Source: Prolixibacteraceae bacterium (GTDB lineage Bacteria > Bacteroidota > Bacteroidia > Bacteroidales > Prolixibacteraceae). Taken from it: a stretch of 64,000 nt of DNA. The DNA is taken from positions 1 to 64,000 of the forward strand of contig JABGRN010000012.1 of the NCBI GenBank assembly GCA_018648265.1. Reading direction: 5' to 3'. Below are positions 1-64,000 of the stretch, in pieces. The notes beneath the pieces were generated by a model. The model did no database searches, was not told the DNA's origin, and saw only the letters and a list, made by a program, of their open reading frames with translations. Positions within the stretch are counted from its first letter, which is position 1, and every line of letters starts with the position of its first letter. The position numbers and the translations under genes were made by a program.

Positions 1-120
1 TGCTAAAATTTATGCTTAAAAACAAAACCAACCCGAATTATGAAGTGAGCCTTTATCAGGTCAATAATTTTTAGTTGTATTTATTCTTGAATCAGGCCTT
101 TCAATTATTAGAAGATTTGA

Positions 121-154
121 ACAAAAAAAAGAGGCAGCTTCTATAAGCTGCCTC
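121..154 (-). terminator. Rho-independent terminator after frr
   Basis: A perfect 10-bp stem (131-140 with 145-154, GAGGCAGCTT/AAGCTGCCTC, 4-nt loop) is followed on the minus strand by a run of eight T (123-130). It lies just past the frr stop codon and should end the pyrH-frr transcript. Nothing else was recognised in bases 1-120. Confidence 0.85.
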
Positions 155-206
155 AAAGCCATGAAAACAATTAAACAATGTTCAGAAAACAGAAAACTAA
201 AAACAA

Positions 207-770
207 TTAAATAGTCATAATATCTTTTTCCTTAGCTTCAACTAAGTCTTCTATCTTTTTTCCAAAAGCAGTCGTTAATTTTTGCACTTCTGCTTCAGCA
301 TCTTTTTCCAAATCTTCAGACAATCCTTCTTTTTGTAATTTTTTCAAACTGTCATTTGCTTCCTTACGTGATGTCCTGGTGCTTATTTTTGCTGTCTCTC
401 CTTCTTCATGTACTTGCTTCACAAGTATTTTTCGCCTTTCTTCGGTAAGTACCGGAATATTTATCCTTATAATTTCCCCGTTATTATCTGGATTAAAACC
501 TAAATTGGCAGACATAATGGCTTTTTCAATCACCGGAATCAATCCCTTTTCCCAAGGTTGGATAGCAACGCTCCTGGCATCCGGTGTACTAACATTCGAA
601 ACCTGGCTTAACGGAGTCATGCTCCCATAATATTCAACCTGTATCCCATCGAGCATTGCCGGGGATGCTTTGCCGGCCCTAATATGTAACAGCTCTTTTT
701 CCAGATGCTCAATTGCTGCTTCCATTCTTTCTTCGCAATGTCCTAAAACAAACTCTACTTCTTCGTGCAT
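207..770 (-). CDS. frr: ribosome recycling factor
   Basis: Ribosome recycling factor, which with EF-G splits post-termination ribosomes in the cytoplasm. The frame opens at 809, but the start at 770 (MHEEVEFV...) gives 187 residues, close to the family's ~185; the 13 extra residues (MLTVHGWKFRVYL) are unlike the family. Recognisable blocks are 'LLHIRAGKASPAMLDGI', 'PWEKGLIPVIEKAI', 'GFNPDNNGEIIRI' and 'LTEERRKILVK'. It lies 105 bp downstream of pyrH in the same orientation, the classic pairing, and ends at a strong hairpin terminator. Confidence 0.97.
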   Translation of the reverse strand: MHEEVEFVLGHCEERMEAAIEHLEKELLHIRAGKASPAMLDGIQVEYYGSMTPLSQVSNVSTPDARSVAIQPWEKGLIPVIEKAIMSANLGFNPDNNGEIIRINIPVLTEERRKILVKQVHEEGETAKISTRTSRKEANDSLKKLQKEGLSEDLEKDAEAEVQKLTTAFGKKIEDLVEAKEKDIMTI

Positions 771-875
771 TAGATAAACCCTGAATTTCCAACCATGGAC
801 TGTTAGCAAATATAGAAAAAATATTAATTCGTTAAATTTTTTTACATAATTTATTGTAAAAACAATTAAAAAAAG

Positions 876-1586
876 TCAATTATGAACAATAGTTCCTATG
901 TTTTCGCCGTTGACAACTTTCTTTAAATTACCTTTTTTGTCCATATCGAATACTAAAATGGGCAAATTATTTTCTTTGCACAGCGTAGTTGCAGTTAAAT
1001 CCATTATTCTTAAGTTGCGCCTATAAATTTCATCAAAACTTATTTTCTCAAACCTGGTGGCGTCGGGAAATTTTTCAGGGTCTGCAGTATAGATCCCATC
1101 AATGCGCGTACCTTTTAACATTATTTCAGCCTCTATTTCAATACCGCGCAAAGCACTTGCGGTGTCGGTTGTAAAGTAGGGATTGCCAGTTCCTCCCGAA
1201 ATTATCACTACCTCACTTTTTCTAACTGCTTCGCATGCTTTTTCCTTTGAATAAAATTCTCCGATGGGTTCCATACGAATTGAAGTAAAAACCCTTGATT
1301 TTACCCCTTTGTTTTTTAATGCTGAATTTAATGCCAAACTGTTAATTACAGTTGCCAACATGCCCATTTGATCTCCTTTTACCCGATCGAAACCTTTTGC
1401 GGCACCACTTAGTCCACGAAAAATATTGCCCCCTCCTATAACGATCCCAACCTGCACTCCCATTTTAATTATTTCTGCTATTTGTTCGGCATAATCTATT
1501 AAACGGTTTTCTTCAATTCCATATTTTTGATCCCCCGCTAACGATTCGCCACTTAATTTTAATAGGATGCGTTTATATTTTATCAT
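876..1586 (-). CDS. pyrH: UMP kinase
   Basis: Bacterial uridylate kinase (amino-acid-kinase fold), which phosphorylates UMP to UDP in pyrimidine nucleotide synthesis; cytoplasmic, hexameric in characterised members. The 236 residues are the family length. The N-terminal phosphate-binding segment 'ILLKLSGESLAG', the glycine-rich 'GIVIGGGNIFRG' and the C-terminal 'TGTRIDGIYTADP'-like segment (here KGTRIDGIYTADPEKF) are clear. First gene of the pyrH-frr unit, with a Bacteroidota-type promoter about 30 bp upstream. Confidence 0.97.
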   Translation of the reverse strand: MIKYKRILLKLSGESLAGDQKYGIEENRLIDYAEQIAEIIKMGVQVGIVIGGGNIFRGLSGAAKGFDRVKGDQMGMLATVINSLALNSALKNKGVKSRVFTSIRMEPIGEFYSKEKACEAVRKSEVVIISGGTGNPYFTTDTASALRGIEIEAEIMLKGTRIDGIYTADPEKFPDATRFEKISFDEIYRRNLRIMDLTATTLCKENNLPILVFDMDKKGNLKKVVNGENIGTIVHN

Positions 1587-1614
1587 AACATATAATTGTT
1601 CGGTTATTAAATTA

Positions 1615-1648
1615 CAAAGATAAAATGATTTTTTTCAGACTCAACAAA
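1615..1648 (-). promoter_or_regulatory. promoter of pyrH-frr
   Basis: On the minus strand TTTG (1645-1648) and TATCTTTG (1615-1622, matches TAnnTTTG) are separated by 22 nt, close to the usual Bacteroidota -33/-7 spacing. The predicted transcript starts a few bases further left, about 20 nt before the pyrH ATG. Confidence 0.55.
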
Positions 1649-1686
1649 TGAAATAATAGATTTTTTAAAAGAGAAAGCAGGCTTAT

Positions 1687-3339
1687 TTATTTGATTTCAA
1701 TCCCTTTTTCGTTACACATCTCAATGCCTAATTCGCTAAGTTTAAATTTCTGAATTTTTCCGCCTGCTGTCATCGGAAAATCTTTCACAAAAAATATATA
1801 ATTTGGAATTTTAAACCTGGCGATTTTACCCCTGCAAAAATCAAGAACTTCTTTTTCAGTAAGCCGTTGTTTATTTTTTAGTTCGATGAATGCCGCTACT
1901 TCTTCACCATATTTTGGACTGGGAAGCCCGGCAATTGCCACCTTGCTGATTTGTGGTAATTGGTATAAAAAAATTTCAATTTCGCGCGGATAAATATTTT
2001 CACCACCTCTAATAATCATATCAGAAAGGCGGCCTGTTATTTGATAAAAACCTTCAATTGTTTTAACAGCCAGGTCGCCAGAGTGCAACCAGCCCCTTTC
2101 GTCAATGGCATTTTTAGTCGCTTCTGTATTTTTATAATAGCCTTTCATTACATTGTAACCCCGGCAACAAATTTCGCCCTGTTCTTTAACCGCACAATCT
2201 TCGCCTGTTTGCGGGTTAATAATTTTTACTTCTACATTGGGTAATTCGAAACCTACTGTTGTTGAGCGAACTTCTGGAGAATTGTGGGTTCGTGTGGCTG
2301 TCATTCCTGGAGAAGATTCGGCTAAACCGTACACACTAATAATTTCTTTGATGTGCATTTTGTCCATCACCTGGTTCATCGTTTCAATCGGGCAGGGTGC
2401 GCCGGCCATGATCCCAGTCCGGAGCGAACTTAAATCGAACATTTCGAACATTGGGTGATTTAACTCTTCAATAAACATGGTTGGAACTCCGTATAAAGAA
2501 GTACATTTTTCTTTTTGTACTGATGCCAAAACCAACTCAGGGTCGAAATCTTCGTTAAAAACCATTGTTGCACCATGAGATAAAATAGCATAAACGGCCA
2601 AAACATTTCCAAAACTGTGAAATAAAGGGATACAAACCAACAATCGTTCACCATCGGTATATTTCATGCACTGTCCAACAGAGTATCCATTATTTATTAT
2701 ACTATGGTGCGAAAGCATTGCCCCCTTCGGAAAACATGTTGTGCCAGAAGTATATTGCAGGTTAATTACATCGTGGCAATTCAACGATTCTTTTATACTT
2801 TCCAATTCAATGTCGTCAACATGCTTTCCCAAAAGAATTAGTTCTGCAGTATTATAAACCCCCCGGTGTTTTTGCTGCCCTATAAAAACGACATTTTTCA
2901 GCTCAGGAAATTTCTCACTTTTAAAACTACCCCTGGCTTGTTCTTTAAATTCAGGTGCCAGTTCAAAAATCATTTCAATATAATTACTATCGCGATAGCC
3001 GTCGTCAATAAATAGCGTATTTATATCAGCATTTTTAATCAGGTATTCCAATTCTGCTAATTTGTAATTGGAGTTAATAGGTACTAATATCGCCCCGATT
3101 TTCGCGGAAGCAAACATAATGGTAGTCCAGTCGGGAACATTTTTGGCCCAAATCCCCACTTTGTCGCCCGTTTTTATTCCGATGTACATTAAGCCTTTTG
3201 CCAAACAATCTACACGTTCGTTAAATTGTTTATAAGCAAACCTTAAGTTCCGGTCGGGATAAACTATAAATTCTTTTTCGGGGGTTTCGAACGCCCATTT
3301 TTCCAAAATTTCACCTAAAGTATAATCGAGTAACTGCAT
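1687..3339 (-). CDS. AMP-binding acyl-CoA ligase (fatty acid type)
   Basis: Acyl-CoA synthetase of the ANL superfamily; such enzymes adenylate a fatty or aryl acid with ATP and transfer it to CoA. The chosen start at 3339 (MQLLDYTLGEIL...) gives 550 residues; the open frame runs to 3459 but would overlap the upstream regulator. Signature motifs: P-loop 'YTSGTTCFPKG', 'VYGLAESSPGM', 'GWLHSGDLA', 'GRLSDMIIRGGENIYP' and the C-terminal catalytic lysine block 'PMTAGGKIQKFKL'. No signal peptide. It follows the XRE-cupin gene by 37 bp, so the two are probably co-transcribed. The substrate cannot be told from the sequence; medium/long-chain acids are likely from the resemblance to FadD-type ligases. 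Confidence 0.9.
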   Translation of the reverse strand: MQLLDYTLGEILEKWAFETPEKEFIVYPDRNLRFAYKQFNERVDCLAKGLMYIGIKTGDKVGIWAKNVPDWTTIMFASAKIGAILVPINSNYKLAELEYLIKNADINTLFIDDGYRDSNYIEMIFELAPEFKEQARGSFKSEKFPELKNVVFIGQQKHRGVYNTAELILLGKHVDDIELESIKESLNCHDVINLQYTSGTTCFPKGAMLSHHSIINNGYSVGQCMKYTDGERLLVCIPLFHSFGNVLAVYAILSHGATMVFNEDFDPELVLASVQKEKCTSLYGVPTMFIEELNHPMFEMFDLSSLRTGIMAGAPCPIETMNQVMDKMHIKEIISVYGLAESSPGMTATRTHNSPEVRSTTVGFELPNVEVKIINPQTGEDCAVKEQGEICCRGYNVMKGYYKNTEATKNAIDERGWLHSGDLAVKTIEGFYQITGRLSDMIIRGGENIYPREIEIFLYQLPQISKVAIAGLPSPKYGEEVAAFIELKNKQRLTEKEVLDFCRGKIARFKIPNYIFFVKDFPMTAGGKIQKFKLSELGIEMCNEKGIEIK

Positions 3340-3376
3340 TTCGATTAATTTTAAAATCTTTTTTTTAAGAATATAA

Positions 3377-3952
3377 TTAGACCGGGGCGTAAACAACAGC
3401 CAAAATTTTTGCTGATTGATTTCCGGCGGCATGTACATTATGTGCAACAACTGAATCAAAGTAAATACTATCTCCTTCTGTTAATTGAAATATATCTTTG
3501 CCATAATTAATTTCAATATTACCTGATAAAATATAAATGAATTCCTCTCCTTCGTGAGAAGATAATTTGTGGTCCGATGCGTTTGCAGCTTCAATATCTA
3601 CAATAAACGGTTCCATGTGCCGCCCGGTTTTATCTTGTGCGAGCGAATAAAAATTAAGGTGTTCCCTTGTTTTTTCATTTTTGGTAGAAAAACTTAGTGC
3701 CGATTTTTCGTTTCCCGCTTTTACAACCACGGGGCCAACTTGATCCTGATCGTCAAGGAAAGTTCCGATACGAACTCCCAATGCTCGGGTAAGTTTGATT
3801 AAATGCCCCAATGAAGGCACTTTCCCCTTTCCCTCTATAAATTCCAATTGTTTTAAATCAATATTAGCTTTTAATGCGAGTTCTTCCCTGCCAATATTCC
3901 TGAATTCGCGGAATTCTTTTATTTTTTCCCCAAGGTTGTTTTTTATTTTCAT
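3377..3952 (-). CDS. XRE-family regulator with cupin domain
   Basis: Transcription regulator with an N-terminal helix-turn-helix of XRE type (about residues 5-60, 'LGEKIKEFREFRNIGREELALKANID') and a C-terminal cupin sensor domain (about 115-190, 'HEGEEFIYILSGNIEINYG', 'GDSIYFDSVVAHNVHA'). The start at 3952 (MKIKNNLGEK) gives 191 residues; the frame extends to 4063, but the extra 37 residues contain the upstream terminator and are unlike the family. It precedes the acyl-CoA ligase and probably controls it; cupin-XRE regulators next to acyl-CoA ligases are common, so the ligand may be an acyl or organic acid (inference). Confidence 0.88.
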   Translation of the reverse strand: MKIKNNLGEKIKEFREFRNIGREELALKANIDLKQLEFIEGKGKVPSLGHLIKLTRALGVRIGTFLDDQDQVGPVVVKAGNEKSALSFSTKNEKTREHLNFYSLAQDKTGRHMEPFIVDIEAANASDHKLSSHEGEEFIYILSGNIEINYGKDIFQLTEGDSIYFDSVVAHNVHAAGNQSAKILAVVYAPV

Positions 3953-4027
3953 TTCAAACTTAGTTTTTGCACAAACAAAAGTACAAGTTGATTTGAAAGG
4001 TAAAAAGGAAATTCCACAAAAATTAGA

Positions 4028-4060
4028 AATAAAAAAAGGTGCCTTTAAAACAGGCACCTT
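4028..4060 (-). terminator. Rho-independent terminator after glucan phosphorylase
   Basis: A perfect 9-bp stem AAGGTGCCT/AGGCACCTT (4036-4044 with 4052-4060, 7-nt loop) is followed on the minus strand by a T-run (4031-4037). It lies about 20 bp past the phosphorylase stop and separates the glycogen cluster from the XRE-cupin gene. Confidence 0.85.
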
Positions 4061-4081
4061 CACAACTCTTTTTTTGTTATT

Positions 4082-6655
4082 TTAAATCCAGGTAATATAC
4101 CTGAAATCCTGTCGATGTGGTAAATTTTCGTTTTTAGGGAAAATCCTAAAACCATAGTTGAATGAACCCGGATTATTAGGGTGAAGGTTGTGTTTATAAA
4201 TACAAATACCTTCGTCGCAATCGTGGGCATCAAATTCTAATACTTCAACTATTTTAGCTTGTTTCCCATCATTTTCTGTAATTACCAGTTCGAGGCCTAC
4301 TTCGCTCGACGATAATCCTTTTAAATCTAAACTAACACGTATTGGATATTCATGGCCAATTTTCATTTTATTGGCAATCCCATCATAAATTTCTATTTCT
4401 TTTACTTCTATTTCGTTCCAGATTGAACTTATCCAAAATTTCCAGGCTGCCATTTCTTTGGCCAGGCTGAAATTGTCGTTTTTCATTTTCTGTGTTCGCA
4501 AAAATTGTGGATTGTAATACCGTTGCTGATAATCGCGGATCATCCTTCCGATTGTAAAATTAGGAGCAACTTTAGCAAAAGTGTTTTTGATAAAACCGAC
4601 CCATTTTTCGGGTATTCCATTATTATTGCGGTTATAAAATGTTTCAACAATTTCGTCTTCAAGGATATTGTAAATTGTTCCTGCATCCAACTCGTCTTGA
4701 AAGTCTTGTACATCGTATGTACGTTCGGCAGGCAAAGCCCAGCCCGCATCTTTTTGGTATCCTTCAACCCACCATCCATCGAGTACTGAAAAATGCAATG
4801 TCCCGTTCATCACCCCCTTTTCACCGCTTGTTCCTGAAGCTTCGAGTGGGCGAGTTGGTGTGTTTAGCCAAACATCGACTCCCTGTAATAATATTTTTGC
4901 CAGGTTAATATCGTAATTCTGGACAAAAAGAATTTTGCCCCTGAATTCTGGTCGTTTCGAAATCTCTACAATATTTTTAATCATGTCCTGGCCAGCTTTA
5001 TCAGCCGGGTGAGCTTTCCCGGCAAAAATAAATTGGACAGGGCGTTCTGTATTATTAACAATTTTTGCCAAACGATCCAGATCCCTGAACAATAAATATC
5101 CACGTTTATACGTGGCGAAACGCCGTGCAAATCCAATGGTTAGGGCATTTGGATTTAATTTGCCCATTACTTCGTTTATAAGTTTTGGGTTTTCATTCCG
5201 TTTGATCCAATTGTCGGAAAATCTTTGTTTTATGTAGTTTATTAATTTTTGGCGAAGATTTTTCCGCAATTCCCAAATCTCATTGTCGGGAACATCGTAG
5301 ATTTTTTCCCAAACACCAAAATCCAGTTGATCTGATGGAAAAGAATCCCCAAAATATTTTTTATGAATATCTTTCCATTCTTTTGCAGCCCATGTAGAGT
5401 AATGTACCCCGTTAGTTACATATCCAATTCCAAGTTCTTCTTCTAAAAACCCATTATACAATTCTTTAAGTACCCCTTTACTTACATCACCATGAATTTT
5501 ACTTACCCCGTTTGTGCCTTGAGACAGGTTAGAAGCAAGGTAACTCATATTGAAATGTTCTTCATGGATTTTTGCTTTCCCTAACATTTCAAATTCGTTC
5601 CACTCAAGCCCTATTTTTTCTGGCAAATAGTTGAGATAGTGCCTGAACAAATCTTTGTGGAATGAATCGTGGCCTGCCGGGACCGGTGTGTGTGTGGTAA
5701 AAACTGTTGAAGTGCGTACAATCTCTTTGGCTTCTGCATAAGTAAGGTTGTGTTTTTCAATGAAATCGGCTATTCTTTCGGGACCAATTAATGCTGCATG
5801 CCCTTCGTTACAATGATAAATATCTGATGTGTACCCTAATTTATTGAGGGCTTTAATTCCACCAAGTCCGAGTAATATTTCCTGTTTCAAACGGTTTTCG
5901 TTGTCGCCTCCGTATAAATGATAAGTGACAGATCTATCTTGCTCCTGGTTATCAGGTTGGTCTGCATCGAGAAGAAACAGTTTTACCGAACCAATATTTG
6001 CTTGCCAAACGCGGGCAATTAATTTTCTTCCCGGATATTCAATTTCTATTTCAATCCAATCCCCATTTTTGTCAACTGCCGGCTGAACCGGAATCTTTGA
6101 GAAATGTTGCGCTTCATTAATTGCCATTTGCTCGCCATGTAAGTTCAGCGTTTGTTTAAAATAACCATAACGGTATAACAGGCCAACTGCAATCAGATTT
6201 ACTTTCGAATCGCTGGCTTCTTTTAAATAATCGCCAGCCAAAATACCAAGCCCGCCTGAAAAAATTCTTAAGCTGTCGTGCAAACCGTATTCCATACTGA
6301 AATAGGCAATTTGCGGACCTTCAAGTTCTTTTCGTTCTTCGAGGTATTGATTAAAAAGGTTAAAAACATGGTTCATTTTTGGAATAAAATACTCGTCGTA
6401 TTCCAGTTTTCTAAAACGTTGGTAGTTTACTTCTTCAAGCAGTACAATTGGGTTATGGGCACACTCTTCCCAAATATCTTCGTCGATATATTGAAATAAT
6501 TCGCGCGCTTCAGTATTCCAAACCCACCATAAATTTTTTGATAATTCGCGTAGTGGGCTCAAGCTTTCCGGCAGGTTCGATTCGACAATAATTTTTTTCC
6601 AGGCTGGTGGTTCAACAACAGGCCTTTTGATATATCTTACTCCTTCAGTTTCCAT
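4082..6655 (-). CDS. glgP: alpha-glucan (glycogen) phosphorylase
   Basis: GT35 phosphorylase, which releases glucose 1-phosphate from alpha-1,4-glucan ends using pyridoxal phosphate. At 857 residues it is of the 'short' bacterial/archaeal alpha-glucan phosphorylase type. N-terminal 'LSKNLWWVWNTEARELF', 'IAYFSMEYGLHDSL', 'IYHCNEGHAAL', 'TTHTPVPAGHDSF' and the PLP-lysine block 'EASGTSGEKGVMNG' (K613) are present; the usual Met of 'SGMK' is Glu here. It is the most downstream gene of the glycogen cluster but separated from the GH57 gene by about 216 bp, which hold its own promoter candidates. It provides the degradation arm of the pathway. Confidence 0.95.
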   Translation of the reverse strand: METEGVRYIKRPVVEPPAWKKIIVESNLPESLSPLRELSKNLWWVWNTEARELFQYIDEDIWEECAHNPIVLLEEVNYQRFRKLEYDEYFIPKMNHVFNLFNQYLEERKELEGPQIAYFSMEYGLHDSLRIFSGGLGILAGDYLKEASDSKVNLIAVGLLYRYGYFKQTLNLHGEQMAINEAQHFSKIPVQPAVDKNGDWIEIEIEYPGRKLIARVWQANIGSVKLFLLDADQPDNQEQDRSVTYHLYGGDNENRLKQEILLGLGGIKALNKLGYTSDIYHCNEGHAALIGPERIADFIEKHNLTYAEAKEIVRTSTVFTTHTPVPAGHDSFHKDLFRHYLNYLPEKIGLEWNEFEMLGKAKIHEEHFNMSYLASNLSQGTNGVSKIHGDVSKGVLKELYNGFLEEELGIGYVTNGVHYSTWAAKEWKDIHKKYFGDSFPSDQLDFGVWEKIYDVPDNEIWELRKNLRQKLINYIKQRFSDNWIKRNENPKLINEVMGKLNPNALTIGFARRFATYKRGYLLFRDLDRLAKIVNNTERPVQFIFAGKAHPADKAGQDMIKNIVEISKRPEFRGKILFVQNYDINLAKILLQGVDVWLNTPTRPLEASGTSGEKGVMNGTLHFSVLDGWWVEGYQKDAGWALPAERTYDVQDFQDELDAGTIYNILEDEIVETFYNRNNNGIPEKWVGFIKNTFAKVAPNFTIGRMIRDYQQRYYNPQFLRTQKMKNDNFSLAKEMAAWKFWISSIWNEIEVKEIEIYDGIANKMKIGHEYPIRVSLDLKGLSSSEVGLELVITENDGKQAKIVEVLEFDAHDCDEGICIYKHNLHPNNPGSFNYGFRIFPKNENLPHRQDFRYITWI

Positions 6656-6706
6656 ATTTTATTTCTGTTTTTTACTTACTCTAATCTCCCTAAAAAAAGG
6701 AAGCAG

Positions 6707-6739
6707 CAAAAATACATTTTCTATTTAATTTATGATCAA
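6707..6739 (-). promoter_or_regulatory. candidate promoter of glgP
   Basis: Minus-strand TATTTTTG (6707-6714, matches TAnnTTTG) has a TTG (6737-6739) 22 nt upstream. A second -7 match, TACATTTG (6756-6763), lies further out without a clear -33 partner. Either could drive glgP separately from the genes upstream. Confidence 0.35.
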
Positions 6740-6871
6740 TCGTGTAGTTGATTTGCAAATGTATTGCAATCAAATAATATTAATCTAATATAACAAGATG
6801 CTATAATGTTGTTTATAAGAATTATACCTCTTTATTAAAAAGCCAGAAGCTATGCTAATTTAAAATTTGTT

Positions 6872-8200
6872 TTAAGTGATTTTCCTTTGTCGCAGATTTT
6901 CTCTTTTTCCTTTTCGTACACGAATTAAATCGGCCTCCAATTTTCTGATTTTCACCTCTTTTTCATCAATTATTTTGTGCAAAGCTGCAATTTCATGTTC
7001 GATTTCATTTTCAGGGACAAATGAATTCAACCTGATTTTAAAATCACTTAAAACATTCATGTAATTTATGAATGCGTCGTATGGTGAATCAAATGGATTA
7101 AAGCTTTGGTGAACATCGCCATCGGAAAAGAATTTTGTTGACATGTAATAAAAATGATCGCTTACCTGTAAATAATTCCAGTCTTTGTTTAATTTTGGGT
7201 CGGTGCATTTCTCCATTCGATGTTTGAGCTTGTATAATTTATCGAAAGCTTCTTTTTGCATTTCGTTTCCCAGCCAGGCCGTCAAATCCCTTTCTTCGTC
7301 GGCCCAGGAAATTGGATGTGGAACACTTACAGCTGATATTGGCTGAAGCTCATCAATTACTTCTGAGGGAGTTGCAAATTTTAATTTATTGTCTTCAATT
7401 ATTATTTGTGGAAATTTTTCCAGGAAATCGAAAATGCCACTCTCTTTTACTTGTCGTTCTCCAAATGATTCGTAGCTCAGAAAAAGGTTTACAACCTCCT
7501 CTTTTGAATTTTTGTTTTCGAGCCATCTCACAAATTTTTCAGGTGTCAACGGGTATTCCGACCAGTTTGTATTTGAAAACCGGAATGAGATATCGTCGCT
7601 TAGTTTAAAATTTCTCATCAACACTTTTAATCTTGGGTTAATTGCATTGACATAGACAAAGTTTGGGCTTTTCCATCCTAAAATATGTTTTGCCCCTTCG
7701 GTGAGAATTGCTTTGTAGCCCATATCGGCGATTTGTGCCCCAATTTCATCAGAGTAAATCATTTCTGTATTCCTGAAGACATTGGGTTTGTGGCCAAAAA
7801 GTTCAAAAATACGTTGGTCGTGAAGTTGTACCTGTTTTTCAAAAATGTCTTTATCTTTTAACGATGAGAGAGAATGTGAATATGTTTCTGACAAGAATTC
7901 GACGCATCCTGTTTTTGCCAGTTTTTGAAACGATTCTATTACTTCGGGGGCATACAATCCGAACTGTTCGAGTGCCAGACCGGTAATTGAAAAAGACACT
8001 TTAAATTTCCCCTCCAACCGATCGGCCAATTTTAGTAAAAGTTTGTTTGTTGGCAAATAACTTTTTTGGGCCACTTCGCGCATAATGGTTTCGTTGGCAT
8101 AGTCATCGTAATAATAGTTGTCGTTTCCGATGTCGAAAAAACGGTAACCGCGATGCCTGAAGGGCTGATGTACCTGAAAAAACAGACAAATAGACTTCAT
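6872..8200 (-). CDS. GH57 family protein (alpha-amylase/glucanotransferase-like)
   Basis: Glycoside hydrolase family 57 (beta/alpha)7-barrel protein of 442 residues, presumably acting on alpha-1,4-glucan. The family start 'FFQVHQPFRHRGYRFFDIG' (residues 7-25) is typical; motif 3 with the candidate nucleophile is 'FRNTEMIYSDE' (E145). Motif 4, normally 'DYETFGEHQ' in close relatives, reads 'LFLSYESFGERQ' with Ser242 where the aspartate is expected. A C-terminal coiled coil (about 400-435, 'EIAALHKIIDEKEVKIRKLEAD') follows. No signal peptide, so cytoplasmic. It sits 12 bp after the GT4 gene in the same orientation, so both are likely co-transcribed. It could be a catalytically altered amylase or glucan-binding partner. 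Confidence 0.88.
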   Translation of the reverse strand: MKSICLFFQVHQPFRHRGYRFFDIGNDNYYYDDYANETIMREVAQKSYLPTNKLLLKLADRLEGKFKVSFSITGLALEQFGLYAPEVIESFQKLAKTGCVEFLSETYSHSLSSLKDKDIFEKQVQLHDQRIFELFGHKPNVFRNTEMIYSDEIGAQIADMGYKAILTEGAKHILGWKSPNFVYVNAINPRLKVLMRNFKLSDDISFRFSNTNWSEYPLTPEKFVRWLENKNSKEEVVNLFLSYESFGERQVKESGIFDFLEKFPQIIIEDNKLKFATPSEVIDELQPISAVSVPHPISWADEERDLTAWLGNEMQKEAFDKLYKLKHRMEKCTDPKLNKDWNYLQVSDHFYYMSTKFFSDGDVHQSFNPFDSPYDAFINYMNVLSDFKIRLNSFVPENEIEHEIAALHKIIDEKEVKIRKLEADLIRVRKGKRENLRQRKIT

Positions 8201-8212
8201 TTTTCTGGTTAT

Positions 8213-9505
8213 TTATAATTTATTTAATGCACTTTTGTAAACTTTTTTGACCCTTTTTGCAGAATTTTTCCATTTAAAATTGCCCACTTCCTTTTTGCCG
8301 GCTTTTTTAAAATGTTTTGAAAGCGATGGGTATTTTAGCAATCCATAAATGGCATCGGCCATTGCGAGCGTGTCCCAAAAATCGATTTTAATAGCATGTT
8401 TTAAAATTTCAGCCACGCCCGATTGGTTTGAAATAATAACCGGCACGTTTGCTTGCATTGCTTCCAACGGAACTATCCCAAAAGGTTCGGAAACCGAAGG
8501 CATGACAAAAACATCTGTCATCTTAAACATTTGAAAAACATCGTCTCCCTGTAAAAAACCGGTAAAATGGAATTTATCCGAAATCCCCAGTTCGGCTGCC
8601 CTAACAACCATTGCATCCATCATATCTCCACTGCCAGCCATAACAAATCTTATATTCCCCATTTTCTTCAATACTATGTTTGCGGCTTCGATAAAATATT
8701 CGGGGCCTTTTTGCATGGTAATCCGCCCCAGGAAAGTAACAATTTTTTCGTCCACCCCCTTTCTCAATTTTGTGTTTTCGCTAATTGATATTGGTTCAAC
8801 GGCATTGTAAACAGTGGTCACTTTTTCAGGGCTGGCACCATATTTTTCGATTACAATATTTCGTGTTAGGTTACTAACTACAATAATTTTGTCTGCCATT
8901 TCCATTCCTTCTCTTTCGATAGAATACACCCGTGGGTTAACATCTTTTCCACTACGGTCGAAATCGGTTGCATGGACATGGATAACCAATGGCTTGCCCG
9001 ACACTTTTTTTGCTGCAATCCCAGCCGGGTAAGCCAGCCAGTCGTGGGCATGAATAATATCGAAAGTATTGTCGCGTGCAATAATTTCAGCAATTAGGGC
9101 ATAATTTTTTATTTCTTGTAATAAATTGGTTCCGTAAGTTCCGCTAAAATCAATTTTACAGCTTTTATCAGTTTCAATAAATTTTGTCCCTTTTGGGTAT
9201 TTCCCGCTTTTAAGTTTCCAGAATTCATCTTCGCCTACATAAGGTATTATTTGAGAATTGACTTCGAAATAGTCGATTTTTTTTTGGTTTTCTTCAAATT
9301 GGATTTCCTTTTTTGAAACCGAAATATTGTTGGCTCCAATTAATTTCATTGCTGTTTGATCTTCGTCACCAAAAGCTTTGGGGACAACAAAAATCACTTC
9401 AATATTTTTTAATTTGGCTAAACCTTTGGTTAAACCGTAACAGGCTGTTCCCAAACCTCCTGAAATATGTGGCGGGAATTCCCATCCAAACATTAAAACC
9501 CTCAT
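8213..9505 (-). CDS. GT4-family glycosyltransferase, glycogen synthase-like
   Basis: GT-B glycosyltransferase of family 4 (430 residues). The N-terminal 'FGWEFPPHISGGLGTACYGL' is the donor/acceptor-side glycine motif of starch/glycogen synthase-like enzymes; 'DIIHAHDWLAYPAG' and 'KPLVIHVHATDFDRSG' are typical of this Bacteroidota clade. The C-terminal block 'VMPSVSEPFGIVPLEAMQANVPVIIS' has the E-x7-E motif that contacts the nucleotide sugar. Context between debranching enzyme and GH57 protein points to alpha-glucan synthesis from a nucleotide glucose. It lies 11 bp after the debranching gene. No GT5 GlgA is present in the window, so this is the likely synthase of the cluster. Confidence 0.9.
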   Translation of the reverse strand: MRVLMFGWEFPPHISGGLGTACYGLTKGLAKLKNIEVIFVVPKAFGDEDQTAMKLIGANNISVSKKEIQFEENQKKIDYFEVNSQIIPYVGEDEFWKLKSGKYPKGTKFIETDKSCKIDFSGTYGTNLLQEIKNYALIAEIIARDNTFDIIHAHDWLAYPAGIAAKKVSGKPLVIHVHATDFDRSGKDVNPRVYSIEREGMEMADKIIVVSNLTRNIVIEKYGASPEKVTTVYNAVEPISISENTKLRKGVDEKIVTFLGRITMQKGPEYFIEAANIVLKKMGNIRFVMAGSGDMMDAMVVRAAELGISDKFHFTGFLQGDDVFQMFKMTDVFVMPSVSEPFGIVPLEAMQANVPVIISNQSGVAEILKHAIKIDFWDTLAMADAIYGLLKYPSLSKHFKKAGKKEVGNFKWKNSAKRVKKVYKSALNKL

Positions 9506-9516
9506 AACCAGCGATT

Positions 9517-11463
9517 TTATTCTTTATAATTATTAATTATATGTGTTGCATAAACCACACCTGCTACGCTCCAGGCTTGCGAAATTGCTCCTTTCGCTTT
9601 GTGTGGTGGATTTCCGTTGTACATTTCCGATATGGTTCCAATACAATGTTCTGTAATTTCGGGTTCAAATTCTTCCATAATTTGTTTTACAAAAGGTAAA
9701 CCTCCCCTTTTATGGATTTTTAAATACGATGCAACAAAAAACTGTATTAACCACGGCCAGACAGTTCCCTGGTGAACAGCCATTTCCCGTTCGTTATGTC
9801 CATTTTCAACTACACCTTTGTACCTGATGTGGTCGGGCGAAAGTGTTCGTAACCCCCGTTTTGTTAAAAGTTTCTTTTTAGCAACACTTAACACCAGTTT
9901 TTGTTGTTCTTTCGAAAGTGGAGTGTAGTCCATTGCAACTGCAATAACCATGTTTGGGCGAACCGACCAATCAGGTTGCCCATTTATTACAACGTCGGCT
10001 AAATGTTCGTGATCTTTATTCCAGAAATTATTCAAAAAGGCTTTTCCTACTTTCTTTATCATTCCTTCCCAGGGTAGTGCAAAATTTTGGTCCCCGGCCA
10101 TACTTGCCAAATCGAGCGCAAAACAAATGGCATTGTACCAGAGTGCGTTTATTTCAATCGGTAGCCCGCTACGTTGAACCACTGGTTTGCCTTCAACGTA
10201 TGAATTCATCCAGGTAAGGGCAGTATTTTTCTTTTCAGCATAAATCAATCCTTCGTGTGTGGTGCCAATGTAACCTAAAGTCGATTTTTTATATGCTTCT
10301 AAAATCTCTTTAATTGCAGGCCCGTAGTTTTCCCAGATTTCTTTTGGGTTTTGGTATTCTCTAAAATATTGTTGAATAATCCAGATAAACCAAAGTGGGG
10401 CATCAGCCGAAAAGAATTCCGGGTTTTTATCGTTAATTTGGTCTGGAAAGAACCCATTTTTTAGAAACGGGAGATAAGTGTCCAATACTTTCCTGCAATT
10501 TTTTGTGTCGTTTAACGAGAGGCACAATCCGGGGAGTGATATAAAAGTTTGGCGGGTGATGCCGTTGTACCACGGGAATCCTGCAATTATATCGGTTTGG
10601 TTTCCTTTGTGCATAATAAATTGCTCAGCTGCATTGTCAAGAGAACTTAAGAAAGTATCTCTTCCACCCCTCTTTTTTAATTCTTTTGTAAAACGTTGTT
10701 TTAACGAAATTGGTTTTGCCTCTTTAATCCCGGCAGCAAAAATAATGGTTTCCCCTTTCTTAATTGTCAGTTCAAAATATCCAGGGACAAACAAATCTTC
10801 GAGGAATTCGTAACCGCGGTTTAATTCTTTTAGGTATTCGATATCGTAATACCAATCGGGTACAGGTATAAATTCAACATTTTTATTGAATTGCATAAAA
10901 AGATTTGGATATCCATCGTACAGTTTCATGCTAATCCCATTTTTTACAGCTTTGTATTTGGTATTGGCAAACATATTTGCTTTGCTAAGCTGGTGAATTT
11001 TGCGAAATGCCAAAAAGGGTTTGAACTTTAAAATTGTTGGCGAATTTGCATTTTCAAGTGTAAACCTGATTAGGATTTGTTCTTCTTTTTCAGCCAATAA
11101 CCTTTCCTGGGTTAGAACTACCCCCCCTACGCGATATGTTATTTTTGGTATTGGATCGAACTTGATATTTCGGATATATTTATGCCCTTTGGGTTCGTAC
11201 ACGCCTCCTTTATACCTGTGGATGCCGAGGTTAAACTCTGCGTTGTTTTGAATTATGGTGGTGTCTAACGAAGAAAGCAAAACATGTTTTTCTTCCAATG
11301 AATCCTGAATCGGGCAAATTAGCAGCCCATGATATTTGCGTGTGTTACAACCATTTATAGTGGTGCTTAGGTACGAACCCGCCCTGTTCGATCTTAAAAT
11401 TTCTTTAGATAATGAATATTCAAGGTTAATTAATTGCTCCTTATCAAATTTAAGGTAACTCAT
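9517..11463 (-). CDS. glycogen debranching enzyme (amylo-alpha-1,6-glucosidase)
   Basis: Two-domain bacterial debranching enzyme of 648 residues. An N-terminal GDE-N-type beta-sandwich ('RAGSYLSTTINGCNTRKYHGLL', about residues 25-55) is followed by a GH133-like (alpha/alpha)6 barrel of amylo-alpha-1,6-glucosidase type ('GFPWYNGITRQTFISLPGL', 'DAPLWFIWIIQQYF', 'WMNSYVEGKPVVQRSG', 'NGHNEREMAVHQGTVWPWL'). It hydrolyses alpha-1,6 branch points left by phosphorylase. No secretion signal. First of a tight three-gene run with the GT4 and GH57 genes; 199 bp separate it from the GSCFA gene, in which I see no clear promoter. Confidence 0.93.
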   Translation of the reverse strand: MSYLKFDKEQLINLEYSLSKEILRSNRAGSYLSTTINGCNTRKYHGLLICPIQDSLEEKHVLLSSLDTTIIQNNAEFNLGIHRYKGGVYEPKGHKYIRNIKFDPIPKITYRVGGVVLTQERLLAEKEEQILIRFTLENANSPTILKFKPFLAFRKIHQLSKANMFANTKYKAVKNGISMKLYDGYPNLFMQFNKNVEFIPVPDWYYDIEYLKELNRGYEFLEDLFVPGYFELTIKKGETIIFAAGIKEAKPISLKQRFTKELKKRGGRDTFLSSLDNAAEQFIMHKGNQTDIIAGFPWYNGITRQTFISLPGLCLSLNDTKNCRKVLDTYLPFLKNGFFPDQINDKNPEFFSADAPLWFIWIIQQYFREYQNPKEIWENYGPAIKEILEAYKKSTLGYIGTTHEGLIYAEKKNTALTWMNSYVEGKPVVQRSGLPIEINALWYNAICFALDLASMAGDQNFALPWEGMIKKVGKAFLNNFWNKDHEHLADVVINGQPDWSVRPNMVIAVAMDYTPLSKEQQKLVLSVAKKKLLTKRGLRTLSPDHIRYKGVVENGHNEREMAVHQGTVWPWLIQFFVASYLKIHKRGGLPFVKQIMEEFEPEITEHCIGTISEMYNGNPPHKAKGAISQAWSVAGVVYATHIINNYKE

Positions 11464-11662
11464 TTGGTTTATTAATTAATTCATCTGTTTGTTAGAGACT
11501 GTTTAAATTCTTCGCGTTGATATATAATATTTATTTCAAAGGGCTTTTTTTAGCATTTTACTCGAATTTTAATATCTTTCTATTACCTGATAATAAGGTA
11601 AAATGCATTAGTTTTTGGATGAACAGTGCATTCTGTAATTAATAGGAATTGCACACTTTCTA

Positions 11663-12706
11663 CTAAGATAGATCATTTAGTTTAATTTTCTCCAAACCTT
11701 TTTCTATTGAATCTATTTCATGAGTAAAAAATTCTTTTTCTAATTTAAAATTAAGAGCCGGATGTTTTTCATTTAGCTGTGTTATTCGTTTTAAATATTG
11801 ATTTAAAAAATTTAAATATGCATTTGTAACCTTGTTGAAAGGAATGTGGTTCATTGCCTTTAGTATTTTTTTTACCTGTGCAGCAATATTCCGGCTTTCA
11901 GTTTCTATAAAAGAATGTTCGAAAATATCCCAAATGTGGTTAAGTGCAACATCGGAAAGATGGATCATGTCTTCTGCATAAAAGCGATAGTCCCGTAATT
12001 CGTCCATGACAATTTCGTATGCCTGGAAATAGGCGCATTTTTCTTCCCCAAAAATCTGAAGAAGCTCATTGATAGCCAATAGTAAAGTTGCCTTGCTACG
12101 CTGGTTTTCAACCGCCCCATCTTTCCAATGACGGATTGGGCTGACTGTAAATATTACTTTTATGTCCGGGTTAATTTTCCAGATTTCGGACAACAATTTT
12201 CGATATTCATTAACAATTTCGCTTACTGACAAGCGCTTTCTAATAAATTTGTTGGCTTCAATTTTATGGCAATTCGAAACAGTTTGCCCGGTTTTGCTGA
12301 ATTGGTAAATCCATGCAGTCCCAAATGTGAGAAACAAAAAATCAGCATTTTTAAAAAAGCTTAAAGAAGAGGCGATCCTTGAATTAATGGTATTTAATGT
12401 TTTGTTTTCATCGGCTGATGAATATTTCCCATGGTGATAAAAGCTATGCCACAAACCATCTTTTTTTATTAAATCTGCCGCAGTAAATATTTTTTTATTC
12501 AATAAAAACCGCAATCCATTTGCGATGGAAGCCGGGTTGTATAAAATTCCAAATGGATTGATGTCCACCTTGTATTTCAAATCGGCCAATCTGCCCCCGA
12601 TGTTTTCGGTAAAACATGAACCCATAAAAAGATTTTTTTTCTGGTAACCTGTTTTCCACTTAAAAAGAGGGGTTTCAACTATAGTTTGAAATTTTGCCGG
12701 GGCCAT
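11663..12706 (-). CDS. GSCFA domain protein
   Basis: Member of the GSCFA family, named after the motif seen here as 'MGSCFTENIGGRL' (about residues 28-40), within an SGNH/GDSL-hydrolase-like fold; a second block 'FTVSPIRHWKDGA' and 'DMIHLSDVALNHIW' supply the usual catalytic Asp-x-x-His ('DMIHLS'). Biochemical role is not established. 347 residues, no signal peptide. Its start codon directly abuts the glgB stop (12706/12707), so it is translationally coupled to branching enzyme, which suggests a role in alpha-glucan metabolism, perhaps as an esterase on glucan or a modified sugar (inference). Confidence 0.85.
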   Translation of the reverse strand: MAPAKFQTIVETPLFKWKTGYQKKNLFMGSCFTENIGGRLADLKYKVDINPFGILYNPASIANGLRFLLNKKIFTAADLIKKDGLWHSFYHHGKYSSADENKTLNTINSRIASSLSFFKNADFLFLTFGTAWIYQFSKTGQTVSNCHKIEANKFIRKRLSVSEIVNEYRKLLSEIWKINPDIKVIFTVSPIRHWKDGAVENQRSKATLLLAINELLQIFGEEKCAYFQAYEIVMDELRDYRFYAEDMIHLSDVALNHIWDIFEHSFIETESRNIAAQVKKILKAMNHIPFNKVTNAYLNFLNQYLKRITQLNEKHPALNFKLEKEFFTHEIDSIEKGLEKIKLNDLS

Positions 12707-14725
12707 TTATTTTATTTTTTTGAAATCAATTTTTTTTAAAACCATAGCAGTACGAGCAGGCAAATACATTTTCAGGAAATGTTGACTTGTAATTCCGGCA
12801 CTGGGCATTGTGTAATAGCTAATTTCTTCGTCAACCAAATCGTTGCCCCCAAAATGGCCTGAATCGGTATTCAAAACAACTTTATATTTTCCGGGGCCAA
12901 GTGGAATTCCATAATCTGTAAACGATTGTGTTGGGTTGAAATTAAAAATAAACAGAAACAATCCCCGGTGGTAAACCAGGACTTTATCAGGATTGTTCTC
13001 CATTACAAAATCAACTGATGGTATTGTGAGAAGTTTATTTTCGCTAATTAGCTGTATCATTTCTTTGTCGAAATCGTATAGCCAGTGAAATTTCAGTTTT
13101 GGGTCTTCCGATAGGCTCCAAAGGCGCCGTGCATGTTTATGAGACCAACCATTTTCTTTGCGTGGAAAATCAATCCATTCTGGATGCCCAAACTCGTTTC
13201 CCATAAAGTTTAAATAGGCACCGCCGGCTGTTGTTGCAGTAGCCAAACGAATCATTTTGTGTAAGGCAATTCCACGGTCAACCGTTAAATTGGGCTGGTC
13301 TTTTTGCATATTAAAATACATCTCTTTGTCGATAAGCCTAAAAATAATGGTTTTGTCGCCCACAAGTGCCTGGTCGTGCGATTCGGCATAACTTACCACT
13401 TTTTCATCGAGCCGTTTCGAAGTTAATTGATGAAAAATATCGCCCACTTCCCATTCATCGTCCAATTTTTCTTTTATTATTTTTATCCAAAAATCAGGGA
13501 CTCCCATGGCCATCCTGAAATCGAAGCCCAAACCGCCGTTTTCAATCGCTGCTGCCAGGCCCGGCATCCCACTCATATCTTCTGCAATCGATAGAGACTT
13601 AGGTTTGATTTGTTTTAATAGTTTATTGGCCAGCTTAAAATAAGTAATTGCTTCGGGATCAACATTTGCCCCAAAATAATCACCGTAATTTGTAAATGCT
13701 TTGTCCAGTCCATGGTCGAGATATAACATACTGGTAACCCCGTCGAAACGAAAACCATCTAATTTATATTCATCGATCCAGTATTTTATATTTGAAAGAA
13801 GAAAGTGAAGTACTTCATTTTTATCATAATTAAAACAGTACGAATCCCATGCCGGGTGTTCGCCTCGCCCTCCCTCGTGAAAAAATTGGAAACGTGTCCC
13901 ATCGTAATTTCCTAAACCTTCTAACTCATTTTTAACAGCATGAGAATGAACAAGATCAATTATTACAGCTAAGCCCAACGAGTGAGCTTCATCGATTAAT
14001 TGCTTCAGTTCTTCAGGTGTTCCAAAACGGGATGACGGGGCAAAAAAACTGGAAACATGGTATCCAAAACTGCCATAATATGGGTGTTCCGGAATTGCCA
14101 TTAATTGAATAATGTTGTAACCGTTGGCTTTTATTTTGGGAAGCATTTTTTCCCTGAATTCATTGTAAGTATGGACCCTCTCTTCTTCGCCTGCCATTCC
14201 AATGTGTGCTTCGTATATTAAGGGCGGTTCGTCCGATTTTTTAAAGTCGGGATATTTCCATTTATATTGATTTTCAGGCTCCCAAACCTGTGCGTTAAAA
14301 ATATGTGTTTCTTGATCTTGCACAACCCGCGTTGCCCACGCTGGAATCCGTTTCCCAAAATCAATGGTCCAGTGTACAGAAAGTGCATATAAATCGGCGT
14401 GATGGAGTTTATGGTTTTCAAGTTTTAATTCCCAAATACCATTTTTTAGCGGTTCGAAGGCATACTGTTTTTTTTCCTGCCAGTTATTGAAGGTTCCAAT
14501 TAAAAAAATAAAGGTTGCATTTGGCGCCCATTCGCGAATTACCCATCCGGCGTGGGTTTTGTGCAAACCAAAATAAAGATGACCGCTGGCAAAATCAGAA
14601 AGCGATCCTGTCATTATCAATTCCTTCTCTTTTGATTCTGCATTGTTTATCCATTCCGCAATGGGTTCTTTAAAAGGTTCCAGCCATAAATCGTCTTTTA
14701 CAAGCTTTGGAAGTTTGTTCTTCAT
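12707..14725 (-). CDS. glgB: 1,4-alpha-glucan branching enzyme, eukaryote-like type
   Basis: GH13 branching enzyme, which makes alpha-1,6 branches in glycogen. An N-terminal CBM48 (about residues 50-150, 'HAGWVIREWAPNATFIFLIGTFNNW') precedes the barrel: 'YEAHIGMAGEEERVHTYNEF', 'DLVHSHAVKN', nucleophile in 'GFRFDGVTSM', acid in 'SIAEDMSGMP' and stabiliser in 'YAESHDQALVG'. The 672-residue size and motifs such as 'GYNIIQLMAIPEHPYYGSFGYH' and 'MGNEFGHPEWIDFPR' resemble eukaryotic GBE1-type enzymes rather than E. coli GlgB. First gene of the glycogen cluster, divergent from the GH3 gene over a 199-bp spacer. Confidence 0.95.
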   Translation of the reverse strand: MKNKLPKLVKDDLWLEPFKEPIAEWINNAESKEKELIMTGSLSDFASGHLYFGLHKTHAGWVIREWAPNATFIFLIGTFNNWQEKKQYAFEPLKNGIWELKLENHKLHHADLYALSVHWTIDFGKRIPAWATRVVQDQETHIFNAQVWEPENQYKWKYPDFKKSDEPPLIYEAHIGMAGEEERVHTYNEFREKMLPKIKANGYNIIQLMAIPEHPYYGSFGYHVSSFFAPSSRFGTPEELKQLIDEAHSLGLAVIIDLVHSHAVKNELEGLGNYDGTRFQFFHEGGRGEHPAWDSYCFNYDKNEVLHFLLSNIKYWIDEYKLDGFRFDGVTSMLYLDHGLDKAFTNYGDYFGANVDPEAITYFKLANKLLKQIKPKSLSIAEDMSGMPGLAAAIENGGLGFDFRMAMGVPDFWIKIIKEKLDDEWEVGDIFHQLTSKRLDEKVVSYAESHDQALVGDKTIIFRLIDKEMYFNMQKDQPNLTVDRGIALHKMIRLATATTAGGAYLNFMGNEFGHPEWIDFPRKENGWSHKHARRLWSLSEDPKLKFHWLYDFDKEMIQLISENKLLTIPSVDFVMENNPDKVLVYHRGLFLFIFNFNPTQSFTDYGIPLGPGKYKVVLNTDSGHFGGNDLVDEEISYYTMPSAGITSQHFLKMYLPARTAMVLKKIDFKKIK

Positions 14726-14828
14726 ACAGTTTTTTTATAAAGATAAAAAATCGACTACTAACATACATCGGTTTTTTTGAAATTCTTAAAATCTGAAATG
14801 AAAAAAGCATATTTCGGTAAAATGATAA

Positions 14829-14864
14829 TTTGCTGTTTATTTTAAACTACAAATTGTATTTTTG
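14829..14864 (+). promoter_or_regulatory. promoter of GH3 gene
   Basis: TTTG (14829-14832) and TATTTTTG (14857-14864, matches TAnnTTTG) are 24 nt apart, slightly wider than usual, and lie about 60 nt before the GH3 ATG. Confidence 0.45.
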
Positions 14865-14924
14865 TAAATTGATATTTAACAGCGATTTATATCTTTTCAA
14901 AATGAATCATTAAACAAAATTGAT

Positions 14925-16886
14925 ATGAAAAAAATTCTTAAAGTTTTAGGGTATGTTTTAGTTTCATTGCTTGTATTGATAATTGTTTTAATATTAGTAT
15001 TTAATGGTTATTATTCAGTGTTGAATTCGAAAGCCAAAAAACAACTTACCGAAGTTCAGGTTTTAAAAGAAAATGGCAGAAATTTTCGCGATTTGAATAA
15101 AAATGGCAAACTGGATATTTACGAAGACAGCAATCAGGATATTGAAAAACGTATAGAAAATCTACTTGCTCAAATGACTTTGGAAGAAAAAGTGGGAATG
15201 ATGTGGCATCCTCCCATCGGGGTTGGGGAAAAAGGGGAAATACTTGGTAAACCCAATCCGGCAGCATTTAGCATGGTTTCTTCCTGGGATGTTTTGGTGA
15301 ATAAAAAAATCAATCACTATAATTTGTTTATTATTCCTGACACCCGTCATTTGGCTGATTGGTATAATAATTTTCAAAAAATTGCTGAACAAACCCGGCT
15401 TGGAATTCCGGTAACAATAAGTTCCGATCCCAGGCACGGAATTACAAATTTTATGGGCCCTGATATTCTGGGAAGCAACTTTTCGAAATGGCCCGAACCA
15501 AGTGGATTGGCTGCAACCGGGGATTCCTTATTAGTTGCAGAATTTGGCAAAATTGCTAATGTCGAATATCGCGCTGTTGGAATCCGGACGGCTTTGCACC
15601 CAATGGCCGATTTGGCCACCGAGCCCCGCTGGGCAAGAATTAACGGTACTTTTGGTGAAGATGCACAACTCTCGAAAAAATTAACGGCTGCCTACATTTA
15701 TGGATTTCAGGGAGATGAGTTTGGAACGGAAAGCGTAGCAACAATGACAAAACACTGGCCGGGCGGAGGACCGCAAACTGACGGTGAAGACGCGCATTTT
15801 CATTATGGGGCAGACCAGGCTTATCCGGGAGATAATTTTGACTACCATTTAATTCCTTTTGATGGTGCATTTGAAGCCGGAACTGCAATGATTATGCCTT
15901 ATTACGGAGTTCCTGTCGGGCAAACAAACGAAGATGTGGGAATGAGTTTCAACAAAGAAATTATTACCGATTTGCTCCGAAACGAATATAATTACGATGG
16001 CATAGTTTGCACCGATTGGGGAATTATTGAAGGCTTTGGTTTTTTGGGAATGGAAATAGTTGAAGCTAAAAACTGGGGAGTCGAGGATTTAACGGTTAAA
16101 GAACGAGTTAAAAAAGTGGTTGACGCCGGTGTTGACCAGTTTGGTGGAAATAGTAATACTTCAGAATTAATTGAATTAGTGGAGGAAGGTCAGATTTCGG
16201 AATCTCGAATCGACGAATCGGTTAGAAGATTATTGCGGGCGAAATTTAAAATGGGTTTATTCGACAATCCATTTGTTAATGTGGATAAGGCTGAACAAAT
16301 TGTAGGGAACCCTGAATTTGTGGAAAAAGGGAAACTGGCACAGCGCAAATCTATTGTTTTACTGAAAAATAAAATGAATGCCGATAGTAGTTTTGTTCTT
16401 CCGTTAAATATGAAAGTAAAAATATATACTGAAAATATTAAACAAGAAATTGCTTCGGAATATGCAACGGTTGTTGACAGCCTGGACGATGCCGATTTTG
16501 CAGTAATACGTTTGCAAGCTCCCTGGGAACCCAGAAACGGTGATATGATTGAAAGTTTTTTTCATCAGGGCGATCTGGATTTTAAAGAACCCGAACTTTC
16601 GCGAATTCTGGAAATAATGAAACAAAAACCAACCATTGTTTGTATTTACCTCGACCGTCCGGCAGTTATCTCCGAAATTGTTGAAAATGCAGCCGGGTTA
16701 CTTTGCGATTTTGGAGCTCACGATGATGCAGTGCTGGATATTATTTTTGGTGAATTTAATCCTTCTGCAAAATTACCGTTTGAGTTGCCTTGTTCAATGG
16801 AAGCTGTAAAAAATCAAAAAGAAGATGTTCCGTATGATAGTGAGAATCCCGTCTTTGAATTTGGGTTTGGACTGTCTTATAATTAA
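14925..16886 (+). CDS. GH3 family beta-glucosidase-like enzyme
   Basis: Glycoside hydrolase family 3 protein of 653 residues. One N-terminal hydrophobic segment (about residues 5-28, 'VLGYVLVSLLVLIIVLILVF') acts as signal anchor or uncleaved signal, placing the enzyme in the periplasm or at the membrane. The GH3 N-terminal barrel follows: 'VTISSDPRHG', 'TEPRWARINGTFGED', 'MTKHWPGGGPQTDGED' and the nucleophile block 'GIVCTDWG'. The C-terminal alpha/beta sandwich is present and short, ending 'NPVFEFGFGLSYN'. A remnant EF-hand-like 'DLNKNGKLDIYED' precedes the barrel. Exact substrate unknown (beta-glucosides or xylosides are typical). Divergent from the glycogen cluster. Confidence 0.92.
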   Translation: MKKILKVLGYVLVSLLVLIIVLILVFNGYYSVLNSKAKKQLTEVQVLKENGRNFRDLNKNGKLDIYEDSNQDIEKRIENLLAQMTLEEKVGMMWHPPIGVGEKGEILGKPNPAAFSMVSSWDVLVNKKINHYNLFIIPDTRHLADWYNNFQKIAEQTRLGIPVTISSDPRHGITNFMGPDILGSNFSKWPEPSGLAATGDSLLVAEFGKIANVEYRAVGIRTALHPMADLATEPRWARINGTFGEDAQLSKKLTAAYIYGFQGDEFGTESVATMTKHWPGGGPQTDGEDAHFHYGADQAYPGDNFDYHLIPFDGAFEAGTAMIMPYYGVPVGQTNEDVGMSFNKEIITDLLRNEYNYDGIVCTDWGIIEGFGFLGMEIVEAKNWGVEDLTVKERVKKVVDAGVDQFGGNSNTSELIELVEEGQISESRIDESVRRLLRAKFKMGLFDNPFVNVDKAEQIVGNPEFVEKGKLAQRKSIVLLKNKMNADSSFVLPLNMKVKIYTENIKQEIASEYATVVDSLDDADFAVIRLQAPWEPRNGDMIESFFHQGDLDFKEPELSRILEIMKQKPTIVCIYLDRPAVISEIVENAAGLLCDFGAHDDAVLDIIFGEFNPSAKLPFELPCSMEAVKNQKEDVPYDSENPVFEFGFGLSYN

Positions 16887-16923
16887 GTATTGAAGTTCTG
16901 AAGGATTATTTTACTGAGAAAAG

Positions 16924-17033
16924 AAAAGATTTTACGCAAAGCCCGCAGAGGTATTCGCGAAGAGCGCAAAGAAGAATAAATTAAACCGATTTACACTTTG
17001 CGTTTTCTTTGCGTCTTTGCGTGAAAAAAATAC
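16924..17033. repeat. 110-bp dispersed repeat, copy 1
   Basis: Identical to 22364-22473 except for two substitutions, same orientation, offset 5,440 bp. The unit starts with TTTACGCAAAG and ends with CTTTGCGTGAAA, so its ends are inverted relative to each other, and CGCAAAG/CTTTGCG occurs repeatedly inside. The layout is REP- or MITE-like. It fills the spacer between the convergent GH3 and MG2 genes, where a transcript could fold into a hairpin. Confidence 0.9.
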
Positions 17034-17039
17034 AAATCT

Positions 17040-19484
17040 TTAATCAATTGTTGAGTTTTTAAAACTATTCACTTCAAACTCCCCACTGCCCAAACAAATT
17101 TTCCCACTTTCTGTAATTCCTTCAACAAATATTTTATAACGCGAAATATTATCGCAGGTAAAAAAGAAAAGTTCTTTTTCTCCATTTTCCATTTTTACTT
17201 GTGGATTCCAATACAAAGTATTTCTATAATCGGGTGCTTCTGAGTAAATATTTTCAGGGGTGTATTTAGGTGAATAAAATTCGCGAAGTGGGGAGAAACC
17301 ATTTATCTTTTCTACAACTCCGCCAAATAAAGGCATAGTCGGATCAATTTCATCACCCCTTTTAAAAGTTAAAACTACAGCACCATACTTTGCCCTGGCT
17401 CCATAAGCGTAAGACATTGGCGGAGTTATAATTTCTATTGTACTAAAATCAGTTACGCTAAAGCTCTTGATTTCTTTGTTTGAAAAATAATGGTATCCAT
17501 CTATGAAAAAGCCTGGAGATCCCATGTCCCATCCAGCCTGAACTTTAATATTCAATTCATTTTCACTGTTTCTGTATGAAAGAATTCCTGGCACTTTATA
17601 AGCCAGAAATTCCACGATATCAAAACTTCCCGCTGCCATTTCCCATGTTAGTTTAAACGGACCATCATTTTTTCGGGGAGTTCCAGTTTTGAATTCTGGC
17701 CTGGTTTTTTTTGCAGTTACTTCAATTTCATCGACCAAAATATTGTTTTTATTCGGGTAAAATTCTTTTAGCCTCATTTCGTTTAAATAACGCTGCCGAT
17801 AAACAGAAAGTGGTATTGCATAAAAACTTTTTAATTGATATAAACTGGATGAATTAATAACAGGAAGAATAATCTCCGGAAGCTCCATTTCGAACTGAAT
17901 GTTGTTTTTGTCGTTTTTATTTCGTGCCTGTGCAAATACCGAAGCCGAATCGTAAAAAACAACATTCCTGAATTTAAAATTTCCATTTAAATCCAAGGGC
18001 TTATCGAAGTACACTGAAGTGCTGTCGCTTTTAAAAATAACCATTGAAACATTTCCATCAGTTAATGCTTTTTTCCCAAAAGTGCGTTTTACATGTCCGT
18101 TAAAAGTAAAGCCAAATTGAGGTTCAAAATCCATTTTTAGCAAATCATTTTTCAACCCATTCCAAACATAATTACTCCAGCCATTTGTGGTCATTAACAA
18201 ATCGAGTTTTGTTTGCGAATCAAGATTTTCATGGGATGAAAAATATTCAACCGGCGATTCAATGTGTCCGTTTAATTCTGAGTCGAGCAATAAATACGAG
18301 GCAATATTTTGCGAAACGCCCGATGCATTTATATAGTTTTCATCAACCACTGCGATAGAAACCGGTGCAACTTCATCCGGGGAAATATCGTCGGAACTTA
18401 AGTTTACCTGAACTTCATCTCTTGTTGAAAATGATTCGGCGTTTAATTGGACATCAAGATTTATCATTTCTAAATCTTCCTTAAAAACCAATCGTTCCGA
18501 AATAGGATTTAAATTTTTATCAAGCAAAACAAAGCGGTTAATTCCACCCCGAAGTTTTTTTGCATCAATTTTTAAAAATGAGTTTAACTTTTTCCTGTCG
18601 ATTTCCAGATAAAATAATCCTTCGCTACGATTGGTACAAACAAGGTAGTAAACTTGGTTTCGTGCAATATTTTTAGCCTGAACAACCATTTGTAGTTTTT
18701 TCTTTTCCTGGTTTACCAATTTTAATTTTGCACCACTTTCCCTGATTTCGGGAAGCTGAAATGCAAGGTTTGGAAAACCATCGATTTTTGTGGTGTAGGT
18801 TTTTCCTGGTTTTGGGTAGAAATAAAATTTACCGGCTCCTTTGTAAACCGATTTAAAAGTTAAAATCAAATCTCCGTTCTCATCCAGCAGATTTCCTGAA
18901 ATATCTTTTCCTTTCCCGAATTGGTCAACTGCTTTGAAAGCCACACAATTTGATTCATCGGCAAGCAAAAAACCACCTTCGGGTAAAAATGAAACATCGA
19001 TTTGAGTGGAAATAGTTTTATTGGTGTCTGCCGCTAATAATTCAAATGAATTCTTAACTGATGAAATATGAATGGTTTTGGTAAAAAATACATCATTTCC
19101 AAAATTTTTCAGATAATCTGTGTAGGCACGCAAAAGATAATTTCCTTCTGATATTACTGTATCAGAAAAAGAAAGGTAACCGGAACCAGATCCGTTTTGA
19201 ATCAGGAACAGTTCATCGTTTACAATTTCACCCTCGGCATTAATTAAATCGACATACAAATTACACGATTCAGATTCGGGTTTGTTCGTTTTTCCTTCCA
19301 GTAAATAAGCAGCAAACCAAAGCGTGTCTCCTTCAAAATAAAATTCTCGATCAGTGTGGAGATATAGTTTTTGGAAAAGGTTATTTTGTTGGGATTCGAA
19401 ATAATTATTTATGTTTTGAGCAAATACATTGCTTGTCACCAAAATAAAAATAAAAATTAATTTGAAAATTTTAGTCTTTTTCAT
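17040..19484 (-). CDS. secreted MG2/TonB-plug domain protein (downstream paralogue)
   Basis: 814-residue exported protein: signal peptide 'IFKLIFIFILVTSNVFAQ' at residues 5-22, then an MG2-like domain ('LYLHTDREFYFEGDTLWFAA', the alpha-2-macroglobulin type beta domain), further beta-rich domains, and a C-terminal segment resembling a TonB-dependent receptor plug ('DIVEFLAYKVPGILSYR', 'FFIDGYHYFSNKEI', 'IEIITPPMSYAYGARAKYGAVV', about residues 620-720). No outer-membrane beta barrel follows, so it is not a transporter by itself. Its start overlaps the end of the paralogous gene by 14 bp, indicating translational coupling. Function unknown; cell-surface or periplasmic peptide/protein interactions are plausible. 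Confidence 0.8.
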   Translation of the reverse strand: MKKTKIFKLIFIFILVTSNVFAQNINNYFESQQNNLFQKLYLHTDREFYFEGDTLWFAAYLLEGKTNKPESESCNLYVDLINAEGEIVNDELFLIQNGSGSGYLSFSDTVISEGNYLLRAYTDYLKNFGNDVFFTKTIHISSVKNSFELLAADTNKTISTQIDVSFLPEGGFLLADESNCVAFKAVDQFGKGKDISGNLLDENGDLILTFKSVYKGAGKFYFYPKPGKTYTTKIDGFPNLAFQLPEIRESGAKLKLVNQEKKKLQMVVQAKNIARNQVYYLVCTNRSEGLFYLEIDRKKLNSFLKIDAKKLRGGINRFVLLDKNLNPISERLVFKEDLEMINLDVQLNAESFSTRDEVQVNLSSDDISPDEVAPVSIAVVDENYINASGVSQNIASYLLLDSELNGHIESPVEYFSSHENLDSQTKLDLLMTTNGWSNYVWNGLKNDLLKMDFEPQFGFTFNGHVKRTFGKKALTDGNVSMVIFKSDSTSVYFDKPLDLNGNFKFRNVVFYDSASVFAQARNKNDKNNIQFEMELPEIILPVINSSSLYQLKSFYAIPLSVYRQRYLNEMRLKEFYPNKNNILVDEIEVTAKKTRPEFKTGTPRKNDGPFKLTWEMAAGSFDIVEFLAYKVPGILSYRNSENELNIKVQAGWDMGSPGFFIDGYHYFSNKEIKSFSVTDFSTIEIITPPMSYAYGARAKYGAVVLTFKRGDEIDPTMPLFGGVVEKINGFSPLREFYSPKYTPENIYSEAPDYRNTLYWNPQVKMENGEKELFFFTCDNISRYKIFVEGITESGKICLGSGEFEVNSFKNSTID

Positions 19485-21933
19485 GGCTGTTTAGTTTTTG
19501 ACGATCATTACGGGAATTCACGACAAATTCCTCGCTTCCCAAATAAATCTTTCCATTTTGGGTTATACCTTCAACCAAAACCTTAAAACGGGCAATGTCG
19601 TCGGATGTAAAGAAAGATATTTCTGCTTCCCCATTTTCAAGGCTTACGGATGAATTCCAATACAATGTTGTGCGGTAATCTGGTTTTTCAGAATCAATAT
19701 TCTCTGGTGTGTATTTTGGCGAATAAAATTCCCGGTATTTAGAAAATCCTTTAATTTTTTGAGTTAACAGACCTTTTAGGTATTTCTCTCTCTCCTGTTC
19801 AGGGATTCCTCTTTTGGTGTAGATAAAAACAACGCCATTTGCTCCTCTTGCTCCAAACAAAGTTGTACCTGTTGGATTGGTTCTTTTTATTACGTCAACT
19901 CTATCAATATAGGAAACAGAAATAATACTTTGTTCTCCCATAACAATCCTCTCTTCCGTAGGAATTCCATCAATATAAAAGAGTATGCTTCCACCAGCGT
20001 TAATTGTTCCCGGGGGACGGGAGCCAAACATTACAGGAGCTTTAGCAAAGAGAAAATCTTTTAGATTTTTGTACATAAAATCTGCCTCTGTAGTTTTTAT
20101 TGAATAATCAGATTCAGAATAAATCTGAGAAAATTTAACTTCTTCTTTCTTCCGAAACTTAGCTTTCACCTCTACTTCTTTAATTAATATCACAACTTTT
20201 TCAGGCTCAAACTCCTTTTCGCTGAGCCGGGCATAATAGTTCTGGCGGTACAAATCCATGGGTATCCTGTTTTCGTAAAATAAATGATTAAATTTCTCCA
20301 AACTAAAATCAGGAACATTGTATTTAACCTGCTCAAGAACTATCTGTGTATTCTGGTTTTCGTTGCTTTTCCTCGCCATAAGGGTAATCTCGGCTGAATC
20401 AGACAGATAAATATGTTTAAAAGAAAAACGACCTTCCTTATCAGTAGTTTCCCAAAATGTATATAAGCTGTCGTTTTTAATCGTAAGAATAACTTCGCTC
20501 TTTTCAATCCGTTTTTTCCTCCATAAGTTTTTCACATATCCATTAATATCTAATCCGGAAGTAACCGGAAATTCAAAATCTGTATCCTGTATTTCAGCTA
20601 CATGATTCCAAATATATTTGCTCCAACCGTGCGTTAACATCAGCAAATCCAGTTTTTGCAGTGAAGAAATTTCAGGTTCATCTTTAAAATAATCAAGAGG
20701 AGATTTGATAGTTCCCCGAAGTTCAGAATCGAGAAAAAGCCGTGACATCATATTTTGTGTCTCACCAAAAGCGTTAAGGCTGTTCTCGTTTACAACAGCA
20801 ATAGATAACCTTGCACTCTCGGATTCCCAGTCAGTATTTGCAACTAATTTTAAATTTACCTGACTACGGTTTGGAAAAACAGATTTGGGTAATTCAATTT
20901 GAAGAGAATTTATTTCAATATTATTGTTAAAATACAAACGATCAGAAATCGGATTTAGGTCTTCGTTAAACAAAACAAAACGATTTATGCCTTGCCCCAG
21001 TAAGTTTTTATCTACCTTAAGTAAACCACGATGTTCTGCAAGTTCAATTTCGCGATAGAACAACACTTCTCCTCGGTTCGCGCAGGCAAGAGTATAAACT
21101 TTCGCTTCACTTTTTTTTGGGCTGGAAAAAATACTAACATCCAAACCGTTTTCATTACTTTCAATAATCTGCAACTTTATGCCGGATTTTTCAGGCTGAA
21201 TAAACTTTTGTTGATGTTGGGGAAACGAATCCAAAACAGTTTTATATTTATCAGCTGAGTTCGGATGAAAGTAAAATTTCCCAAGTCCTTTGTAAATAGT
21301 TTTAAAACGTGCAACAATGCGGTTTTTATTATCTACAACTGAACCGTTTGTATTTACTCCTTGTCCTTTTTCATCGATAATTTTAACGGCGACAACATTG
21401 AGTGTATTCTCCAAAAGAATACCGCTTTCCGGGAAAAATTCAACGTGAAAATTTGCGACTTTTTTATTATTTTCATTAAAACTATCGTTACCAATTTCGA
21501 ACGAATTTTTAGTCTTATCAATGGTTAATGTTTTGTAGAAAAAACATTCTTCTCCAAAGTTCTGTAGATAATTTGTGTAGGCCCGAAGAACAATATTTCC
21601 AATTAAAGAAGTATCAGTCAATGGAATATTTCCCTCAGAAAAGCCTTTGAAATTTGGGAACATTTCTGAAGTAACAACAGTTCCCAAGGAATCAATTAAA
21701 TCAACATATAGATTCTGGTCATTCAGTACGGGAGAATGTGTTTTACCATCGAGTAAATATCCACTCAACCAAATCGTATCACCGAGAAAATAAAACTCTC
21801 TGTCAGTGTGGAGATATAGTTTTTGAAAGGGAATTGTTTGTTGTTTTTCGAAATAAGTGTTGATGTTTTGAGCAAAGGAACCCGAAGAAATAAAAAGCAA
21901 TGTAATAGCGAGATGGTAGATTTTGGATATCAT
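19471..21933 (-). CDS. secreted MG2/TonB-plug domain protein (upstream paralogue)
   Basis: 820-residue paralogue of the next gene with the same domain order: signal peptide (residues 1-21, 'HLAITLLFISSGSFAQ'), MG2-like domain 'KLYLHTDREFYFLGDTIWLSG', middle beta domains, carboxypeptidase-regulatory-like segment, and plug-like C-terminal part ('FLFAKAPVMFGSRPPG', 'ILFYIDGIPTEERIVMG', 'GTTLFGARGANGVVFIYTKRG'). Both end in matching blocks ('REFYSPKYTPENI', 'PDYRTTLYWN', 'VLVEGITQNGKIYLGSEEF'), so they arose by tandem duplication and have diverged considerably. Role not known. Confidence 0.8.
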   Translation of the reverse strand: MISKIYHLAITLLFISSGSFAQNINTYFEKQQTIPFQKLYLHTDREFYFLGDTIWLSGYLLDGKTHSPVLNDQNLYVDLIDSLGTVVTSEMFPNFKGFSEGNIPLTDTSLIGNIVLRAYTNYLQNFGEECFFYKTLTIDKTKNSFEIGNDSFNENNKKVANFHVEFFPESGILLENTLNVVAVKIIDEKGQGVNTNGSVVDNKNRIVARFKTIYKGLGKFYFHPNSADKYKTVLDSFPQHQQKFIQPEKSGIKLQIIESNENGLDVSIFSSPKKSEAKVYTLACANRGEVLFYREIELAEHRGLLKVDKNLLGQGINRFVLFNEDLNPISDRLYFNNNIEINSLQIELPKSVFPNRSQVNLKLVANTDWESESARLSIAVVNENSLNAFGETQNMMSRLFLDSELRGTIKSPLDYFKDEPEISSLQKLDLLMLTHGWSKYIWNHVAEIQDTDFEFPVTSGLDINGYVKNLWRKKRIEKSEVILTIKNDSLYTFWETTDKEGRFSFKHIYLSDSAEITLMARKSNENQNTQIVLEQVKYNVPDFSLEKFNHLFYENRIPMDLYRQNYYARLSEKEFEPEKVVILIKEVEVKAKFRKKEEVKFSQIYSESDYSIKTTEADFMYKNLKDFLFAKAPVMFGSRPPGTINAGGSILFYIDGIPTEERIVMGEQSIISVSYIDRVDVIKRTNPTGTTLFGARGANGVVFIYTKRGIPEQEREKYLKGLLTQKIKGFSKYREFYSPKYTPENIDSEKPDYRTTLYWNSSVSLENGEAEISFFTSDDIARFKVLVEGITQNGKIYLGSEEFVVNSRNDRQKLNSHEKD

Positions 21934-22049
21934 TGCAGCAGTAATTGAAAGTTGTTGTCAAGCTACAAAAATTGTTCCTTATTAATTCAAAAATTAGCTT
22001 TATTTTCACTCTCTGAATAAAATGAAATACTTTATAAAAAAATGGCTAA

Positions 22050-22346
22050 TCATCTGGAAACCTGCCACGATCCTTTAAACTCACCCTTGATTTTTAAAAT
22101 CGCCTTTTTAATTTCGCTCTGACATAATTCTTTACCATGATCACACTTCTCACCGGTCAATAAAGATTTAAGTTTTGCATGGGCACGTTTATCTTTTAAA
22201 ACCCCCAGAGTCCAAATTGCTTTATTTTTCTCTTTTAACGTAAATTCATCAGAGTCAATTAAAGCGATTAAAGATTCGATCTTATCTTTTTGAAAAACTT
22301 CGACTGCATTTTCGGTAATTTCATTTGCATCGATAATATTTAGCAT
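22050..22346 (-). CDS. small HEAT-repeat-like protein
   Basis: 98 residues from the start at 22346 (MLNIIDANEITENAV...). The frame runs on to 22409 but those residues come from the adjacent dispersed repeat, so I exclude them. The helical pattern 'DKIESLIALIDSDEFTLKEKNKAIWTLGVLKDKRAHAKLKSLL' is that of one to two HEAT-like repeats, a protein-binding scaffold. No signal or transmembrane segment. Monocistronic; partner unknown. Confidence 0.65.
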   Translation of the reverse strand: MLNIIDANEITENAVEVFQKDKIESLIALIDSDEFTLKEKNKAIWTLGVLKDKRAHAKLKSLLTGEKCDHGKELCQSEIKKAILKIKGEFKGSWQVSR

Positions 22347-22363
22347 GAATATTAATGGTGGTA

Positions 22364-22473
22364 AAAAGATTTCACGCAAAGCCCGCAGAGGTATTCGCGA
22401 AGAGCGCAAAGAAGAATAAATTAAACCGATTTACACTTTGCGTTTTCTTTGCGCCTTTGCGTGAAAAAAATAT
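22364..22473. repeat. 110-bp dispersed repeat, copy 2
   Basis: Second copy of the unit at 16924-17033 with two differences (TTCACGC for TTTACGC; GCGCCTTTG for GCGTCTTTG). In this copy the outer 12-bp ends TTTCACGCAAAG and CTTTGCGTGAAA are perfect inverted repeats. It lies between the HEAT-like gene and the GH114 gene. Confidence 0.9.
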
Positions 22474-22545
22474 AAAGCACTTTCCATTTTTGGCAATTAC
22501 TTCTGCAAGACTTTGTAACTCGAAGTATTTTAGTCAATATTTATT

Positions 22546-23532
22546 TTAGCGGCTGGCAGTTTCGTAATATTCAAAAGCATCGATAATATCTAAATAAACA
22601 CCATCGAAACCACTATTAATGATTTTTTTTAGATACGAATTTTCGTTGCCGTAAATAATATCCTGCCACTCGTTTTGCCAAAATTTCACTTTAAAATTTT
22701 CTTTCCATTCTGGGTTTTCATCGCCAAGCCACGAAGGATTATTTATGTTCCAGCTTTCTTGCCAATAATATCTGTAATTTTCTGCTTCACCAACCGACAA
22801 GTAGCAAATTACCAAACGTTTGCCTCCGTTAAATTTGTTTTTCAGTTGGTTTATTTCCGCTAATGAAAATTCAGTTCCATCGATAAAAAATAAATCCATA
22901 ATTAATAAATCGTAATTTGTTGAAGTTACTGCATCAACAAAAATCGCTTTTGTTGAAAATTTTTCTGGGTTTATTAAATACAGGAAATTTTTCACTTCTT
23001 CAAGAGAGTTAATATTATCGTTATTATTTCTAAAAATTGGGCTTGGATAATTTGGGATATTATTAAGTTCGCGTTGGTCGGCAGCAAAGGAAATAAATTT
23101 TTTGTTGCTGTTTTGTGTGTACGAATTATCAATTTTTGAAGGTGTGGAACAGTAATCAGTTACCAAAATTGTGTTCCCCGAATTCATTGAGATTTCTAAA
23201 AACGACAATAAATATTCAGTTTCATTTGTTGGGGTTGCCTCGTTGTCATTATCATATCCATAAAGTAAATCTTCCTGGCCATTCCCGTCAATTGCATTTA
23301 AATAAGCAGTGTCGGGCATTGCATTTTCTTCTCCCGAAATAGTTACCAATTCAATACCATTTTGCGGAATAATTATAAAACCGGGATTTATGGATTTTGC
23401 AGAATTGCTTATTCCAATAACAAAATCGCGCATTTCCTGTTTAAAGTCAATACCATCAGAAAAATCGTTGTCATCTTTTTCGCACGACATCAATAACATA
23501 AAAATTGTTGCCACAAAAATTAAGTTTTTCAT
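22546..23532 (-). CDS. GH114-type lipoprotein (endo-alpha-1,4-polygalactosaminidase-like)
   Basis: 328-residue lipoprotein: signal with lipobox 'LLMSC' (cysteine at residue 17), followed by an acidic linker. The TIM-barrel blocks 'DLLIMDLFFIDGTEFS', 'LVICYLSVGEAENYRYYW', 'WLGDENPEWKENFKVKFW' and 'GFDGVYLDIIDAFEYYE' match the GH114/TM1410 family, whose characterised members cut galactosaminogalactan-type polymers. Both acidic residues expected at the barrel ends (E in 'VGEAE', D in 'YLDIID') are present. Probably on the outer face of a membrane. It ends abruptly after the last barrel block, and the substrate is inferred only from family. Confidence 0.82.
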   Translation of the reverse strand: MKNLIFVATIFMLLMSCEKDDNDFSDGIDFKQEMRDFVIGISNSAKSINPGFIIIPQNGIELVTISGEENAMPDTAYLNAIDGNGQEDLLYGYDNDNEATPTNETEYLLSFLEISMNSGNTILVTDYCSTPSKIDNSYTQNSNKKFISFAADQRELNNIPNYPSPIFRNNNDNINSLEEVKNFLYLINPEKFSTKAIFVDAVTSTNYDLLIMDLFFIDGTEFSLAEINQLKNKFNGGKRLVICYLSVGEAENYRYYWQESWNINNPSWLGDENPEWKENFKVKFWQNEWQDIIYGNENSYLKKIINSGFDGVYLDIIDAFEYYETASR

Positions 23533-23577
23533 AATAATTGCCCTTTATTAAAAAACGTATTTTTAAACAATTGCTTG

Positions 23578-24054
23578 CTACTTATCCTTGCTACTTTTAT
23601 TATTTTCCCTCAGTACTTCAAATAGACGGTTTATCCGTTTCACTTTAGCATCGTCGGTTTTTGGCTCTGACACAAACCCGGTCCAGAATTTTTTTGCTGA
23701 AAAAGAAAGTTTATGAAATGCCCCCATCATTTTAAGATCGTTTTCCAGCAACCATTGCAAGTATTCAGGCATTTCCATGGTTTTCGGCGATTCGTCTTTT
23801 TCAACTACAATTTTTACAGAATCTCCTTCGTCTTTTCCGATAGCCAGCCGAATGTCTTTTTTTACGTGCAACCAATGAGTTCCGTTCCCGGTTGGCAAAA
23901 GGCTCATAAAATATGTTTCCCCATCAAAAACAGCTTTTACACTCACTGCTTTTCGAGTTCCAAATTCTTTTGCGCTTTCGAAGGGGAATTCAGCAAAAAC
24001 CCCATTCTGAGCCCCTTTTATAAGTATGGTTTCGTATTCAAACTTTCTATCCAT
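23578..24054 (-). CDS. YdeI/OmpD-associated-like protein (DUF1905)
   Basis: 158 residues: an N-terminal DUF1905 beta domain (about 1-95, 'FEYETILIKGAQNGVFAEFPFE', 'SLLPTGNGTHWLHVKKDIRLAIG') and a C-terminal YdeI-like helical segment ('MPEYLQWLLENDLKMMGAFHKLSFSAKK'). Soluble, no signal. YdeI-like proteins have been linked to peptide resistance, but the biochemistry is unsettled. The ATG overlaps the queG stop by 8 bp, so both are expressed as a unit. Confidence 0.75.
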   Translation of the reverse strand: MDRKFEYETILIKGAQNGVFAEFPFESAKEFGTRKAVSVKAVFDGETYFMSLLPTGNGTHWLHVKKDIRLAIGKDEGDSVKIVVEKDESPKTMEMPEYLQWLLENDLKMMGAFHKLSFSAKKFWTGFVSEPKTDDAKVKRINRLFEVLRENNKSSKDK

Positions 24055-24991
24055 TTTTTGAAGTTTGAATAAATTCCAGATTTCTTTTTAGTCCCTTAAA
24101 ACCGGCCCTTTTAACTGCTGAGTTTTTAAACAATTCATTAAATAAAGGTTTTTCCATTTTGTGCCAATCAGAATTATCAAGTTCCATTAATTTCGGATTT
24201 GGCTGAAAATCGGGTTCATTGTTTGGTTCCGATTTCAGATTCCAGGGGCACACATCCTGGCAAATGTCGCAACCAAAAACCTGGTTTTCAAATTGCCCTT
24301 TTAGTGTTTTATCTATTTCTCCTTTTATTTCAATGGTTTGGTACGAGATACATAAGCGGGCATCAATAATCCGGTTGGCAACTATTGCTTTTGTTGGGCA
24401 GGCGTCAATGCAACGTGTGCAGGTGCCGCAGTGGTCGTGCACAATTTTAATTTCATCAAACGGCAATTCGATATCCAAAATCAGTTCGCCAATAAAAAAG
24501 AAGCTGCCATGATTTACCGAAATGAGGTTACTGTTTTTTCCTATCCAGCCCAAACCGGCACGACTCGCCCAGGCACGCTCCAAAACGGGTGCCGAGTCAA
24601 CAAATGGCCGGCCATTGCAAACTTGAATTTCTTGCTGAATAAAACGGAGCAATTTTTTCAATTTGTCTTTCATTACAAAATGATAATCGGTTCCGTATGC
24701 ATATTTTGAAATAATGGGTGTGTTTAATTTTTTTTGTGCCTCTTGTGGAAAATAATTTTGAAGGACAACAATAATGGTTTTGGCATTTTCAAACAACAAT
24801 CGCGGATCCAATCTTTTTTCAATATTGCGCGCCATGTAAGCCATTTCTCCATGCATTTTGTTAAACAACCATTTTTGGAAACGGTCTTTTTCTTTTGGGA
24901 GAGAATCTGCCGCAATAATGGAACACTCTAAAAGTCCAAGTTCTTTTGCTTTTGCTTTTATTGATTTCGATATTTGATTTGAATCTTGCAT
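24047..24991 (-). CDS. queG: epoxyqueuosine reductase
   Basis: Cobalamin-dependent, two [4Fe-4S] iron-sulfur enzyme that makes queuosine from epoxyqueuosine in tRNA. The start at 24991 (MQDSNQISKSIK...) gives 314 residues, the family size; the open frame to 25078 adds 29 atypical residues. Cluster ligands are plain: 'CGTCTRCIDACPTKAI' and 'CDICQDVCPWN'. Also 'ARNIEKRLDPRLLFENAKTIIVVL', 'KYAYGTDYHFVMK' and 'DSAPVLERAWASRAGLGWIGKN' are signature QueG segments. Cytoplasmic. Confidence 0.95.
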   Translation of the reverse strand: MQDSNQISKSIKAKAKELGLLECSIIAADSLPKEKDRFQKWLFNKMHGEMAYMARNIEKRLDPRLLFENAKTIIVVLQNYFPQEAQKKLNTPIISKYAYGTDYHFVMKDKLKKLLRFIQQEIQVCNGRPFVDSAPVLERAWASRAGLGWIGKNSNLISVNHGSFFFIGELILDIELPFDEIKIVHDHCGTCTRCIDACPTKAIVANRIIDARLCISYQTIEIKGEIDKTLKGQFENQVFGCDICQDVCPWNLKSEPNNEPDFQPNPKLMELDNSDWHKMEKPLFNELFKNSAVKRAGFKGLKRNLEFIQTSKNG

Positions 24992-25823
24992 CTTAGTTAA
25001 ATTAACCGCAGAGTTGTGTTGTTTACTTTGAATCTTATTTCTAAAATTTGTTTTTTTGCAGAAAATAACAAATAACAATTATCAAATTACAAACCTGTCT
25101 GGCACTTGACTGATAAATCACAAAAATCAATATCAAAATTACAAATTGTTTGAAACATAATAAGGAATAGTTTAGAATTTGGATATTTAAAAAATTGAAA
25201 CTTATCTGTTATTTGTTTTTTTGAGATTTGTCTTTTCCCGTTTATCTGGGTTAGGGCTTGCGAAAAGTTTAAAGCCACTCAGTAATTTCATGATTATCTA
25301 TGTGTATAAAGTTAAACTTTTTTGAAATGGAAACAACTCGCAAAATATATACTTGGGAAATTCATTTTACGATTTAATCACGTAATAGGAATTGGATTAA
25401 TTTGATTCAAAAAAATACGGTCATTTTTTCAGGCAACAAAAATGTAAATATATAGGATCTAATATCCCTTCAATGATGTAAGTCAAATTGTCTCAAATAA
25501 ATTGAACTTGTAATTAAGGGATAACAAAATAATACTAATATTCTAGTATAGAATGTTTTGGCGGTCTGCATTTGGTTTACAAGGAGTATAGTTTATAATT
25601 AAACCATTGATTTTTTTAAAGCAACACATTTGTTCATTTTTTCACCTTCTCTCTTTGAAACCAGCTCAATGTCAGTTAAATGAGTGAATGTTATATTTAA
25701 TTTATTTTAATTCAATATTTACCCGATTCCAGGAGTTTGATTTTATTTTTAAATGAAAGGCAGCCTGCCTGAAAAATCCTATATTTGCATATTTTTTAAA
25801 ATCAGAAGATTAGAGTTTTTCTT
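24992..25823. other. 832-bp spacer before ileS without recognised gene
   Basis: AT-rich spacer between divergent queG and ileS. The only open frame of note (25087-25278, minus) has no family resemblance. The stretch near 25100-25250 contains phrases such as 'GAATTTGGATATTT' that recur near 32530 and 62400. Close to ileS are a 13-bp palindrome and a -7 promoter element, listed separately. No RNA gene seen. Confidence 0.6.
25758..25787 (+). promoter_or_regulatory. ileS -7 element with adjoining 13-bp palindrome
   Basis: TATATTTG (25780-25787) matches TAnnTTTG and lies 36 bp before the ileS start. Ten bases upstream is the palindrome AGGCAG-C-CTGCCT (25758-25770), in the spacer region where RNA polymerase binds; it could be an operator. 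No good TTTG at the -33 position is visible. Confidence 0.45.
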
Positions 25824-28800
25824 ATGGGTAATAGGTTTCAGGAATACAAGCAATTAGATCTCTCGCAGATAAACAAAGATGTGCTAAATCGTTGGGAGGA
25901 AGATGATACTTTTCACAAAAGTATTTCTACCCGCGAAGGTCGTCCAACATTTGTATTTTACGAAGGTCCGCCATCGGCAAACGGAATGCCGGGAATTCAT
26001 CATGTTATGGCGAGGGCAATTAAAGATATTTTTTGTCGCTACAAAACCATGAAAGGTTTTCGTGTACACCGAAAAGCAGGGTGGGACACACACGGTTTGC
26101 CCGTGGAATTGAGTGTAGAAAAAGCACTAAATATTACCAAAGAAGATATTGGGAAAAAGATTTCTGTTGAAGAATACAATCAGTCGTGCCGCACCGAGGT
26201 GATGAAATATACCCGCGAATGGGAAGATTTGACCCGTATTATGGGTTACTGGGTAAACATGGACGACCCATACGTAACCTTTGATAATAGGTACATTGAA
26301 ACTGTTTGGTGGCTACTTAAAAAAATATACAGTAAAGGATTGCTGTATAAAGGATATTCAATTCAACCTTACTCGCCGGCTGCCGGAACCGGTTTAAGTT
26401 CGCACGAATTAAATCAGCCTGGTTGTTACCGCGATGTAAAAGATACAACTGCAATTGCCCAGTTCAAAACCATCAGAAACGGAAAATCGGAATTTCTTTT
26501 TGAGGGAACAGATACTGATGTATATTTTTTAGCATGGACTACTACTCCCTGGACTCTTCCATCGAATACCGCTCTTTGTGTTGGCCCCGGAATTAAATAT
26601 GTAAAAATAAAAACGTTTAATCCTTACACCGGAATTCCTGTAACCGTTATTTTAGCAAAAGATTTATTTCCGGTTTATTTTAATTCGAAAAATGAAGATT
26701 TATCATTTGAAGAATATAAACCTGGCGACAAAAAAATCCCTTATAAAGTTTTAAATGAATATTCAGGGAAAGATCTGGCCGGTGTTCAATACGAACAATT
26801 AATTGAATGGGTAAAACCAAAAGGAAAGGCTTTTGAAGTTATTACCGGAGATTTTGTAACTATTGAAGACGGTACAGGAATAGTTCATATCGCTCCTACT
26901 TTTGGTGCCGACGATGATCGGGTTGCAAAACAAAACGGGATTTCACCATTAATTGTTGAAGATTCAGAGGGCAAAACACAAGCCCTGGTCGATAAAAAAG
27001 GCAGGTTTTACCCTACTAAAGAATTAGATAGCGCTTTTGTTGAAAAATATGTAAACACAGAAAAGTATCACGATTTTGCCGGCAGATCAGTTAAAAACGA
27101 ATACGACGACAAGCTGGAAGATGATGCACCGACTGTTGATGTGGATATTGCAATAATGCTGAAACAGGAAAACAAGGCCTTTAAAATTGAAAAGCATACA
27201 CACAGTTATCCTCATTGCTGGCGCACCGATAAACCGGTTTTATACTACCCTCTCGATTCGTGGTTTATAAAAACAACAGCCGTTAAAGACAAAATGGTGG
27301 AACTAAATAACACCATTAACTGGAAACCAAAATCAACCGGAACAGGAAGGTTTGGTAACTGGTTGGAAAATCTTGTTGACTGGAATTTAAGCCGCTCGCG
27401 TTTCTGGGGAACACCACTTCCAATTTGGAGAACCGAAGATGGTTCGGAGGAAATTTGTATTGGTTCAACAGAAGAATTAATGGCCGAAATTAAAAAAGCC
27501 ATGGCAGCCGGTTTTATGGACGAAAATCCTTACGAAGGTTTTGAAGTTGGGAATAATACAAAAGAAAATTACGACAAAGCAGACTTACACAAACCTTATG
27601 TCGATAAAATAATTTTGATTTCAGCTTCGGGGCAAAAAATGTTTCGTGAGCCAGATTTAATTGATGTTTGGTTCGATTCGGGTGCGATGCCATTTGCCCA
27701 ACGTCACTATCCGTTTGAAAGCCCCCACTTACTCTCCCAAGGGGGAGAAAGAAGAACCCCAAAATGGCAAACTGCAAGAGATTCAAGTAATGGGCTTTTA
27801 AAAGAGTTGGCAAAAAAACAAAAAGAAAATCCAACTGAGGCAGAAGTTTTTCTTTGGCAAAATCTTAAAAACAAAAATTTAGCCGGATATAAATTCAGGC
27901 AGCAACATATTATTGATCAGTTTATTGCCGATTTTGTTTGTTTAGAAAAACAATTAATAGTTGAAATTGATGGAGGTTATCACTCGTTGCCTGAAGTAAA
28001 AATTTCAGACAAACAGCGAACTGAAATACTCGAAGAATTAGGTTTTGCCATTATTCGATTTACTAATGAAGAGGTAATAAATAATACTGAAGGCGTTCTC
28101 AATAAAATCACTTCTGTTCTTAACTCCCTCCCCTTTGGGGAGGGTCGGGGTGGGGCTTTATTCCCGGCCGATTTTATTGCAGAGGGAGTTGACCAAACAA
28201 GGGGTTGGTTTTTTACTTTGCATGCAATTGCAACAATGATTGGAGAGTCGGTTGCATTCAAAAATATTATTTCAAACGGGCTGGTGTTAGATAGCGCGGG
28301 AAATAAAATGTCGAAGCGTTTGGGAAATGCTGTTGACCCGTTTTCTACTATCGAAAAATATGGGTCAGACCCCTTGCGTTGGTATATGATAACCAATGCA
28401 CAACCCTGGGACAACCTAAAATTTGATATCTCAGGTGTTGAAGAAGTGAAACGTAAATTCTTCGGGACATTATATAATACGTACAATTTCTTTGCACTTT
28501 ATGCAAATGTTGACGGATTTACTTATTCTGAAGAAGAAATATCGATGGAACAGCGCCCTGAAATTGATCGCTGGGTAATATCTCTTTTAAATTCTTTATT
28601 AAAAGAAGTTGGCGAGAGTTACGAAAATTATGAACCCACTCGTGCAGGGCGTGCCATTTCTGAATTCGTTTCAGAAAATTTAAGTAACTGGTTTGTCCGT
28701 TTAAGTAGAAAAAGATATTGGGGTGGAGAATATTCAAGCGATAAAATTTCAGCGTACCAAACTTTATATACTTGTTTAACCACGGTGGCAAAATTAATGG

Positions 28801-29681
28801 CGCCAATTGCACCATTTTACGCCGATTTGTTGTTTGCCGATCTCAATAAAATTACCCAAAAAGAAACCGATCAGAGCGTGCATTTAGTAGATTTCCCTGC
28901 ACTTAACGAAGACTTGATCGACAAAGATTTGGAAGAAAAAATGGCCATTGCACAAAAAGCCTCATCCATGATTTTGGCACTCAGGAGAAAAGAGAAATTA
29001 AAAGTGCGCCAACCACTTGCAAAAATAATGATGCCAGTTCTTAATCCACCGTTTAGGGAGCAATTTGATGCAATCAAAAATATTGTCCTGTCGGAAGTGA
29101 ACGTTAAAGAGGTTGAATATCTGACCGATACGGCCGGAATAATTAAAAAGAAATTAAAGCCAAATTTTAAAACATTGGGACCGAAATTCGGAAAACTGAT
29201 GAAACTTATTGCTGGAGAAGTAACCCGCTTTAGCCAATCGGATATTTCAATTTTCGAAAAAACGGGAACTTATAATATTTCTATTGGCGAAGAAAACATC
29301 GAATTATCTTTAGAAGATGTCGAAATTCAAACCGAGGATATCCCAGGATGGACAGTCGCCTCGGAGGGGCAGATGACCATCGCCCTTGATATTAATATTA
29401 CAGAAGAACTAAAACAAGAAGGAATTGCCCGTGAATTTGTAAATAAGATCCAAAATCTACGTAAAGAAAATAACTTTGAAGTTACAGATAGGATAAGTTT
29501 AACGATTTTAAAACAGGATAAAATTAATGACGCGGTATTAATCCAGAAAGACTATATTTGCACGCAAACTTTGGCTGCAGGGTTGCAATTGGTTGATAAT
29601 TTGACAGATGATAAGGCAAAAGAAGTTGAAATTGATGCAGAAGTAAACACAAAAATTTTGGTTGAAAAACTAAAAAACTGA
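25824..29681 (+). CDS. ileS: isoleucyl-tRNA synthetase with in-frame DUF559 nuclease insertion
   Basis: Class Ia synthetase charging tRNA-Ile. The host protein is complete: HIGH-type motif 'SANGMPGIHH' (residues 51-60), editing domain, 'DVWFDSGAMPFAQRHYPFE' (to 632), 'FPADFIAEGVDQTRGWFF' (from 780), KMSKR (828-832), anticodon-binding domain, and C-terminus 'ILVEKLKN'. Residues about 633-778 are foreign: a DUF559 domain. Total 1285 residues versus about 1130-1150 expected for this IleS type. The frame is open throughout and no stop or frameshift is seen, so the enzyme is presumably made with the extra domain as an extended loop of the catalytic domain. First gene of a rightward run with the DksA-like gene, lspA and cysS. 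Confidence 0.96.
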   Translation: MGNRFQEYKQLDLSQINKDVLNRWEEDDTFHKSISTREGRPTFVFYEGPPSANGMPGIHHVMARAIKDIFCRYKTMKGFRVHRKAGWDTHGLPVELSVEKALNITKEDIGKKISVEEYNQSCRTEVMKYTREWEDLTRIMGYWVNMDDPYVTFDNRYIETVWWLLKKIYSKGLLYKGYSIQPYSPAAGTGLSSHELNQPGCYRDVKDTTAIAQFKTIRNGKSEFLFEGTDTDVYFLAWTTTPWTLPSNTALCVGPGIKYVKIKTFNPYTGIPVTVILAKDLFPVYFNSKNEDLSFEEYKPGDKKIPYKVLNEYSGKDLAGVQYEQLIEWVKPKGKAFEVITGDFVTIEDGTGIVHIAPTFGADDDRVAKQNGISPLIVEDSEGKTQALVDKKGRFYPTKELDSAFVEKYVNTEKYHDFAGRSVKNEYDDKLEDDAPTVDVDIAIMLKQENKAFKIEKHTHSYPHCWRTDKPVLYYPLDSWFIKTTAVKDKMVELNNTINWKPKSTGTGRFGNWLENLVDWNLSRSRFWGTPLPIWRTEDGSEEICIGSTEELMAEIKKAMAAGFMDENPYEGFEVGNNTKENYDKADLHKPYVDKIILISASGQKMFREPDLIDVWFDSGAMPFAQRHYPFESPHLLSQGGERRTPKWQTARDSSNGLLKELAKKQKENPTEAEVFLWQNLKNKNLAGYKFRQQHIIDQFIADFVCLEKQLIVEIDGGYHSLPEVKISDKQRTEILEELGFAIIRFTNEEVINNTEGVLNKITSVLNSLPFGEGRGGALFPADFIAEGVDQTRGWFFTLHAIATMIGESVAFKNIISNGLVLDSAGNKMSKRLGNAVDPFSTIEKYGSDPLRWYMITNAQPWDNLKFDISGVEEVKRKFFGTLYNTYNFFALYANVDGFTYSEEEISMEQRPEIDRWVISLLNSLLKEVGESYENYEPTRAGRAISEFVSENLSNWFVRLSRKRYWGGEYSSDKISAYQTLYTCLTTVAKLMAPIAPFYADLLFADLNKITQKETDQSVHLVDFPALNEDLIDKDLEEKMAIAQKASSMILALRRKEKLKVRQPLAKIMMPVLNPPFREQFDAIKNIVLSEVNVKEVEYLTDTAGIIKKKLKPNFKTLGPKFGKLMKLIAGEVTRFSQSDISIFEKTGTYNISIGEENIELSLEDVEIQTEDIPGWTVASEGQMTIALDINITEELKQEGIAREFVNKIQNLRKENNFEVTDRISLTILKQDKINDAVLIQKDYICTQTLAAGLQLVDNLTDDKAKEVEIDAEVNTKILVEKLKN
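27718..28159 (+). mobile_element. DUF559-encoding insertion within ileS
   Basis: A 442-bp segment inside ileS. It starts AAAGCCCCCAC (27718-) and ends GTGGGGCTTT (-28159), imperfect terminal inverted repeats. Each end has an internal palindrome: CTCCC..GGGAG (27734-27747) on the left and CCCTCCCC-TTT-GGGGAGGG (28126-28144) on the right. Everything is translated in the ileS frame. The encoded domain (residues about 669-760) has DUF559 hallmarks: 'NPTEAEVFLWQNLKN', 'GYKFRQQHIIDQFIADFVC' and 'LIVEIDGGYH', with PD-(D/E)xK residues D703, E714 and D716 present, and 'LGFAIIRFTNEEV'. These are Vsr-like nucleases. No intein splice motifs (no Cys/Ser at start with His-Asn at the end). Confidence 0.85.
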
Positions 29682-29766
29682 TATGTTGTTTGACCTAAAT
29701 TTGGTGTTGAATATTTATTAATTTTGTGGCGCATTAAAAAGTAGGAACGAATTAAAATCCTTTGTT

Positions 29767-30144
29767 ATGGGAGAAAAAAACAGATATTCAGATGAGGAGT
29801 TAATTGAATTTAAAGAGCTCATTTTAAAAAAACTGGAAATGGCCCAGGAAGATTATGAGATGTATAGAAATTCATTGACTCAAAGCGACGGAAACGATAC
29901 GCAGGACACTTCTCCAACATTTAAAGTTTTGGAAGAAGGGGCAGCCACACTCTCGAAAGAAGAAGCAGGTAAGTTGGCCCAACGTCAACTAAAATTTATA
30001 CAACATTTACAGGCTGCAATGGTACGAATCGAAAATAAAACTTATGGGATTTGCCGCGACACTGGTGGCTTAATTTCAAAGGAAAGACTGCGTGCAGTTC
30101 CACATGCCACACTTTGTATAAGTGCAAAAAAGAATCAGAAGTAA
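29767..30144 (+). CDS. DksA/TraR-type zinc-finger-like regulator
   Basis: 125-residue protein with an N-terminal coiled coil ('EELIEFKELILKKLEMAQEDYEMY') and a DksA C4-type domain ('YGICRDTGGLISKERLRAVPHATLC'). The order coiled coil-finger is that of RNA polymerase secondary-channel factors. Only two of the four finger cysteines remain (in 'GICRD' and 'ATLCIS'), as Thr-Gly and Ser-Ala replace the partners, so zinc binding is doubtful; a degenerate finger is common in the Bacteroidota version. Lies 85 bp after ileS, with TAATTTTG (29719-29726) as possible -7 element. Confidence 0.88.
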   Translation: MGEKNRYSDEELIEFKELILKKLEMAQEDYEMYRNSLTQSDGNDTQDTSPTFKVLEEGAATLSKEEAGKLAQRQLKFIQHLQAAMVRIENKTYGICRDTGGLISKERLRAVPHATLCISAKKNQK

Positions 30145-30215
30145 CAAAAAATGTATTTGCTCTGCGGATTATTCGCTTTTTATGAATAAACCGGGGGCAT
30201 TTTTATTTAAATACC

Positions 30216-30890
30216 ATGAACATTTCGCGCCGTAATAAATTACTGATTGTTATTTTTTTAATATTAATTACCGACCAGATACTTAAAATCTGGATTAAAA
30301 CATCTATGTCAATTGGCGATGAAATCGTTCTCTTTAAATGGTTTATCCTTCATTTTGTTGAAAATAACGGCATGGCCTTTGGTTTTGAATTCGCCGGCGA
30401 ATATGGTAAAATTTCTCTTAGTATCTTTCGGATCATTGCTGTTGTTGCCATTGGTTGGTATCTTTTTAAATTGGCGAAACAGAAAGAAATACCATTTGGG
30501 TTTATAATGAGTATATCGTTTATTTTTGCAGGTGCTATTGGCAATATTATCGATAGTCTTTTTTATGGTTTAATTTTCAATCACAGTTTTGGGCAAGTGG
30601 CCACTCTATTTCCAGAAGGTGGTGGTTATGCCGGGTTTTTGCACGGGAAAGTTGTTGACATGTTTTATTTCCCATTAATAAATGGCTACTATCCCGATTG
30701 GTTTCCGTTTTGGGGTGGAAACCAATTTATCTTTTTTAGACCGGTTTTTAATATTGCCGACTCATCGATTACCATTGGTATTTTTGCAATTTTAATTTTT
30801 TACCGGAAATATTTCAACAAAACAGACGAAGAAGTCCAGGATGAGACACATGAAAATCCAACACCACTGGAAACTTCATCGGAAATATAG
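30216..30890 (+). CDS. lspA: lipoprotein signal peptidase
   Basis: Signal peptidase II, an inner-membrane aspartic protease that cleaves prolipoproteins before the lipidated cysteine. 224 residues with four predicted membrane helices (about 8-25, 65-85, 95-115 and 175-195). Catalytic aspartates lie in 'GKVVDMFYFP' and 'FNIADSSITIG'; 'ENNGMAFG' is the conserved N-terminal loop. Longer than the E. coli enzyme because of a periplasmic insertion and a hydrophilic tail, both usual in Bacteroidota. Follows the DksA-like gene by 71 bp. Confidence 0.95.
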   Translation: MNISRRNKLLIVIFLILITDQILKIWIKTSMSIGDEIVLFKWFILHFVENNGMAFGFEFAGEYGKISLSIFRIIAVVAIGWYLFKLAKQKEIPFGFIMSISFIFAGAIGNIIDSLFYGLIFNHSFGQVATLFPEGGGYAGFLHGKVVDMFYFPLINGYYPDWFPFWGGNQFIFFRPVFNIADSSITIGIFAILIFYRKYFNKTDEEVQDETHENPTPLETSSEI

Positions 30891-30938
30891 AATCTTATTT
30901 TTGAGGTCTTTCGAATTCAATTGTCTTTCATTTTATTT

Positions 30939-30946
30939 TACCTTTG
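30939..30946 (+). promoter_or_regulatory. -7 element before cysS
   Basis: TACCTTTG matches TAnnTTTG and lies 26 bp before the cysS start, giving a short leader. A TTG at 30921-30923 is closer than the usual -33 spacing, so only the -7 element is convincing. Confidence 0.4.
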
Positions 30947-30972
30947 CAAATCTCATTTCGTATCGATAAATT

Positions 30973-32448
30973 ATGGGAAATAAATTGGTTATTTATAATA
31001 CACTAACCCGGGCAAAAGAAGAATTTAAACCCCAGGTTGAAGGGAAAGTAGGACTATATGTTTGCGGTCCAACCGTTTATAGCGATTCGCATTTAGGCCA
31101 CGCCCGCCCGTTTATAACATTCGATTTGCTTTTTCGTTACCTTACATTTTTAGGGTTAAAAGTGCGGTACGTTCGGAACATTACTGACGTTGGGCATTTG
31201 GAAGATGAAGTGGAGGGAACTGGCGAAGACCGAATTGCAAAAAAAGCCCGCATCGAACAATTAGAACCTATGGAAGTTGTCCAAAAATATATGAACTCGT
31301 TTCATCATAATATGGATGCTTTAAATGTACTTCAGCCTAGTATCGAACCACGGGCGTCGGGCCATATTATCGAGCAACAACAAATGATTGATTCCATTGT
31401 AAAAAATGGTTATGGTTACGAAGCAAATGGTTCTGTTTACTTTGACGTTGAAAAATACAACCAGAAATTTCAATATGGAAAATTGTCGGGAAGGAATTTA
31501 GATGATATAAAAACTAACACGCGGGAACTGGAGGGGCAGAGTGAAAAAAAGAATTCATTCGATTTTGCTTTATGGAAAAAAGCATCGCCCGAACATATTA
31601 TGCGTTGGCCCTCGAAATGGAGCGATGGATTCCCGGGTTGGCACCTCGAATGTTCTGCTATGAGTACAAAATACCTTGGCAAGCAGTTTGATATTCATGG
31701 TGGCGGTATGGATTTAACTTTCCCACATCACGAGTGCGAAATTGCACAATCAACTGCAAGTCTGGGCGAAGAATCAGTGCGTTACTGGATGCACAATAAT
31801 ATGATTAAGATTAACGGGCAAAAAATGGCTCGATCGCTGGGGAACTTTATAACCCTGGAAGAATTGTTTAAAGGCAAGCATAAAATCCTGGAACAGGCAT
31901 ATTCGCCAATGACCATCCGTTTTTTTATTTTACAGGCACATTACCGCAGTACTATAGATTTTTCTAATGAAGCGTTGAAAGCATCGGGGAAAGGTTTAGA
32001 ACGATTAATGGCCGCTATAAAAACTTTAGATGAATTGTCACCATCAGAAAAATCATCGATAGATTTTAATCCCTTAAAAGAAAAGTGTTTCGATGCTTTA
32101 AACGACGATTTAAATAGCCCCATTGCAATTGCACACCTTTTCGATGGTGTGAAAATGACCAATTTAATAAAAGCCGGGAAAGAAAAAATTTCGGCAGAAG
32201 ATTTAGTAGAATTGAGATCTTTTTTCAATAGTATGGTTTTCGATGTGTTAGGTTTTAAAGAGGAAAACAATGTTGAAACCAGTGGTGGCGAAATTTTAGC
32301 AGGAACTGTTGAGTTGCTTTTGGAACTAAGGAAAAATGCCAAAACAAACAAAGATTGGGGCACTGCAGATAAAATCCGCGATGAGTTAAATGCACTCGGG
32401 ATTGAATTAAAAGACACCAAAGAGGGAGTTGATTGGAATTTAAAATAG
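30973..32448 (+). CDS. cysS: cysteinyl-tRNA synthetase
   Basis: Class I synthetase for tRNA-Cys, 491 residues. Zinc and ATP motifs: '[19 protein letters not shown]' (Cys ligand and HIGH-type 'HLGH'), '[17 protein letters not shown]', '[18 protein letters not shown]' (zinc ligands) and 'KMARSLGN' (KMSKS-type). C-terminal helical anticodon domain ends '[12 protein letters not shown]'. Cytoplasmic, start agrees with family alignments. 191-bp spacer to ribE. Confidence 0.97.
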
Positions 32449-32639
32449 ATTGTAAGGGAAGCAAAAAACAATATCCAATTTTTGTTGCGTTCGAAGTAAT
32501 CTTTGGTTTCAAATATCTGAGAATTAGTACTCATTTGAGATTTGATTTTTGGAATTTGGATTTTAAAAATGATAATAACTATTTAATTTTAAGTGGAACC
32601 GGTTCACTCGAAACTTTAATCTTTAAACTTTAAACTATC

Positions 32640-33251
32640 ATGTTTTCAGGAATAGTAGAAGAATACGGAACAGTTGTAGCAATTGAGAAAGACCAGGAAA
32701 ATGTACATTTTACTTTAACCTGCTCGTTTGCCGATAAATTAAAAGTTGATCAAAGTTTATCGCACAATGGTGTTTGTTTAACCGTAGTTTGGGTCAACAA
32801 AGCTGAAAAACTTTACAAAGTTACTGCAATTAAGGAAACACTCCTGAAGTCGAATTTAGGATTGCTCGAAGTGGATTCAAAAGTTAACCTCGAACGTAGT
32901 ATGATGATGAATGGCCGTTTGGACGGGCATATTGTTCAGGGGCACGTTGATCAAACAGCAACTTGTACAAAAGTAGAAGAAGCCGATGGAAGTTGGTATT
33001 ATACTTTCGAGTACGAATTCAATTTGGAAGCGGCCCAAAAAGGTTACATGACTGTTGAAAAAGGCTCGGTAACAGTAAATGGTGTCAGTCTCACAGTTGT
33101 GAACTCAAAAGACAAATCCTTTCAGGTTGCAATTATTCCTTTTACCCAGGAAGTAACCAATTTTCACACCTTTAAAGTAGGTACAGTTATAAATCTTGAG
33201 TTTGACATTATTGGTAAGTATTTGAGTAAGTTGAACTCTTTTAACAGATAA
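32640..33251 (+). CDS. ribE: riboflavin synthase alpha subunit
   Basis: Catalyses dismutation of two 6,7-dimethyl-8-ribityllumazines to riboflavin. 203 residues with two tandem lumazine-binding barrels: N-terminal 'MFSGIVEEYGTV' with 'LSHNGVCLTVV', and second 'GRLDGHIVQGHVDQTATC' with 'VTVNGVSLTVV'. 'NLERSMMM' connects them. Length is slightly under average but both barrels are complete. Other rib genes are not in the window. Confidence 0.95.
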   Translation: MFSGIVEEYGTVVAIEKDQENVHFTLTCSFADKLKVDQSLSHNGVCLTVVWVNKAEKLYKVTAIKETLLKSNLGLLEVDSKVNLERSMMMNGRLDGHIVQGHVDQTATCTKVEEADGSWYYTFEYEFNLEAAQKGYMTVEKGSVTVNGVSLTVVNSKDKSFQVAIIPFTQEVTNFHTFKVGTVINLEFDIIGKYLSKLNSFNR

Positions 33252-33335
33252 TATCAATTCAATTAATTTATTGAACCAGCTACGAATAGTACTTCTAAAT
33301 CAAAAAAATGTAGGGGGATAAATTTTAGAACACTA

Positions 33336-33911
33336 CTAATAGTTAGACTCCTTAATTTCGAAAAACGATTGAGGATGCAAACAGGCAGGACACATTTTGG
33401 GAGATGCCGCAGCTTCATGAATAAATCCGCAATTCCTGCATTTCCAAACTACTTTATCGTCGCGTTTAAATACTTTGCCTTCTTCTAAATTATTATATAG
33501 TGTACGAAAACGATTTTCATGCGCCATTTCAACTTTTGCAATCATTTTGAAAGCCGTTGCAATTTCCCGGAAACCTTCTTCTGCAGCTATTTTAGCAAAT
33601 TCAGGGTAAAGTTCAGTCCATTCCTCATTTTCTCCTTCCGCCGAAGCTTTTAGATTTTCCATCGTAGTCCCAATTTTCCCGGCTGGGTAAGTTGCGGTAA
33701 TCTCAACCATTCTCCCTTCTAAAAATTTAAAAAACCTTTTGGCATGTTCTTTTTCATTCAGGGCGGTTTCTGCAAAAATGGCTGCAATTTGTTCAAGCCC
33801 TTCCTTTTTTGCCTGGCTTGCAAAATAGTCGTATCGCATTCTTGCCTGAGATTCACCTGCAAATGCTTTTAATAGATTTTGTTCCGTTTTCGTTCCTTCT
33901 AAATCGTTCAT
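33336..33911 (-). CDS. rubrerythrin
   Basis: Non-heme di-iron peroxidase that reduces hydrogen peroxide in anaerobes, 191 residues. The four-helix ferritin-like domain supplies the Glu/His ligands ('GESQARMRYDYFASQA', 'ETALNEKEHAKRFF', 'AKVEMAHENRF'), and the C-terminal rubredoxin-like domain has two Cys pairs ('CRNCGFIHEA' and 'CPACLHPQ'). Suggests an anaerobic or microaerobic life style. Convergent with ribE; divergent from sufE over 173 bp. Confidence 0.96.
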   Translation of the reverse strand: MNDLEGTKTEQNLLKAFAGESQARMRYDYFASQAKKEGLEQIAAIFAETALNEKEHAKRFFKFLEGRMVEITATYPAGKIGTTMENLKASAEGENEEWTELYPEFAKIAAEEGFREIATAFKMIAKVEMAHENRFRTLYNNLEEGKVFKRDDKVVWKCRNCGFIHEAAASPKMCPACLHPQSFFEIKESNY

Positions 33912-34084
33912 AATAAAAATATTTGTGTTGATTTTTTGTTCAATAAAATTACAAAAATTGGGTGTTATGTTTTAAGGAATCTTTAAAGTATGGCTAATTT
34001 TGAAGCTTTCTTAATAAGAAAAGAAAGAATCGTTGTAGAAAATCAAATTTTTACGACATTTGCACTAGTTAAATTTATAAATCA

Positions 34085-34516
34085 ATGACAATAGAAGAGG
34101 TTCAGCAAGAAATATTAGAAGAGTTTTTAGTGTACGAAGATTGGTTGGATAAATATGCCTATTTAATTGAATTGGGTAATGAACTGGAAGATCTGGATCC
34201 CAAAACCAAGAATGACCAGAATTTAATTAAGGGGTGCCAGTCGCGGGTTTGGCTGGTGGCTGAACAAAAAGGTGGTAAAATATATTTCCAGGGAGAAAGC
34301 GATGCCGTAATCGTAAAAGGGTTGGTAGCTTTATTGTTGCGGGTAGTTTCGGGAAGGACACCAAAAGAATTATTAGAAAACAAACTCCATTTTATCGACG
34401 ATTTGGGATTAAAACAACACCTCTCGCCAACACGCTCAAACGGACTGCTTGCCATGGTAAAACAAATTAGCTTATATGCTGTTGCTTTTAATAGGATTGC
34501 AGAAAAAGGAGAATAA
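34085..34516 (+). CDS. sufE: SufE-family sulfur acceptor
   Basis: 143 residues. SufE accepts persulfide sulfur from the cysteine desulfurase SufS for Fe-S cluster assembly. The catalytic cysteine sits in 'LIKGCQSRVWLVAE' and the C-terminal 'LLLRVVSGRTPKEL' is typical. Three bp before the MIP18-like gene, so both form an Fe-S assembly pair. Confidence 0.95.
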   Translation: MTIEEVQQEILEEFLVYEDWLDKYAYLIELGNELEDLDPKTKNDQNLIKGCQSRVWLVAEQKGGKIYFQGESDAVIVKGLVALLLRVVSGRTPKELLENKLHFIDDLGLKQHLSPTRSNGLLAMVKQISLYAVAFNRIAEKGE

Positions 34517-34519
34517 GTA

Positions 34520-34825
34520 ATGGATAAAAGAATTGACTTAATTATAGAAAACCTGAAAGAGGTTTACGACCCGGAAATTCCGGTTAATGTTTACGATCTC
34601 GGATTAATTTATAATGTTGATGTTGGTGAAAATAACATTGCTAATATTATAATGACTTTAACCGCCCCGGGATGTCCGGTTGTTGACATTTTAGTTGACG
34701 ACATAACTGCTGCTGCGCGTGCAGTTGAGGGGATTGAAAATGTTAATGTTGACATCACTTTCGAACCACCTTGGGAAAAGTCGATGATGAGCGAAGAAGC
34801 CAGGCTTGAATTAGGGTTCTTTTAA
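34520..34825 (+). CDS. MIP18/DUF59 Fe-S assembly protein (SufT-like)
   Basis: 101 residues covering one complete MIP18 (DUF59) domain: 'LKEVYDPEIPVNVYDLGLIYNV', 'TLTAPGCPVVDILVDDI' with the reactive cysteine, and 'VNVDITFEPPWEKSMMSEEA'. SufT-type proteins help maturation of Fe-S proteins. Coupled to sufE (stop and start 3 bp apart). Confidence 0.93.
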   Translation: MDKRIDLIIENLKEVYDPEIPVNVYDLGLIYNVDVGENNIANIIMTLTAPGCPVVDILVDDITAAARAVEGIENVNVDITFEPPWEKSMMSEEARLELGFF

Positions 34826-34882
34826 AATTTGAACAACATTAATTTGAATTAATACAGTTGTGATTTCCATTTAAAAAATCGA

Positions 34883-36754
34883 TTATTTACCTACCCTGTC
34901 CTGATCTTGTTTTGCCAAATTAAACTTGCCTAGTGCATTATAAGATTTGGCTCTCTGCACAAAATAATTCTGGTTTCCAGAATTCAGGCCAATTGCTTTT
35001 GAATAATCTTCAATTGCCATTTCGTGATTATTAACACTTTGATAAAAATTGGCCCTTAAGTAATAACTGATATCTGCCAATGGGTTAAGTTCAATGGCCT
35101 TATTGTAATCCGAAAGTGCTTCATCTGGCTTGTTAATTCCCCGATATACCGCTGCCCGATTAAGATAACCCAAATTATATGCTGGATTTATTATTAATCC
35201 GGCAGTAATATCTGAAAGGGCAGCATCTAAATCACCCATGCTCATATATGATATTCCCCTATTAATGAAAGCCTTATAATATTCAGGCTTAATTTCAATT
35301 ACACGGTTGTATGCTTCAATGGCTTTGTCGAATTGCCTGAGCCTTGCAAGGACAAGCCCTTTGTTATTGTAAGCTTCGGCATAATTGCTGTTAATTGAAA
35401 TTGCTTTTTCAAAATATGTAAAAGCTTCCTGAGTATTTCCATTATTTTTCAAATCCAGGCCGAGATTATTCCAGGCTACCGCAACATTTTCGTTCTTTTT
35501 TATGACATCTTGCCAAAGTGAGCTACTATTCTTCCACACCGGAATATGGTTATTGGTAAGGGCTGACATGGCAATTAGAACTAAAATTAATAAGAAAAGA
35601 CGAATTTTATTGTTAGAAGATTTTCCATTTTTTATCCATCGGTTTGCATAATAACCAAATATGTATGCCAGCCCAATATAAGGTATATATGTGTACCTAT
35701 CGGCCATAATTGCATTTCCAACCGATATAAATTGAAGAGTTAGCGAAATAGTGACAACAAAAAAGAATAACCCAATAAGGACTTGAGGTATTCTTTTTCT
35801 AAAATATATTACAAAACCCGTCAAGGCTGAAATTATCAATAAACTTAAATAATAAATAAATGGCAATGAACCTGAGACTAAAGCAGGGTATGGATAAAAT
35901 GCTGACAACTGTACCGGGACAAAGAATTTTACAATGTACATCAGAAGGCCATAACTGGCAAAACTGAGTTTAAAAAGAAAATTGGAATTTTGAATCTCAC
36001 CTGCTGCACCTATATCAGTTTGTATCGAAAGTGTTATAATTCCGAATACAATAGAAAATAGGAAAAAGGGTAAAAGAGATAAAATCAATGACTTATCGGC
36101 GAACTTGTTTTTGTACCAAGAATAACCTAGCAGAATAACAGGAAGCAAAACTGCTGTGGGTTTTGAAAGCAAGGAAAAAACGAACAAAAGCAGTGTAATG
36201 AAATAATAACTCCACTTCCCTTTTTGTGCAAATTCGATCCAGGAAAGAAATGCCCCAAGAAAAAAAACCGTAAATAAAACATCTTTTCTCTCCGAAATCC
36301 AGACAACAGATTCAATATGCATCGGGTGTAACGCGAAGATGGCTGCAACAATAAAAGCCGTTAATCTTTGCCCGTTTGAAAACCTGACAATCAGGCTAAA
36401 AACAAGAATAATATTTATTAAATGAAGCAGTAAATTAAGATAGTGGTAGGAAGAAGGATTCATTCCTGATATTTTGTAATTGAGAGCCAAAGAGAGAATT
36501 GTTATAGGGTGATAATTCCCACCCACTTGATTTAAAAAAATATCCCTCAGTTCCCAATTTGCCGAAGTAACCAAAGGGTTGTTAGTAACATAAATATCAT
36601 CATCCCAGTTAAGAAAATTGTAATTGGCGCTTTGATTAAAAATCAGAAAGGTGGCAAATAGTAATACCACAAAAATAAACAAAGGCAAATATTTTGTATA
36701 AGGATTTTTTTGTAAGTTTTTTTGATGCTTCTTTTTTATACTTGCTTTTTTCAT
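34883..36754 (-). CDS. TMTC-like membrane protein with C-terminal TPR repeats
   Basis: 623 residues: short basic cytoplasmic start, 9-11 hydrophobic segments between about residues 20 and 405, then at least five TPR repeats to the end ('VAVAWNNLGLDLKNNGNTQEA', 'AEAYNNKGLVLARLRQFDKA', 'YKAFINRGISYMSMGDLDAA'). 'NFLNWDDDIYVTNNP' in the first periplasmic loop and 'HPMHIESVVWISERKDVL' match the GT-C/TMTC O-mannosyltransferase-like family, whose acidic pair here is 'DDD'. A sugar transferase acting on periplasmic proteins is likely, unproven. Followed by a 383-bp spacer with no recognised feature. Confidence 0.82.
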   Translation of the reverse strand: MKKASIKKKHQKNLQKNPYTKYLPLFIFVVLLFATFLIFNQSANYNFLNWDDDIYVTNNPLVTSANWELRDIFLNQVGGNYHPITILSLALNYKISGMNPSSYHYLNLLLHLINIILVFSLIVRFSNGQRLTAFIVAAIFALHPMHIESVVWISERKDVLFTVFFLGAFLSWIEFAQKGKWSYYFITLLLFVFSLLSKPTAVLLPVILLGYSWYKNKFADKSLILSLLPFFLFSIVFGIITLSIQTDIGAAGEIQNSNFLFKLSFASYGLLMYIVKFFVPVQLSAFYPYPALVSGSLPFIYYLSLLIISALTGFVIYFRKRIPQVLIGLFFFVVTISLTLQFISVGNAIMADRYTYIPYIGLAYIFGYYANRWIKNGKSSNNKIRLFLLILVLIAMSALTNNHIPVWKNSSSLWQDVIKKNENVAVAWNNLGLDLKNNGNTQEAFTYFEKAISINSNYAEAYNNKGLVLARLRQFDKAIEAYNRVIEIKPEYYKAFINRGISYMSMGDLDAALSDITAGLIINPAYNLGYLNRAAVYRGINKPDEALSDYNKAIELNPLADISYYLRANFYQSVNNHEMAIEDYSKAIGLNSGNQNYFVQRAKSYNALGKFNLAKQDQDRVGK

Positions 36755-37137
36755 GCAATTCCAGAGTTTTATTTTTTTTGATAGGAACTTTTTATTATCC
36801 TGTTCTGTTTGTTTTGTACTGGTTAAAAGTAACGCTTATGACTTTAATATCCTCAAATTCAAAAGGTTTTTCTAAATTATATCGTATAATTTATCGGCAA
36901 TTATCAGTTATTAATTGTCGTATATTTATTTGTATTATTCATAAAAACAGATAAAAAGTCACAATCGTACTGTTAGTTTGATTTTTATAATTATCTCAAT
37001 AGAAATAAAATTTCACCCGTTTTTAAGCGAGTAATTTGTCAATTTGTTTTTTCAAAATAATTAAACAAATATTTCTAACAAACACTAAGCGAACCGCATA
37101 GTTCTTAGTATAAATGTTGCACGGGCAAAAAACCTTT
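36755..37137. other. 383-bp intergenic region, nothing recognised
   Basis: AT-rich spacer between the TPR membrane protein gene and the enolase-superfamily gene, both leftward. No conserved promoter pair, RNA or strong hairpin could be identified by eye. Confidence 0.5.
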
Positions 37138-38397
37138 TTACCCTTTTACAATTTCATGTTTTGCTATAAAATCAGGATCGATTTCAACGCCTAATCCTGA
37201 TCCGGTTGGAACATCTACAATTCCACCGTTACTTGTTAAAGCTGAAGTTGTACATTCTAAAGGAATACTTTTATTAAAACCTTTAAATTCGTGAAACGGA
37301 CCGGCATTTGGAATTGCAGAAACAAAATGCATCATGTATAAATACCCAAGTCCCGATCCCGAAATGTGCGGAACACATTGTTTTCCGTACGCTTCTGCCA
37401 TTAACGCCACTTTCATCGAGCGAATCATTCCACCAAAATAAAACATATCGGGCTGAACAATGTCGAGAGCCTGGTTGCCAATCAACCAGCGAAAATTGTG
37501 TAAACTCGGTTCCTGTTCTCCGCCTGCCACCGGAACATTTACCGCATCGGTAACCTGTTTTGTTTCTTCTAACCAATCGAATGGAACCGGTTCTTCGTAA
37601 AAATCAGTTTTATATTCTTCCAGTATTTTACCAACCCGAATAGCTTCTGCGGCTGTGTACGATCCGTTTGAATCAGCATAAATTGTCATTTGATCGCCAA
37701 ATGTTTTTCTTACCAGCGGGATTAACTCTTCTGTTCGTCCGGGAGGATAATCCGCATTGTTGCTCATTCTCCCGCCGATTTTATATTTAACGGCTTTCGC
37801 CTGGGTTTCTTCAACCTGCTCTTTTATCCCAACTATCGATTCTTGTGCCGATTTCCCCCTGAAATTGTTAGCCTGGTAAACGGCAATTTTTGGATTATAA
37901 ATTTCACCAATTAATTCACCGAACGACTTACCGGCAATTCTTCCTAACAAATCAAGAATAGCAAATTCGATAGTTGCCAAAGGTACCCACATTGCTAAAT
38001 TTTGTAATTTGTAATTACTTTTGTAAACATAAACTTCATCTAACAATTTTTCCAAATCGCGCGCGTCTTTACCAGGGAAAAAGGGCTGTAAACGAACAGT
38101 GAAAATTGGCCAAACCGATTCCAACTGAGCATTGTTCCCGACTGAAATCCCCACTGCACCGTCGGTAGAACGAACCCTGCACAAAAAATTATTTTTAAAT
38201 CGTAATAACTCTAATGTTTCTATAATTATTGGGTTGGGAAATAGTTCTCTTTTCAAAATAGGTTGCGCTAATACTTCATCCAATTTTGAATAATCTATTA
38301 TTTGTTCCGGGGAAGTTGATTTACACGAATTCAAAGTGATTGCCCCGGCAGTTGCCACAGAAGCAGATTTTAAAAAATTACGTCGGTTTAAGTTCAT
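37138..38397 (-). CDS. enolase-superfamily (mandelate racemase-like) enzyme, exported
   Basis: 419 residues. N-terminal twin-arginine signal 'NRRNFLKSASVATAGAITLNSC' ends in a possible lipobox cysteine (residue 25), so export by Tat as a lipoprotein is likely. Catalytic set of the mandelate racemase subgroup: Lys in 'AVKYKIGG', metal ligands in 'IYADSNGSY', 'FYEEPVPFDW' and 'AGGEQEPS', 'DIVQPDMFYFGG' and the general-base His in 'CVPHISGSGLG'. These enzymes abstract a proton next to a carboxylate of sugar acids; the substrate is unknown. No sugar transporter in the neighbourhood. Confidence 0.9.
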   Translation of the reverse strand: MNLNRRNFLKSASVATAGAITLNSCKSTSPEQIIDYSKLDEVLAQPILKRELFPNPIIIETLELLRFKNNFLCRVRSTDGAVGISVGNNAQLESVWPIFTVRLQPFFPGKDARDLEKLLDEVYVYKSNYKLQNLAMWVPLATIEFAILDLLGRIAGKSFGELIGEIYNPKIAVYQANNFRGKSAQESIVGIKEQVEETQAKAVKYKIGGRMSNNADYPPGRTEELIPLVRKTFGDQMTIYADSNGSYTAAEAIRVGKILEEYKTDFYEEPVPFDWLEETKQVTDAVNVPVAGGEQEPSLHNFRWLIGNQALDIVQPDMFYFGGMIRSMKVALMAEAYGKQCVPHISGSGLGYLYMMHFVSAIPNAGPFHEFKGFNKSIPLECTTSALTSNGGIVDVPTGSGLGVEIDPDFIAKHEIVKG

Positions 38398-38738
38398 TTT
38401 GTTAGTTTTATATTTTTATAAAGATGCAAGAATCAAATCAAATAACAAAATCAATTAAAACGAAAGCTAAAGAGCTTGGACAATAAAATGATGTAATGTT
38501 CCCGCTGATTTTTTCTCACAAGGAAAAGACCATTTCTACTGTTTTTCCTCTCGGAATATTGCTTTGACATTTTGGTTTCAAATTGGTATTATGTTCTATT
38601 TTAAACATAATTCCCAGAGACTTTATGCTTTAGTCTAAACCTACACCCGCCTTTCAAAACTGATAATTAAAAATTTGGGTTCATTGTTTTACAAGAAGCC
38701 ATGAACTATTGGCACAGGGTATTTTATAGAAATTTGTT

Positions 38739-38820
38739 GGGGCTCTTAAGTTAACGGCTGTGGTCAACTGACGGATGACAGGATAGAAGTCACTGGTTCG
38801 AATCCAGTATTGTCCCACTA
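38739..38820 (+). pseudogene. tRNA-like relic (T-arm and 3' acceptor half)
   Basis: A T-arm with canonical loop, ACTGG-TTCGAAT-CCAGT (38792-38808), is followed by ATTGTCC-C and ACTA. A matching 5' strand GGACAAT is missing; GGGGC at 38739 pairs only partly, and no proper D- or anticodon arm can be drawn. It is most likely a decayed tRNA or the copied 3' end of a tRNA left by an integrated element. It sits in the 457-bp spacer between the enolase-superfamily and dipeptidase genes, in which nothing else is seen. Confidence 0.4.
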
Positions 38821-38854
38821 AAAAAATCAATATCTGAAGAAGTATTTTTGAATA

Positions 38855-40075
38855 TTAATTTATTTTCGCAAGGCTTTCATTTTCTCTAAATACCCTAAAG
38901 AAGTTTCCTCCCCAGACCTTTAGAATTTCTTCTTCTGTGTAATCGCGTTTTAACATTTCCATGGTAATGTTTGGGAAATGGCTTACATCCGCACAATCGG
39001 CCAATCCGCCCCCACCGTCAAAGTCACTGCCAATTCCTACGTAATCAATTCCAACGAGGTTTTTTACATAATCAATATGATCTACATAATCGGCAACAGT
39101 TGGTAATTCGCGGGGGTATTTCTCCCTTATTTCGCGCCATCTGCTACGAACTTTATTTTTTCCATCATCATTCATCGAATTAAAAGTAGTATTAAAAATT
39201 TCTCTCAATTCTTTTTCCTTTTGATAACGAACGGTTGTTGTGTCTGGGTCTTTAATATAAACGTCGAGCAGGCAGATTTGAATGACGCCTTTGTTTTTAG
39301 CAAGTGCCTTGATCATTTCATCGTTCATATTTCGGTTGTGGTGGGCAATTGAACGAACACTTGAATGGGATGCAATTATTGGTGCTTTGCTGTATTTTAT
39401 TACATCAAAAAACGATTTGTCAGAAATGTGGGAGACATCGATTATCATTCCCAGTTTATTCATTTCCCTTACCACTTTTTTCCCAAATCTACTAAGCCCG
39501 TTGTGTTCCTGCCCAACGCGATCTGTTGAGGAGTCGCAAATGTCATTGTTCGACGAATGGCACAGCGTAATATAACGAACCCCGCGATTGTAAAATTCAG
39601 TTACCCTTTTTATATCAGATCCGAGAGGAAACCCATTTTCCATTCCAATATATATGGCCCGTTTCCCTGCGGCTTCAATTCGTGTAGCATCTTCCGAAGT
39701 GGTTGCAACCTCAGCCATTTCGCTGTACTTTTTGCAGGCATCAAAAGTGGCATCTATCATTTTATTTGCTGTTTGGTAGGCCGCTTCGGTATTTTCCGGG
39801 GTTCGCTCACGCTGGCTTGTAAAAGCGGCAAAAAAGATAGCATCTAGTCCGCCTTCTTTCATCCCTGGAAAATCAACCCTGTTTTGCGGAGGGGCATTTC
39901 GTTTACCGATATCGAAATTCTCCCTTAATAATAACATCGGTGTGTCGCAGTGGGTGTCAACGGTAAGTGCTTTATTGTGAATTTCATTTACTCTTTTTTC
40001 CGGTTCTTCACCTTCTACGGTATTAATAATTAACAATCCCACAACCACCAAAAACAACGAAATTAATCTAAACAT
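38855..40075 (-). CDS. M19 membrane dipeptidase, exported
   Basis: 406-residue zinc dipeptidase of the renal-dipeptidase family, hydrolysing dipeptides (often with a D- or dehydro C-terminal residue). Signal peptide at 1-22. Zinc ligands: 'VDTHCDTPML' (HxD), 'IGMENGFPLGSD' (bridging Glu), 'DVSHISDKSF' and 'SHSSVRSIAHHNRNM' (His), plus 'GIGSDFDGGGGLADCAD' at the active site. Probably periplasmic; role in peptide nutrition or peptidoglycan turnover is inference. Single gene. Confidence 0.93.
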   Translation of the reverse strand: MFRLISLFLVVVGLLIINTVEGEEPEKRVNEIHNKALTVDTHCDTPMLLLRENFDIGKRNAPPQNRVDFPGMKEGGLDAIFFAAFTSQRERTPENTEAAYQTANKMIDATFDACKKYSEMAEVATTSEDATRIEAAGKRAIYIGMENGFPLGSDIKRVTEFYNRGVRYITLCHSSNNDICDSSTDRVGQEHNGLSRFGKKVVREMNKLGMIIDVSHISDKSFFDVIKYSKAPIIASHSSVRSIAHHNRNMNDEMIKALAKNKGVIQICLLDVYIKDPDTTTVRYQKEKELREIFNTTFNSMNDDGKNKVRSRWREIREKYPRELPTVADYVDHIDYVKNLVGIDYVGIGSDFDGGGGLADCADVSHFPNITMEMLKRDYTEEEILKVWGGNFFRVFRENESLAKIN

Positions 40076-40228
40076 CTTTCAAATTTTTAAAATTTAATTG
40101 AAAACACAAGTATAGTAAAACCGATTGGTAAATTTAAACGGTGTTTAATATTAAGCATAAAAATTTTTGCAGAAAAGTGGTTTTGGACGGGGTCAGAGAA
40201 TGAAATTTTTAATAGAAATATGATTTAC

Positions 40229-40265
40229 AAAAAGCGTTTCATGGCATTTTAAGGCCATGAAACGC
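40229..40265 (-). terminator. Rho-independent terminator after aldo/keto reductase
   Basis: A perfect 12-bp stem GCGTTTCATGGC/GCCATGAAACGC (40234-40245 with 40254-40265, 8-nt loop) is followed on the minus strand by TTTTT (40229-40233). It lies 32 bp past the reductase stop. Confidence 0.85.
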
Positions 40266-40296
40266 GAATAAATTTTAATCAGTTTATTACTTTATT

Positions 40297-41361
40297 TTAA
40301 GCACCAACATCCCAACGGCGGAAATACAATCCCTGGCGAACAATGGGCAATGTTTTAAATTCAATTTCTTCCATTTGCTCCTGGCTCAATGGAGAAAATC
40401 CAGAGGCAATTTTTACATTTTCTTCGATTTGTGCCACACTATCAACCCCAATTATTGAAGTACTTACTGGTAAACTCATATTGTAAGTTAATGCTTCTTT
40501 TATTGAAACTGTTCCCGATAATGGGGTGCGGTTTCGGTCATCAGTTTGTTCTTCCAGTGGGGGTGGGGTCCAGCAGGAAAGCATGCGGCCACGGGTGGCG
40601 ATTTTCATTCCAATAATTGCAATCCCTTGTCTCTGCGCCTCTGGTAAAAGGTAGTTTTTAAAACTCAGGTAATGCACATCGGCTGCATTAACTGCTAATA
40701 AAATTGAATCGAAAGGATACCGTTTTATAGCCTCTAAAAGCACGAGTGGTTCAAAATGCCCGGTAATACCTATTTTGCGAACTATTCCTTCTGATTTTGC
40801 TTTTTCCATGGCTTTCATTGCGCCTTCGTTGGAAAAAATTTGATCAACCTGATCCTGAGTTTTAATATTGTGTATTTGCCAGGTGTCGAGATGATCTGTT
40901 TGCAAATTTGTCAGGCTCTCTTCGAGTAGTCTCATTGAACCGTCGTAAGTTCGATCGTGGGTTTTTGTTGATAACCAGACTTCGTTACGTCGTGTTTTCA
41001 TTACCCTCCCAATATTTAACTGGCTGACACCCCTTCCGTATGATGCAGCAGTATCGATATAATTTATGCCAAGATCGATAGCGCGGTTAATTATTTTTTC
41101 CGACTCGTCTTCCCTGCCTTTAATTTCTATTGTTGCCTGGCCGCCCAAACTCAAAACACCTACTTTATAACCTGTTTTACCAAACGAGTTGGTAGGCATA
41201 GCACTATATGTAATCGGGTTAAACGGGTTTTCGTCATTCTTTTTAGCCGGAATTTGTGCAAAGGTTTTTTCCGAAGCCAGCGATTTTCCAACAGAAACAG
41301 TAGCTGCAGCAGCCAAACCAGTTCCAATAAATTTTCTACGGTTTATGTTCTTCTTTTCCAT
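40297..41361 (-). CDS. aldo/keto reductase with Tat signal
   Basis: 354 residues. Twin-arginine leader 'NRRKFIGTGLAAAATVSVGKSLA' (residues 7-29) followed by an aldo/keto reductase barrel. Catalytic tetrad: Asp and Tyr in 'NYIDTAASYGRG', Lys in 'VWLSTKTHDRT', His in 'DTWQIHNIKT'. Tat-exported reductases of this sort occur widely in Bacteroidota; cofactor would have to be bound before export. Substrate unknown. Ends at a strong terminator. Confidence 0.9.
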   Translation of the reverse strand: MEKKNINRRKFIGTGLAAAATVSVGKSLASEKTFAQIPAKKNDENPFNPITYSAMPTNSFGKTGYKVGVLSLGGQATIEIKGREDESEKIINRAIDLGINYIDTAASYGRGVSQLNIGRVMKTRRNEVWLSTKTHDRTYDGSMRLLEESLTNLQTDHLDTWQIHNIKTQDQVDQIFSNEGAMKAMEKAKSEGIVRKIGITGHFEPLVLLEAIKRYPFDSILLAVNAADVHYLSFKNYLLPEAQRQGIAIIGMKIATRGRMLSCWTPPPLEEQTDDRNRTPLSGTVSIKEALTYNMSLPVSTSIIGVDSVAQIEENVKIASGFSPLSQEQMEEIEFKTLPIVRQGLYFRRWDVGA

Positions 41362-41694
41362 GTTTAATTTATTTTAGGTTTAAAATTCATTACAAGATAT
41401 TTTAAATTATTGGAAACTAAAAATTATGATATTTCTGAAATGGCTATTGTCTCACGTAAATACCACAATTCATAAAACCGTATTTTTAGTGTAAATTTAT
41501 TATTCGTTGAAAATCAATGGAATAAAAGAACAGGTTTGTTGAACATTATTTTTAGAATGATTTGCCAGGATAATGGTTTTTGCATATTTTTGCATTCCAA
41601 AAAGGAAACGGCCTGTTTCGTTTGCTGATATAAGGTTCAAAATTTGATTCTCAATATCAAATGGCAGTTTTCTGATTGAGTACTTTCTAATATT

Positions 41695-41766
41695 GGTCCC
41701 ATAGTTCAACGGATAGAATAGTAGTTTCCTAAACTATAGATCCAAGTTCGATTCTTGGTGGGATCA
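41695..41766 (+). tRNA. tRNA-Arg (anticodon CCT)
   Basis: 72-nt cloverleaf: acceptor GGTCCCA pairs with TGGGATC (one G-U), discriminator A; D-arm GTTC...GAAT; anticodon loop TTCCTAA with anticodon CCT (41727-41729, reading AGG codons) closed by GTAGT/ACTAT; T-arm CCAAG-TTCGATT-CTTGG. The 3' CCA is not encoded. Its 3' end (from 41751) is the left attachment site of the integrated element, which preserves the gene. Confidence 0.93.
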
Positions 41767-41770
41767 CAAA
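41751..41770 (+). other. attL of integrative element
   Basis: ATTCTTGGTGGGATCACAAA, identical to 56029-56048. The first 16 bases are the 3' end of tRNA-Arg, the usual target of tyrosine recombinases. Distance between the two copies is 14,278 bp. Confidence 0.92.
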
Positions 41771-41771
41771 C

Positions 41772-41804
41772 AAACGCTGGCTTTCAATAAGTTAGCGTTT
41801 TTTT
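41772..41804 (+). terminator. element-borne terminator for tRNA-Arg
   Basis: Stem AAACGCTGGCTT / AAGTTAGCGTTT (41772-41783 with 41789-41800, two G-U pairs, 5-nt loop) followed by TTTT. It lies inside the element directly after attL and so ends the tRNA transcript in the integrated state. Confidence 0.75.
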
Positions 41805-41848
41805 GTGGTTGTTTGTGTATCCTTTTTTGAAAAGTATTGCAAAACACC

Positions 41849-41909
41849 CTGGCATATAAGGCACCTTTTTAAAATGGTAATTACCTTTTCCAGACAGGGC
41901 GAGGCGGGG
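41849..41909 (+). repeat. 61-bp inverted repeat, left copy
   Basis: Reverse complement of 51973-52033 with three mismatches (58/61). Contains the palindrome GGTAATTACC. It is placed 78 bp inside attL, beyond the end of the leftward operon. Confidence 0.92.
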
Positions 41910-42020
41910 TGTATAGTGCCTTAAACAGGACAAAACTCACACTTTGACAAATTAACTAACTGATTATCAGCAATGTAAAATTTTAAACCCCGGACAACGA
42001 CTAAATTGAGAAAATGAGAC

Positions 42021-42053
42021 AAAAAAAACAGGTGCAAATAAATTACACCTGTT
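42021..42053 (-). terminator. terminator of the element's leftward operon
   Basis: Perfect 8-bp stem AACAGGTG/CACCTGTT (42027-42034 with 42046-42053, 11-nt loop) followed on the minus strand by a T-run (42021-42028). It lies 32 bp after the last gene. Confidence 0.75.
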
Positions 42054-42084
42054 AGCAAAAATGGTCTGAAAAAAAACAAAAAAA

Positions 42085-42750
42085 CTAATTAAATATGGCT
42101 TTCCATTTTAATAGTTTGAATAAATTTAATTTTGGGATAAAACCTTTACTGTCTCGTGTGGCTTGAATCCCAATCATTAGAGGATCTAATCCCAAAGTTC
42201 CGATAGCTGCCTTAATAAGTCCAGACCTGGCAAAATAATTAAGACCTTCGATAATTTGATTAAGGTATTTTAAGGCTTCGTTTTGTTTCAGTGAATTAGT
42301 GTAAACGGTAAAATGTTCTTGTATTGCTTTATTAAAATTATCATTTAAGCCGAATAAGCCCTCTTTGTCACGTAGATTGGCTAAATCATAATTAAATAAT
42401 TTCATAGCCTCTGATTTCGCATTTTTAAAAAGAAAAAGATTGTTTTTTACATCTTTGGCATGAACATTATTAATCAAATCCAAGTCAATTAATTTTTCAA
42501 TACTCATGCCTTCTGGAGCATTCCCCGAAATCTTATATAATCGAATCATAGTTTCTTTGGGGTTTAAAGATGTTAATTCAAAAAAATCCTTTGTTGAACA
42601 ATCTTCTCTATCCAGAAAATTTATAATCTGAATTAATGTTTCATTTGAAACTTCTACTAAATTTTCCCACGTGCTTAATGCTTCTTTTTGAGCTTTTAAG
42701 TTAATCCCAACAATTGTTGGTTTGAAATCTAAATCCTGTTTTGTTTTCAT
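42085..42750 (-). CDS. hypothetical protein downstream of tape measure
   Basis: 221 residues; not recognised. Mostly helical by composition, e.g. 'STWENLVEVSNETLIQIINFL' and 'NEALKYLNQIIEGLNYFARSG'. A mildly hydrophobic C-terminal part ('GLIKAAIGTLGLDPLMIG') ends in basic 'LNLFKLLKWKAIFN'. Last gene of the operon, 26 bp after the tape-measure gene, so it may act with it, as tail-assembly proteins often flank tape measures (inference). Confidence 0.7.
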   Translation of the reverse strand: MKTKQDLDFKPTIVGINLKAQKEALSTWENLVEVSNETLIQIINFLDREDCSTKDFFELTSLNPKETMIRLYKISGNAPEGMSIEKLIDLDLINNVHAKDVKNNLFLFKNAKSEAMKLFNYDLANLRDKEGLFGLNDNFNKAIQEHFTVYTNSLKQNEALKYLNQIIEGLNYFARSGLIKAAIGTLGLDPLMIGIQATRDSKGFIPKLNLFKLLKWKAIFN

Positions 42751-42776
42751 TATTATTTATTTTATGATTAATACAA

Positions 42777-45344
42777 TTATAGCCTACTTGTTTTTTCTAT
42801 TTCTTCAAGTGTTTCGAAGTCTTTTTTTATTAGCTCTGAATATATTTTTGGTTTCCATTTCATTAATTCGTTTGTTGCTTTTGTGTTTTCATCTAAAGAA
42901 TTTCCGATCCGGGCAACTAATTCAGATAATATTTCATTTTGCCCGTTATTATTTTTTGATTCAATTGGAATATTAGAATTAACATCATAAATTATTTGTA
43001 CATTTTTTTTGCTAAAAAGGTCAAGGTTTACAACTGGATTTTTACCCTGCCTTATTCTATCTAAATTTGAAATAACTGGTGCTGTTTGCGGTGACTTTGT
43101 CATCCAGTTTGGGGCGATCCATTCTGTTCCCTTTTCTCCGGCCAAATACATTTTTTCACCTTGAGTAAAACCACCAGCCGCATAACCTTTTACTTTGCCG
43201 GTTGCACTTTTAATTGTTCCTACAAGTGCAGCCACCTGGCCAACAAAACCCATAATCAGGGGAATGTTCGCCGGAAAAGGAACAGAGGCCGCTGTTTTAC
43301 CAGTTCCTTTAGCAATGTTGATAATTGTTTCGGCAATTGCATAGGCCTGTTTTGCCATTAAAGCCGCTTTCCCTATTTTGCTTTCCTGGCCAAATACGCT
43401 AATAATTGTGTCGAGTGTCGATAAATAAGCGGCTTTCCTGTCTTCTTGTAATTGTTCATCCATTGCAGCGCGTTCATCGGCTGCCTTTTGTTCGTTATCT
43501 AAAATACGCTGCCTTAGTTTACTTTCTTCTAAAACGGTTTTAGAAAAAGTTTCTTCGGCTGCTATCCGTGGATCTATCCTTTCTGTAAGCTCAGGAACTT
43601 CTACCCTATTGGTTTTAATTGCACCAGTTCCCGCCTGGTTAGTACTATCGGATTCTGGTTTTGCAGGAGTTGTTATCACTGTTTCAACCTCAACCAATTG
43701 TTTAACAGGTTTTAATTTCCCGTTAATGGTATTTTCGTAGGCATCTTTCCAGTTAGTTGCAACTTTTTTTGCGTTCTCAATTACGGTGTTTTTCATGTTT
43801 TCGCCGTAGTCCTGAAAAGCTGCTTTTATTCCTGACAAATCGAATGTTAAAACGGCCTTTATTAGTTTGCCACCTAATTTGAGCTGTTCCCAAAGCCCCT
43901 TAAAGGCAGTCTTAACTAAAGTTAGGCTGGTTTGCCACATTGCAAACATATATTGAAAACCTAAACGGATTGGTAAACTACCGTTATACAATTCAATAAA
44001 CCAGTCGCGAACCCCGGCAATCCCTTTGGCAATTTTCGAAATACCGTTTGCCGCTAAGTCGATTGCAAAGGCTTTTATTGCGTCAAAACTCCCGGTTCCA
44101 GTCCCCATCAACTCACTCCAGGCTTGTTTTAATTTGATATTTGCCTCTAAAAGTTTTTCCTGGGCTTTGGCATTGTCACCAGCACCCTTTTTTAGTTTTT
44201 CAAGGCTTAATTCAGCGGTTCCGAGCATTGTAATGTATTCCAGCCCGGCATCTTCACCGGCACCTTTAAAAATATCCGCCAGTGCAGTTCCGACCTCTGA
44301 ACTTTGGGGCGGTAATTCTGCCATTCGGTTACTTACCATCCGGATCGCATCGAAAACGCTGATTGTGCCATTGCGTAATTGTTCCTGGATATTTGCAGAA
44401 CTTAAACCAATATTATCAATTGCCGCTTTTGTTGCTGGTGTCATTTCGCGTAAACTAAGGGTCGCTTCTTTAATTGCATCTACTCCTTTGTCGCTGTAAA
44501 TACCGGTTTTAACTTGTTGGCTAATTAAAGCAATCGATTCATCGGCTGATAAGCCAGCGGCCTTAAATTGTGGACCATATTCTTTGAGAATGTCCATAAA
44601 TTCGCCACTGGAATCGGCACCTGTTAAAAATCCATCATTAATTTTAGCCAGGGCATCTTCAGCACTAATACCCATTGTTTTGGCAAAGTTGTTTGTGGCC
44701 ACCAGAACCCCGCTAAAATCTTTCTTAAAAGTTTGTGCTGTTCCCTGTATTTTTGCTGTCAGGTCGGCCAAAGATTTGCCGCTTAACCCGGTCAACCTTT
44801 CGGCTTCGCGCCTGGCTTTTGCAGTTTCGTTATAAACATTAAAAAGGGCTTTTGCGCCTTTCACTGCACCGCCAATAATTGCAGCCCAACCAAAAGCAGG
44901 AAGTAGCCCTTTTGCAGAATTGGTTAACCTCTTAATTAAACCGCCTTGAGTTGAAATTTTTCCATTTATTTTTCCAAATTCACCTTTTACAGCATCTATC
45001 TTTTTTTGCAGGGCAATATATTCTTTTGTGCCACGGTTTAAACCCGATTGCTCTTTTATTAATGTGCGGATTGTTTTTCGTAAGTCTTTTATACTGGCAG
45101 TGCTTAGGTTATTTAGTACTTTATTGGTATCGAATGCAGTACTTTTTAATTTGGCGGTCTCTTTATTTACCTTTTTGAGTTCGCGCTCGGCCTCTTTCAT
45201 TCCCTTCATGTCGCCACCGACCATGGCTTCGTGCATTTTTTTGCGCCATTTGTCGGCTTCTTTTTGGAGATTTTTTAAGGCACTTTTTGCCTGTTCATCG
45301 TTTAGGTAAACAGGTATTCTTGCTTCTTCGTTAATATTGGCCAT
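42777..45344 (-). CDS. phage tail tape-measure-like protein
   Basis: 855 residues. N-terminal coiled coil (about 17-70, 'KNLQKEADKWRKKM', 'EAERELKKVNKETAKLKS'), a TP901-type tape-measure core (about 140-400: 'GFLTGADSSGEFMDILKEYGPQFKAAG', 'GVDAIKEATLSLREMTPATKAAI', 'GTALADIFKGAGEDAG'), hydrophobic stretches (145-165, 470-500, about 710-735) and the common tape-measure tail signature 'GYAAGGFTQGEKMYLAGEKG'. Tape measures fix the length of long phage tails and are ejected with DNA. No tail tube, chaperone or baseplate gene lies nearby, which is unusual. Codon use and AT content like its neighbours. Confidence 0.87.
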   Translation of the reverse strand: MANINEEARIPVYLNDEQAKSALKNLQKEADKWRKKMHEAMVGGDMKGMKEAERELKKVNKETAKLKSTAFDTNKVLNNLSTASIKDLRKTIRTLIKEQSGLNRGTKEYIALQKKIDAVKGEFGKINGKISTQGGLIKRLTNSAKGLLPAFGWAAIIGGAVKGAKALFNVYNETAKARREAERLTGLSGKSLADLTAKIQGTAQTFKKDFSGVLVATNNFAKTMGISAEDALAKINDGFLTGADSSGEFMDILKEYGPQFKAAGLSADESIALISQQVKTGIYSDKGVDAIKEATLSLREMTPATKAAIDNIGLSSANIQEQLRNGTISVFDAIRMVSNRMAELPPQSSEVGTALADIFKGAGEDAGLEYITMLGTAELSLEKLKKGAGDNAKAQEKLLEANIKLKQAWSELMGTGTGSFDAIKAFAIDLAANGISKIAKGIAGVRDWFIELYNGSLPIRLGFQYMFAMWQTSLTLVKTAFKGLWEQLKLGGKLIKAVLTFDLSGIKAAFQDYGENMKNTVIENAKKVATNWKDAYENTINGKLKPVKQLVEVETVITTPAKPESDSTNQAGTGAIKTNRVEVPELTERIDPRIAAEETFSKTVLEESKLRQRILDNEQKAADERAAMDEQLQEDRKAAYLSTLDTIISVFGQESKIGKAALMAKQAYAIAETIINIAKGTGKTAASVPFPANIPLIMGFVGQVAALVGTIKSATGKVKGYAAGGFTQGEKMYLAGEKGTEWIAPNWMTKSPQTAPVISNLDRIRQGKNPVVNLDLFSKKNVQIIYDVNSNIPIESKNNNGQNEILSELVARIGNSLDENTKATNELMKWKPKIYSELIKKDFETLEEIEKTSRL

Positions 45345-45350
45345 TGGTTT

Positions 45351-45596
45351 TTATTTTAAAATGTTATGTTTTTTCGCTTCTTCAATTGCATCTGAATACC
45401 ATTTTTTCAGATTTTCGATTGCGGCTTCGTTCTCTATTTTTATTTTTGGGAAATTGTCAAGTATATAATCAGTTTTTTGAACATCTTTCATGTTATACTC
45501 AAACAGTAATTCCATTAACTCAATATTTGAATACAAACCATTTATACTTATTGGAATCAATTCAATTTTCTTTTTTATAAATTCTTCGTGTGTCAT
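45351..45596 (-). CDS. small hypothetical protein
   Basis: 81 residues, not recognised: 'MTHEEFIKKKIELIPISINGLYSN', then acidic-helical 'NEAAIENLKKWYSDAIEEAKKH'. Six bp upstream of the tape-measure gene, the place where tail-assembly chaperones are encoded in tailed phages. No frameshift-slippery sequence is apparent. A chaperone role is a guess from position. Confidence 0.65.
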   Translation of the reverse strand: MTHEEFIKKKIELIPISINGLYSNIELMELLFEYNMKDVQKTDYILDNFPKIKIENEAAIENLKKWYSDAIEEAKKHNILK

Positions 45597-45598
45597 TT

Positions 45599-45757
45599 TT
45601 AATTTTGTTTGCCAATTATAAATTGTTGCGTTTGTTTTCTGAAAAAATCACTTTTATTAGTGTCTAATTTTCTGATTAATGTTTCCAATTCTTCTTTTTC
45701 ATTATAGGATAAACGGAATGAAACAACTGATTCAAAATTTATTCTCTTTTGTGCCAT
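45599..45757 (-). CDS. small ribbon-helix-helix-like protein
   Basis: 52 residues from 45757 (MAQKRINFESVV...); an upstream ATG at 45781 would add eight residues. The pattern 'VSFRLSYNEKEELETLIRKLDTNKSDFFRK' (beta strand, helix, helix) is that of Arc/MetJ-type DNA-binding proteins. Two bp before the next gene. A 12-bp sequence shared with the region before another RHH gene lies 39 bp upstream. Confidence 0.65.
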   Translation of the reverse strand: MAQKRINFESVVSFRLSYNEKEELETLIRKLDTNKSDFFRKQTQQFIIGKQN

Positions 45758-45795
45758 AATTTTTTTGTTTACAATGTACAATGCGATTTGCGTTT

Positions 45796-45807
45796 ACGAA
45801 AGGACAA
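45796..45807 (-). promoter_or_regulatory. 12-bp motif TTGTCCTTTCGT, copy 1
   Basis: Minus-strand TTGTCCTTTCGT 39 bp before the start of the 52-residue RHH gene. The same 12 bases are found at 50399-50410, 49 bp before another RHH gene. Could be an operator or an upstream promoter element of the element's own genes. Confidence 0.4.
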
Positions 45808-45860
45808 CTTCGGCAATAAGCTGCATTTCAACTATATAGAAAAATACGACATGACAAATA

Positions 45861-46223
45861 TCATTTTTTGAAGTGTTTAAACAGAAAATGGAAAACTGAT
45901 TTTATTGAATTTTTTAATTTTTCCAAAAAATTTGAAGGCCGTTTTTTATTATCTTCAATTAGAAATAAACCGCTTTCATAAGCCATTTGTACAAAAAATT
46001 CATTCTGCTTTTCAAGTTTCAGGTGAGCATCAAGAAAAATATCGATATAATCAAAATCTATATCTGAGCTCGTTTTAAAATAGAGTTCAAACCAATCCAT
46101 TTTTGATTTATTACCTTGAATAATTTTACTGAGTAAATAAATCTTTTTCTGGTGTAACTCAATTTTATTATCGAAGGAACAGTCTTTATTTTCTGATTTA
46201 ATGCTCACCTGGCTAAATTTCAT
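45861..46223 (-). CDS. hypothetical protein
   Basis: 120 residues from 46223 (MKFSQVSIKSEN...). The open frame extends to 46340 but would overlap the gene before it by 92 bp. Charged, helical; 'KMDWFELYFKTSSDIDFDYIDIFLDAHLKLEK' and a basic aromatic C-terminus 'SIKSVFHFLFKHFKK' that could be membrane-associated. No family recognised. Confidence 0.6.
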   Translation of the reverse strand: MKFSQVSIKSENKDCSFDNKIELHQKKIYLLSKIIQGNKSKMDWFELYFKTSSDIDFDYIDIFLDAHLKLEKQNEFFVQMAYESGLFLIEDNKKRPSNFLEKLKNSIKSVFHFLFKHFKK

Positions 46224-46248
46224 TTTAAAATAATTGTATGGAAAAATC

Positions 46249-46521
46249 TTATTCAGGGACTTTAAACGATTCAAAAAACTTATCAATAAGCCGCAAAATG
46301 TTAAATAGATCATAAATCCGTTTTGAATCGGATGAGACATAATCTAATTCATCGATAATAAAATTTTTTATGTCTGATAAATATTCCAGGTTCTCTGTTA
46401 CACCGCCGTTTTTTTCAAAGAAACTGCTATCGTAACCTTGCTGTAATTCTCTCAGTTTCCTTATTGCTTCGGGCGTAAGCTTAATGCCTTCTATTTCTAT
46501 TATTTTTACAGGTGTTTCCAT
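46249..46521 (-). CDS. hypothetical protein
   Basis: 90 residues starting 'METPVKIIEIEGIKLTPEAI'. Helical and acidic, containing 'RKLRELQQGYDSSFFEK'. No signal or membrane segment. Eight bp after the 123-residue gene upstream. Not recognised; similar length and organisation to the small early genes found in Bacteroidota phages. Confidence 0.65.
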   Translation of the reverse strand: METPVKIIEIEGIKLTPEAIRKLRELQQGYDSSFFEKNGGVTENLEYLSDIKNFIIDELDYVSSDSKRIYDLFNILRLIDKFFESFKVPE

Positions 46522-46529
46522 AATTAATA

Positions 46530-46901
46530 TTAAGGTGTTTCGAATAATTTATATTTATTAATGTCAATCTGAAAAAGGTTATTGGGTACCGAGAAACTTT
46601 TTGTTGTTTCATAACGGTGATGCAAAAACAGTAATAAGTCTAAAACTTTTTGGGTTTCATTTGTATATTCGGCAGAATATGCCAGATAAGAAAAAAGGTC
46701 GATAAACTCGGTGGCTATACTTTCGAACCCTGCATTATCAATTTTTGGATTGGACGGATCATTTAATTGTAAAAAATCCAGTTCATCTATTAAACGCGAG
46801 TGGATTACTACACCATTTAAAATAATAAAAGGATTTTTTCCGGTTGTTGAAAATTTATAATTTTTATGAACTTCCAACTTTTCAATTTTTTGTATTTCCA
46901 T
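46530..46901 (-). CDS. hypothetical protein
   Basis: 123 residues, 'MEIQKIEKLEVHKNYKF' start, then 'NPFIILNGVVIHSRLIDELDFLQL' and a helical half 'FIDLFSYLAYSAEYTNETQKVLDLLLFLHH'. No recognised domain. Part of the leftward operon. Confidence 0.65.
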   Translation of the reverse strand: MEIQKIEKLEVHKNYKFSTTGKNPFIILNGVVIHSRLIDELDFLQLNDPSNPKIDNAGFESIATEFIDLFSYLAYSAEYTNETQKVLDLLLFLHHRYETTKSFSVPNNLFQIDINKYKLFETP

Positions 46902-46961
46902 AATTTTTTGTAATTTTAAATTAATATTTTTTGAATTTTTAATAATACCAATGCAACACTT

Positions 46962-46989
46962 GCACCCTATTCAGGTAGGGTGCTTTTTT
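46962..46989 (+). terminator. hairpin with T-run against the operon direction
   Basis: Perfect 8-bp stem GCACCCTA/TAGGGTGC (46962-46969 with 46976-46983, 6-nt loop) followed by TTTTTT on the plus strand. It includes the last codons of the 75-residue leftward gene. No rightward gene is upstream, so it would stop antisense transcripts; on the minus strand it is a hairpin without T-run. Confidence 0.5.
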
Positions 46990-47194
46990 CTGCCTCTTCG
47001 GCATTTTTTATATCTATTATTAAATAGTTTAGCAATAATTGACACTGGGCCACAGTGTTTAAATGCTTCAAACAATCATCTTCCGGATCAATTTCTTTGT
47101 TTGCAGAATCAATCATCCAACACCGTAATTTTTCGATGTTTTTTAAATCTTCTTTTAACTCTTTTTCGTGGCTGTAATTGAAATCAATTTTCAT
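46967..47194 (-). CDS. small hypothetical protein
   Basis: 75 residues, acidic and helical ('HEKELKEDLKNIEKLRCWMID', 'VAQCQLLLNYLIIDIKNAEEA'). Not recognised. Lies 10 bp after the Toprim gene. Its last five codons form one arm of the hairpin at 46962-46983. Confidence 0.6.
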   Translation of the reverse strand: MKIDFNYSHEKELKEDLKNIEKLRCWMIDSANKEIDPEDDCLKHLNTVAQCQLLLNYLIIDIKNAEEAEKSTLPE

Positions 47195-47204
47195 AATTAA
47201 ATTT

Positions 47205-48044
47205 TTAAATGGTTAATAAATATTGATTGAAATCGTTGTGATTTTTATAAATAATTTTTGAATAATCTTTTGTATTGGGGTGTATCGATTTAATTTTTTC
47301 GGTGGCCAGTTCCCCGGTGGGGTCGTTATCTAAAAAGAGGTTAATTTGACGGTAATTTTGCAGGGTGCCGATAACAGTGTCGAGGTTGTTGGTTGAATTT
47401 AAAATAATACAAGTACTTGCTGGTTTTGAAGTTTTGTAATATTCCAGGGCTGAAAGGAAATCGATCCAACCTTCAAAAATATTAACTGATTCGGGGCTTC
47501 CTTTTATCGTTGTTATTGCTTTTGGGCTGGTGCTGCCTTTAAAATATTTATTTCGTAATTCGTAACCGCCACAATCGTTTTTAAATGCCAGGGAAAAATA
47601 TTGTTTCCTGTTTACCTGGTAATATGCCTCACTAACAAAGTTAACTGCCTTAAATTGCGATATTCCACGGCTTGCAAGGTATTGCAGTAAAGCACGGTTT
47701 TGTAAAGGTTGTGTGTGTTTGATTTGTATGTTTGATAGCTCAGGTTTTTGCTGTTCAGAAAAAGAAAAAGTTATTTTTGAATATTCCGGTTTCTGCAAAA
47801 CAAGCAAAGCCCCTGCAACATCTGTACTGTTCAGATTCATAACCAGGTTTAAAACATTGCCGCCGGTTCCGATTCCGAAGTCGTACCAAAGGTTTAAATT
47901 ACGGTCAACCTTAAAGCTTGGTGTGCTTTCGGTACGGAAAGGCGAATTGTACCAGGCCGCCCCGTTTTTTACTTTTTCGGGGTTAATCCCTACGCTGGCC
48001 AGGTAACCGATTATTGATATTTTTTTAGCTTGTAAACAGTTCAT
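47205..48044 (-). CDS. Toprim-domain primase-like protein
   Basis: 279 residues from 48044 (MNCLQAKKISIIGYL...); an ATG at 48065 adds seven. The N-terminal segment 'SPFRTESTPSFKVDRNLNLWYDFGIGTGGNVLNLVM' is a DnaG-type zinc-domain fold without the zinc Cys/His ligands. The Toprim domain follows: 'SVNIFEGWIDFLSALEY' with the catalytic Glu and 'INLFLDNDPTGELATEKI' with the D-x-D. This layout is common in Bacteroidota mobile elements. Probably makes primers at the neighbouring iteron origin. Confidence 0.88.
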   Translation of the reverse strand: MNCLQAKKISIIGYLASVGINPEKVKNGAAWYNSPFRTESTPSFKVDRNLNLWYDFGIGTGGNVLNLVMNLNSTDVAGALLVLQKPEYSKITFSFSEQQKPELSNIQIKHTQPLQNRALLQYLASRGISQFKAVNFVSEAYYQVNRKQYFSLAFKNDCGGYELRNKYFKGSTSPKAITTIKGSPESVNIFEGWIDFLSALEYYKTSKPASTCIILNSTNNLDTVIGTLQNYRQINLFLDNDPTGELATEKIKSIHPNTKDYSKIIYKNHNDFNQYLLTI

Positions 48045-48110
48045 TTTTTCTTTTTTGAACAGCAATTTTTATGTTTATTTTTTCCGCTGGGCTTTGGTAT
48101 ATATTTTTTA

Positions 48111-48390
48111 TGGTAAACATGGTAAACCTGGTAAACCAAATATGTTTAAATTGTTAATTATCAGCCTTATACAGTGGTTTACACAAGTAAACCTTAAAAG
48201 TGGGCAATTTGCCGTTAAAGACTTGGTTATCATATTAGTTAAGGATAATTTGCATGGTTTACCATGTTTACTTTGCTTAATCATGCTAAATTTTCGCATG
48301 ATAAACATGGTAAACCAAAAGTAAACCAGTATAAATGCTGATTTATAGTTAATTAGTGTAATATGGTTTACTATGTTTACCATGTTTACT
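48111..48390. repeat. iteron array, candidate replication origin
   Basis: Twelve exact GTAAAC/GTTTAC motifs in 280 bp. Forward starts: 48113, 48122, 48131, 48187, 48310, 48321; reverse: 48177, 48257, 48266, 48366, 48375, 48384; plus near-match ATAAAC at 48301. Clustered motifs are 9 bp apart. A forward triple on the left mirrors a reverse triple on the right; TGGTTTACCATGTTTA (48255-48270) and TAAACATGGTAAACCA (48302-48317) are perfect inverted repeats. Between replication ATPase and Toprim genes; the last motifs overlap the end of the ATPase gene. Confidence 0.82.
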
Positions 48391-50176
48391 TATTTATTTC
48401 AACTTCGTTGATTGAAAAACCATTTTCATTATTTTCTAACCAAAATTGATAACAGACACTAAAATATTTATCAATGTATGTGTGGCCAGGTTTCTTTTGT
48501 GGATTTGGTATAAATGCTTTATTTGCTTTCGATGTTAACAGCATTCTTAAACTGTTGGGATCTAAAAAACGCTGGTTATTATTTTTGCAATATTTCACAT
48601 ATTCCGGAAAAATACTTTGCAGTTTAATTTGAAGTATGTTTTTACCCGCTTCGTTTATCTTAAAATTATAGTGGCTCTGTTTATTGTTGTATAAATCTCT
48701 TTTGAATTCGGTGAGGATGTTGTTTTTAATGCCATAAGAAAAGGCCTGCCAAAATATAGTAATCTCATCGGTTTGTTTTAACAGGTTGTTTTGTTCAATG
48801 GCGTTTTCAACAACTGCCAGGGTAATTTCGTTAAACGTAAACGGGAATTTTATTTTTTTGATTAATAATTTTGCCGGGGTTAAAATTAATGCAACGTGTT
48901 TTAGGGTACGTTCAGAAAAATTATTGTTGTTTAGCTCCTTTTTTAGTTCTGTTACATTTTCATCGAAAACCCGTTTTAAATTTTGTTGAACATATTCGCG
49001 ATGTTTTAAAATATTGGTCAAAACTTTTCCAAATCCCTTATCCTGAATTTTTTCTAATTCGTTAAATGCCTTTTGCTGTTTTTTTGAAAATTGGTTTTTC
49101 TGAAAATTTAACAATACCATTCGTGATAGAATTGCTGTTTTTTGGTTTGGTAAATGGTTACCATCGAAAATAATAGCAGATTTAACCGCTGCTATCCTGG
49201 TTTTATTGTCGTTACTTTTTATTCCGGTAACCCTGCCAGAACCATCGTAAGCAGTAAGGATTAAATCCTGGTTCGATTCATCGGTTTCGGGTGTGTATTC
49301 TTTTAAATAAAAAGTGGTGTTGTTGCGGCTTGCAATTGCACGTGTTAATCCTACTTGAGTTGCGTTGTTTAGTGGGATACCCAAATAATCTTTACCGAAA
49401 ACACGTAACAGGAATTCAGCTAATTTTGTTTTCCCGGTCCCGTAAGCACCAAAAAGAAAAAGGAAGGGAAAAAACCCTACCTGGCTAAAAACAATATCCC
49501 AAAAAACTGAAAGGATTAAAAACAGTGTAGCAATTGCACCGTTATTTTCGAAAGCTTCGAAATAAAGTTTAGCCCACTTTTCAAAATCCAATTCACCCTC
49601 AATAAATAAAAATTTTCTTTCGCCTTCGTAATCCTGGTTGTTTATATTTGCCAGGCCAAAAGCTGGTAAATAATATTTTTTTTCATTTTCCTGATCGTTA
49701 ATTATTCCCACGTCATTTACTTTCAATATTTTTCCTTTTGCCGAAAAAACAGCATTAGAAAAAGCGTAAACATTGTGTTCGTGGTTAAAGCCTAAAGTTT
49801 CGATTATGTGTGCCTGAATTTCGTAATCCATCCAGTTGGCAAAAATCCGTTTTAGCTGGTAGGTATTACCATAAAAAGTACACTGTTTGCTTTTTAAAAT
49901 GGTTTCAAACGAATCGAGTTTCATTTCAGAACTTTGTATTTCAATTATTGAAATTTCACCCGTATTTCTTTGAAGTTTAATAATCCGTTTCGAATTATTT
50001 GTACCATTAACAAGATGAAAATCACTTTTGCCAACAAAATTTGAAAGCTCTGTTTTGATTTTATTTTTCCCCCGAATTTCGTATGTAAAATACTTTCCCC
50101 CCCAAATGAAATATCCGTAGATATCAAAGTGTTCTTCAGGATTTAACGAATCAGGGATTTTTTTCTGACAATCCAT
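48386..50176 (-). CDS. replication ATPase/helicase-like protein
   Basis: 596 residues. Central P-loop 'LFGAYGTGKTKLAEF' (Walker A at 243-250), an acidic 'TTFYLKEYTPET' and a sensor-like 'KSAIIFDGNHLP' (Asn) point to a AAA+/SF3-like ATPase such as found in DUF927-type or phage D5-type primase-helicases. The N-terminal 200 residues are beta-rich and not recognised; the C-terminal 200 are helical with a likely winged-helix segment. Start abuts the stop of the RHH gene. Likely unwinds the iteron origin at its 3' end. Confidence 0.78.
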   Translation of the reverse strand: MDCQKKIPDSLNPEEHFDIYGYFIWGGKYFTYEIRGKNKIKTELSNFVGKSDFHLVNGTNNSKRIIKLQRNTGEISIIEIQSSEMKLDSFETILKSKQCTFYGNTYQLKRIFANWMDYEIQAHIIETLGFNHEHNVYAFSNAVFSAKGKILKVNDVGIINDQENEKKYYLPAFGLANINNQDYEGERKFLFIEGELDFEKWAKLYFEAFENNGAIATLFLILSVFWDIVFSQVGFFPFLFLFGAYGTGKTKLAEFLLRVFGKDYLGIPLNNATQVGLTRAIASRNNTTFYLKEYTPETDESNQDLILTAYDGSGRVTGIKSNDNKTRIAAVKSAIIFDGNHLPNQKTAILSRMVLLNFQKNQFSKKQQKAFNELEKIQDKGFGKVLTNILKHREYVQQNLKRVFDENVTELKKELNNNNFSERTLKHVALILTPAKLLIKKIKFPFTFNEITLAVVENAIEQNNLLKQTDEITIFWQAFSYGIKNNILTEFKRDLYNNKQSHYNFKINEAGKNILQIKLQSIFPEYVKYCKNNNQRFLDPNSLRMLLTSKANKAFIPNPQKKPGHTYIDKYFSVCYQFWLENNENGFSINEVEINK

Positions 50177-50350
50177 TTATTTAGTTGATTTTTCGTTAAT
50201 CACTTTGCGAATTGCGAACCTCACTAAATCGGTAATACTAATTTGTTCCCGTGCGCAAAAATCAGCCAACATTTTTCTTTCTGCGTTTGAAACCCGGATA
50301 CCGAGATGGATTTTCTTTTTTTTCAAGTCATCGAAATTTAAATTTTCCAT
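50177..50350 (-). CDS. ribbon-helix-helix protein (57 aa)
   Basis: Short gene starting MENLNFDDLKKKKIHLGIRV at 50350 and ending KVINEKSTK. 'IHLGIRVSNAERKMLADFCAREQ' and 'ISITDLVRFAIRKVI' give the strand-helix-helix of Arc/CopG-type or MobC-like proteins. Its stop codon is immediately followed by the ATG of the replication ATPase (no spacer), so translation is coupled. Candidate iteron- or operator-binding protein. Confidence 0.75.
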   Translation of the reverse strand: MENLNFDDLKKKKIHLGIRVSNAERKMLADFCAREQISITDLVRFAIRKVINEKSTK

Positions 50351-50398
50351 TTTATTTAATTTAAATGTTTAACTAATTTTCGGGTTTATTTTTGAAAC

Positions 50399-50410
50399 AC
50401 GAAAGGACAA
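50399..50410 (-). promoter_or_regulatory. 12-bp motif TTGTCCTTTCGT, copy 2
   Basis: Same 12 bases as 45796-45807, minus strand, 49 bp before the 57-residue RHH gene. Confidence 0.4.
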
Positions 50411-50444
50411 AATGTAAAACCACTTAGGGGCAAAAAAACCCCTT

Positions 50445-50657
50445 CTAATTATGAAGATAATCTTCAACATCTTCGAGGCTTAATTCAAAAATGCTGCCCC
50501 TTACAATTACATTTAGGCTTGCTTCCATAATCATATAACCGCCCCGGTTGTCTGCATTTATATTGTTTTTCCTTCGGCTTTTTTTAAGCAATAAACCGCA
50601 AGACCTTAGTTCTCTTCTTAATTTCCTCTCTTTTTTAATCGTTGTGCTTTCCCCCAT
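50445..50657 (-). CDS. small conserved mobile-element protein
   Basis: 70 residues. 'KERKLRRELRSCGLLLKKSR' followed by 'ADNRGGYMIMEASLNVIVRG' resembles a small protein often seen in Bacteroidota phages and islands (no known function). Very basic N-terminal half, acidic C-terminus 'LSLEDVEDYLHN'. 26 bp after the HTH gene. Confidence 0.65.
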   Translation of the reverse strand: MGESTTIKKERKLRRELRSCGLLLKKSRRKNNINADNRGGYMIMEASLNVIVRGSIFELSLEDVEDYLHN

Positions 50658-50683
50658 TTTTGTAGTTTTTTAATTGTTAATTA

Positions 50684-50962
50684 TTATTTTTCTTTCTGGT
50701 CAGCAACATTTTTTAAAGCTGAAATAATTTCCGATTTGAGGTAAAATTTTTTACGGCCAAAACCATGTTCCGGGAAAAGTAAGGCTTTAACCATTTTGGC
50801 AAAAGTTGGCAACGAAACCCCGGCCAGTTTTGCAGCTTCATTCCGGTTTAATCTTTCTTTTGTAAATTCCGGTTCTGGCTTTTGATGTTCGTGTTCCTTC
50901 AAGAACTTTTTTAACCCAGCCGCTATCTCATCGGCAGTTGTGTAAATCATTACTTTTTCCAT
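50684..50962 (-). CDS. helix-turn-helix (excisionase-like) protein
   Basis: 92 residues. C-terminal half 'RLNRNEAAKLAGVSLPTFAKMVKALLFPEHGFGRKKFYLKSEI' is a MerR/excisionase-type winged helix as in helix-turn-helix domain proteins of Bacteroidota elements. Encoded second in the early operon. Could be the excisionase (Xis) for the integrase or a replication regulator. Confidence 0.78.
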   Translation of the reverse strand: MEKVMIYTTADEIAAGLKKFLKEHEHQKPEPEFTKERLNRNEAAKLAGVSLPTFAKMVKALLFPEHGFGRKKFYLKSEIISALKNVADQKEK

Positions 50963-50972
50963 GTTGTGATTT

Positions 50973-51134
50973 TTAAAGGTCGAATGTTTCTTTTATTGCA
51001 AATCTGATTAATTCGGAAAGTGTAACCTGCTGACTATGGCAATACAGAATAATTTTTTGGTGTTCGGTTGGTGTTACCGGAATAAAAAGGCGTTTGGTTT
51101 TTTTCTCTTTTCTCGGAATTTCTACATTTTTCAT
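50973..51134 (-). CDS. ribbon-helix-helix protein (53 aa), first gene of operon
   Basis: Short gene starting MKNVEIPRKEKKTKRLFIPV at 51134 and ending IKETFDL. Pattern 'KRLFIPVTPTEHQKIILYCH' and 'VTLSELIRFAIKETF' is that of small RHH proteins and resembles the 57-residue RHH protein ('LVRFAIRKVI'). Ten bp before the HTH gene. First in the leftward operon, under a promoter facing the XRE gene. Confidence 0.72.
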   Translation of the reverse strand: MKNVEIPRKEKKTKRLFIPVTPTEHQKIILYCHSQQVTLSELIRFAIKETFDL

Positions 51135-51153
51135 TGTATTAAAATTTAGATAT

Positions 51154-51169
51154 TATTTGCGCAAATATA
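51154..51169. promoter_or_regulatory. palindromic operator over leftward promoter
   Basis: TATTTGCGCAAATA (51154-51167) is a perfect 14-bp palindrome and overlaps the minus-strand -7 element TATATTTG (51162-51169). It lies in the 109-bp divergent spacer between the XRE gene and the leftward operon, so it is a natural binding site for the XRE repressor. Confidence 0.6.
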
Positions 51170-51231
51170 ATACAATATATATTAATAGTATGTAAAAGAT
51201 ATAAATATTTTATTAACTGCATAGTGTTTAT

Positions 51232-51239
51232 TACTTTTG
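51232..51239 (+). promoter_or_regulatory. -7 element directly before XRE start
   Basis: TACTTTTG matches TAnnTTTG and ends five bases before the ATG at 51244. If used, the mRNA would be leaderless or nearly so. Confidence 0.4.
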
Positions 51240-51243
51240 AGAT

Positions 51244-51666
51244 ATGAAGGAAATTGGAAAACGAATTGCTGATATACGGAAAGATAAGAACCTATCCCAG
51301 GTACAGATGGCAGAAAAATTAGGTATTGCCCAGGTTAATTATAGTAAAATTGAAACTGGGAAAACAAAATTGATATCTGAAAAATTACCTCGAATAGCCA
51401 ATATTTTGGGTGTGGATCTAATTACTTTACTTTTTCCAGAATTTGATAAAGCAAAATATTTCCAAAAGTTGAAAAACGAAAATGATAGGTTAACAAAAAT
51501 AAATGATTTATTGATTGATTTGGTTGAAAGCAAAAACAATCTTTTAGGTGTTATGTTAAATATCCATCCAGAAACAAAGTATTTAATAGAAGCACATAAA
51601 AGTTATGATGAGTTAGAAGCTTTGGGATTAAGAAAAAATATAGGGGATCGAATTAAAGGTCTTTAA
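51244..51666 (+). CDS. XRE-family repressor-like protein
   Basis: 140 residues. N-terminal HTH (about 3-60, 'GKRIADIRKDKNLSQVQMAEKLGIAQVNYSKIETGKT') then a helical/coiled-coil part ('YFQKLKNENDRLTKINDLLIDL'), probably for dimerisation. The only rightward gene of the element core. Position opposite the replication operon is that of a lysogeny-type repressor (inference). Confidence 0.88.
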   Translation: MKEIGKRIADIRKDKNLSQVQMAEKLGIAQVNYSKIETGKTKLISEKLPRIANILGVDLITLLFPEFDKAKYFQKLKNENDRLTKINDLLIDLVESKNNLLGVMLNIHPETKYLIEAHKSYDELEALGLRKNIGDRIKGL

Positions 51667-52282
51667 ATGTCTGGTTTATTTCAATTATTTTCAATATCAA
51701 TTCCTTTTTTTATGCCAAACAAATAAGAGTTTTGCGCCCCTTAGAACCATAATAAAAAGACAAATCGATTCTTTTAGAAAGTGTCCCCAAATTGTATCGG
51801 TTCTTTTAAAAAAACGGGCAATTGCAACACACATTTTTTGCAATTAGCATTGTGCAAAAACATGCAATTTAATCTCACCGTAAAGAGTAACCACTTTCAA
51901 AAACTAACCACCTAATTATCAGGATATTACAACTTCAATATTCAAAAAATGTAAAGACAAAGACACGATTGTCCCCGCCCCGCCCTGTCTGGAAAAGGTA
52001 ATTACCTTTTTAAAAAGGTGTCTTATATGCCAGAGGTTTTTTGTGCAATTAATGGAACTGAAAGAAAAAGAATAACCCAATATTTTAAAGAATGAGTTTC
52101 CAGACTGTACAGGTTCTTCAAAAATATATTTCAACTCCCGTCTGAGCAAACGGTGGTTGCCCCGGTTCCGATGGAGCTGCAACTATGGTTGATAATAAAA
52201 AAAGGTAGCTGGGTTTGCTGTATGGCAAATGGGGGTTTTAGTTTTTAAGGGGGTTAAAGTAGGATTTATTATTTGTTGAATA
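51667..52282. other. 616-bp non-coding region holding the right inverted repeat
   Basis: No convincing gene. Contains the right copy of the 61-bp inverted repeat and, to its left, short direct repeats: CGATTCTTTTA/CGGTTCTTTTA (about 51768 and 51799) and several TGCAATT/GCAATT units (51830-51880). May be a regulatory, packaging or recombination region. Confidence 0.5.
51973..52033 (-). repeat. 61-bp inverted repeat, right copy
   Basis: Reverse complement of 41849-41909 (58/61). Includes overlapping perfect palindromes AAAAGGTAATTACCTTTT (18 bp) and ACCTTTTTAAAAAGGT (16 bp). Confidence 0.92.
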
Positions 52283-53374
52283 TCAATTCAGTGTTTTGTC
52301 TATACTTGATTTTACTGCATAATAATTCATATCATGACAAACACGTCCTAAAACAATAGCCGGATTAATTCTATACTTAAAAGCAAATTCTTTAATCCGA
52401 TCATCGGTTAAAGGAATATCACTGTTAACCAAATCAGTCCATTGATTTTCAGTTATTGAAGATTTTTGAGCGTATTTATTTGCTTGTTGTTCGTATATGT
52501 TGTTTTGTTTAGCACCAAAAATATCAAGAAATTTTCTTTTTTTCTCTTTCTGTAAATGTAATTCAATATGCCCTAATTCATGAAATATATTAAATGCAAA
52601 ATTATCTATCCTTTTATGTCTTAAAGTAAGTGCTATCACAGGGTTTGACTTACTCCAAAATGAAAATCCATCAACCGGGGCTTTTTCAAATCTTGGAATA
52701 TATACTAATTTGATACCATATTCTTTAAGCTTTGATTGTGTCTTTTCTATAACATCTTTATTTTCAAAAAATATTATCTGAAGTTCCTTTTTTAACTGTT
52801 CAATTTTCTTTGGTGCAAATTTTCTTAATTCAACTTTTGCAGCTTCAAATTCAGCCAATTTACTCCAAGCCAGCATATTATTATTATCAATTTGCAATTT
52901 ATCCGATTTTCTGTAATAAGCTAAAGCCTGGTGTTCGGCCACGGTATTTATTAACCCATCAATTGAATTAACCTGGTAAATATCATTAATAACCGAAATG
53001 TCATTTTCTAATGATTCTCCAATATATCCATGCTTTCTAAAACATTTAACAGGGACATATTCTTTAATGATATTCCACGTTTCTATTAATTCAATTTTTC
53101 GGATATTCTTTTTCTTTAGCCTGGCTTTGTCAATTTCATACTGACTTTGAAATCTCATCCAGAAATCGGCTGGTATTTCTAAAGCCTTTTCTAATAATAT
53201 TGCAAAATCAGCTGTAATTGCCCGTTTCCCTTTTATTATTTCATTTAAAAAGGTTGGCAATACACCAATCTCAATAGCAAGGTCTTTTTGTTTAATATTA
53301 CTTGCTTTTATTTCATCTAAGATTAATGTTCCGGGATGTGTTGCTTCAAACGGCAAAATTTCTTTTGTTGTCAT
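52283..53374 (-). CDS. higA: HigA-type antitoxin fused to ImmA/IrrE-like peptidase
   Basis: 363 residues. N-terminal HigA HTH (about 10-75, 'FEATHPGTLILDEIKASNIKQKDLAIEIGV', 'KRAITADFAILLEKALEIPADFWMRFQ') and a C-terminal zinc-peptidase domain with 'FNIFHELGHIELHLQ' (HELGH at 265-269). These long antitoxins bind the HigB toxin and repress their promoter; the peptidase part may control antitoxin or repressor turnover. Eleven bp after higB. Confidence 0.9.
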   Translation of the reverse strand: MTTKEILPFEATHPGTLILDEIKASNIKQKDLAIEIGVLPTFLNEIIKGKRAITADFAILLEKALEIPADFWMRFQSQYEIDKARLKKKNIRKIELIETWNIIKEYVPVKCFRKHGYIGESLENDISVINDIYQVNSIDGLINTVAEHQALAYYRKSDKLQIDNNNMLAWSKLAEFEAAKVELRKFAPKKIEQLKKELQIIFFENKDVIEKTQSKLKEYGIKLVYIPRFEKAPVDGFSFWSKSNPVIALTLRHKRIDNFAFNIFHELGHIELHLQKEKKRKFLDIFGAKQNNIYEQQANKYAQKSSITENQWTDLVNSDIPLTDDRIKEFAFKYRINPAIVLGRVCHDMNYYAVKSSIDKTLN

Positions 53375-53385
53375 TATTAATCTTT

Positions 53386-53706
53386 TTATTGGTAATGATT
53401 GCTCAGTTCAACTATAGAACAAATTGTAATGATGTCAGGTTCTTCACCTTCAGTTCTTGAATAGAATTCTATTCTGTATTGTTGATTTACTTTAACTGAT
53501 TCAAGCCCTTTTTTGTCACCAATTAGTTTTTCGTAATTCAAACTTTTGAATAGAAATAGTTCTTCGATGCGTTTTGCATTCCTCAATGTATCAATTGTAC
53601 TCTTATACTTTTTTATAACAGAAGGTTGAAATCTATGCTTTTTCCCTTTCGCTTTTCCTTCTTCATAAAGTTCTCTTAGATAATCCTTTTCAAATTCAAT
53701 ATCCAT
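53386..53706 (-). CDS. higB: HigB-type toxin (RelE superfamily)
   Basis: 106-residue RelE/ParE-fold protein: 'RNAKRIEELFLFKSLNYEKLIGDKKG' and 'YRIEFYSRTEGEEPDIITICSIVELSNHY' match HigB mRNA interferases that cut translated mRNA on the ribosome. Toxin precedes antitoxin, as is typical of higBA. N-terminal extension 'FEKDYLRELYEEGKAKGKKHRFQPSVIKKY' is standard for this subgroup. Promoter and operator lie directly upstream. Confidence 0.9.
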   Translation of the reverse strand: MDIEFEKDYLRELYEEGKAKGKKHRFQPSVIKKYKSTIDTLRNAKRIEELFLFKSLNYEKLIGDKKGLESVKVNQQYRIEFYSRTEGEEPDIITICSIVELSNHYQ

Positions 53707-53720
53707 TATCTAATTTTTTG

Positions 53721-53773
53721 CAAATATAGTAAAATACAGAAAATTCACTAAAATAGTGAATTTTCTGTATTTT
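53721..53773 (-). promoter_or_regulatory. higBA promoter and operator
   Basis: Minus-strand TATATTTG (53721-53728, -7 element) is 15 bp before higB. Directly upstream is a perfect inverted repeat with 20-bp arms (53731-53750 and 53754-53773) around AAA, starting AAAATACAGAAAATTCACTA. It covers the -33 area and is a likely HigA operator. Confidence 0.75.
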
Positions 53774-53849
53774 TGTTTACTTTTTTAATAAAAAAAACTT
53801 AAATAAGAGGTGGGCTTATTTAAACTTTTAAGCAATTCAATAAATAGTA

Positions 53850-53928
53850 TTACAATTTCCCCCAGGTCTTATCCATTTCGGTTTTTTTCATTTCATCTGC
53901 AATTTTCAGGTATTTGCGCAATGTTTTT
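53850..53928 (-). pseudogene. integrase C-terminal remnant
   Basis: Encodes in frame 'TLRKYLKIADEMKKTEMDKT' followed by WGKL and a stop, 22 of 24 residues the same as the end of the integrase at 54607. The DNA is nearly identical to 54607-54684. It adjoins the hicB stop codon, so the hicAB pair is flanked by two copies of the integrase 3' end. Confidence 0.88.
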
Positions 53929-54265
53929 AACTGTTTTCTATTTCGCGCTTTAACGCCCTTTTAACTAACTGGTTTAACGAAATGCCACTGGCAGTTGCTT
54001 TTTGCGCTGCCTGTTTGTGCAAATCGGGGCTTACCCTCACGTTAAAGCTGCCTTTGTGCGATTTCTCAACCGGCCTGCCTTCGCGCCTGCAATCTTCGAT
54101 ATGCAGTGTTATCATATTTTTAAATGCTTTTTCCAGTTCGTCAACAGTAGTCCCCTCGAAAGTAACCAGGTCGTTTATTCCCTCTACCTTTCCAAAAAAC
54201 ACACGATCGGCGGCACTGTAATGCACCGAACCGATAAATCCTTCGTATATTAAAGTATCTTTCAT
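53927..54265 (-). CDS. hicB: HicB antitoxin
   Basis: 112 residues. N-terminal degraded RNase-H-like HicB domain ('IGSVHYSAADRVFFGKVEGI', 'VTFEGTTVDELEKAFKNMITLHIED') and C-terminal ribbon-helix-helix ('GSFNVRVSPDLHKQAAQKA', 'ISLNQLVKRALKREI'). Neutralises HicA and represses its operon. Start overlaps the hicA stop by 4 bp. Confidence 0.92.
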   Translation of the reverse strand: MKDTLIYEGFIGSVHYSAADRVFFGKVEGINDLVTFEGTTVDELEKAFKNMITLHIEDCRREGRPVEKSHKGSFNVRVSPDLHKQAAQKATASGISLNQLVKRALKREIENS

Positions 54266-54510
54266 AACAACCCTTTTGTTTTTAGTTCATTTTCGATTAA
54301 ATTTAACTGGTACCGTTTCAGTATGTTTCCCGGATGTGGTTTATGAAGTTTAATTTTATGTTTTTCTTTTTTGTTAAAAAAAACTACCCTCGAACCCGCT
54401 GCCTGGGTTTGTTCATATCCAAAAAAGCTTAAAACCCTTACCAGCTCGTTATATGTAAAATCTTTTGGGTTCGATTTAAATTTTTTTAGTAATTTTTCCC
54501 TGGTACCCAT
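54262..54510 (-). CDS. hicA: HicA toxin
   Basis: 82 residues from 54510 (MGTREKLLKKFK...); an upstream ATG at 54525 adds five. A dsRBD-like mRNA interferase: 'FTYNELVRVLSFFGYEQTQAAGSRVVFFN' contains the Gly-Ser before the strand that in many HicA reads G-S-H; here His is Arg, and the catalytic His may be another ('HKIKLHKPHPG'). The 'LHKPHPG' block is typical. Confidence 0.88.
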   Translation of the reverse strand: MGTREKLLKKFKSNPKDFTYNELVRVLSFFGYEQTQAAGSRVVFFNKKEKHKIKLHKPHPGNILKRYQLNLIENELKTKGLL

Positions 54511-54606
54511 TCTGCAAACATACAAAAATGCAACTAAAAAACAGTCGCAGTACTTGAGAATTGTTTAGATTTTTGTTTGGAAGGTTTATATTGTATCCTG
54601 TAAAAG

Positions 54607-55857
54607 TTATAGTTTGCCCCAGGCTTTGTTCATTTCAGTTTTTTTCATTTCATCTGCAATTTTCAGGTATTTGCGCAATGTTTTTTCCTGGTTAATTCCT
54701 GTAATTTCCTGTACAATTTTAATATTCATTCCCAGGTAAAAAGAGAGTGTGATAAATGTTTTTCGGGCAACGTGGGCTGTAACAACTTTATATTTTGGTT
54801 TTGTTTCCTGGGTAAACTGGTTGCCCCTGTTAGTATCGATATTTACTGAAGCATTAATTCCGGCCAGCTCGCAAATTTCTTTTAGGTAATCGTTAAATTT
54901 CTGGTTACTCATCCTGGGCAAAATATAAACAGGTTGTTCCTTATAACGTTCAATTATTTTCCGGGAAAGGTCAACCAATGGAATTTGAACAGATTTTTTA
55001 ACTTTTTGCATTGTTTTAACAATATGATCGCCTTGAATATGTTCATGTCGTAATTGCTGAAGGTCGGAATAACGCAACCCGGTTAAACAGCCAAAACAAA
55101 AAATGTCCCTTACTTTTTGGTGTTTTTTGCTGGTAAAATCAAAATTATACAAGGTTTTAAATTCATCAAGTGTAAAAGTAATTTGTGTTATATCTTTTTC
55201 GGCAACTTTAAATTTTAAGTGTTCAGCACCGGAATAGTAACCACGTTCAGCACACCAGCCCAGAAACGTTTTAAGGGTTTTAATATTTTTGGCAAATGTA
55301 TTATTCACATATTTCCGCTTGTTAATGCCATAATTCTTTAGTTTATCAAATAGTACCAGGTCAATATTTTTGAATGTAATTTTAAAATTCTCATTTTCCT
55401 GAAATTCAACATAGAATTTATAAAGGCTTTTCCGGTGTCGATATGTATCGTAAGCATTGTTTTGTTTAGAGTGTTCTAACCATTCTTCAAAAGCCTGGTT
55501 AAATCCTTTGTCGGGTTTTAAAATCGATTTGTTGTTTTCGATCGGGTCAATACCTTTCAATATATCTTTTATTGCCTGTTCCGTTACCTGAAGTTCATTT
55601 ATCAGGCAATGGTCGTTATACTTATTTATAAGATTTTCTAAATGGTTAAGGGTTGCATTAATCTCGATGGAACGGTTGGGAATTGCATTTATATGACTTT
55701 TATAGATTCGTTTTTTGTCCGGGTTCCAGTCTGGTTCTTTAACACTGGCAATAGTTTTATAATACCTTTTTCTTTTAAAAATTATTTTGGCCATTAAAGG
55801 GAATTTTTCTTCTTTTCCTTTTGCACCTGTATTAAGGTAAAATATTATATTTGGCAT
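54607..55857 (-). CDS. int: tyrosine recombinase (integrase)
   Basis: 416 residues from 55857 (MPNIIFYLNTGA...); the frame opens at 55893. N-terminal Arm-type domain of Bacteroidota integrases, a SAM-like core domain ('FNQAFEEWLEHSKQNNAYDTYRHRK') and catalytic domain with Arg in 'CLTGLRYSDLQQL' (R262), H-x-x-R in 'VTAHVARKTF' (H362, R365) and Tyr in 'LRKYLKI' (Y397). The usual 'GH' before the Tyr helix reads 'GI'. Next to attR; catalyses integration in tRNA-Arg. Confidence 0.95.
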   Translation of the reverse strand: MPNIIFYLNTGAKGKEEKFPLMAKIIFKRKRYYKTIASVKEPDWNPDKKRIYKSHINAIPNRSIEINATLNHLENLINKYNDHCLINELQVTEQAIKDILKGIDPIENNKSILKPDKGFNQAFEEWLEHSKQNNAYDTYRHRKSLYKFYVEFQENENFKITFKNIDLVLFDKLKNYGINKRKYVNNTFAKNIKTLKTFLGWCAERGYYSGAEHLKFKVAEKDITQITFTLDEFKTLYNFDFTSKKHQKVRDIFCFGCLTGLRYSDLQQLRHEHIQGDHIVKTMQKVKKSVQIPLVDLSRKIIERYKEQPVYILPRMSNQKFNDYLKEICELAGINASVNIDTNRGNQFTQETKPKYKVVTAHVARKTFITLSFYLGMNIKIVQEITGINQEKTLRKYLKIADEMKKTEMNKAWGKL

Positions 55858-56028
55858 ATCAATTCTATAAAATGAAATACTAAAGGTAATCAAAAATGTA
55901 TCCTTTTTGTATCCTTTTTAGTAGAAAACCTCCAAAATCAACAAAAAACGCAAAAAACATTTATTCATTAATATGCTGAATAACAGAATATTTAAACACA
56001 TTTGAAAAAATAGAAAAAATGTATTGGT

Positions 56029-56048
56029 ATTCTTGGTGGGATCACAAA
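56029..56048 (+). other. attR of integrative element
   Basis: Second copy of ATTCTTGGTGGGATCACAAA, equal to the 3' end of tRNA-Arg plus four bases; the preceding base differs from attL (T instead of G), which sets the repeat at 20 bp. Confidence 0.92.
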
Positions 56049-56050
56049 AT

Positions 56051-56090
56051 ACAGACTTTGCAAATTCATATTTGCAGAGTCTGTTTCTTT
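56051..56090 (+). terminator. displaced original terminator of tRNA-Arg
   Basis: 15-bp stem with one mismatch (56051-56065 with 56070-56084, 4-nt loop TCAT) followed by TTTCTTT. Located directly after attR, it would have ended the tRNA-Arg transcript before insertion. Confidence 0.75.
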
Positions 56091-56141
56091 AATGGATTAA
56101 TGTTTTGTAAAAAGTAACGGTTAAAACAGATAAAAGATCGT

Positions 56142-56173
56142 TTTGTTTTTTGTAGTTGATGTTGCTACCTTGT
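56142..56173 (+). promoter_or_regulatory. promoter of tricorn-like gene
   Basis: TTTG (56142-56145), 20-nt spacer, TACCTTGT (56166-56173, one base off TAnnTTTG), 40 bp before the ATG. Confidence 0.4.
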
Positions 56174-56212
56174 GTAAATTTTTAAATTAACTTCACTATA
56201 AATCCATTTCAA

Positions 56213-59200
56213 ATGAAAACGTTTTTATCTCTGATTTCGTTGTTAATTATCACTGCCGGTTTTTCAACTGTTTATGCACAGCAAAAAGGATACTATCGAT
56301 TCCCAACAATTTTTAATGAATATGTTGTTTTTACAGCTGAGGGCGATCTATGGAAATTCAATCAGGAAACCGGACTAACATACCGGATTACAACTCATCA
56401 TGGGATTGAGTCAAATGCTGCGATATCGCCCAACGGAGAATGGATTGCTTTTAGTGCCGAATACGAAGGGCCAAATGAAATTTATATCATTCCTTTTGAT
56501 GGTGGAATTCCTAAAAGAATTACATACGAAGGGCTAAAAGGAAGATCTGCGCCCAAAATTTACAACTGGACAGAAAATGGAAAATTAATTGTTTCAACAA
56601 GTTTTTATACTACCCTTCCAGGCAAACAACTGGTTTTAATTGATATTGATAATATTAAATACAATCGGATTCCACTGGCACAGGCCGACCAAGGAGCTTT
56701 TGATGAAAATGGGAATCTCTATTTTACACGACTTCCGTTTCAATCGAGCCATACAAAAAGGTACAAAGGGGGAACAGCACAGAACTTATGGAAATTCGAC
56801 AATTTGAATGAAGCAATTCCATTAACCCAGGATTATACCGGAACAAGTAAAAACCCAATGTTTTACCAGGGCAAGTTGTACTTTCTGACCGATCGGGATG
56901 GAACGATGAATCTTTGGTCGATGTTACCAAACGATACTGAATTAAAACAACTTACCAATTCAGTAGCATGGGATTTAAAAGATGCAAAATTGCATAATGG
57001 TAAAATAATCTATCAGAAAAAGGCAGATCTTTTTATTTATGATATTGCCACAGGAAAGGAAATATTACTGAATATCTCCCTGATTTCTGATTTTGACCAG
57101 AAACGCCCGTTTTGGGTTAAAGATGCCGACAAAAAAATTCAGTCAGTTGATATCTCTGAAAGCGGCGAACATATTGTTGTGACCTCCCGGGGTAGAATTT
57201 TTACTGCCCCCGTTGATGGTGGACGGTGGATTGAAATAACAAGAAAAAGCGGAATCAGGTATAAATCAGCAAAATTTAGTGGAGAAAAAGATGAGGTGGT
57301 TTTTCTTTCAGATGAATCGGGAGAAATTGAATTATGGAAAACGGCTAAAGATGGTTTTGCTAAACCGGAACAATTGTCTTCAAAAAGCGAGGTCTTAATT
57401 ATGAATCATCTACCTTCGCCAAATGGAAAATTTGTAGCTTATACTGAAAAAGATTATGCACTAAAATTGTGTAATGTTGAAACAAAATCTACAAAACAAA
57501 TTGATCTTGATAATGTTAATGGTTTTAGACATTTAACCTGGTCGCCCAACAACAAATGGCTCGCATATGTAGATCCTGCAAATAATCGGAGTGCGCAACT
57601 GAAAGTTTTAAATATTGAAAACAACCAATCTTTTTTTCTTTCTACCGACCGTTTTGAAAGTTATAACCCGGTATTCAGCCCTGATGGGAAATGGTTGTTT
57701 TTTATTTCCGACAGAACATTTAATACTTCAGTTGGCAGCCCTTGGGGACCACGGCAGCCAGAACCATTTTATAACAAAACTGGTAAAATTTATATGTTAG
57801 CCCTGGGCGACTCATTGCGCCCGCCTTTCCTGAAAAATGATGAATTAAATCTAAAAGAAGAGGAACAGAAAACGGATGAGGTTCTTCAAAATCAGGATAT
57901 GGAAAAAGCAATTACCCGTTTTTATGAAGTACCCATTTCTGCAAACAATTTTTCTTCTCTTAAAGTTACCGATAAGCATTTATACTGGGTTCAATCTGAT
58001 GTAAATGACCCAAGAAATCGAAAGTTATTTGCTTTGGAAATTTCAAATAAAAAAGAAAACAAACCAGTTGAAATTACTGATAAAATTTCGGGATATGAAA
58101 TTTCCGGTAACGGAAAAAAACTCTTGCTTAGAAAAGCAGATGGTATGTACATAGTTGATGCCAACGGGAAAAAAGCTGATTTAAAAACTGCCAAAATAAA
58201 TCTAACCAATTGGGTTTTTAATATTGATCCGGTAGAAGATTGGAAACAAATGGTACTTGATGCATGGCGGCTTGAACGCGACTATTTTTACGACAAAAAA
58301 ATGCATGGTGTCGATTGGGATGCAGTTCTCGAACGCCACCTTCCACTTGTTGAAAGACTAACCGACCGATATGAATTGGACGATTTACTGGCAAGTATGG
58401 TTTCTGAATTATCGGCACTGCATATTTTTGTAAGGGGTGGAGAAAAACGTGTGTCACCTGAAAATGTTGCTCCTGCATCTTTGGGAGCCAGGTTAGAATT
58501 GGATAAAAGCAGAAATGGATATGTTATCTCTCATATTTATAATGGCGAACCTGACTTGCCAGAACAACACTCTCCACTTTCCCAGCCTCATCTTCAAATA
58601 AAAGAAGGTGATGTAATTAGTAAAATTAATGGCGTTGATGTTTTGGAAGTTGAACACATTAACCAGCTTTTAAACAAAAAAGAGGGACAGGAAGTAAGAT
58701 TAACTTTATTTGACAAATCAGATATAAATTACGAACAGATTGTTAAGCCAATTACAATGTTTGCAGATGCCAGCCTTCGCTATAGTGAATGGGAATATAC
58801 AAGGCGCCTGGAAGTGGATAAAAAGGGCGATAAAAATATTGGTTACTTTCACCTGCGGGCAATGGGTGGAAACAATTTTCAGGAATTTGTAAAAGGTTAT
58901 TATCCGGTTTTCAACAGAGCAGGGTTAATTATCGATGTCAGGCACAACCGGGGTGGAAATATCGATAGCTGGGTGCTAAATCGTTTATTACGAAAAGCGT
59001 GGTTTTATTGGCAAACCCGTGCTGGAATTCCTTACTGGAATATGCAATATGCTTTTAGGGGGCACATTGTGGTTTTGTGTAATGAACATACTGCATCTGA
59101 CGGTGAAGCATTTGCCGAAGGTGTAAAAAGACTTGATCTGGGAGAGGTAATTGGAACCCGGACCTGGGGAGGTGAAATTTGGTTAAGTTCAAGTAACCGA

Positions 59201-59449
59201 TTGGTTGATAATGGAATTGCCACTGCGGCCGAAATGGGTGTTTATACTGAAGATGGTGAATGGATTATTGAAGGTCATGGAGTAGATCCTGACATTATTA
59301 TTGATAATCTTCCACATGCAACTTTTAATGGAGAAGATGCCCAACTTAACGCAGCAATCGACTTTCTGAAAAAGATAATAGAGGAAGAACCTGTGCTAGT
59401 TCCGGAATTTCCGCCGCTGCCTGATAAATCGTTTGATTATAAAAAATAG
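56213..59449 (+). CDS. tricorn-type S41 protease, exported
   Basis: 1078 residues. Signal peptide (1-22, 'LISLLIITAGFSTVYAQ'). Beta-propeller WD/PD40-like repeats ('WIAFSAEYEGPNEIYIIPFDGG', 'YFLTDRDGTMNLWSM', 'VVFLSDESGEIELWKT', 'WLFFISDRTFN'), a tricorn C1-like domain (about 670-740), a PDZ domain ('LEIDKS...' region, about 770-850) and an S41 protease core: 'LIIDVRHNRGGNIDSW' and the nucleophile Ser in 'NEHTASDGEAFAEG'. Degrades peptides downstream of other proteases; periplasmic. Single gene. Confidence 0.94.
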   Translation: MKTFLSLISLLIITAGFSTVYAQQKGYYRFPTIFNEYVVFTAEGDLWKFNQETGLTYRITTHHGIESNAAISPNGEWIAFSAEYEGPNEIYIIPFDGGIPKRITYEGLKGRSAPKIYNWTENGKLIVSTSFYTTLPGKQLVLIDIDNIKYNRIPLAQADQGAFDENGNLYFTRLPFQSSHTKRYKGGTAQNLWKFDNLNEAIPLTQDYTGTSKNPMFYQGKLYFLTDRDGTMNLWSMLPNDTELKQLTNSVAWDLKDAKLHNGKIIYQKKADLFIYDIATGKEILLNISLISDFDQKRPFWVKDADKKIQSVDISESGEHIVVTSRGRIFTAPVDGGRWIEITRKSGIRYKSAKFSGEKDEVVFLSDESGEIELWKTAKDGFAKPEQLSSKSEVLIMNHLPSPNGKFVAYTEKDYALKLCNVETKSTKQIDLDNVNGFRHLTWSPNNKWLAYVDPANNRSAQLKVLNIENNQSFFLSTDRFESYNPVFSPDGKWLFFISDRTFNTSVGSPWGPRQPEPFYNKTGKIYMLALGDSLRPPFLKNDELNLKEEEQKTDEVLQNQDMEKAITRFYEVPISANNFSSLKVTDKHLYWVQSDVNDPRNRKLFALEISNKKENKPVEITDKISGYEISGNGKKLLLRKADGMYIVDANGKKADLKTAKINLTNWVFNIDPVEDWKQMVLDAWRLERDYFYDKKMHGVDWDAVLERHLPLVERLTDRYELDDLLASMVSELSALHIFVRGGEKRVSPENVAPASLGARLELDKSRNGYVISHIYNGEPDLPEQHSPLSQPHLQIKEGDVISKINGVDVLEVEHINQLLNKKEGQEVRLTLFDKSDINYEQIVKPITMFADASLRYSEWEYTRRLEVDKKGDKNIGYFHLRAMGGNNFQEFVKGYYPVFNRAGLIIDVRHNRGGNIDSWVLNRLLRKAWFYWQTRAGIPYWNMQYAFRGHIVVLCNEHTASDGEAFAEGVKRLDLGEVIGTRTWGGEIWLSSSNRLVDNGIATAAEMGVYTEDGEWIIEGHGVDPDIIIDNLPHATFNGEDAQLNAAIDFLKKIIEEEPVLVPEFPPLPDKSFDYKK

Positions 59450-59847
59450 TATTTGATTAATTTTATCAATTCTATTTTAAGCTGTTTTTAGTAAAATATA
59501 TCGATGATCTTTTCATTCATTTTATCAAAAAAAGAAAAGTTGTAGATGAAGAAATTATTTCTGTTTTAAGATAAAAATGTAAACAACAGCTAAAATATTG
59601 GTTTAGGTGAGCATCCCTTTGTAAAAATCAAAATGCTTCAATTTTTGAAAAATGCAAACTATTCCCTAATTTTACACCACTATAAAATAAAAATCAAATG
59701 AATACAAATCAACACAATTCAAATCTTCTGGCATCGTATCGGTGTCTTTTCGAGTGCTGGATTTTGTATGCATAAATTTCTCCCCTTTCAAATTTTCAAT
59801 TATATATTTCTGATTTATAATTTATTTTTCATGTAATTTTTGCTGAA
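59450..59847. other. 398-bp spacer before glycyl radical enzyme gene
   Basis: AT-rich, no gene. No fully matching TAnnTTTG is seen near the start (TAATTTTTG at 59834-59842 has one extra base). No obvious riboswitch or terminator. Confidence 0.45.
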
Positions 59848-62304
59848 ATGACTTTTGCAGAAAAACAATTCATAAAAACTCCCGAAAGGCCTGCTGGCGT
59901 TGAAGGAAATTTCTACACACCCAAAGAAAAAACCACTCCCGGAATGAACGAGCGAATTCAACGCCTGCGAAAACAAAGCGTAGAAACAAAGGAATTGCTC
60001 TCCATTGAACGGGCATTAATTACTACCCGGTTTTATCAGGAAAATGAAGGGAAATACTCTGTTCCGGTAATGCGTGCACTTAATTTCCTGGAAATTTGTA
60101 AACATAAAACAATGTACATTGGTAACGATGAATTAATTGTTGCTGAGCGCGGTCCCTTTCCAAAATCAGTTCCAACTTTTCCTGAGCTTACTTGTCACAG
60201 CATTGAAGATTTTCATGTTCTAAACTCACGCGACCAACAACGATACACCATTCCGCAAAAAGATATTGATACTTACGAAAAAGAAGTAATCCCTTACTGG
60301 AGTGGTCGAACCATGCGCGAACGTATTTTCAGCCATGTCCCCAAAGAATGGAAGGCTGCATACGAAGCCGGAGTGTTTACTGAATTTATGGAGCAGCGTG
60401 CACCCGGTCATACTGCTCTCGATGGGAAGATTTACCAAAAAGGGATGCTCGATTTTAAAAAAGAGATTAACGATCATATTCAGCAACTTGACTTTTTAAA
60501 CGACCCGGAAGCGACCGATAAGCTGGAAGAGTTGAAGGCTATGGAAATTTCATGCGAAGCAGCAATTGTTTTTGCCGAACGCCATGCTAATTTAGCAGAA
60601 GAAATGGTGCTTACAGAAACCAATCCTGTGAGGATTAAAGAATTAAAACAAATTGCTGAAGTTTGTCGTTGGGTGCCGGCAAACGCACCGAGAAATTTTT
60701 GGGAAGCAATTCAAATGTACTGGTTTATACACCTCGGAACTATTACAGAATTGAATGGTTGGGATGCCATGAATCCAGGTCATTTCGATCAACACTTAAC
60801 TCCTTTTTATGAAAAGGAAATTTCGGAGAAAACGATTACCCGCAAAAAAGCCAAAGAACTAATCGGTTGTTTTTGGATAAAAGTAAATAACCACCCCGCC
60901 CCACCAAAAGTAGGAATTACAGCCCGCGAGAGCGGCACTTTTAACGATTTTACAAATATTAATCTTGGAGGGTTAAAACCAGATGGTACTGATGGTGTGA
61001 GCGAAATTTCATACATAATGCTGGAGGTAATTGAGGAGCTGCACATTCTTCAGCCCGGCAGCTCGGTTCACATAAGTGCAAAAACCCCTGACAAGTTTTT
61101 AAATGCTGCCACAAAAGTTATTCGACAGGGACACGGTTACCCGTCGGTTTTTAATCCTGATATTTATATCCAGGAAATGTTACGGCAGGGAAAGTCGTTG
61201 CAGGATGCACGCGAAGGAGGATGCAGCGGTTGTATTGAGGTTGGCGCATTTGGAAAGGAGGCATACCTTTTAACTGGTTATCTCAACATTCCAAAAATTC
61301 TGGAAATTACATTGAATAACGGAATCGATCCACTTACCGGTAAAGTTGCCGGAATTGAAACAGGCAATCCACTTAATTTTAAAAGTTTTGAAGAGTTGTA
61401 TAAAGCATTTCTTAAACAACTCAATTTTGTTGTTGATCAGAAAATCCGGGTTAGCAACTATATCGACCAAATGTTTGCCAAATACGCACCGGCGCCATTT
61501 CTTTCAGTAGTTATTGAAGATTGTATTTCGAATGGAAAAGATTATTACAACGGTGGTCCGCGTTACAATACAAACTATATTCAATGCACTGGTTTGGGAA
61601 CTGTTACCGACAGTCTTTCAGTTATAAAAAAACATGTTTTTGAAGAGGGTAATTTCAACATGGAAACATTACTGAATGCTGTTTCAAACAACTTTGAAGG
61701 TGAAGAATCGTTGCGTCAGCGCATATTAAACCGAACCCCATTTTTTGGAAACGATGATGAATATGTCGATTCAATTGCTATTCGTGTTTATAACGATTTA
61801 TTGGCTGCCATCGATGGAAAACCTAATAGTAAAGGTGGGCAATTTCATCTGAATATGCTATCTACAACTTGCCATGTTTATTTTGGAAAAGTGCTGGGCG
61901 CATCGCCAAATGGCCGTTTTTCCGGAAAATCAATTTCTGACGGAACCTCTCCTTCACATGGTTGCGATGTACACGGACCTACAAATGTTATCCGGTCGCT
62001 TGGAAAATTAGATCAGACTAAATCGGGAGGGACATTGCTTAATTTAAGATTTGTTCCGGGTCTTGTAAAACGCGAAAAAGACATTAAAAAACTGGGGCAA
62101 CTCATCCGTAGTTATTTTACTTTGGGAGGCCACCACATTCAATTTAATATAGTTGATACAGCCACACTTTTAGCAGCACAAACTTGTCCAGAAGATTATA
62201 AAGATCTGCTGGTCCGAATGGCCGGTTACAGCGACTATTTTAATGATATGAACACCGACTTGCAACAGGAAATAATTGAAAGAACCGAAAATGAAGCGTT
62301 CTAA
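59848..62304 (+). CDS. glycyl radical enzyme, dehydratase type (HypD-like)
   Basis: 818 residues. PFL-like barrel with active-site Cys-x-Glu in 'EGGCSGCIEVGAFGKEAYLLTGYLNI' (about residue 457) and the glycyl radical loop 'VRMAGYSDYF' near the C-terminus (G793). The Cys-x-Glu marks dehydratases/lyases rather than pyruvate formate-lyase (Cys-Cys). The block resembles trans-4-hydroxy-L-proline dehydratase (HypD), but glycerol/diol dehydratase-like enzymes are possible. No microcompartment targeting peptide or shell gene is nearby. Oxygen-sensitive, so an anaerobic life is implied. Activase is the next gene. Confidence 0.85.
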   Translation: MTFAEKQFIKTPERPAGVEGNFYTPKEKTTPGMNERIQRLRKQSVETKELLSIERALITTRFYQENEGKYSVPVMRALNFLEICKHKTMYIGNDELIVAERGPFPKSVPTFPELTCHSIEDFHVLNSRDQQRYTIPQKDIDTYEKEVIPYWSGRTMRERIFSHVPKEWKAAYEAGVFTEFMEQRAPGHTALDGKIYQKGMLDFKKEINDHIQQLDFLNDPEATDKLEELKAMEISCEAAIVFAERHANLAEEMVLTETNPVRIKELKQIAEVCRWVPANAPRNFWEAIQMYWFIHLGTITELNGWDAMNPGHFDQHLTPFYEKEISEKTITRKKAKELIGCFWIKVNNHPAPPKVGITARESGTFNDFTNINLGGLKPDGTDGVSEISYIMLEVIEELHILQPGSSVHISAKTPDKFLNAATKVIRQGHGYPSVFNPDIYIQEMLRQGKSLQDAREGGCSGCIEVGAFGKEAYLLTGYLNIPKILEITLNNGIDPLTGKVAGIETGNPLNFKSFEELYKAFLKQLNFVVDQKIRVSNYIDQMFAKYAPAPFLSVVIEDCISNGKDYYNGGPRYNTNYIQCTGLGTVTDSLSVIKKHVFEEGNFNMETLLNAVSNNFEGEESLRQRILNRTPFFGNDDEYVDSIAIRVYNDLLAAIDGKPNSKGGQFHLNMLSTTCHVYFGKVLGASPNGRFSGKSISDGTSPSHGCDVHGPTNVIRSLGKLDQTKSGGTLLNLRFVPGLVKREKDIKKLGQLIRSYFTLGGHHIQFNIVDTATLLAAQTCPEDYKDLLVRMAGYSDYFNDMNTDLQQEIIERTENEAF

Positions 62305-62465
62305 ACAACTTTTTATAAACGCTAAATCCCAAATTTCAAACCTCAATAATTGTTATGCTCAAAGTAAAAAATTTTATAATGTTTGGAATTTCAAAATTCA
62401 GATATTGGAATTTATTTGAAATTTGGATATTGTTTTTTGGTATTTATCTAACTACTTATTACTAA
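62305..62465. other. spacer with AT-rich repeated phrases
   Basis: Contains near-repeats TTTGGAATTTCAAAATTCAGATATTGGAATTT-like phrases (quoted only in part) that recur around 25190 and 32545. No promoter pair seen; the activase could be read through from the enzyme gene. Confidence 0.4.
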
Positions 62466-63371
62466 ATGACTCCACTAATTTTCGACATAAAGCGATACGC
62501 TATAAATGACGGCCCCGGAATACGGATCACCATTTTTTTGAAAGGTTGTCCATTGTCTTGTAAATGGTGTCATAATCCTGAAAGCCAGTCGCCAAAAGTT
62601 CAAAAATATTATACAGCTTCAAAATGTATTGGTGTAAAAGATTGTATTGAAGTTTGTCCAAACAATGCATTAACACTTACTCCTAAAGGAATAGTCACCG
62701 ATTTTAAGGCCTGCAATTTATGTGGTAAATGTGCTGAAGCCTGTCCAACAAAAGCCATCGAAATGTCGGGCAAAATTATGGAAATACCAGAACTAATGAA
62801 AATAATTGAACGAGAGCGGATTCATTTTGATCATTCGGATGGCGGGGTAACTTTTTCCGGTGGCGAGCCATTGATGTTTCCTGAATTTTTAATCGAATTA
62901 TTAAATGCCTGTCGTAAAAAAAATATTCACCGAACAGTTGATACTTCTGGATTTGCCAAAACAGAAACTGTATTGAAAGTTGCAAAACACACCGATCTTT
63001 TTTTGTATGATCTAAAATTAATGGATTCAGAAAAACATAAAAGATGGACAGGAGTTGGCAACCAGCTCATTCTTAAAAACCTGAACATTTTGGCAAAAAC
63101 AGGAGCAAACATCAATATTCGGATTCCATTAATTAAAAACATTAATTCTGACGAAAAAGAACTTACTAAAATGGCTCGGTTTATTGCTGAACTTCCTGGT
63201 AAAAAACCAATCGTAAACCTTCTTCCTTATCACAATATTGCAAAAAACAAATACTCTAAACTGGGTTCAGAATACAATGAATATGACATGGCTGAACCTT
63301 CGGAAGAAGAGCAAAACCAAGCTATTGAGATATTTCGGAAATTTGAAATTATTCCCGAAATCGGAGGATAA
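62466..63371 (+). CDS. glycyl radical enzyme activating enzyme
   Basis: 301-residue radical SAM protein. 'GCPLSCKWCHNPESQ' holds the C-x3-C-x2-C cluster; two further ferredoxin-like clusters in an insert ('CIGVKDCIEVCPNNA', 'CNLCGKCAEACPTKAIE') are typical of dehydratase-type activases such as GlycAE and HypAE. 'VTFSGGEPLMFPEF' is the SAM-binding GGE motif. It abstracts hydrogen from the Gly of the neighbouring enzyme. Family length. Confidence 0.93.
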   Translation: MTPLIFDIKRYAINDGPGIRITIFLKGCPLSCKWCHNPESQSPKVQKYYTASKCIGVKDCIEVCPNNALTLTPKGIVTDFKACNLCGKCAEACPTKAIEMSGKIMEIPELMKIIERERIHFDHSDGGVTFSGGEPLMFPEFLIELLNACRKKNIHRTVDTSGFAKTETVLKVAKHTDLFLYDLKLMDSEKHKRWTGVGNQLILKNLNILAKTGANINIRIPLIKNINSDEKELTKMARFIAELPGKKPIVNLLPYHNIAKNKYSKLGSEYNEYDMAEPSEEEQNQAIEIFRKFEIIPEIGG

Positions 63372-63495
63372 AAAAACGTCCAAAAGTGTTTAAAATATCC
63401 TCGGAAGAGTAATTTAGCAATTATCCAAATGAACTAAATTGGGGTAGGTATAATTTAGAATTACACATTTATCTTTCTTCTAATTTGTTATTTTC

Positions 63496-64000
63496 TTATT
63501 TATCAAATTGTGTTAAATCTAAATTTGGTTGAAATTTTTGATTTGAAAAGTACATTTCGTCCCAGGTTTTTGCTTTGCCTGAAGTTGCACTCATTCTGCC
63601 TAAAATCGCTGACAGGGTTGAGTTTGCACCCGACTGAGCTTCATTAATCAACTCACCCGTTTCAATACTATTAATAAAAGCTTTAACTTTATTTGAATTT
63701 GCATCGTGTAACGACGAAGAAAAAACTCCCGAAGCACGCTGCTCCTCCGTTATTGATTGTCCACGCAAAACACCCGAGTCCCATGGATTATCACCTTCAA
63801 TAAAAACTCCACGGCCATAATGTGCTTCGGCAAAACCTTTCGTTCCAATAAAACGAGCGCAAACATCTCCAAACTTTGGACCAAATTGTGTTGAATGTAC
63901 ACTTACATTTGTTTCATCGGGATAGCCGTAAATTGCCTGATAATTTGTAAAAGTATCTCCAAAATCGGGCTCCCCTTTTCGATTGCCGTTTCCAATTGCA
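63496..64000 (-). CDS. Gfo/Idh/MocA-family oxidoreductase, C-terminal part (cut by window end)
   Basis: Open reading frame continues without a start to the window edge; 167 codons visible. Reading includes 'VHSTQFGPKFGDVCARFIGT', 'HYGRGVFIEGDNPWDSGVL' and the end 'FSNQKFQPNLDLTQFDK'. 'KVKAFINSIETGELINEA' and 'LSAILGRMSATSGKAKTWDEM' are typical of the C-terminal domain of the large, often Tat-exported Bacteroidota Gfo/Idh/MocA proteins. NAD(P)-dependent dehydrogenases of sugars; substrate unknown. Convergent with the activase. Confidence 0.82.
   Translation of the reverse strand, partial: AIGNGNRKGEPDFGDTFTNYQAIYGYPDETNVSVHSTQFGPKFGDVCARFIGTKGFAEAHYGRGVFIEGDNPWDSGVLRGQSITEEQRASGVFSSSLHDANSNKVKAFINSIETGELINEAQSGANSTLSAILGRMSATSGKAKTWDEMYFSNQKFQPNLDLTQFDK

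Follow-up and report, generated by a model that had tools for sequence, protein, structure and literature searches.

A hairpin-ended DUF559 nuclease insert in frame in the isoleucyl-tRNA synthetase gene of a Prolixibacteraceae bacterium: a probable splicing-free mobile element

Inteins and introns are thought to require splicing in order to survive in essential genes, and inteins and homing introns are known for a distribution that is patchy, faithful to site and partly horizontal. Homing would often leave co-conversion of the flanks, and classical transposition does not replace host codons; REP palindromes are moved by yet another kind of enzyme, the RAYT transposases. Several described systems come close to the locus reported here. 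The homing endonuclease I-Bth0305I has, according to the portion of its description available to us, a long DNA-binding region (PMC3943268). In the intein section of a paper on cyanobacteria a DUF559-containing gene is placed in the EDxHD homing family (PMC9403480), and the idea that DUF559 may act in homing is therefore not new. Rickettsia palindromic elements (RPEs) are palindromic repeats that lie in frame in protein genes and are translated, and the passages that deal with RPEs of about 150 bp describe a conserved peptide (PMC10969869). The account of VsrA of Caulobacter links this protein, in its accessible parts, to DNA damage signalling in a mutant, and horizontal transfer is mentioned there for solitary vsr genes (PMC12907096). 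Within the open-licence literature, which our search covered in part, we found no account of hairpin-ended DUF559 elements or of unspliced in-frame inserts in synthetases.

In this study, we analysed a DNA stretch of 64,000 nucleotides (the window, meaning this stretch at its full length) from a Prolixibacteraceae bacterium, the nearest named relatives found being Draconibacterium of the same family. Its ileS gene is a single open frame that holds a DUF559 nuclease domain between hairpin ends. The features are as follows, all on the forward (+) strand.

25824..29681 (+): ileS, isoleucine--tRNA ligase, 1285 codons including the insert; the sole copy found in the genome.
27718..28159 (+): the inserted element from end to end, 442 nt, with inverted ends AAAGCCCC / GGGGCTTT; the TIGR00392 match breaks at 27722/28131.
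27718..27751 (+): left end, a C-rich tail and a hairpin with the stem TCTCCC/GGGAGA at 27733-27748; translated SPHLLSQGGE.
27801..28121 (+): DUF559 (PF04480) nuclease domain, PD-(D/E)xK / Vsr-like by match (118.1 bits) and by fold.
27930..27932 (+): codon D703, invariant among aligned family members.
27963..27971 (+): codons E714 (27963) and D716 (27969) of the ExD motif, invariant.
28126..28159 (+): right end, the hairpin CCCTCCCCTTTGGGGAGGG at 28126-28144 and the G-rich tail TCGGGGTGGGGCTTT; translated LPFGEGRGGA.

The sequence-only reading of this DNA had proposed an in-frame DUF559 insert at bases 27718-28159 with ileS intact on both sides, and this description proved exact to the base, the inverted ends lying at these coordinates; Pfam and TIGR00392 (ileS) agree with it. 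On the single open frame Pfam finds tRNA-synt_1 (in two stretches), Anticodon_1 and DUF5915, domains of IleS that flank DUF559, which itself occupies residues 660-766 (E 9.8e-33, 112.7 bits against a curated Pfam cut-off of 20.6). The TIGR00392 match of 979 bits covers model positions 3-556 up to base 27722 and resumes at 28131 with positions 553-849. No second ileS above the TIGR00392 cut-off was found in the window's genome, which is listed as 100% complete. DUF559 is the sole domain that Pfam finds in the insert, with no HUH (Y1) transposase, and about 28 + 12 of the 148 residues of the insert lie outside the match. The earlier statement that there is neither an intein signature nor a frame shift also holds, as the frame is open and a Pfam scan at E 0.001 detected no intein family within it. 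An intein was rejected because the same scan shows no splicing (Hint) domain around the nuclease, and a self-splicing group I or II intron was rejected because the frame is open throughout and no Rfam family exceeds its gathering score at the insert site, where two sub-threshold matches (E 0.003 and 0.01) are taken as chance. Beyond that reading, our analysis revealed the hairpin and inverted ends on both sides of the insert: AAAGCCCC starts at 27718, GGGGCTTT ends at 28159 and the right end is a rough inverted copy of the left one. Folded as DNA, the right hairpin has a z-score of -2.6 and the left hairpin one of -1.0, which is weak alone.

The residues that had been named as catalytic, D703, E714 and D716, correspond to D72, E83 and D85 of the insert alignment and are invariant in 57 aligned sequences; the seed of the HMM was chosen by a DF...(E/Q)xDG pattern, so its conservation is partly built in, and the PF04480 searches are independent of this pattern. 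A check for degeneracy of the active site found all three residues kept in 33 of 33 ileS, valS and leuS inserts compared, and one of the 19 rows from other hosts lacks E83 and D85 in the alignment. For the 22 closest insert pairs dN is 0.09-0.20 and dS, where defined, 0.6-2.8 (near saturation), and as judged from these codon and residue comparisons the nuclease residues are conserved and the domain is under purifying selection. An AlphaFold model of the insert (pLDDT 84.7) has the helix and strand order of the family, with low confidence for both ends, which form the linkers, and the model of full-length IleS (mean pLDDT 77, pTM 0.60) is too uncertain for distances. The DUF559 protein NGO0050 (PDB 3hrl) is the top PDB match both by profile and by Foldseek. 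It is followed by the catalytic domain of the homing endonuclease I-Bth0305I (PDB 3r3p), which has a profile E value of 9.6e-7 and Foldseek ranks 2-3 (E 2.7e-4, TM 0.78 on target), and E. coli Vsr stands at Foldseek rank 10. By these matches, I-Bth0305I is the nearest enzyme of known activity to the nuclease of the insert.

The search for DUF559 elsewhere in the window's genome, which had been suggested as a check, yielded five more genes, each with C/G-rich palindromes or near-palindromes on each side when inspected by eye, and in-frame inserts were met in many other genomes and genes. Free DUF559 copies bear hairpins more often than expected by chance: 11 of 56 have perfect 6-bp-stem hairpins on both sides and 25 on one side, as compared with 2 and 52, respectively, of 611 random stand-ins. 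For 66 large-frame copies the figures are 45 and 12, though a comparison of free with in-frame copies is biased in that large-frame loci were selected deliberately and free ones chiefly for their score. The density of hairpins is 3.8 per kb in DUF559 flanks versus 0.21 per kb elsewhere in these loci. For 57 of 112 elements (expected, 1/9) the left flank scored better against the reverse complement of the element's own right flank than against those of 8 other loci, and inverted ends are present in about half of the elements and not in all; domains too near a locus end were dropped from both the hairpin and the end-repeat counts. In one locus (L161) the inverted ends are identical over 32 of 32 nt. 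The median end-repeat score of free copies is 18.8 for direct versus 13.2 for inverted repeats, which shows that a clean inverted pair is not always present. Among the palindrome matches listed, from which tandem arrays of genome G059 were excluded, 10 of 63 lie within 250 bp of a DUF559 domain where about 0.04 would be expected, and one palindrome pattern has between 0 and 15 matches per genome in 60 genomes. At the level of whole genomes the link between DUF559 and the palindrome is not significant (24 of 39 DUF559-bearing versus 7 of 21 other genomes, Fisher p 0.058).

Some individual loci deserve mention. The window's own genome contains double-hairpin, REPIN-like units (L008-L012, on contigs C13, C52, C89 and C124) laid out as a C-rich tail, a hairpin, an TCCTCCCCTTTGGGGAGGT hairpin and a G-rich tail; in L009 the sole ORF of at least 60 codons is one of 71 codons, and these units are possible non-autonomous relatives of the element. 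Two near-alike free DUF559 genes with similar palindromic flanks, about 3 kb apart on contig C43 (L002 and L003), are likely to be a duplication. In valS of genome G299 (L165), a stretch that repeats part of the insert's start in direct orientation comes after the DUF559 insert; it looks like a tandem copy that has lost an internal segment. Outside Bacteroidota, hairpins flank DUF559 on both sides in 6 of 6 plasmid examples, a count made without a control, with two of the examples GC-rich and all of them picked from 39 records (three cyanobacterial genera, Deinococcus and Sphingomonas). On a plasmid of Deinococcus psychrotolerans (L253) such a hairpin-flanked DUF559 copy lies between paaD and paaZ and has, by eye, long inverted repeats, and on one of Sphingomonas parapaucimobilis (L254) it lies between sufB and sufC. 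Phage yielded DUF559 matches in only 2 of 50,697 records.

Alignment with the IleS proteins of relatives, another check that had been proposed, readily produced insertion-free ones. From 120 loci parsed, 4 duplicates and 4 short sequences were dropped, leaving 112 rows, of which 89 are empty, 18 carry the insert and 5 are hairpin-only or scar-like (L054, L062, L092, L125 and L211, labelled by us, L062 being doubtful); a survey of ileS in at least 395 genomes of the class served solely to select genomes and empty loci. Over the IleS tree of these rows the state of the insert changes at least 15 times. In one clean pair of filled and empty alleles, a 477-nt insert in L072 stands against 33 nt, an 11-codon loop, in L080, and the aligned DNA beside the site is 92-94% identical. 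This pair shows no target-site duplication, the 33 nt having been replaced, and no co-conversion tract beside the insert was seen, as the first 100 nt contain 6 differences on one side and 8 on the other, and the next 400-700 nt have 3-11 per 100. Relative to L080 the ileS gene of L072 is a mosaic, with strong divergence and extra blocks from about 500 nt upstream; such a pattern is a sign of recombination within ileS, and recombination of gene parts may carry inserts passively.

The window's sister in the tree and nearest relative found, L054, has a loop 8 codons longer than those of empty relatives, with PFENPHLLSSGQEQGEASLF where the window has PFESPHLLSQGGE...GGALF, and this stretch resembles the left end of the insert. 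In L092, the sister of Marinilabilia salmonicolor, PFEGRTVGEGGLPF resembles the ends of the sister's insert within a loop of normal length. We infer that both loops may be scars of insert loss, and the earlier view that the element would be hard to lose without precise excision is not supported. A solo end in L211 and one palindrome unit in L125 also lie at the ileS insert site. Counting from WFDSG and with scars taken in, the loop without an insert is between 24 and 37 residues long; it may, as proposed, lie at the surface, which fits this variation among insert-free rows. With close relatives doing without DUF559, nothing indicates that the domain serves IleS; the DNA- or RNA-cutting side activity that had been offered as a second possibility is neither supported nor contradicted by the data.

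When the trees of the 18 ileS inserts and of their hosts were tested against each other, the host topology was rejected by the insert data (p-AU 0.0024) and the insert topology by the host data (p-AU 2.4e-5), and inheritance that is vertical only was rejected on this ground; the relatives do not all carry the domain, as they would if it were an inherited part of IleS. On the other hand, insert and host identities correlate (Spearman 0.54, pairs not independent), which indicates that part of the history is vertical, and both trees group L018, L020 and L021 together and L072 with L161. The history of the ileS inserts is, as far as the trees can tell, a mixture of inheritance and transfer, and horizontal spread of the element is well supported by them. 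In the insert tree, from which identical domains and domains of less than 90 residues were dropped, the 7 valS inserts form one group (SH-aLRT 91). With 5 long-branch rows dropped, a single clade was not rejected either for the ileS inserts (p 0.54) or for all synthetase inserts (p 0.66). Several independent invasions of the ileS site, which a first tree with 6 label changes had suggested, were set aside because one ileS clade fits slightly better. The inserts thus appear to be site-faithful, patchy and partly horizontal, with a single ileS clade not rejected rather than shown.

The in-frame copies are not confined to ileS. Frames of more than 300 codons hold 21 of the matches listed for 60 genomes of the family to which the window belongs (8 ileS, 6 valS, 4 restriction-modification genes, 2 hisD tails and 1 trpF tail), three weak large-frame matches with E over 1e-5 (in G007, G028 and G015) being excluded, and the insert in ileS is found in 8 of the 60 genomes and in 2 of 5 of the window's genus. 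PF04480 is present in 105 of 247 genomes of the order, with at least 22 matches in frames of more than 300 codons; the hosts among the matches listed are 8 leuS, 4 ileS, 1 valS, 6 restriction-modification genes and 3 others, the window's ileS being counted in both the family and the order sets. A third set of 32 genomes, biased since 30 were chosen for a weak or split ileS match and 2 for longer matches, adds recG, a second leuS site, a second ileS site and a SpoIIE-type phosphatase. Hosts identified by name include hsdR, hsdM, type ISP and other methyltransferases, an aminotransferase and an epimerase. The identity of the host was assigned by Pfam for 18 proteins, by NCBIfam for ileS and leuS of the order set and most ileS of the family set, and by motifs for the rest. 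The valS and leuS1 inserts sit directly upstream of TTRPxT, a motif of the editing domain, at a homologous place, and the ileS site is a different one. Two synthetase genes are invaded at once in genome G473 (ileS and leuS) and in G053 (ileS and valS). The search found no second ileS in 12 further carriers (in 11 the gene passes the cut-off and in the twelfth it is cut by a contig end), nor a second leuS in 8 carriers. In-frame DUF559 domains in HsdR, type ISP and other methyltransferase genes (L045, L047, L048, L171, L174, L176 and L234) fall, all but L045, into one supported tree group, which is perhaps a second in-frame lineage.

At the level of sequence, the in-frame insertion, the hairpin ends, the conserved nuclease, the patchiness at one site, the conflict between insert and host trees, the other hosts and the free copies are established. 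We propose, with a probability of roughly 0.7, that the insert is a homing-type mobile element which does without splicing and persists as an extra domain of essential proteins. According to this model, the cassette would be a single nuclease domain of Vsr/EDxHD-like type (DUF559) flanked by hairpin ends open to read-through, and would settle in the catalytic half of IleS, in frame within a variable loop, where DUF559 would be translated within the synthetase and fold separately on hairpin-encoded linkers while the synthetase still works. The nuclease may cut insert-free alleles, or the hairpin ends, upon which host repair would copy the cassette in; alternatives would be a repair in which ends are lost, or copying that uses short homologies between hairpins. 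Arrivals that are out of frame would be purged by selection, and those in frame in a loop would persist with IleS still folding. In addition, the nuclease would drive the spread, the 1285-residue fusion would be the working enzyme and the element would be selfish rather than useful, all of which we infer. The original suggestion of a mobile nuclease in a tolerated loop of an essential protein is supported by the patchiness, the conflict between trees, the filled and empty pair, the hairpin ends and the other hosts. However, the replacement of host codons, without a duplication and without a co-conversion tract, counts against a simple homing picture, as does the finding that the ends of free copies are more often direct than inverted repeats. 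The partly vertical history, the domain's lack of a long DNA-binding region and the mosaic ileS of L072, by which inserts may have been carried passively, also weigh on the negative side.

Other explanations have to be considered. The cassette could be moved in trans by an unrelated enzyme, such as an HUH or other transposase, with the nuclease as cargo that serves, for example, in defence. Hairpin units without a nearby DUF559, both in the window's own genome (L008-L012) and at the ileS site (L211 and L125), are what would be expected of non-autonomous copies, and the movement of REP palindromes by RAYT transposases is a known parallel. We nevertheless regard such transport as unlikely, as little but DUF559 lies between the nearest hairpins in copies from four phyla inspected by eye, the three acidic catalytic residues are retained in all synthetase inserts compared, a homing endonuclease is the closest enzyme whose activity is known and PADLOC gave weak, partial matches (E 5e-5 to 7e-4) for both proteins tried. 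A single gain of DUF559 in an ancestral IleS, followed by many in-frame losses, would be compatible with the one ileS lineage allowed by the tree test, with the loss-like loops of L054 and L092 and with the partial agreement between trees; it is quite improbable given that insert and host trees reject each other, that carriers are scattered across the window's class among close non-carriers, that the near-perfect inverted ends of L161 and L072 look young and that unrelated genes hold the same cassette.

It is more improbable again that the nuclease is retained because of a benefit to the host, be it phage defence tied to an essential protein or Vsr-type repair. The presence of the domain is patchy with empty sisters, the host genes have no evident function in common and the hairpin ends are typical of a mobile element, which is difficult to reconcile with a useful fusion, even though the domain is under purifying selection and many in-frame DUF559 copies reside in restriction-modification genes. 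Lastly, several carriers are metagenome bins, as an assembly artefact or an ileS pseudogene might suggest; we give next to no credence to either, since in many genomes, that of the named strain Marinilabilia salmonicolor MSL42 among them, the ileS of carriers is one open frame of about 1290-1370 codons, no other ileS was found in 13 genomes and conserved residues flank the insert on both sides. A splicing-free mobile element of the homing type remains our preferred explanation.

Under this explanation, a nuclease cassette seems to live unspliced in an essential gene, where it is tolerated as an extra domain, and seems to pass from species to species at fixed sites. Should the nuclease be what moves the element, DUF559, a common family of unknown function, would gain a role; this would also explain palindrome-coded peptides such as SPPLEG and LPLGEGQGGA in proteins that we have seen and point to one route for the entry of new domains into essential enzymes. 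Alleles of ileS in the filled, empty and scar-like states provide natural test material. With a little less than even odds, DUF559 may represent a widespread, unnamed class of mobile element, seen here in Bacteroidota, Cyanobacteriota, Deinococcota and Pseudomonadota, with one lineage in the loops of class Ia synthetases and perhaps a second in restriction-modification genes. Members of such a class would comprise one Vsr-like nuclease between hairpin repeats and move by their own cutting, and ends that read through as a linker would make essential proteins their refuges.

The element shares features with several known systems and differs from each of them. It has the same DUF559/Vsr-like domain as NGO0050 (3hrl) and Caulobacter VsrA, proteins which are treated as free-standing in the accounts accessible to us, with hairpin ends or in-frame residence unmentioned in those parts. 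The inverted repeats at the ends of about half of the elements recall inverted-repeat transposons and MITEs, from which the element differs by the lack of a target-site duplication in the one clean pair. As in REP/REPIN and RAYT systems, hairpin units surround a single nuclease gene and also occur as units without a gene, but the enzyme is PD-(D/E)xK/Vsr-like and not an HUH transposase, and there are few units per genome. An RPE is likewise a translated palindrome in frame in a protein gene; in contrast to RPEs, the element carries a folded nuclease with an active site that is intact by sequence, and synthetase loops are common hosts, so that it resembles an RPE in how it works but is not one. 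I-Bth0305I, mobile introns and inteins are matched in the profile and fold of the nuclease, in the residence in conserved host genes and in a patchy, site-faithful and partly horizontal history. The domain of the insert differs from I-Bth0305I, as far as that enzyme's description was available, in being without the long DNA-binding region (PMC3943268), and the element differs from mobile introns and inteins in that its ends are inverted hairpins, host codons are replaced and the nuclease stays in the host protein.
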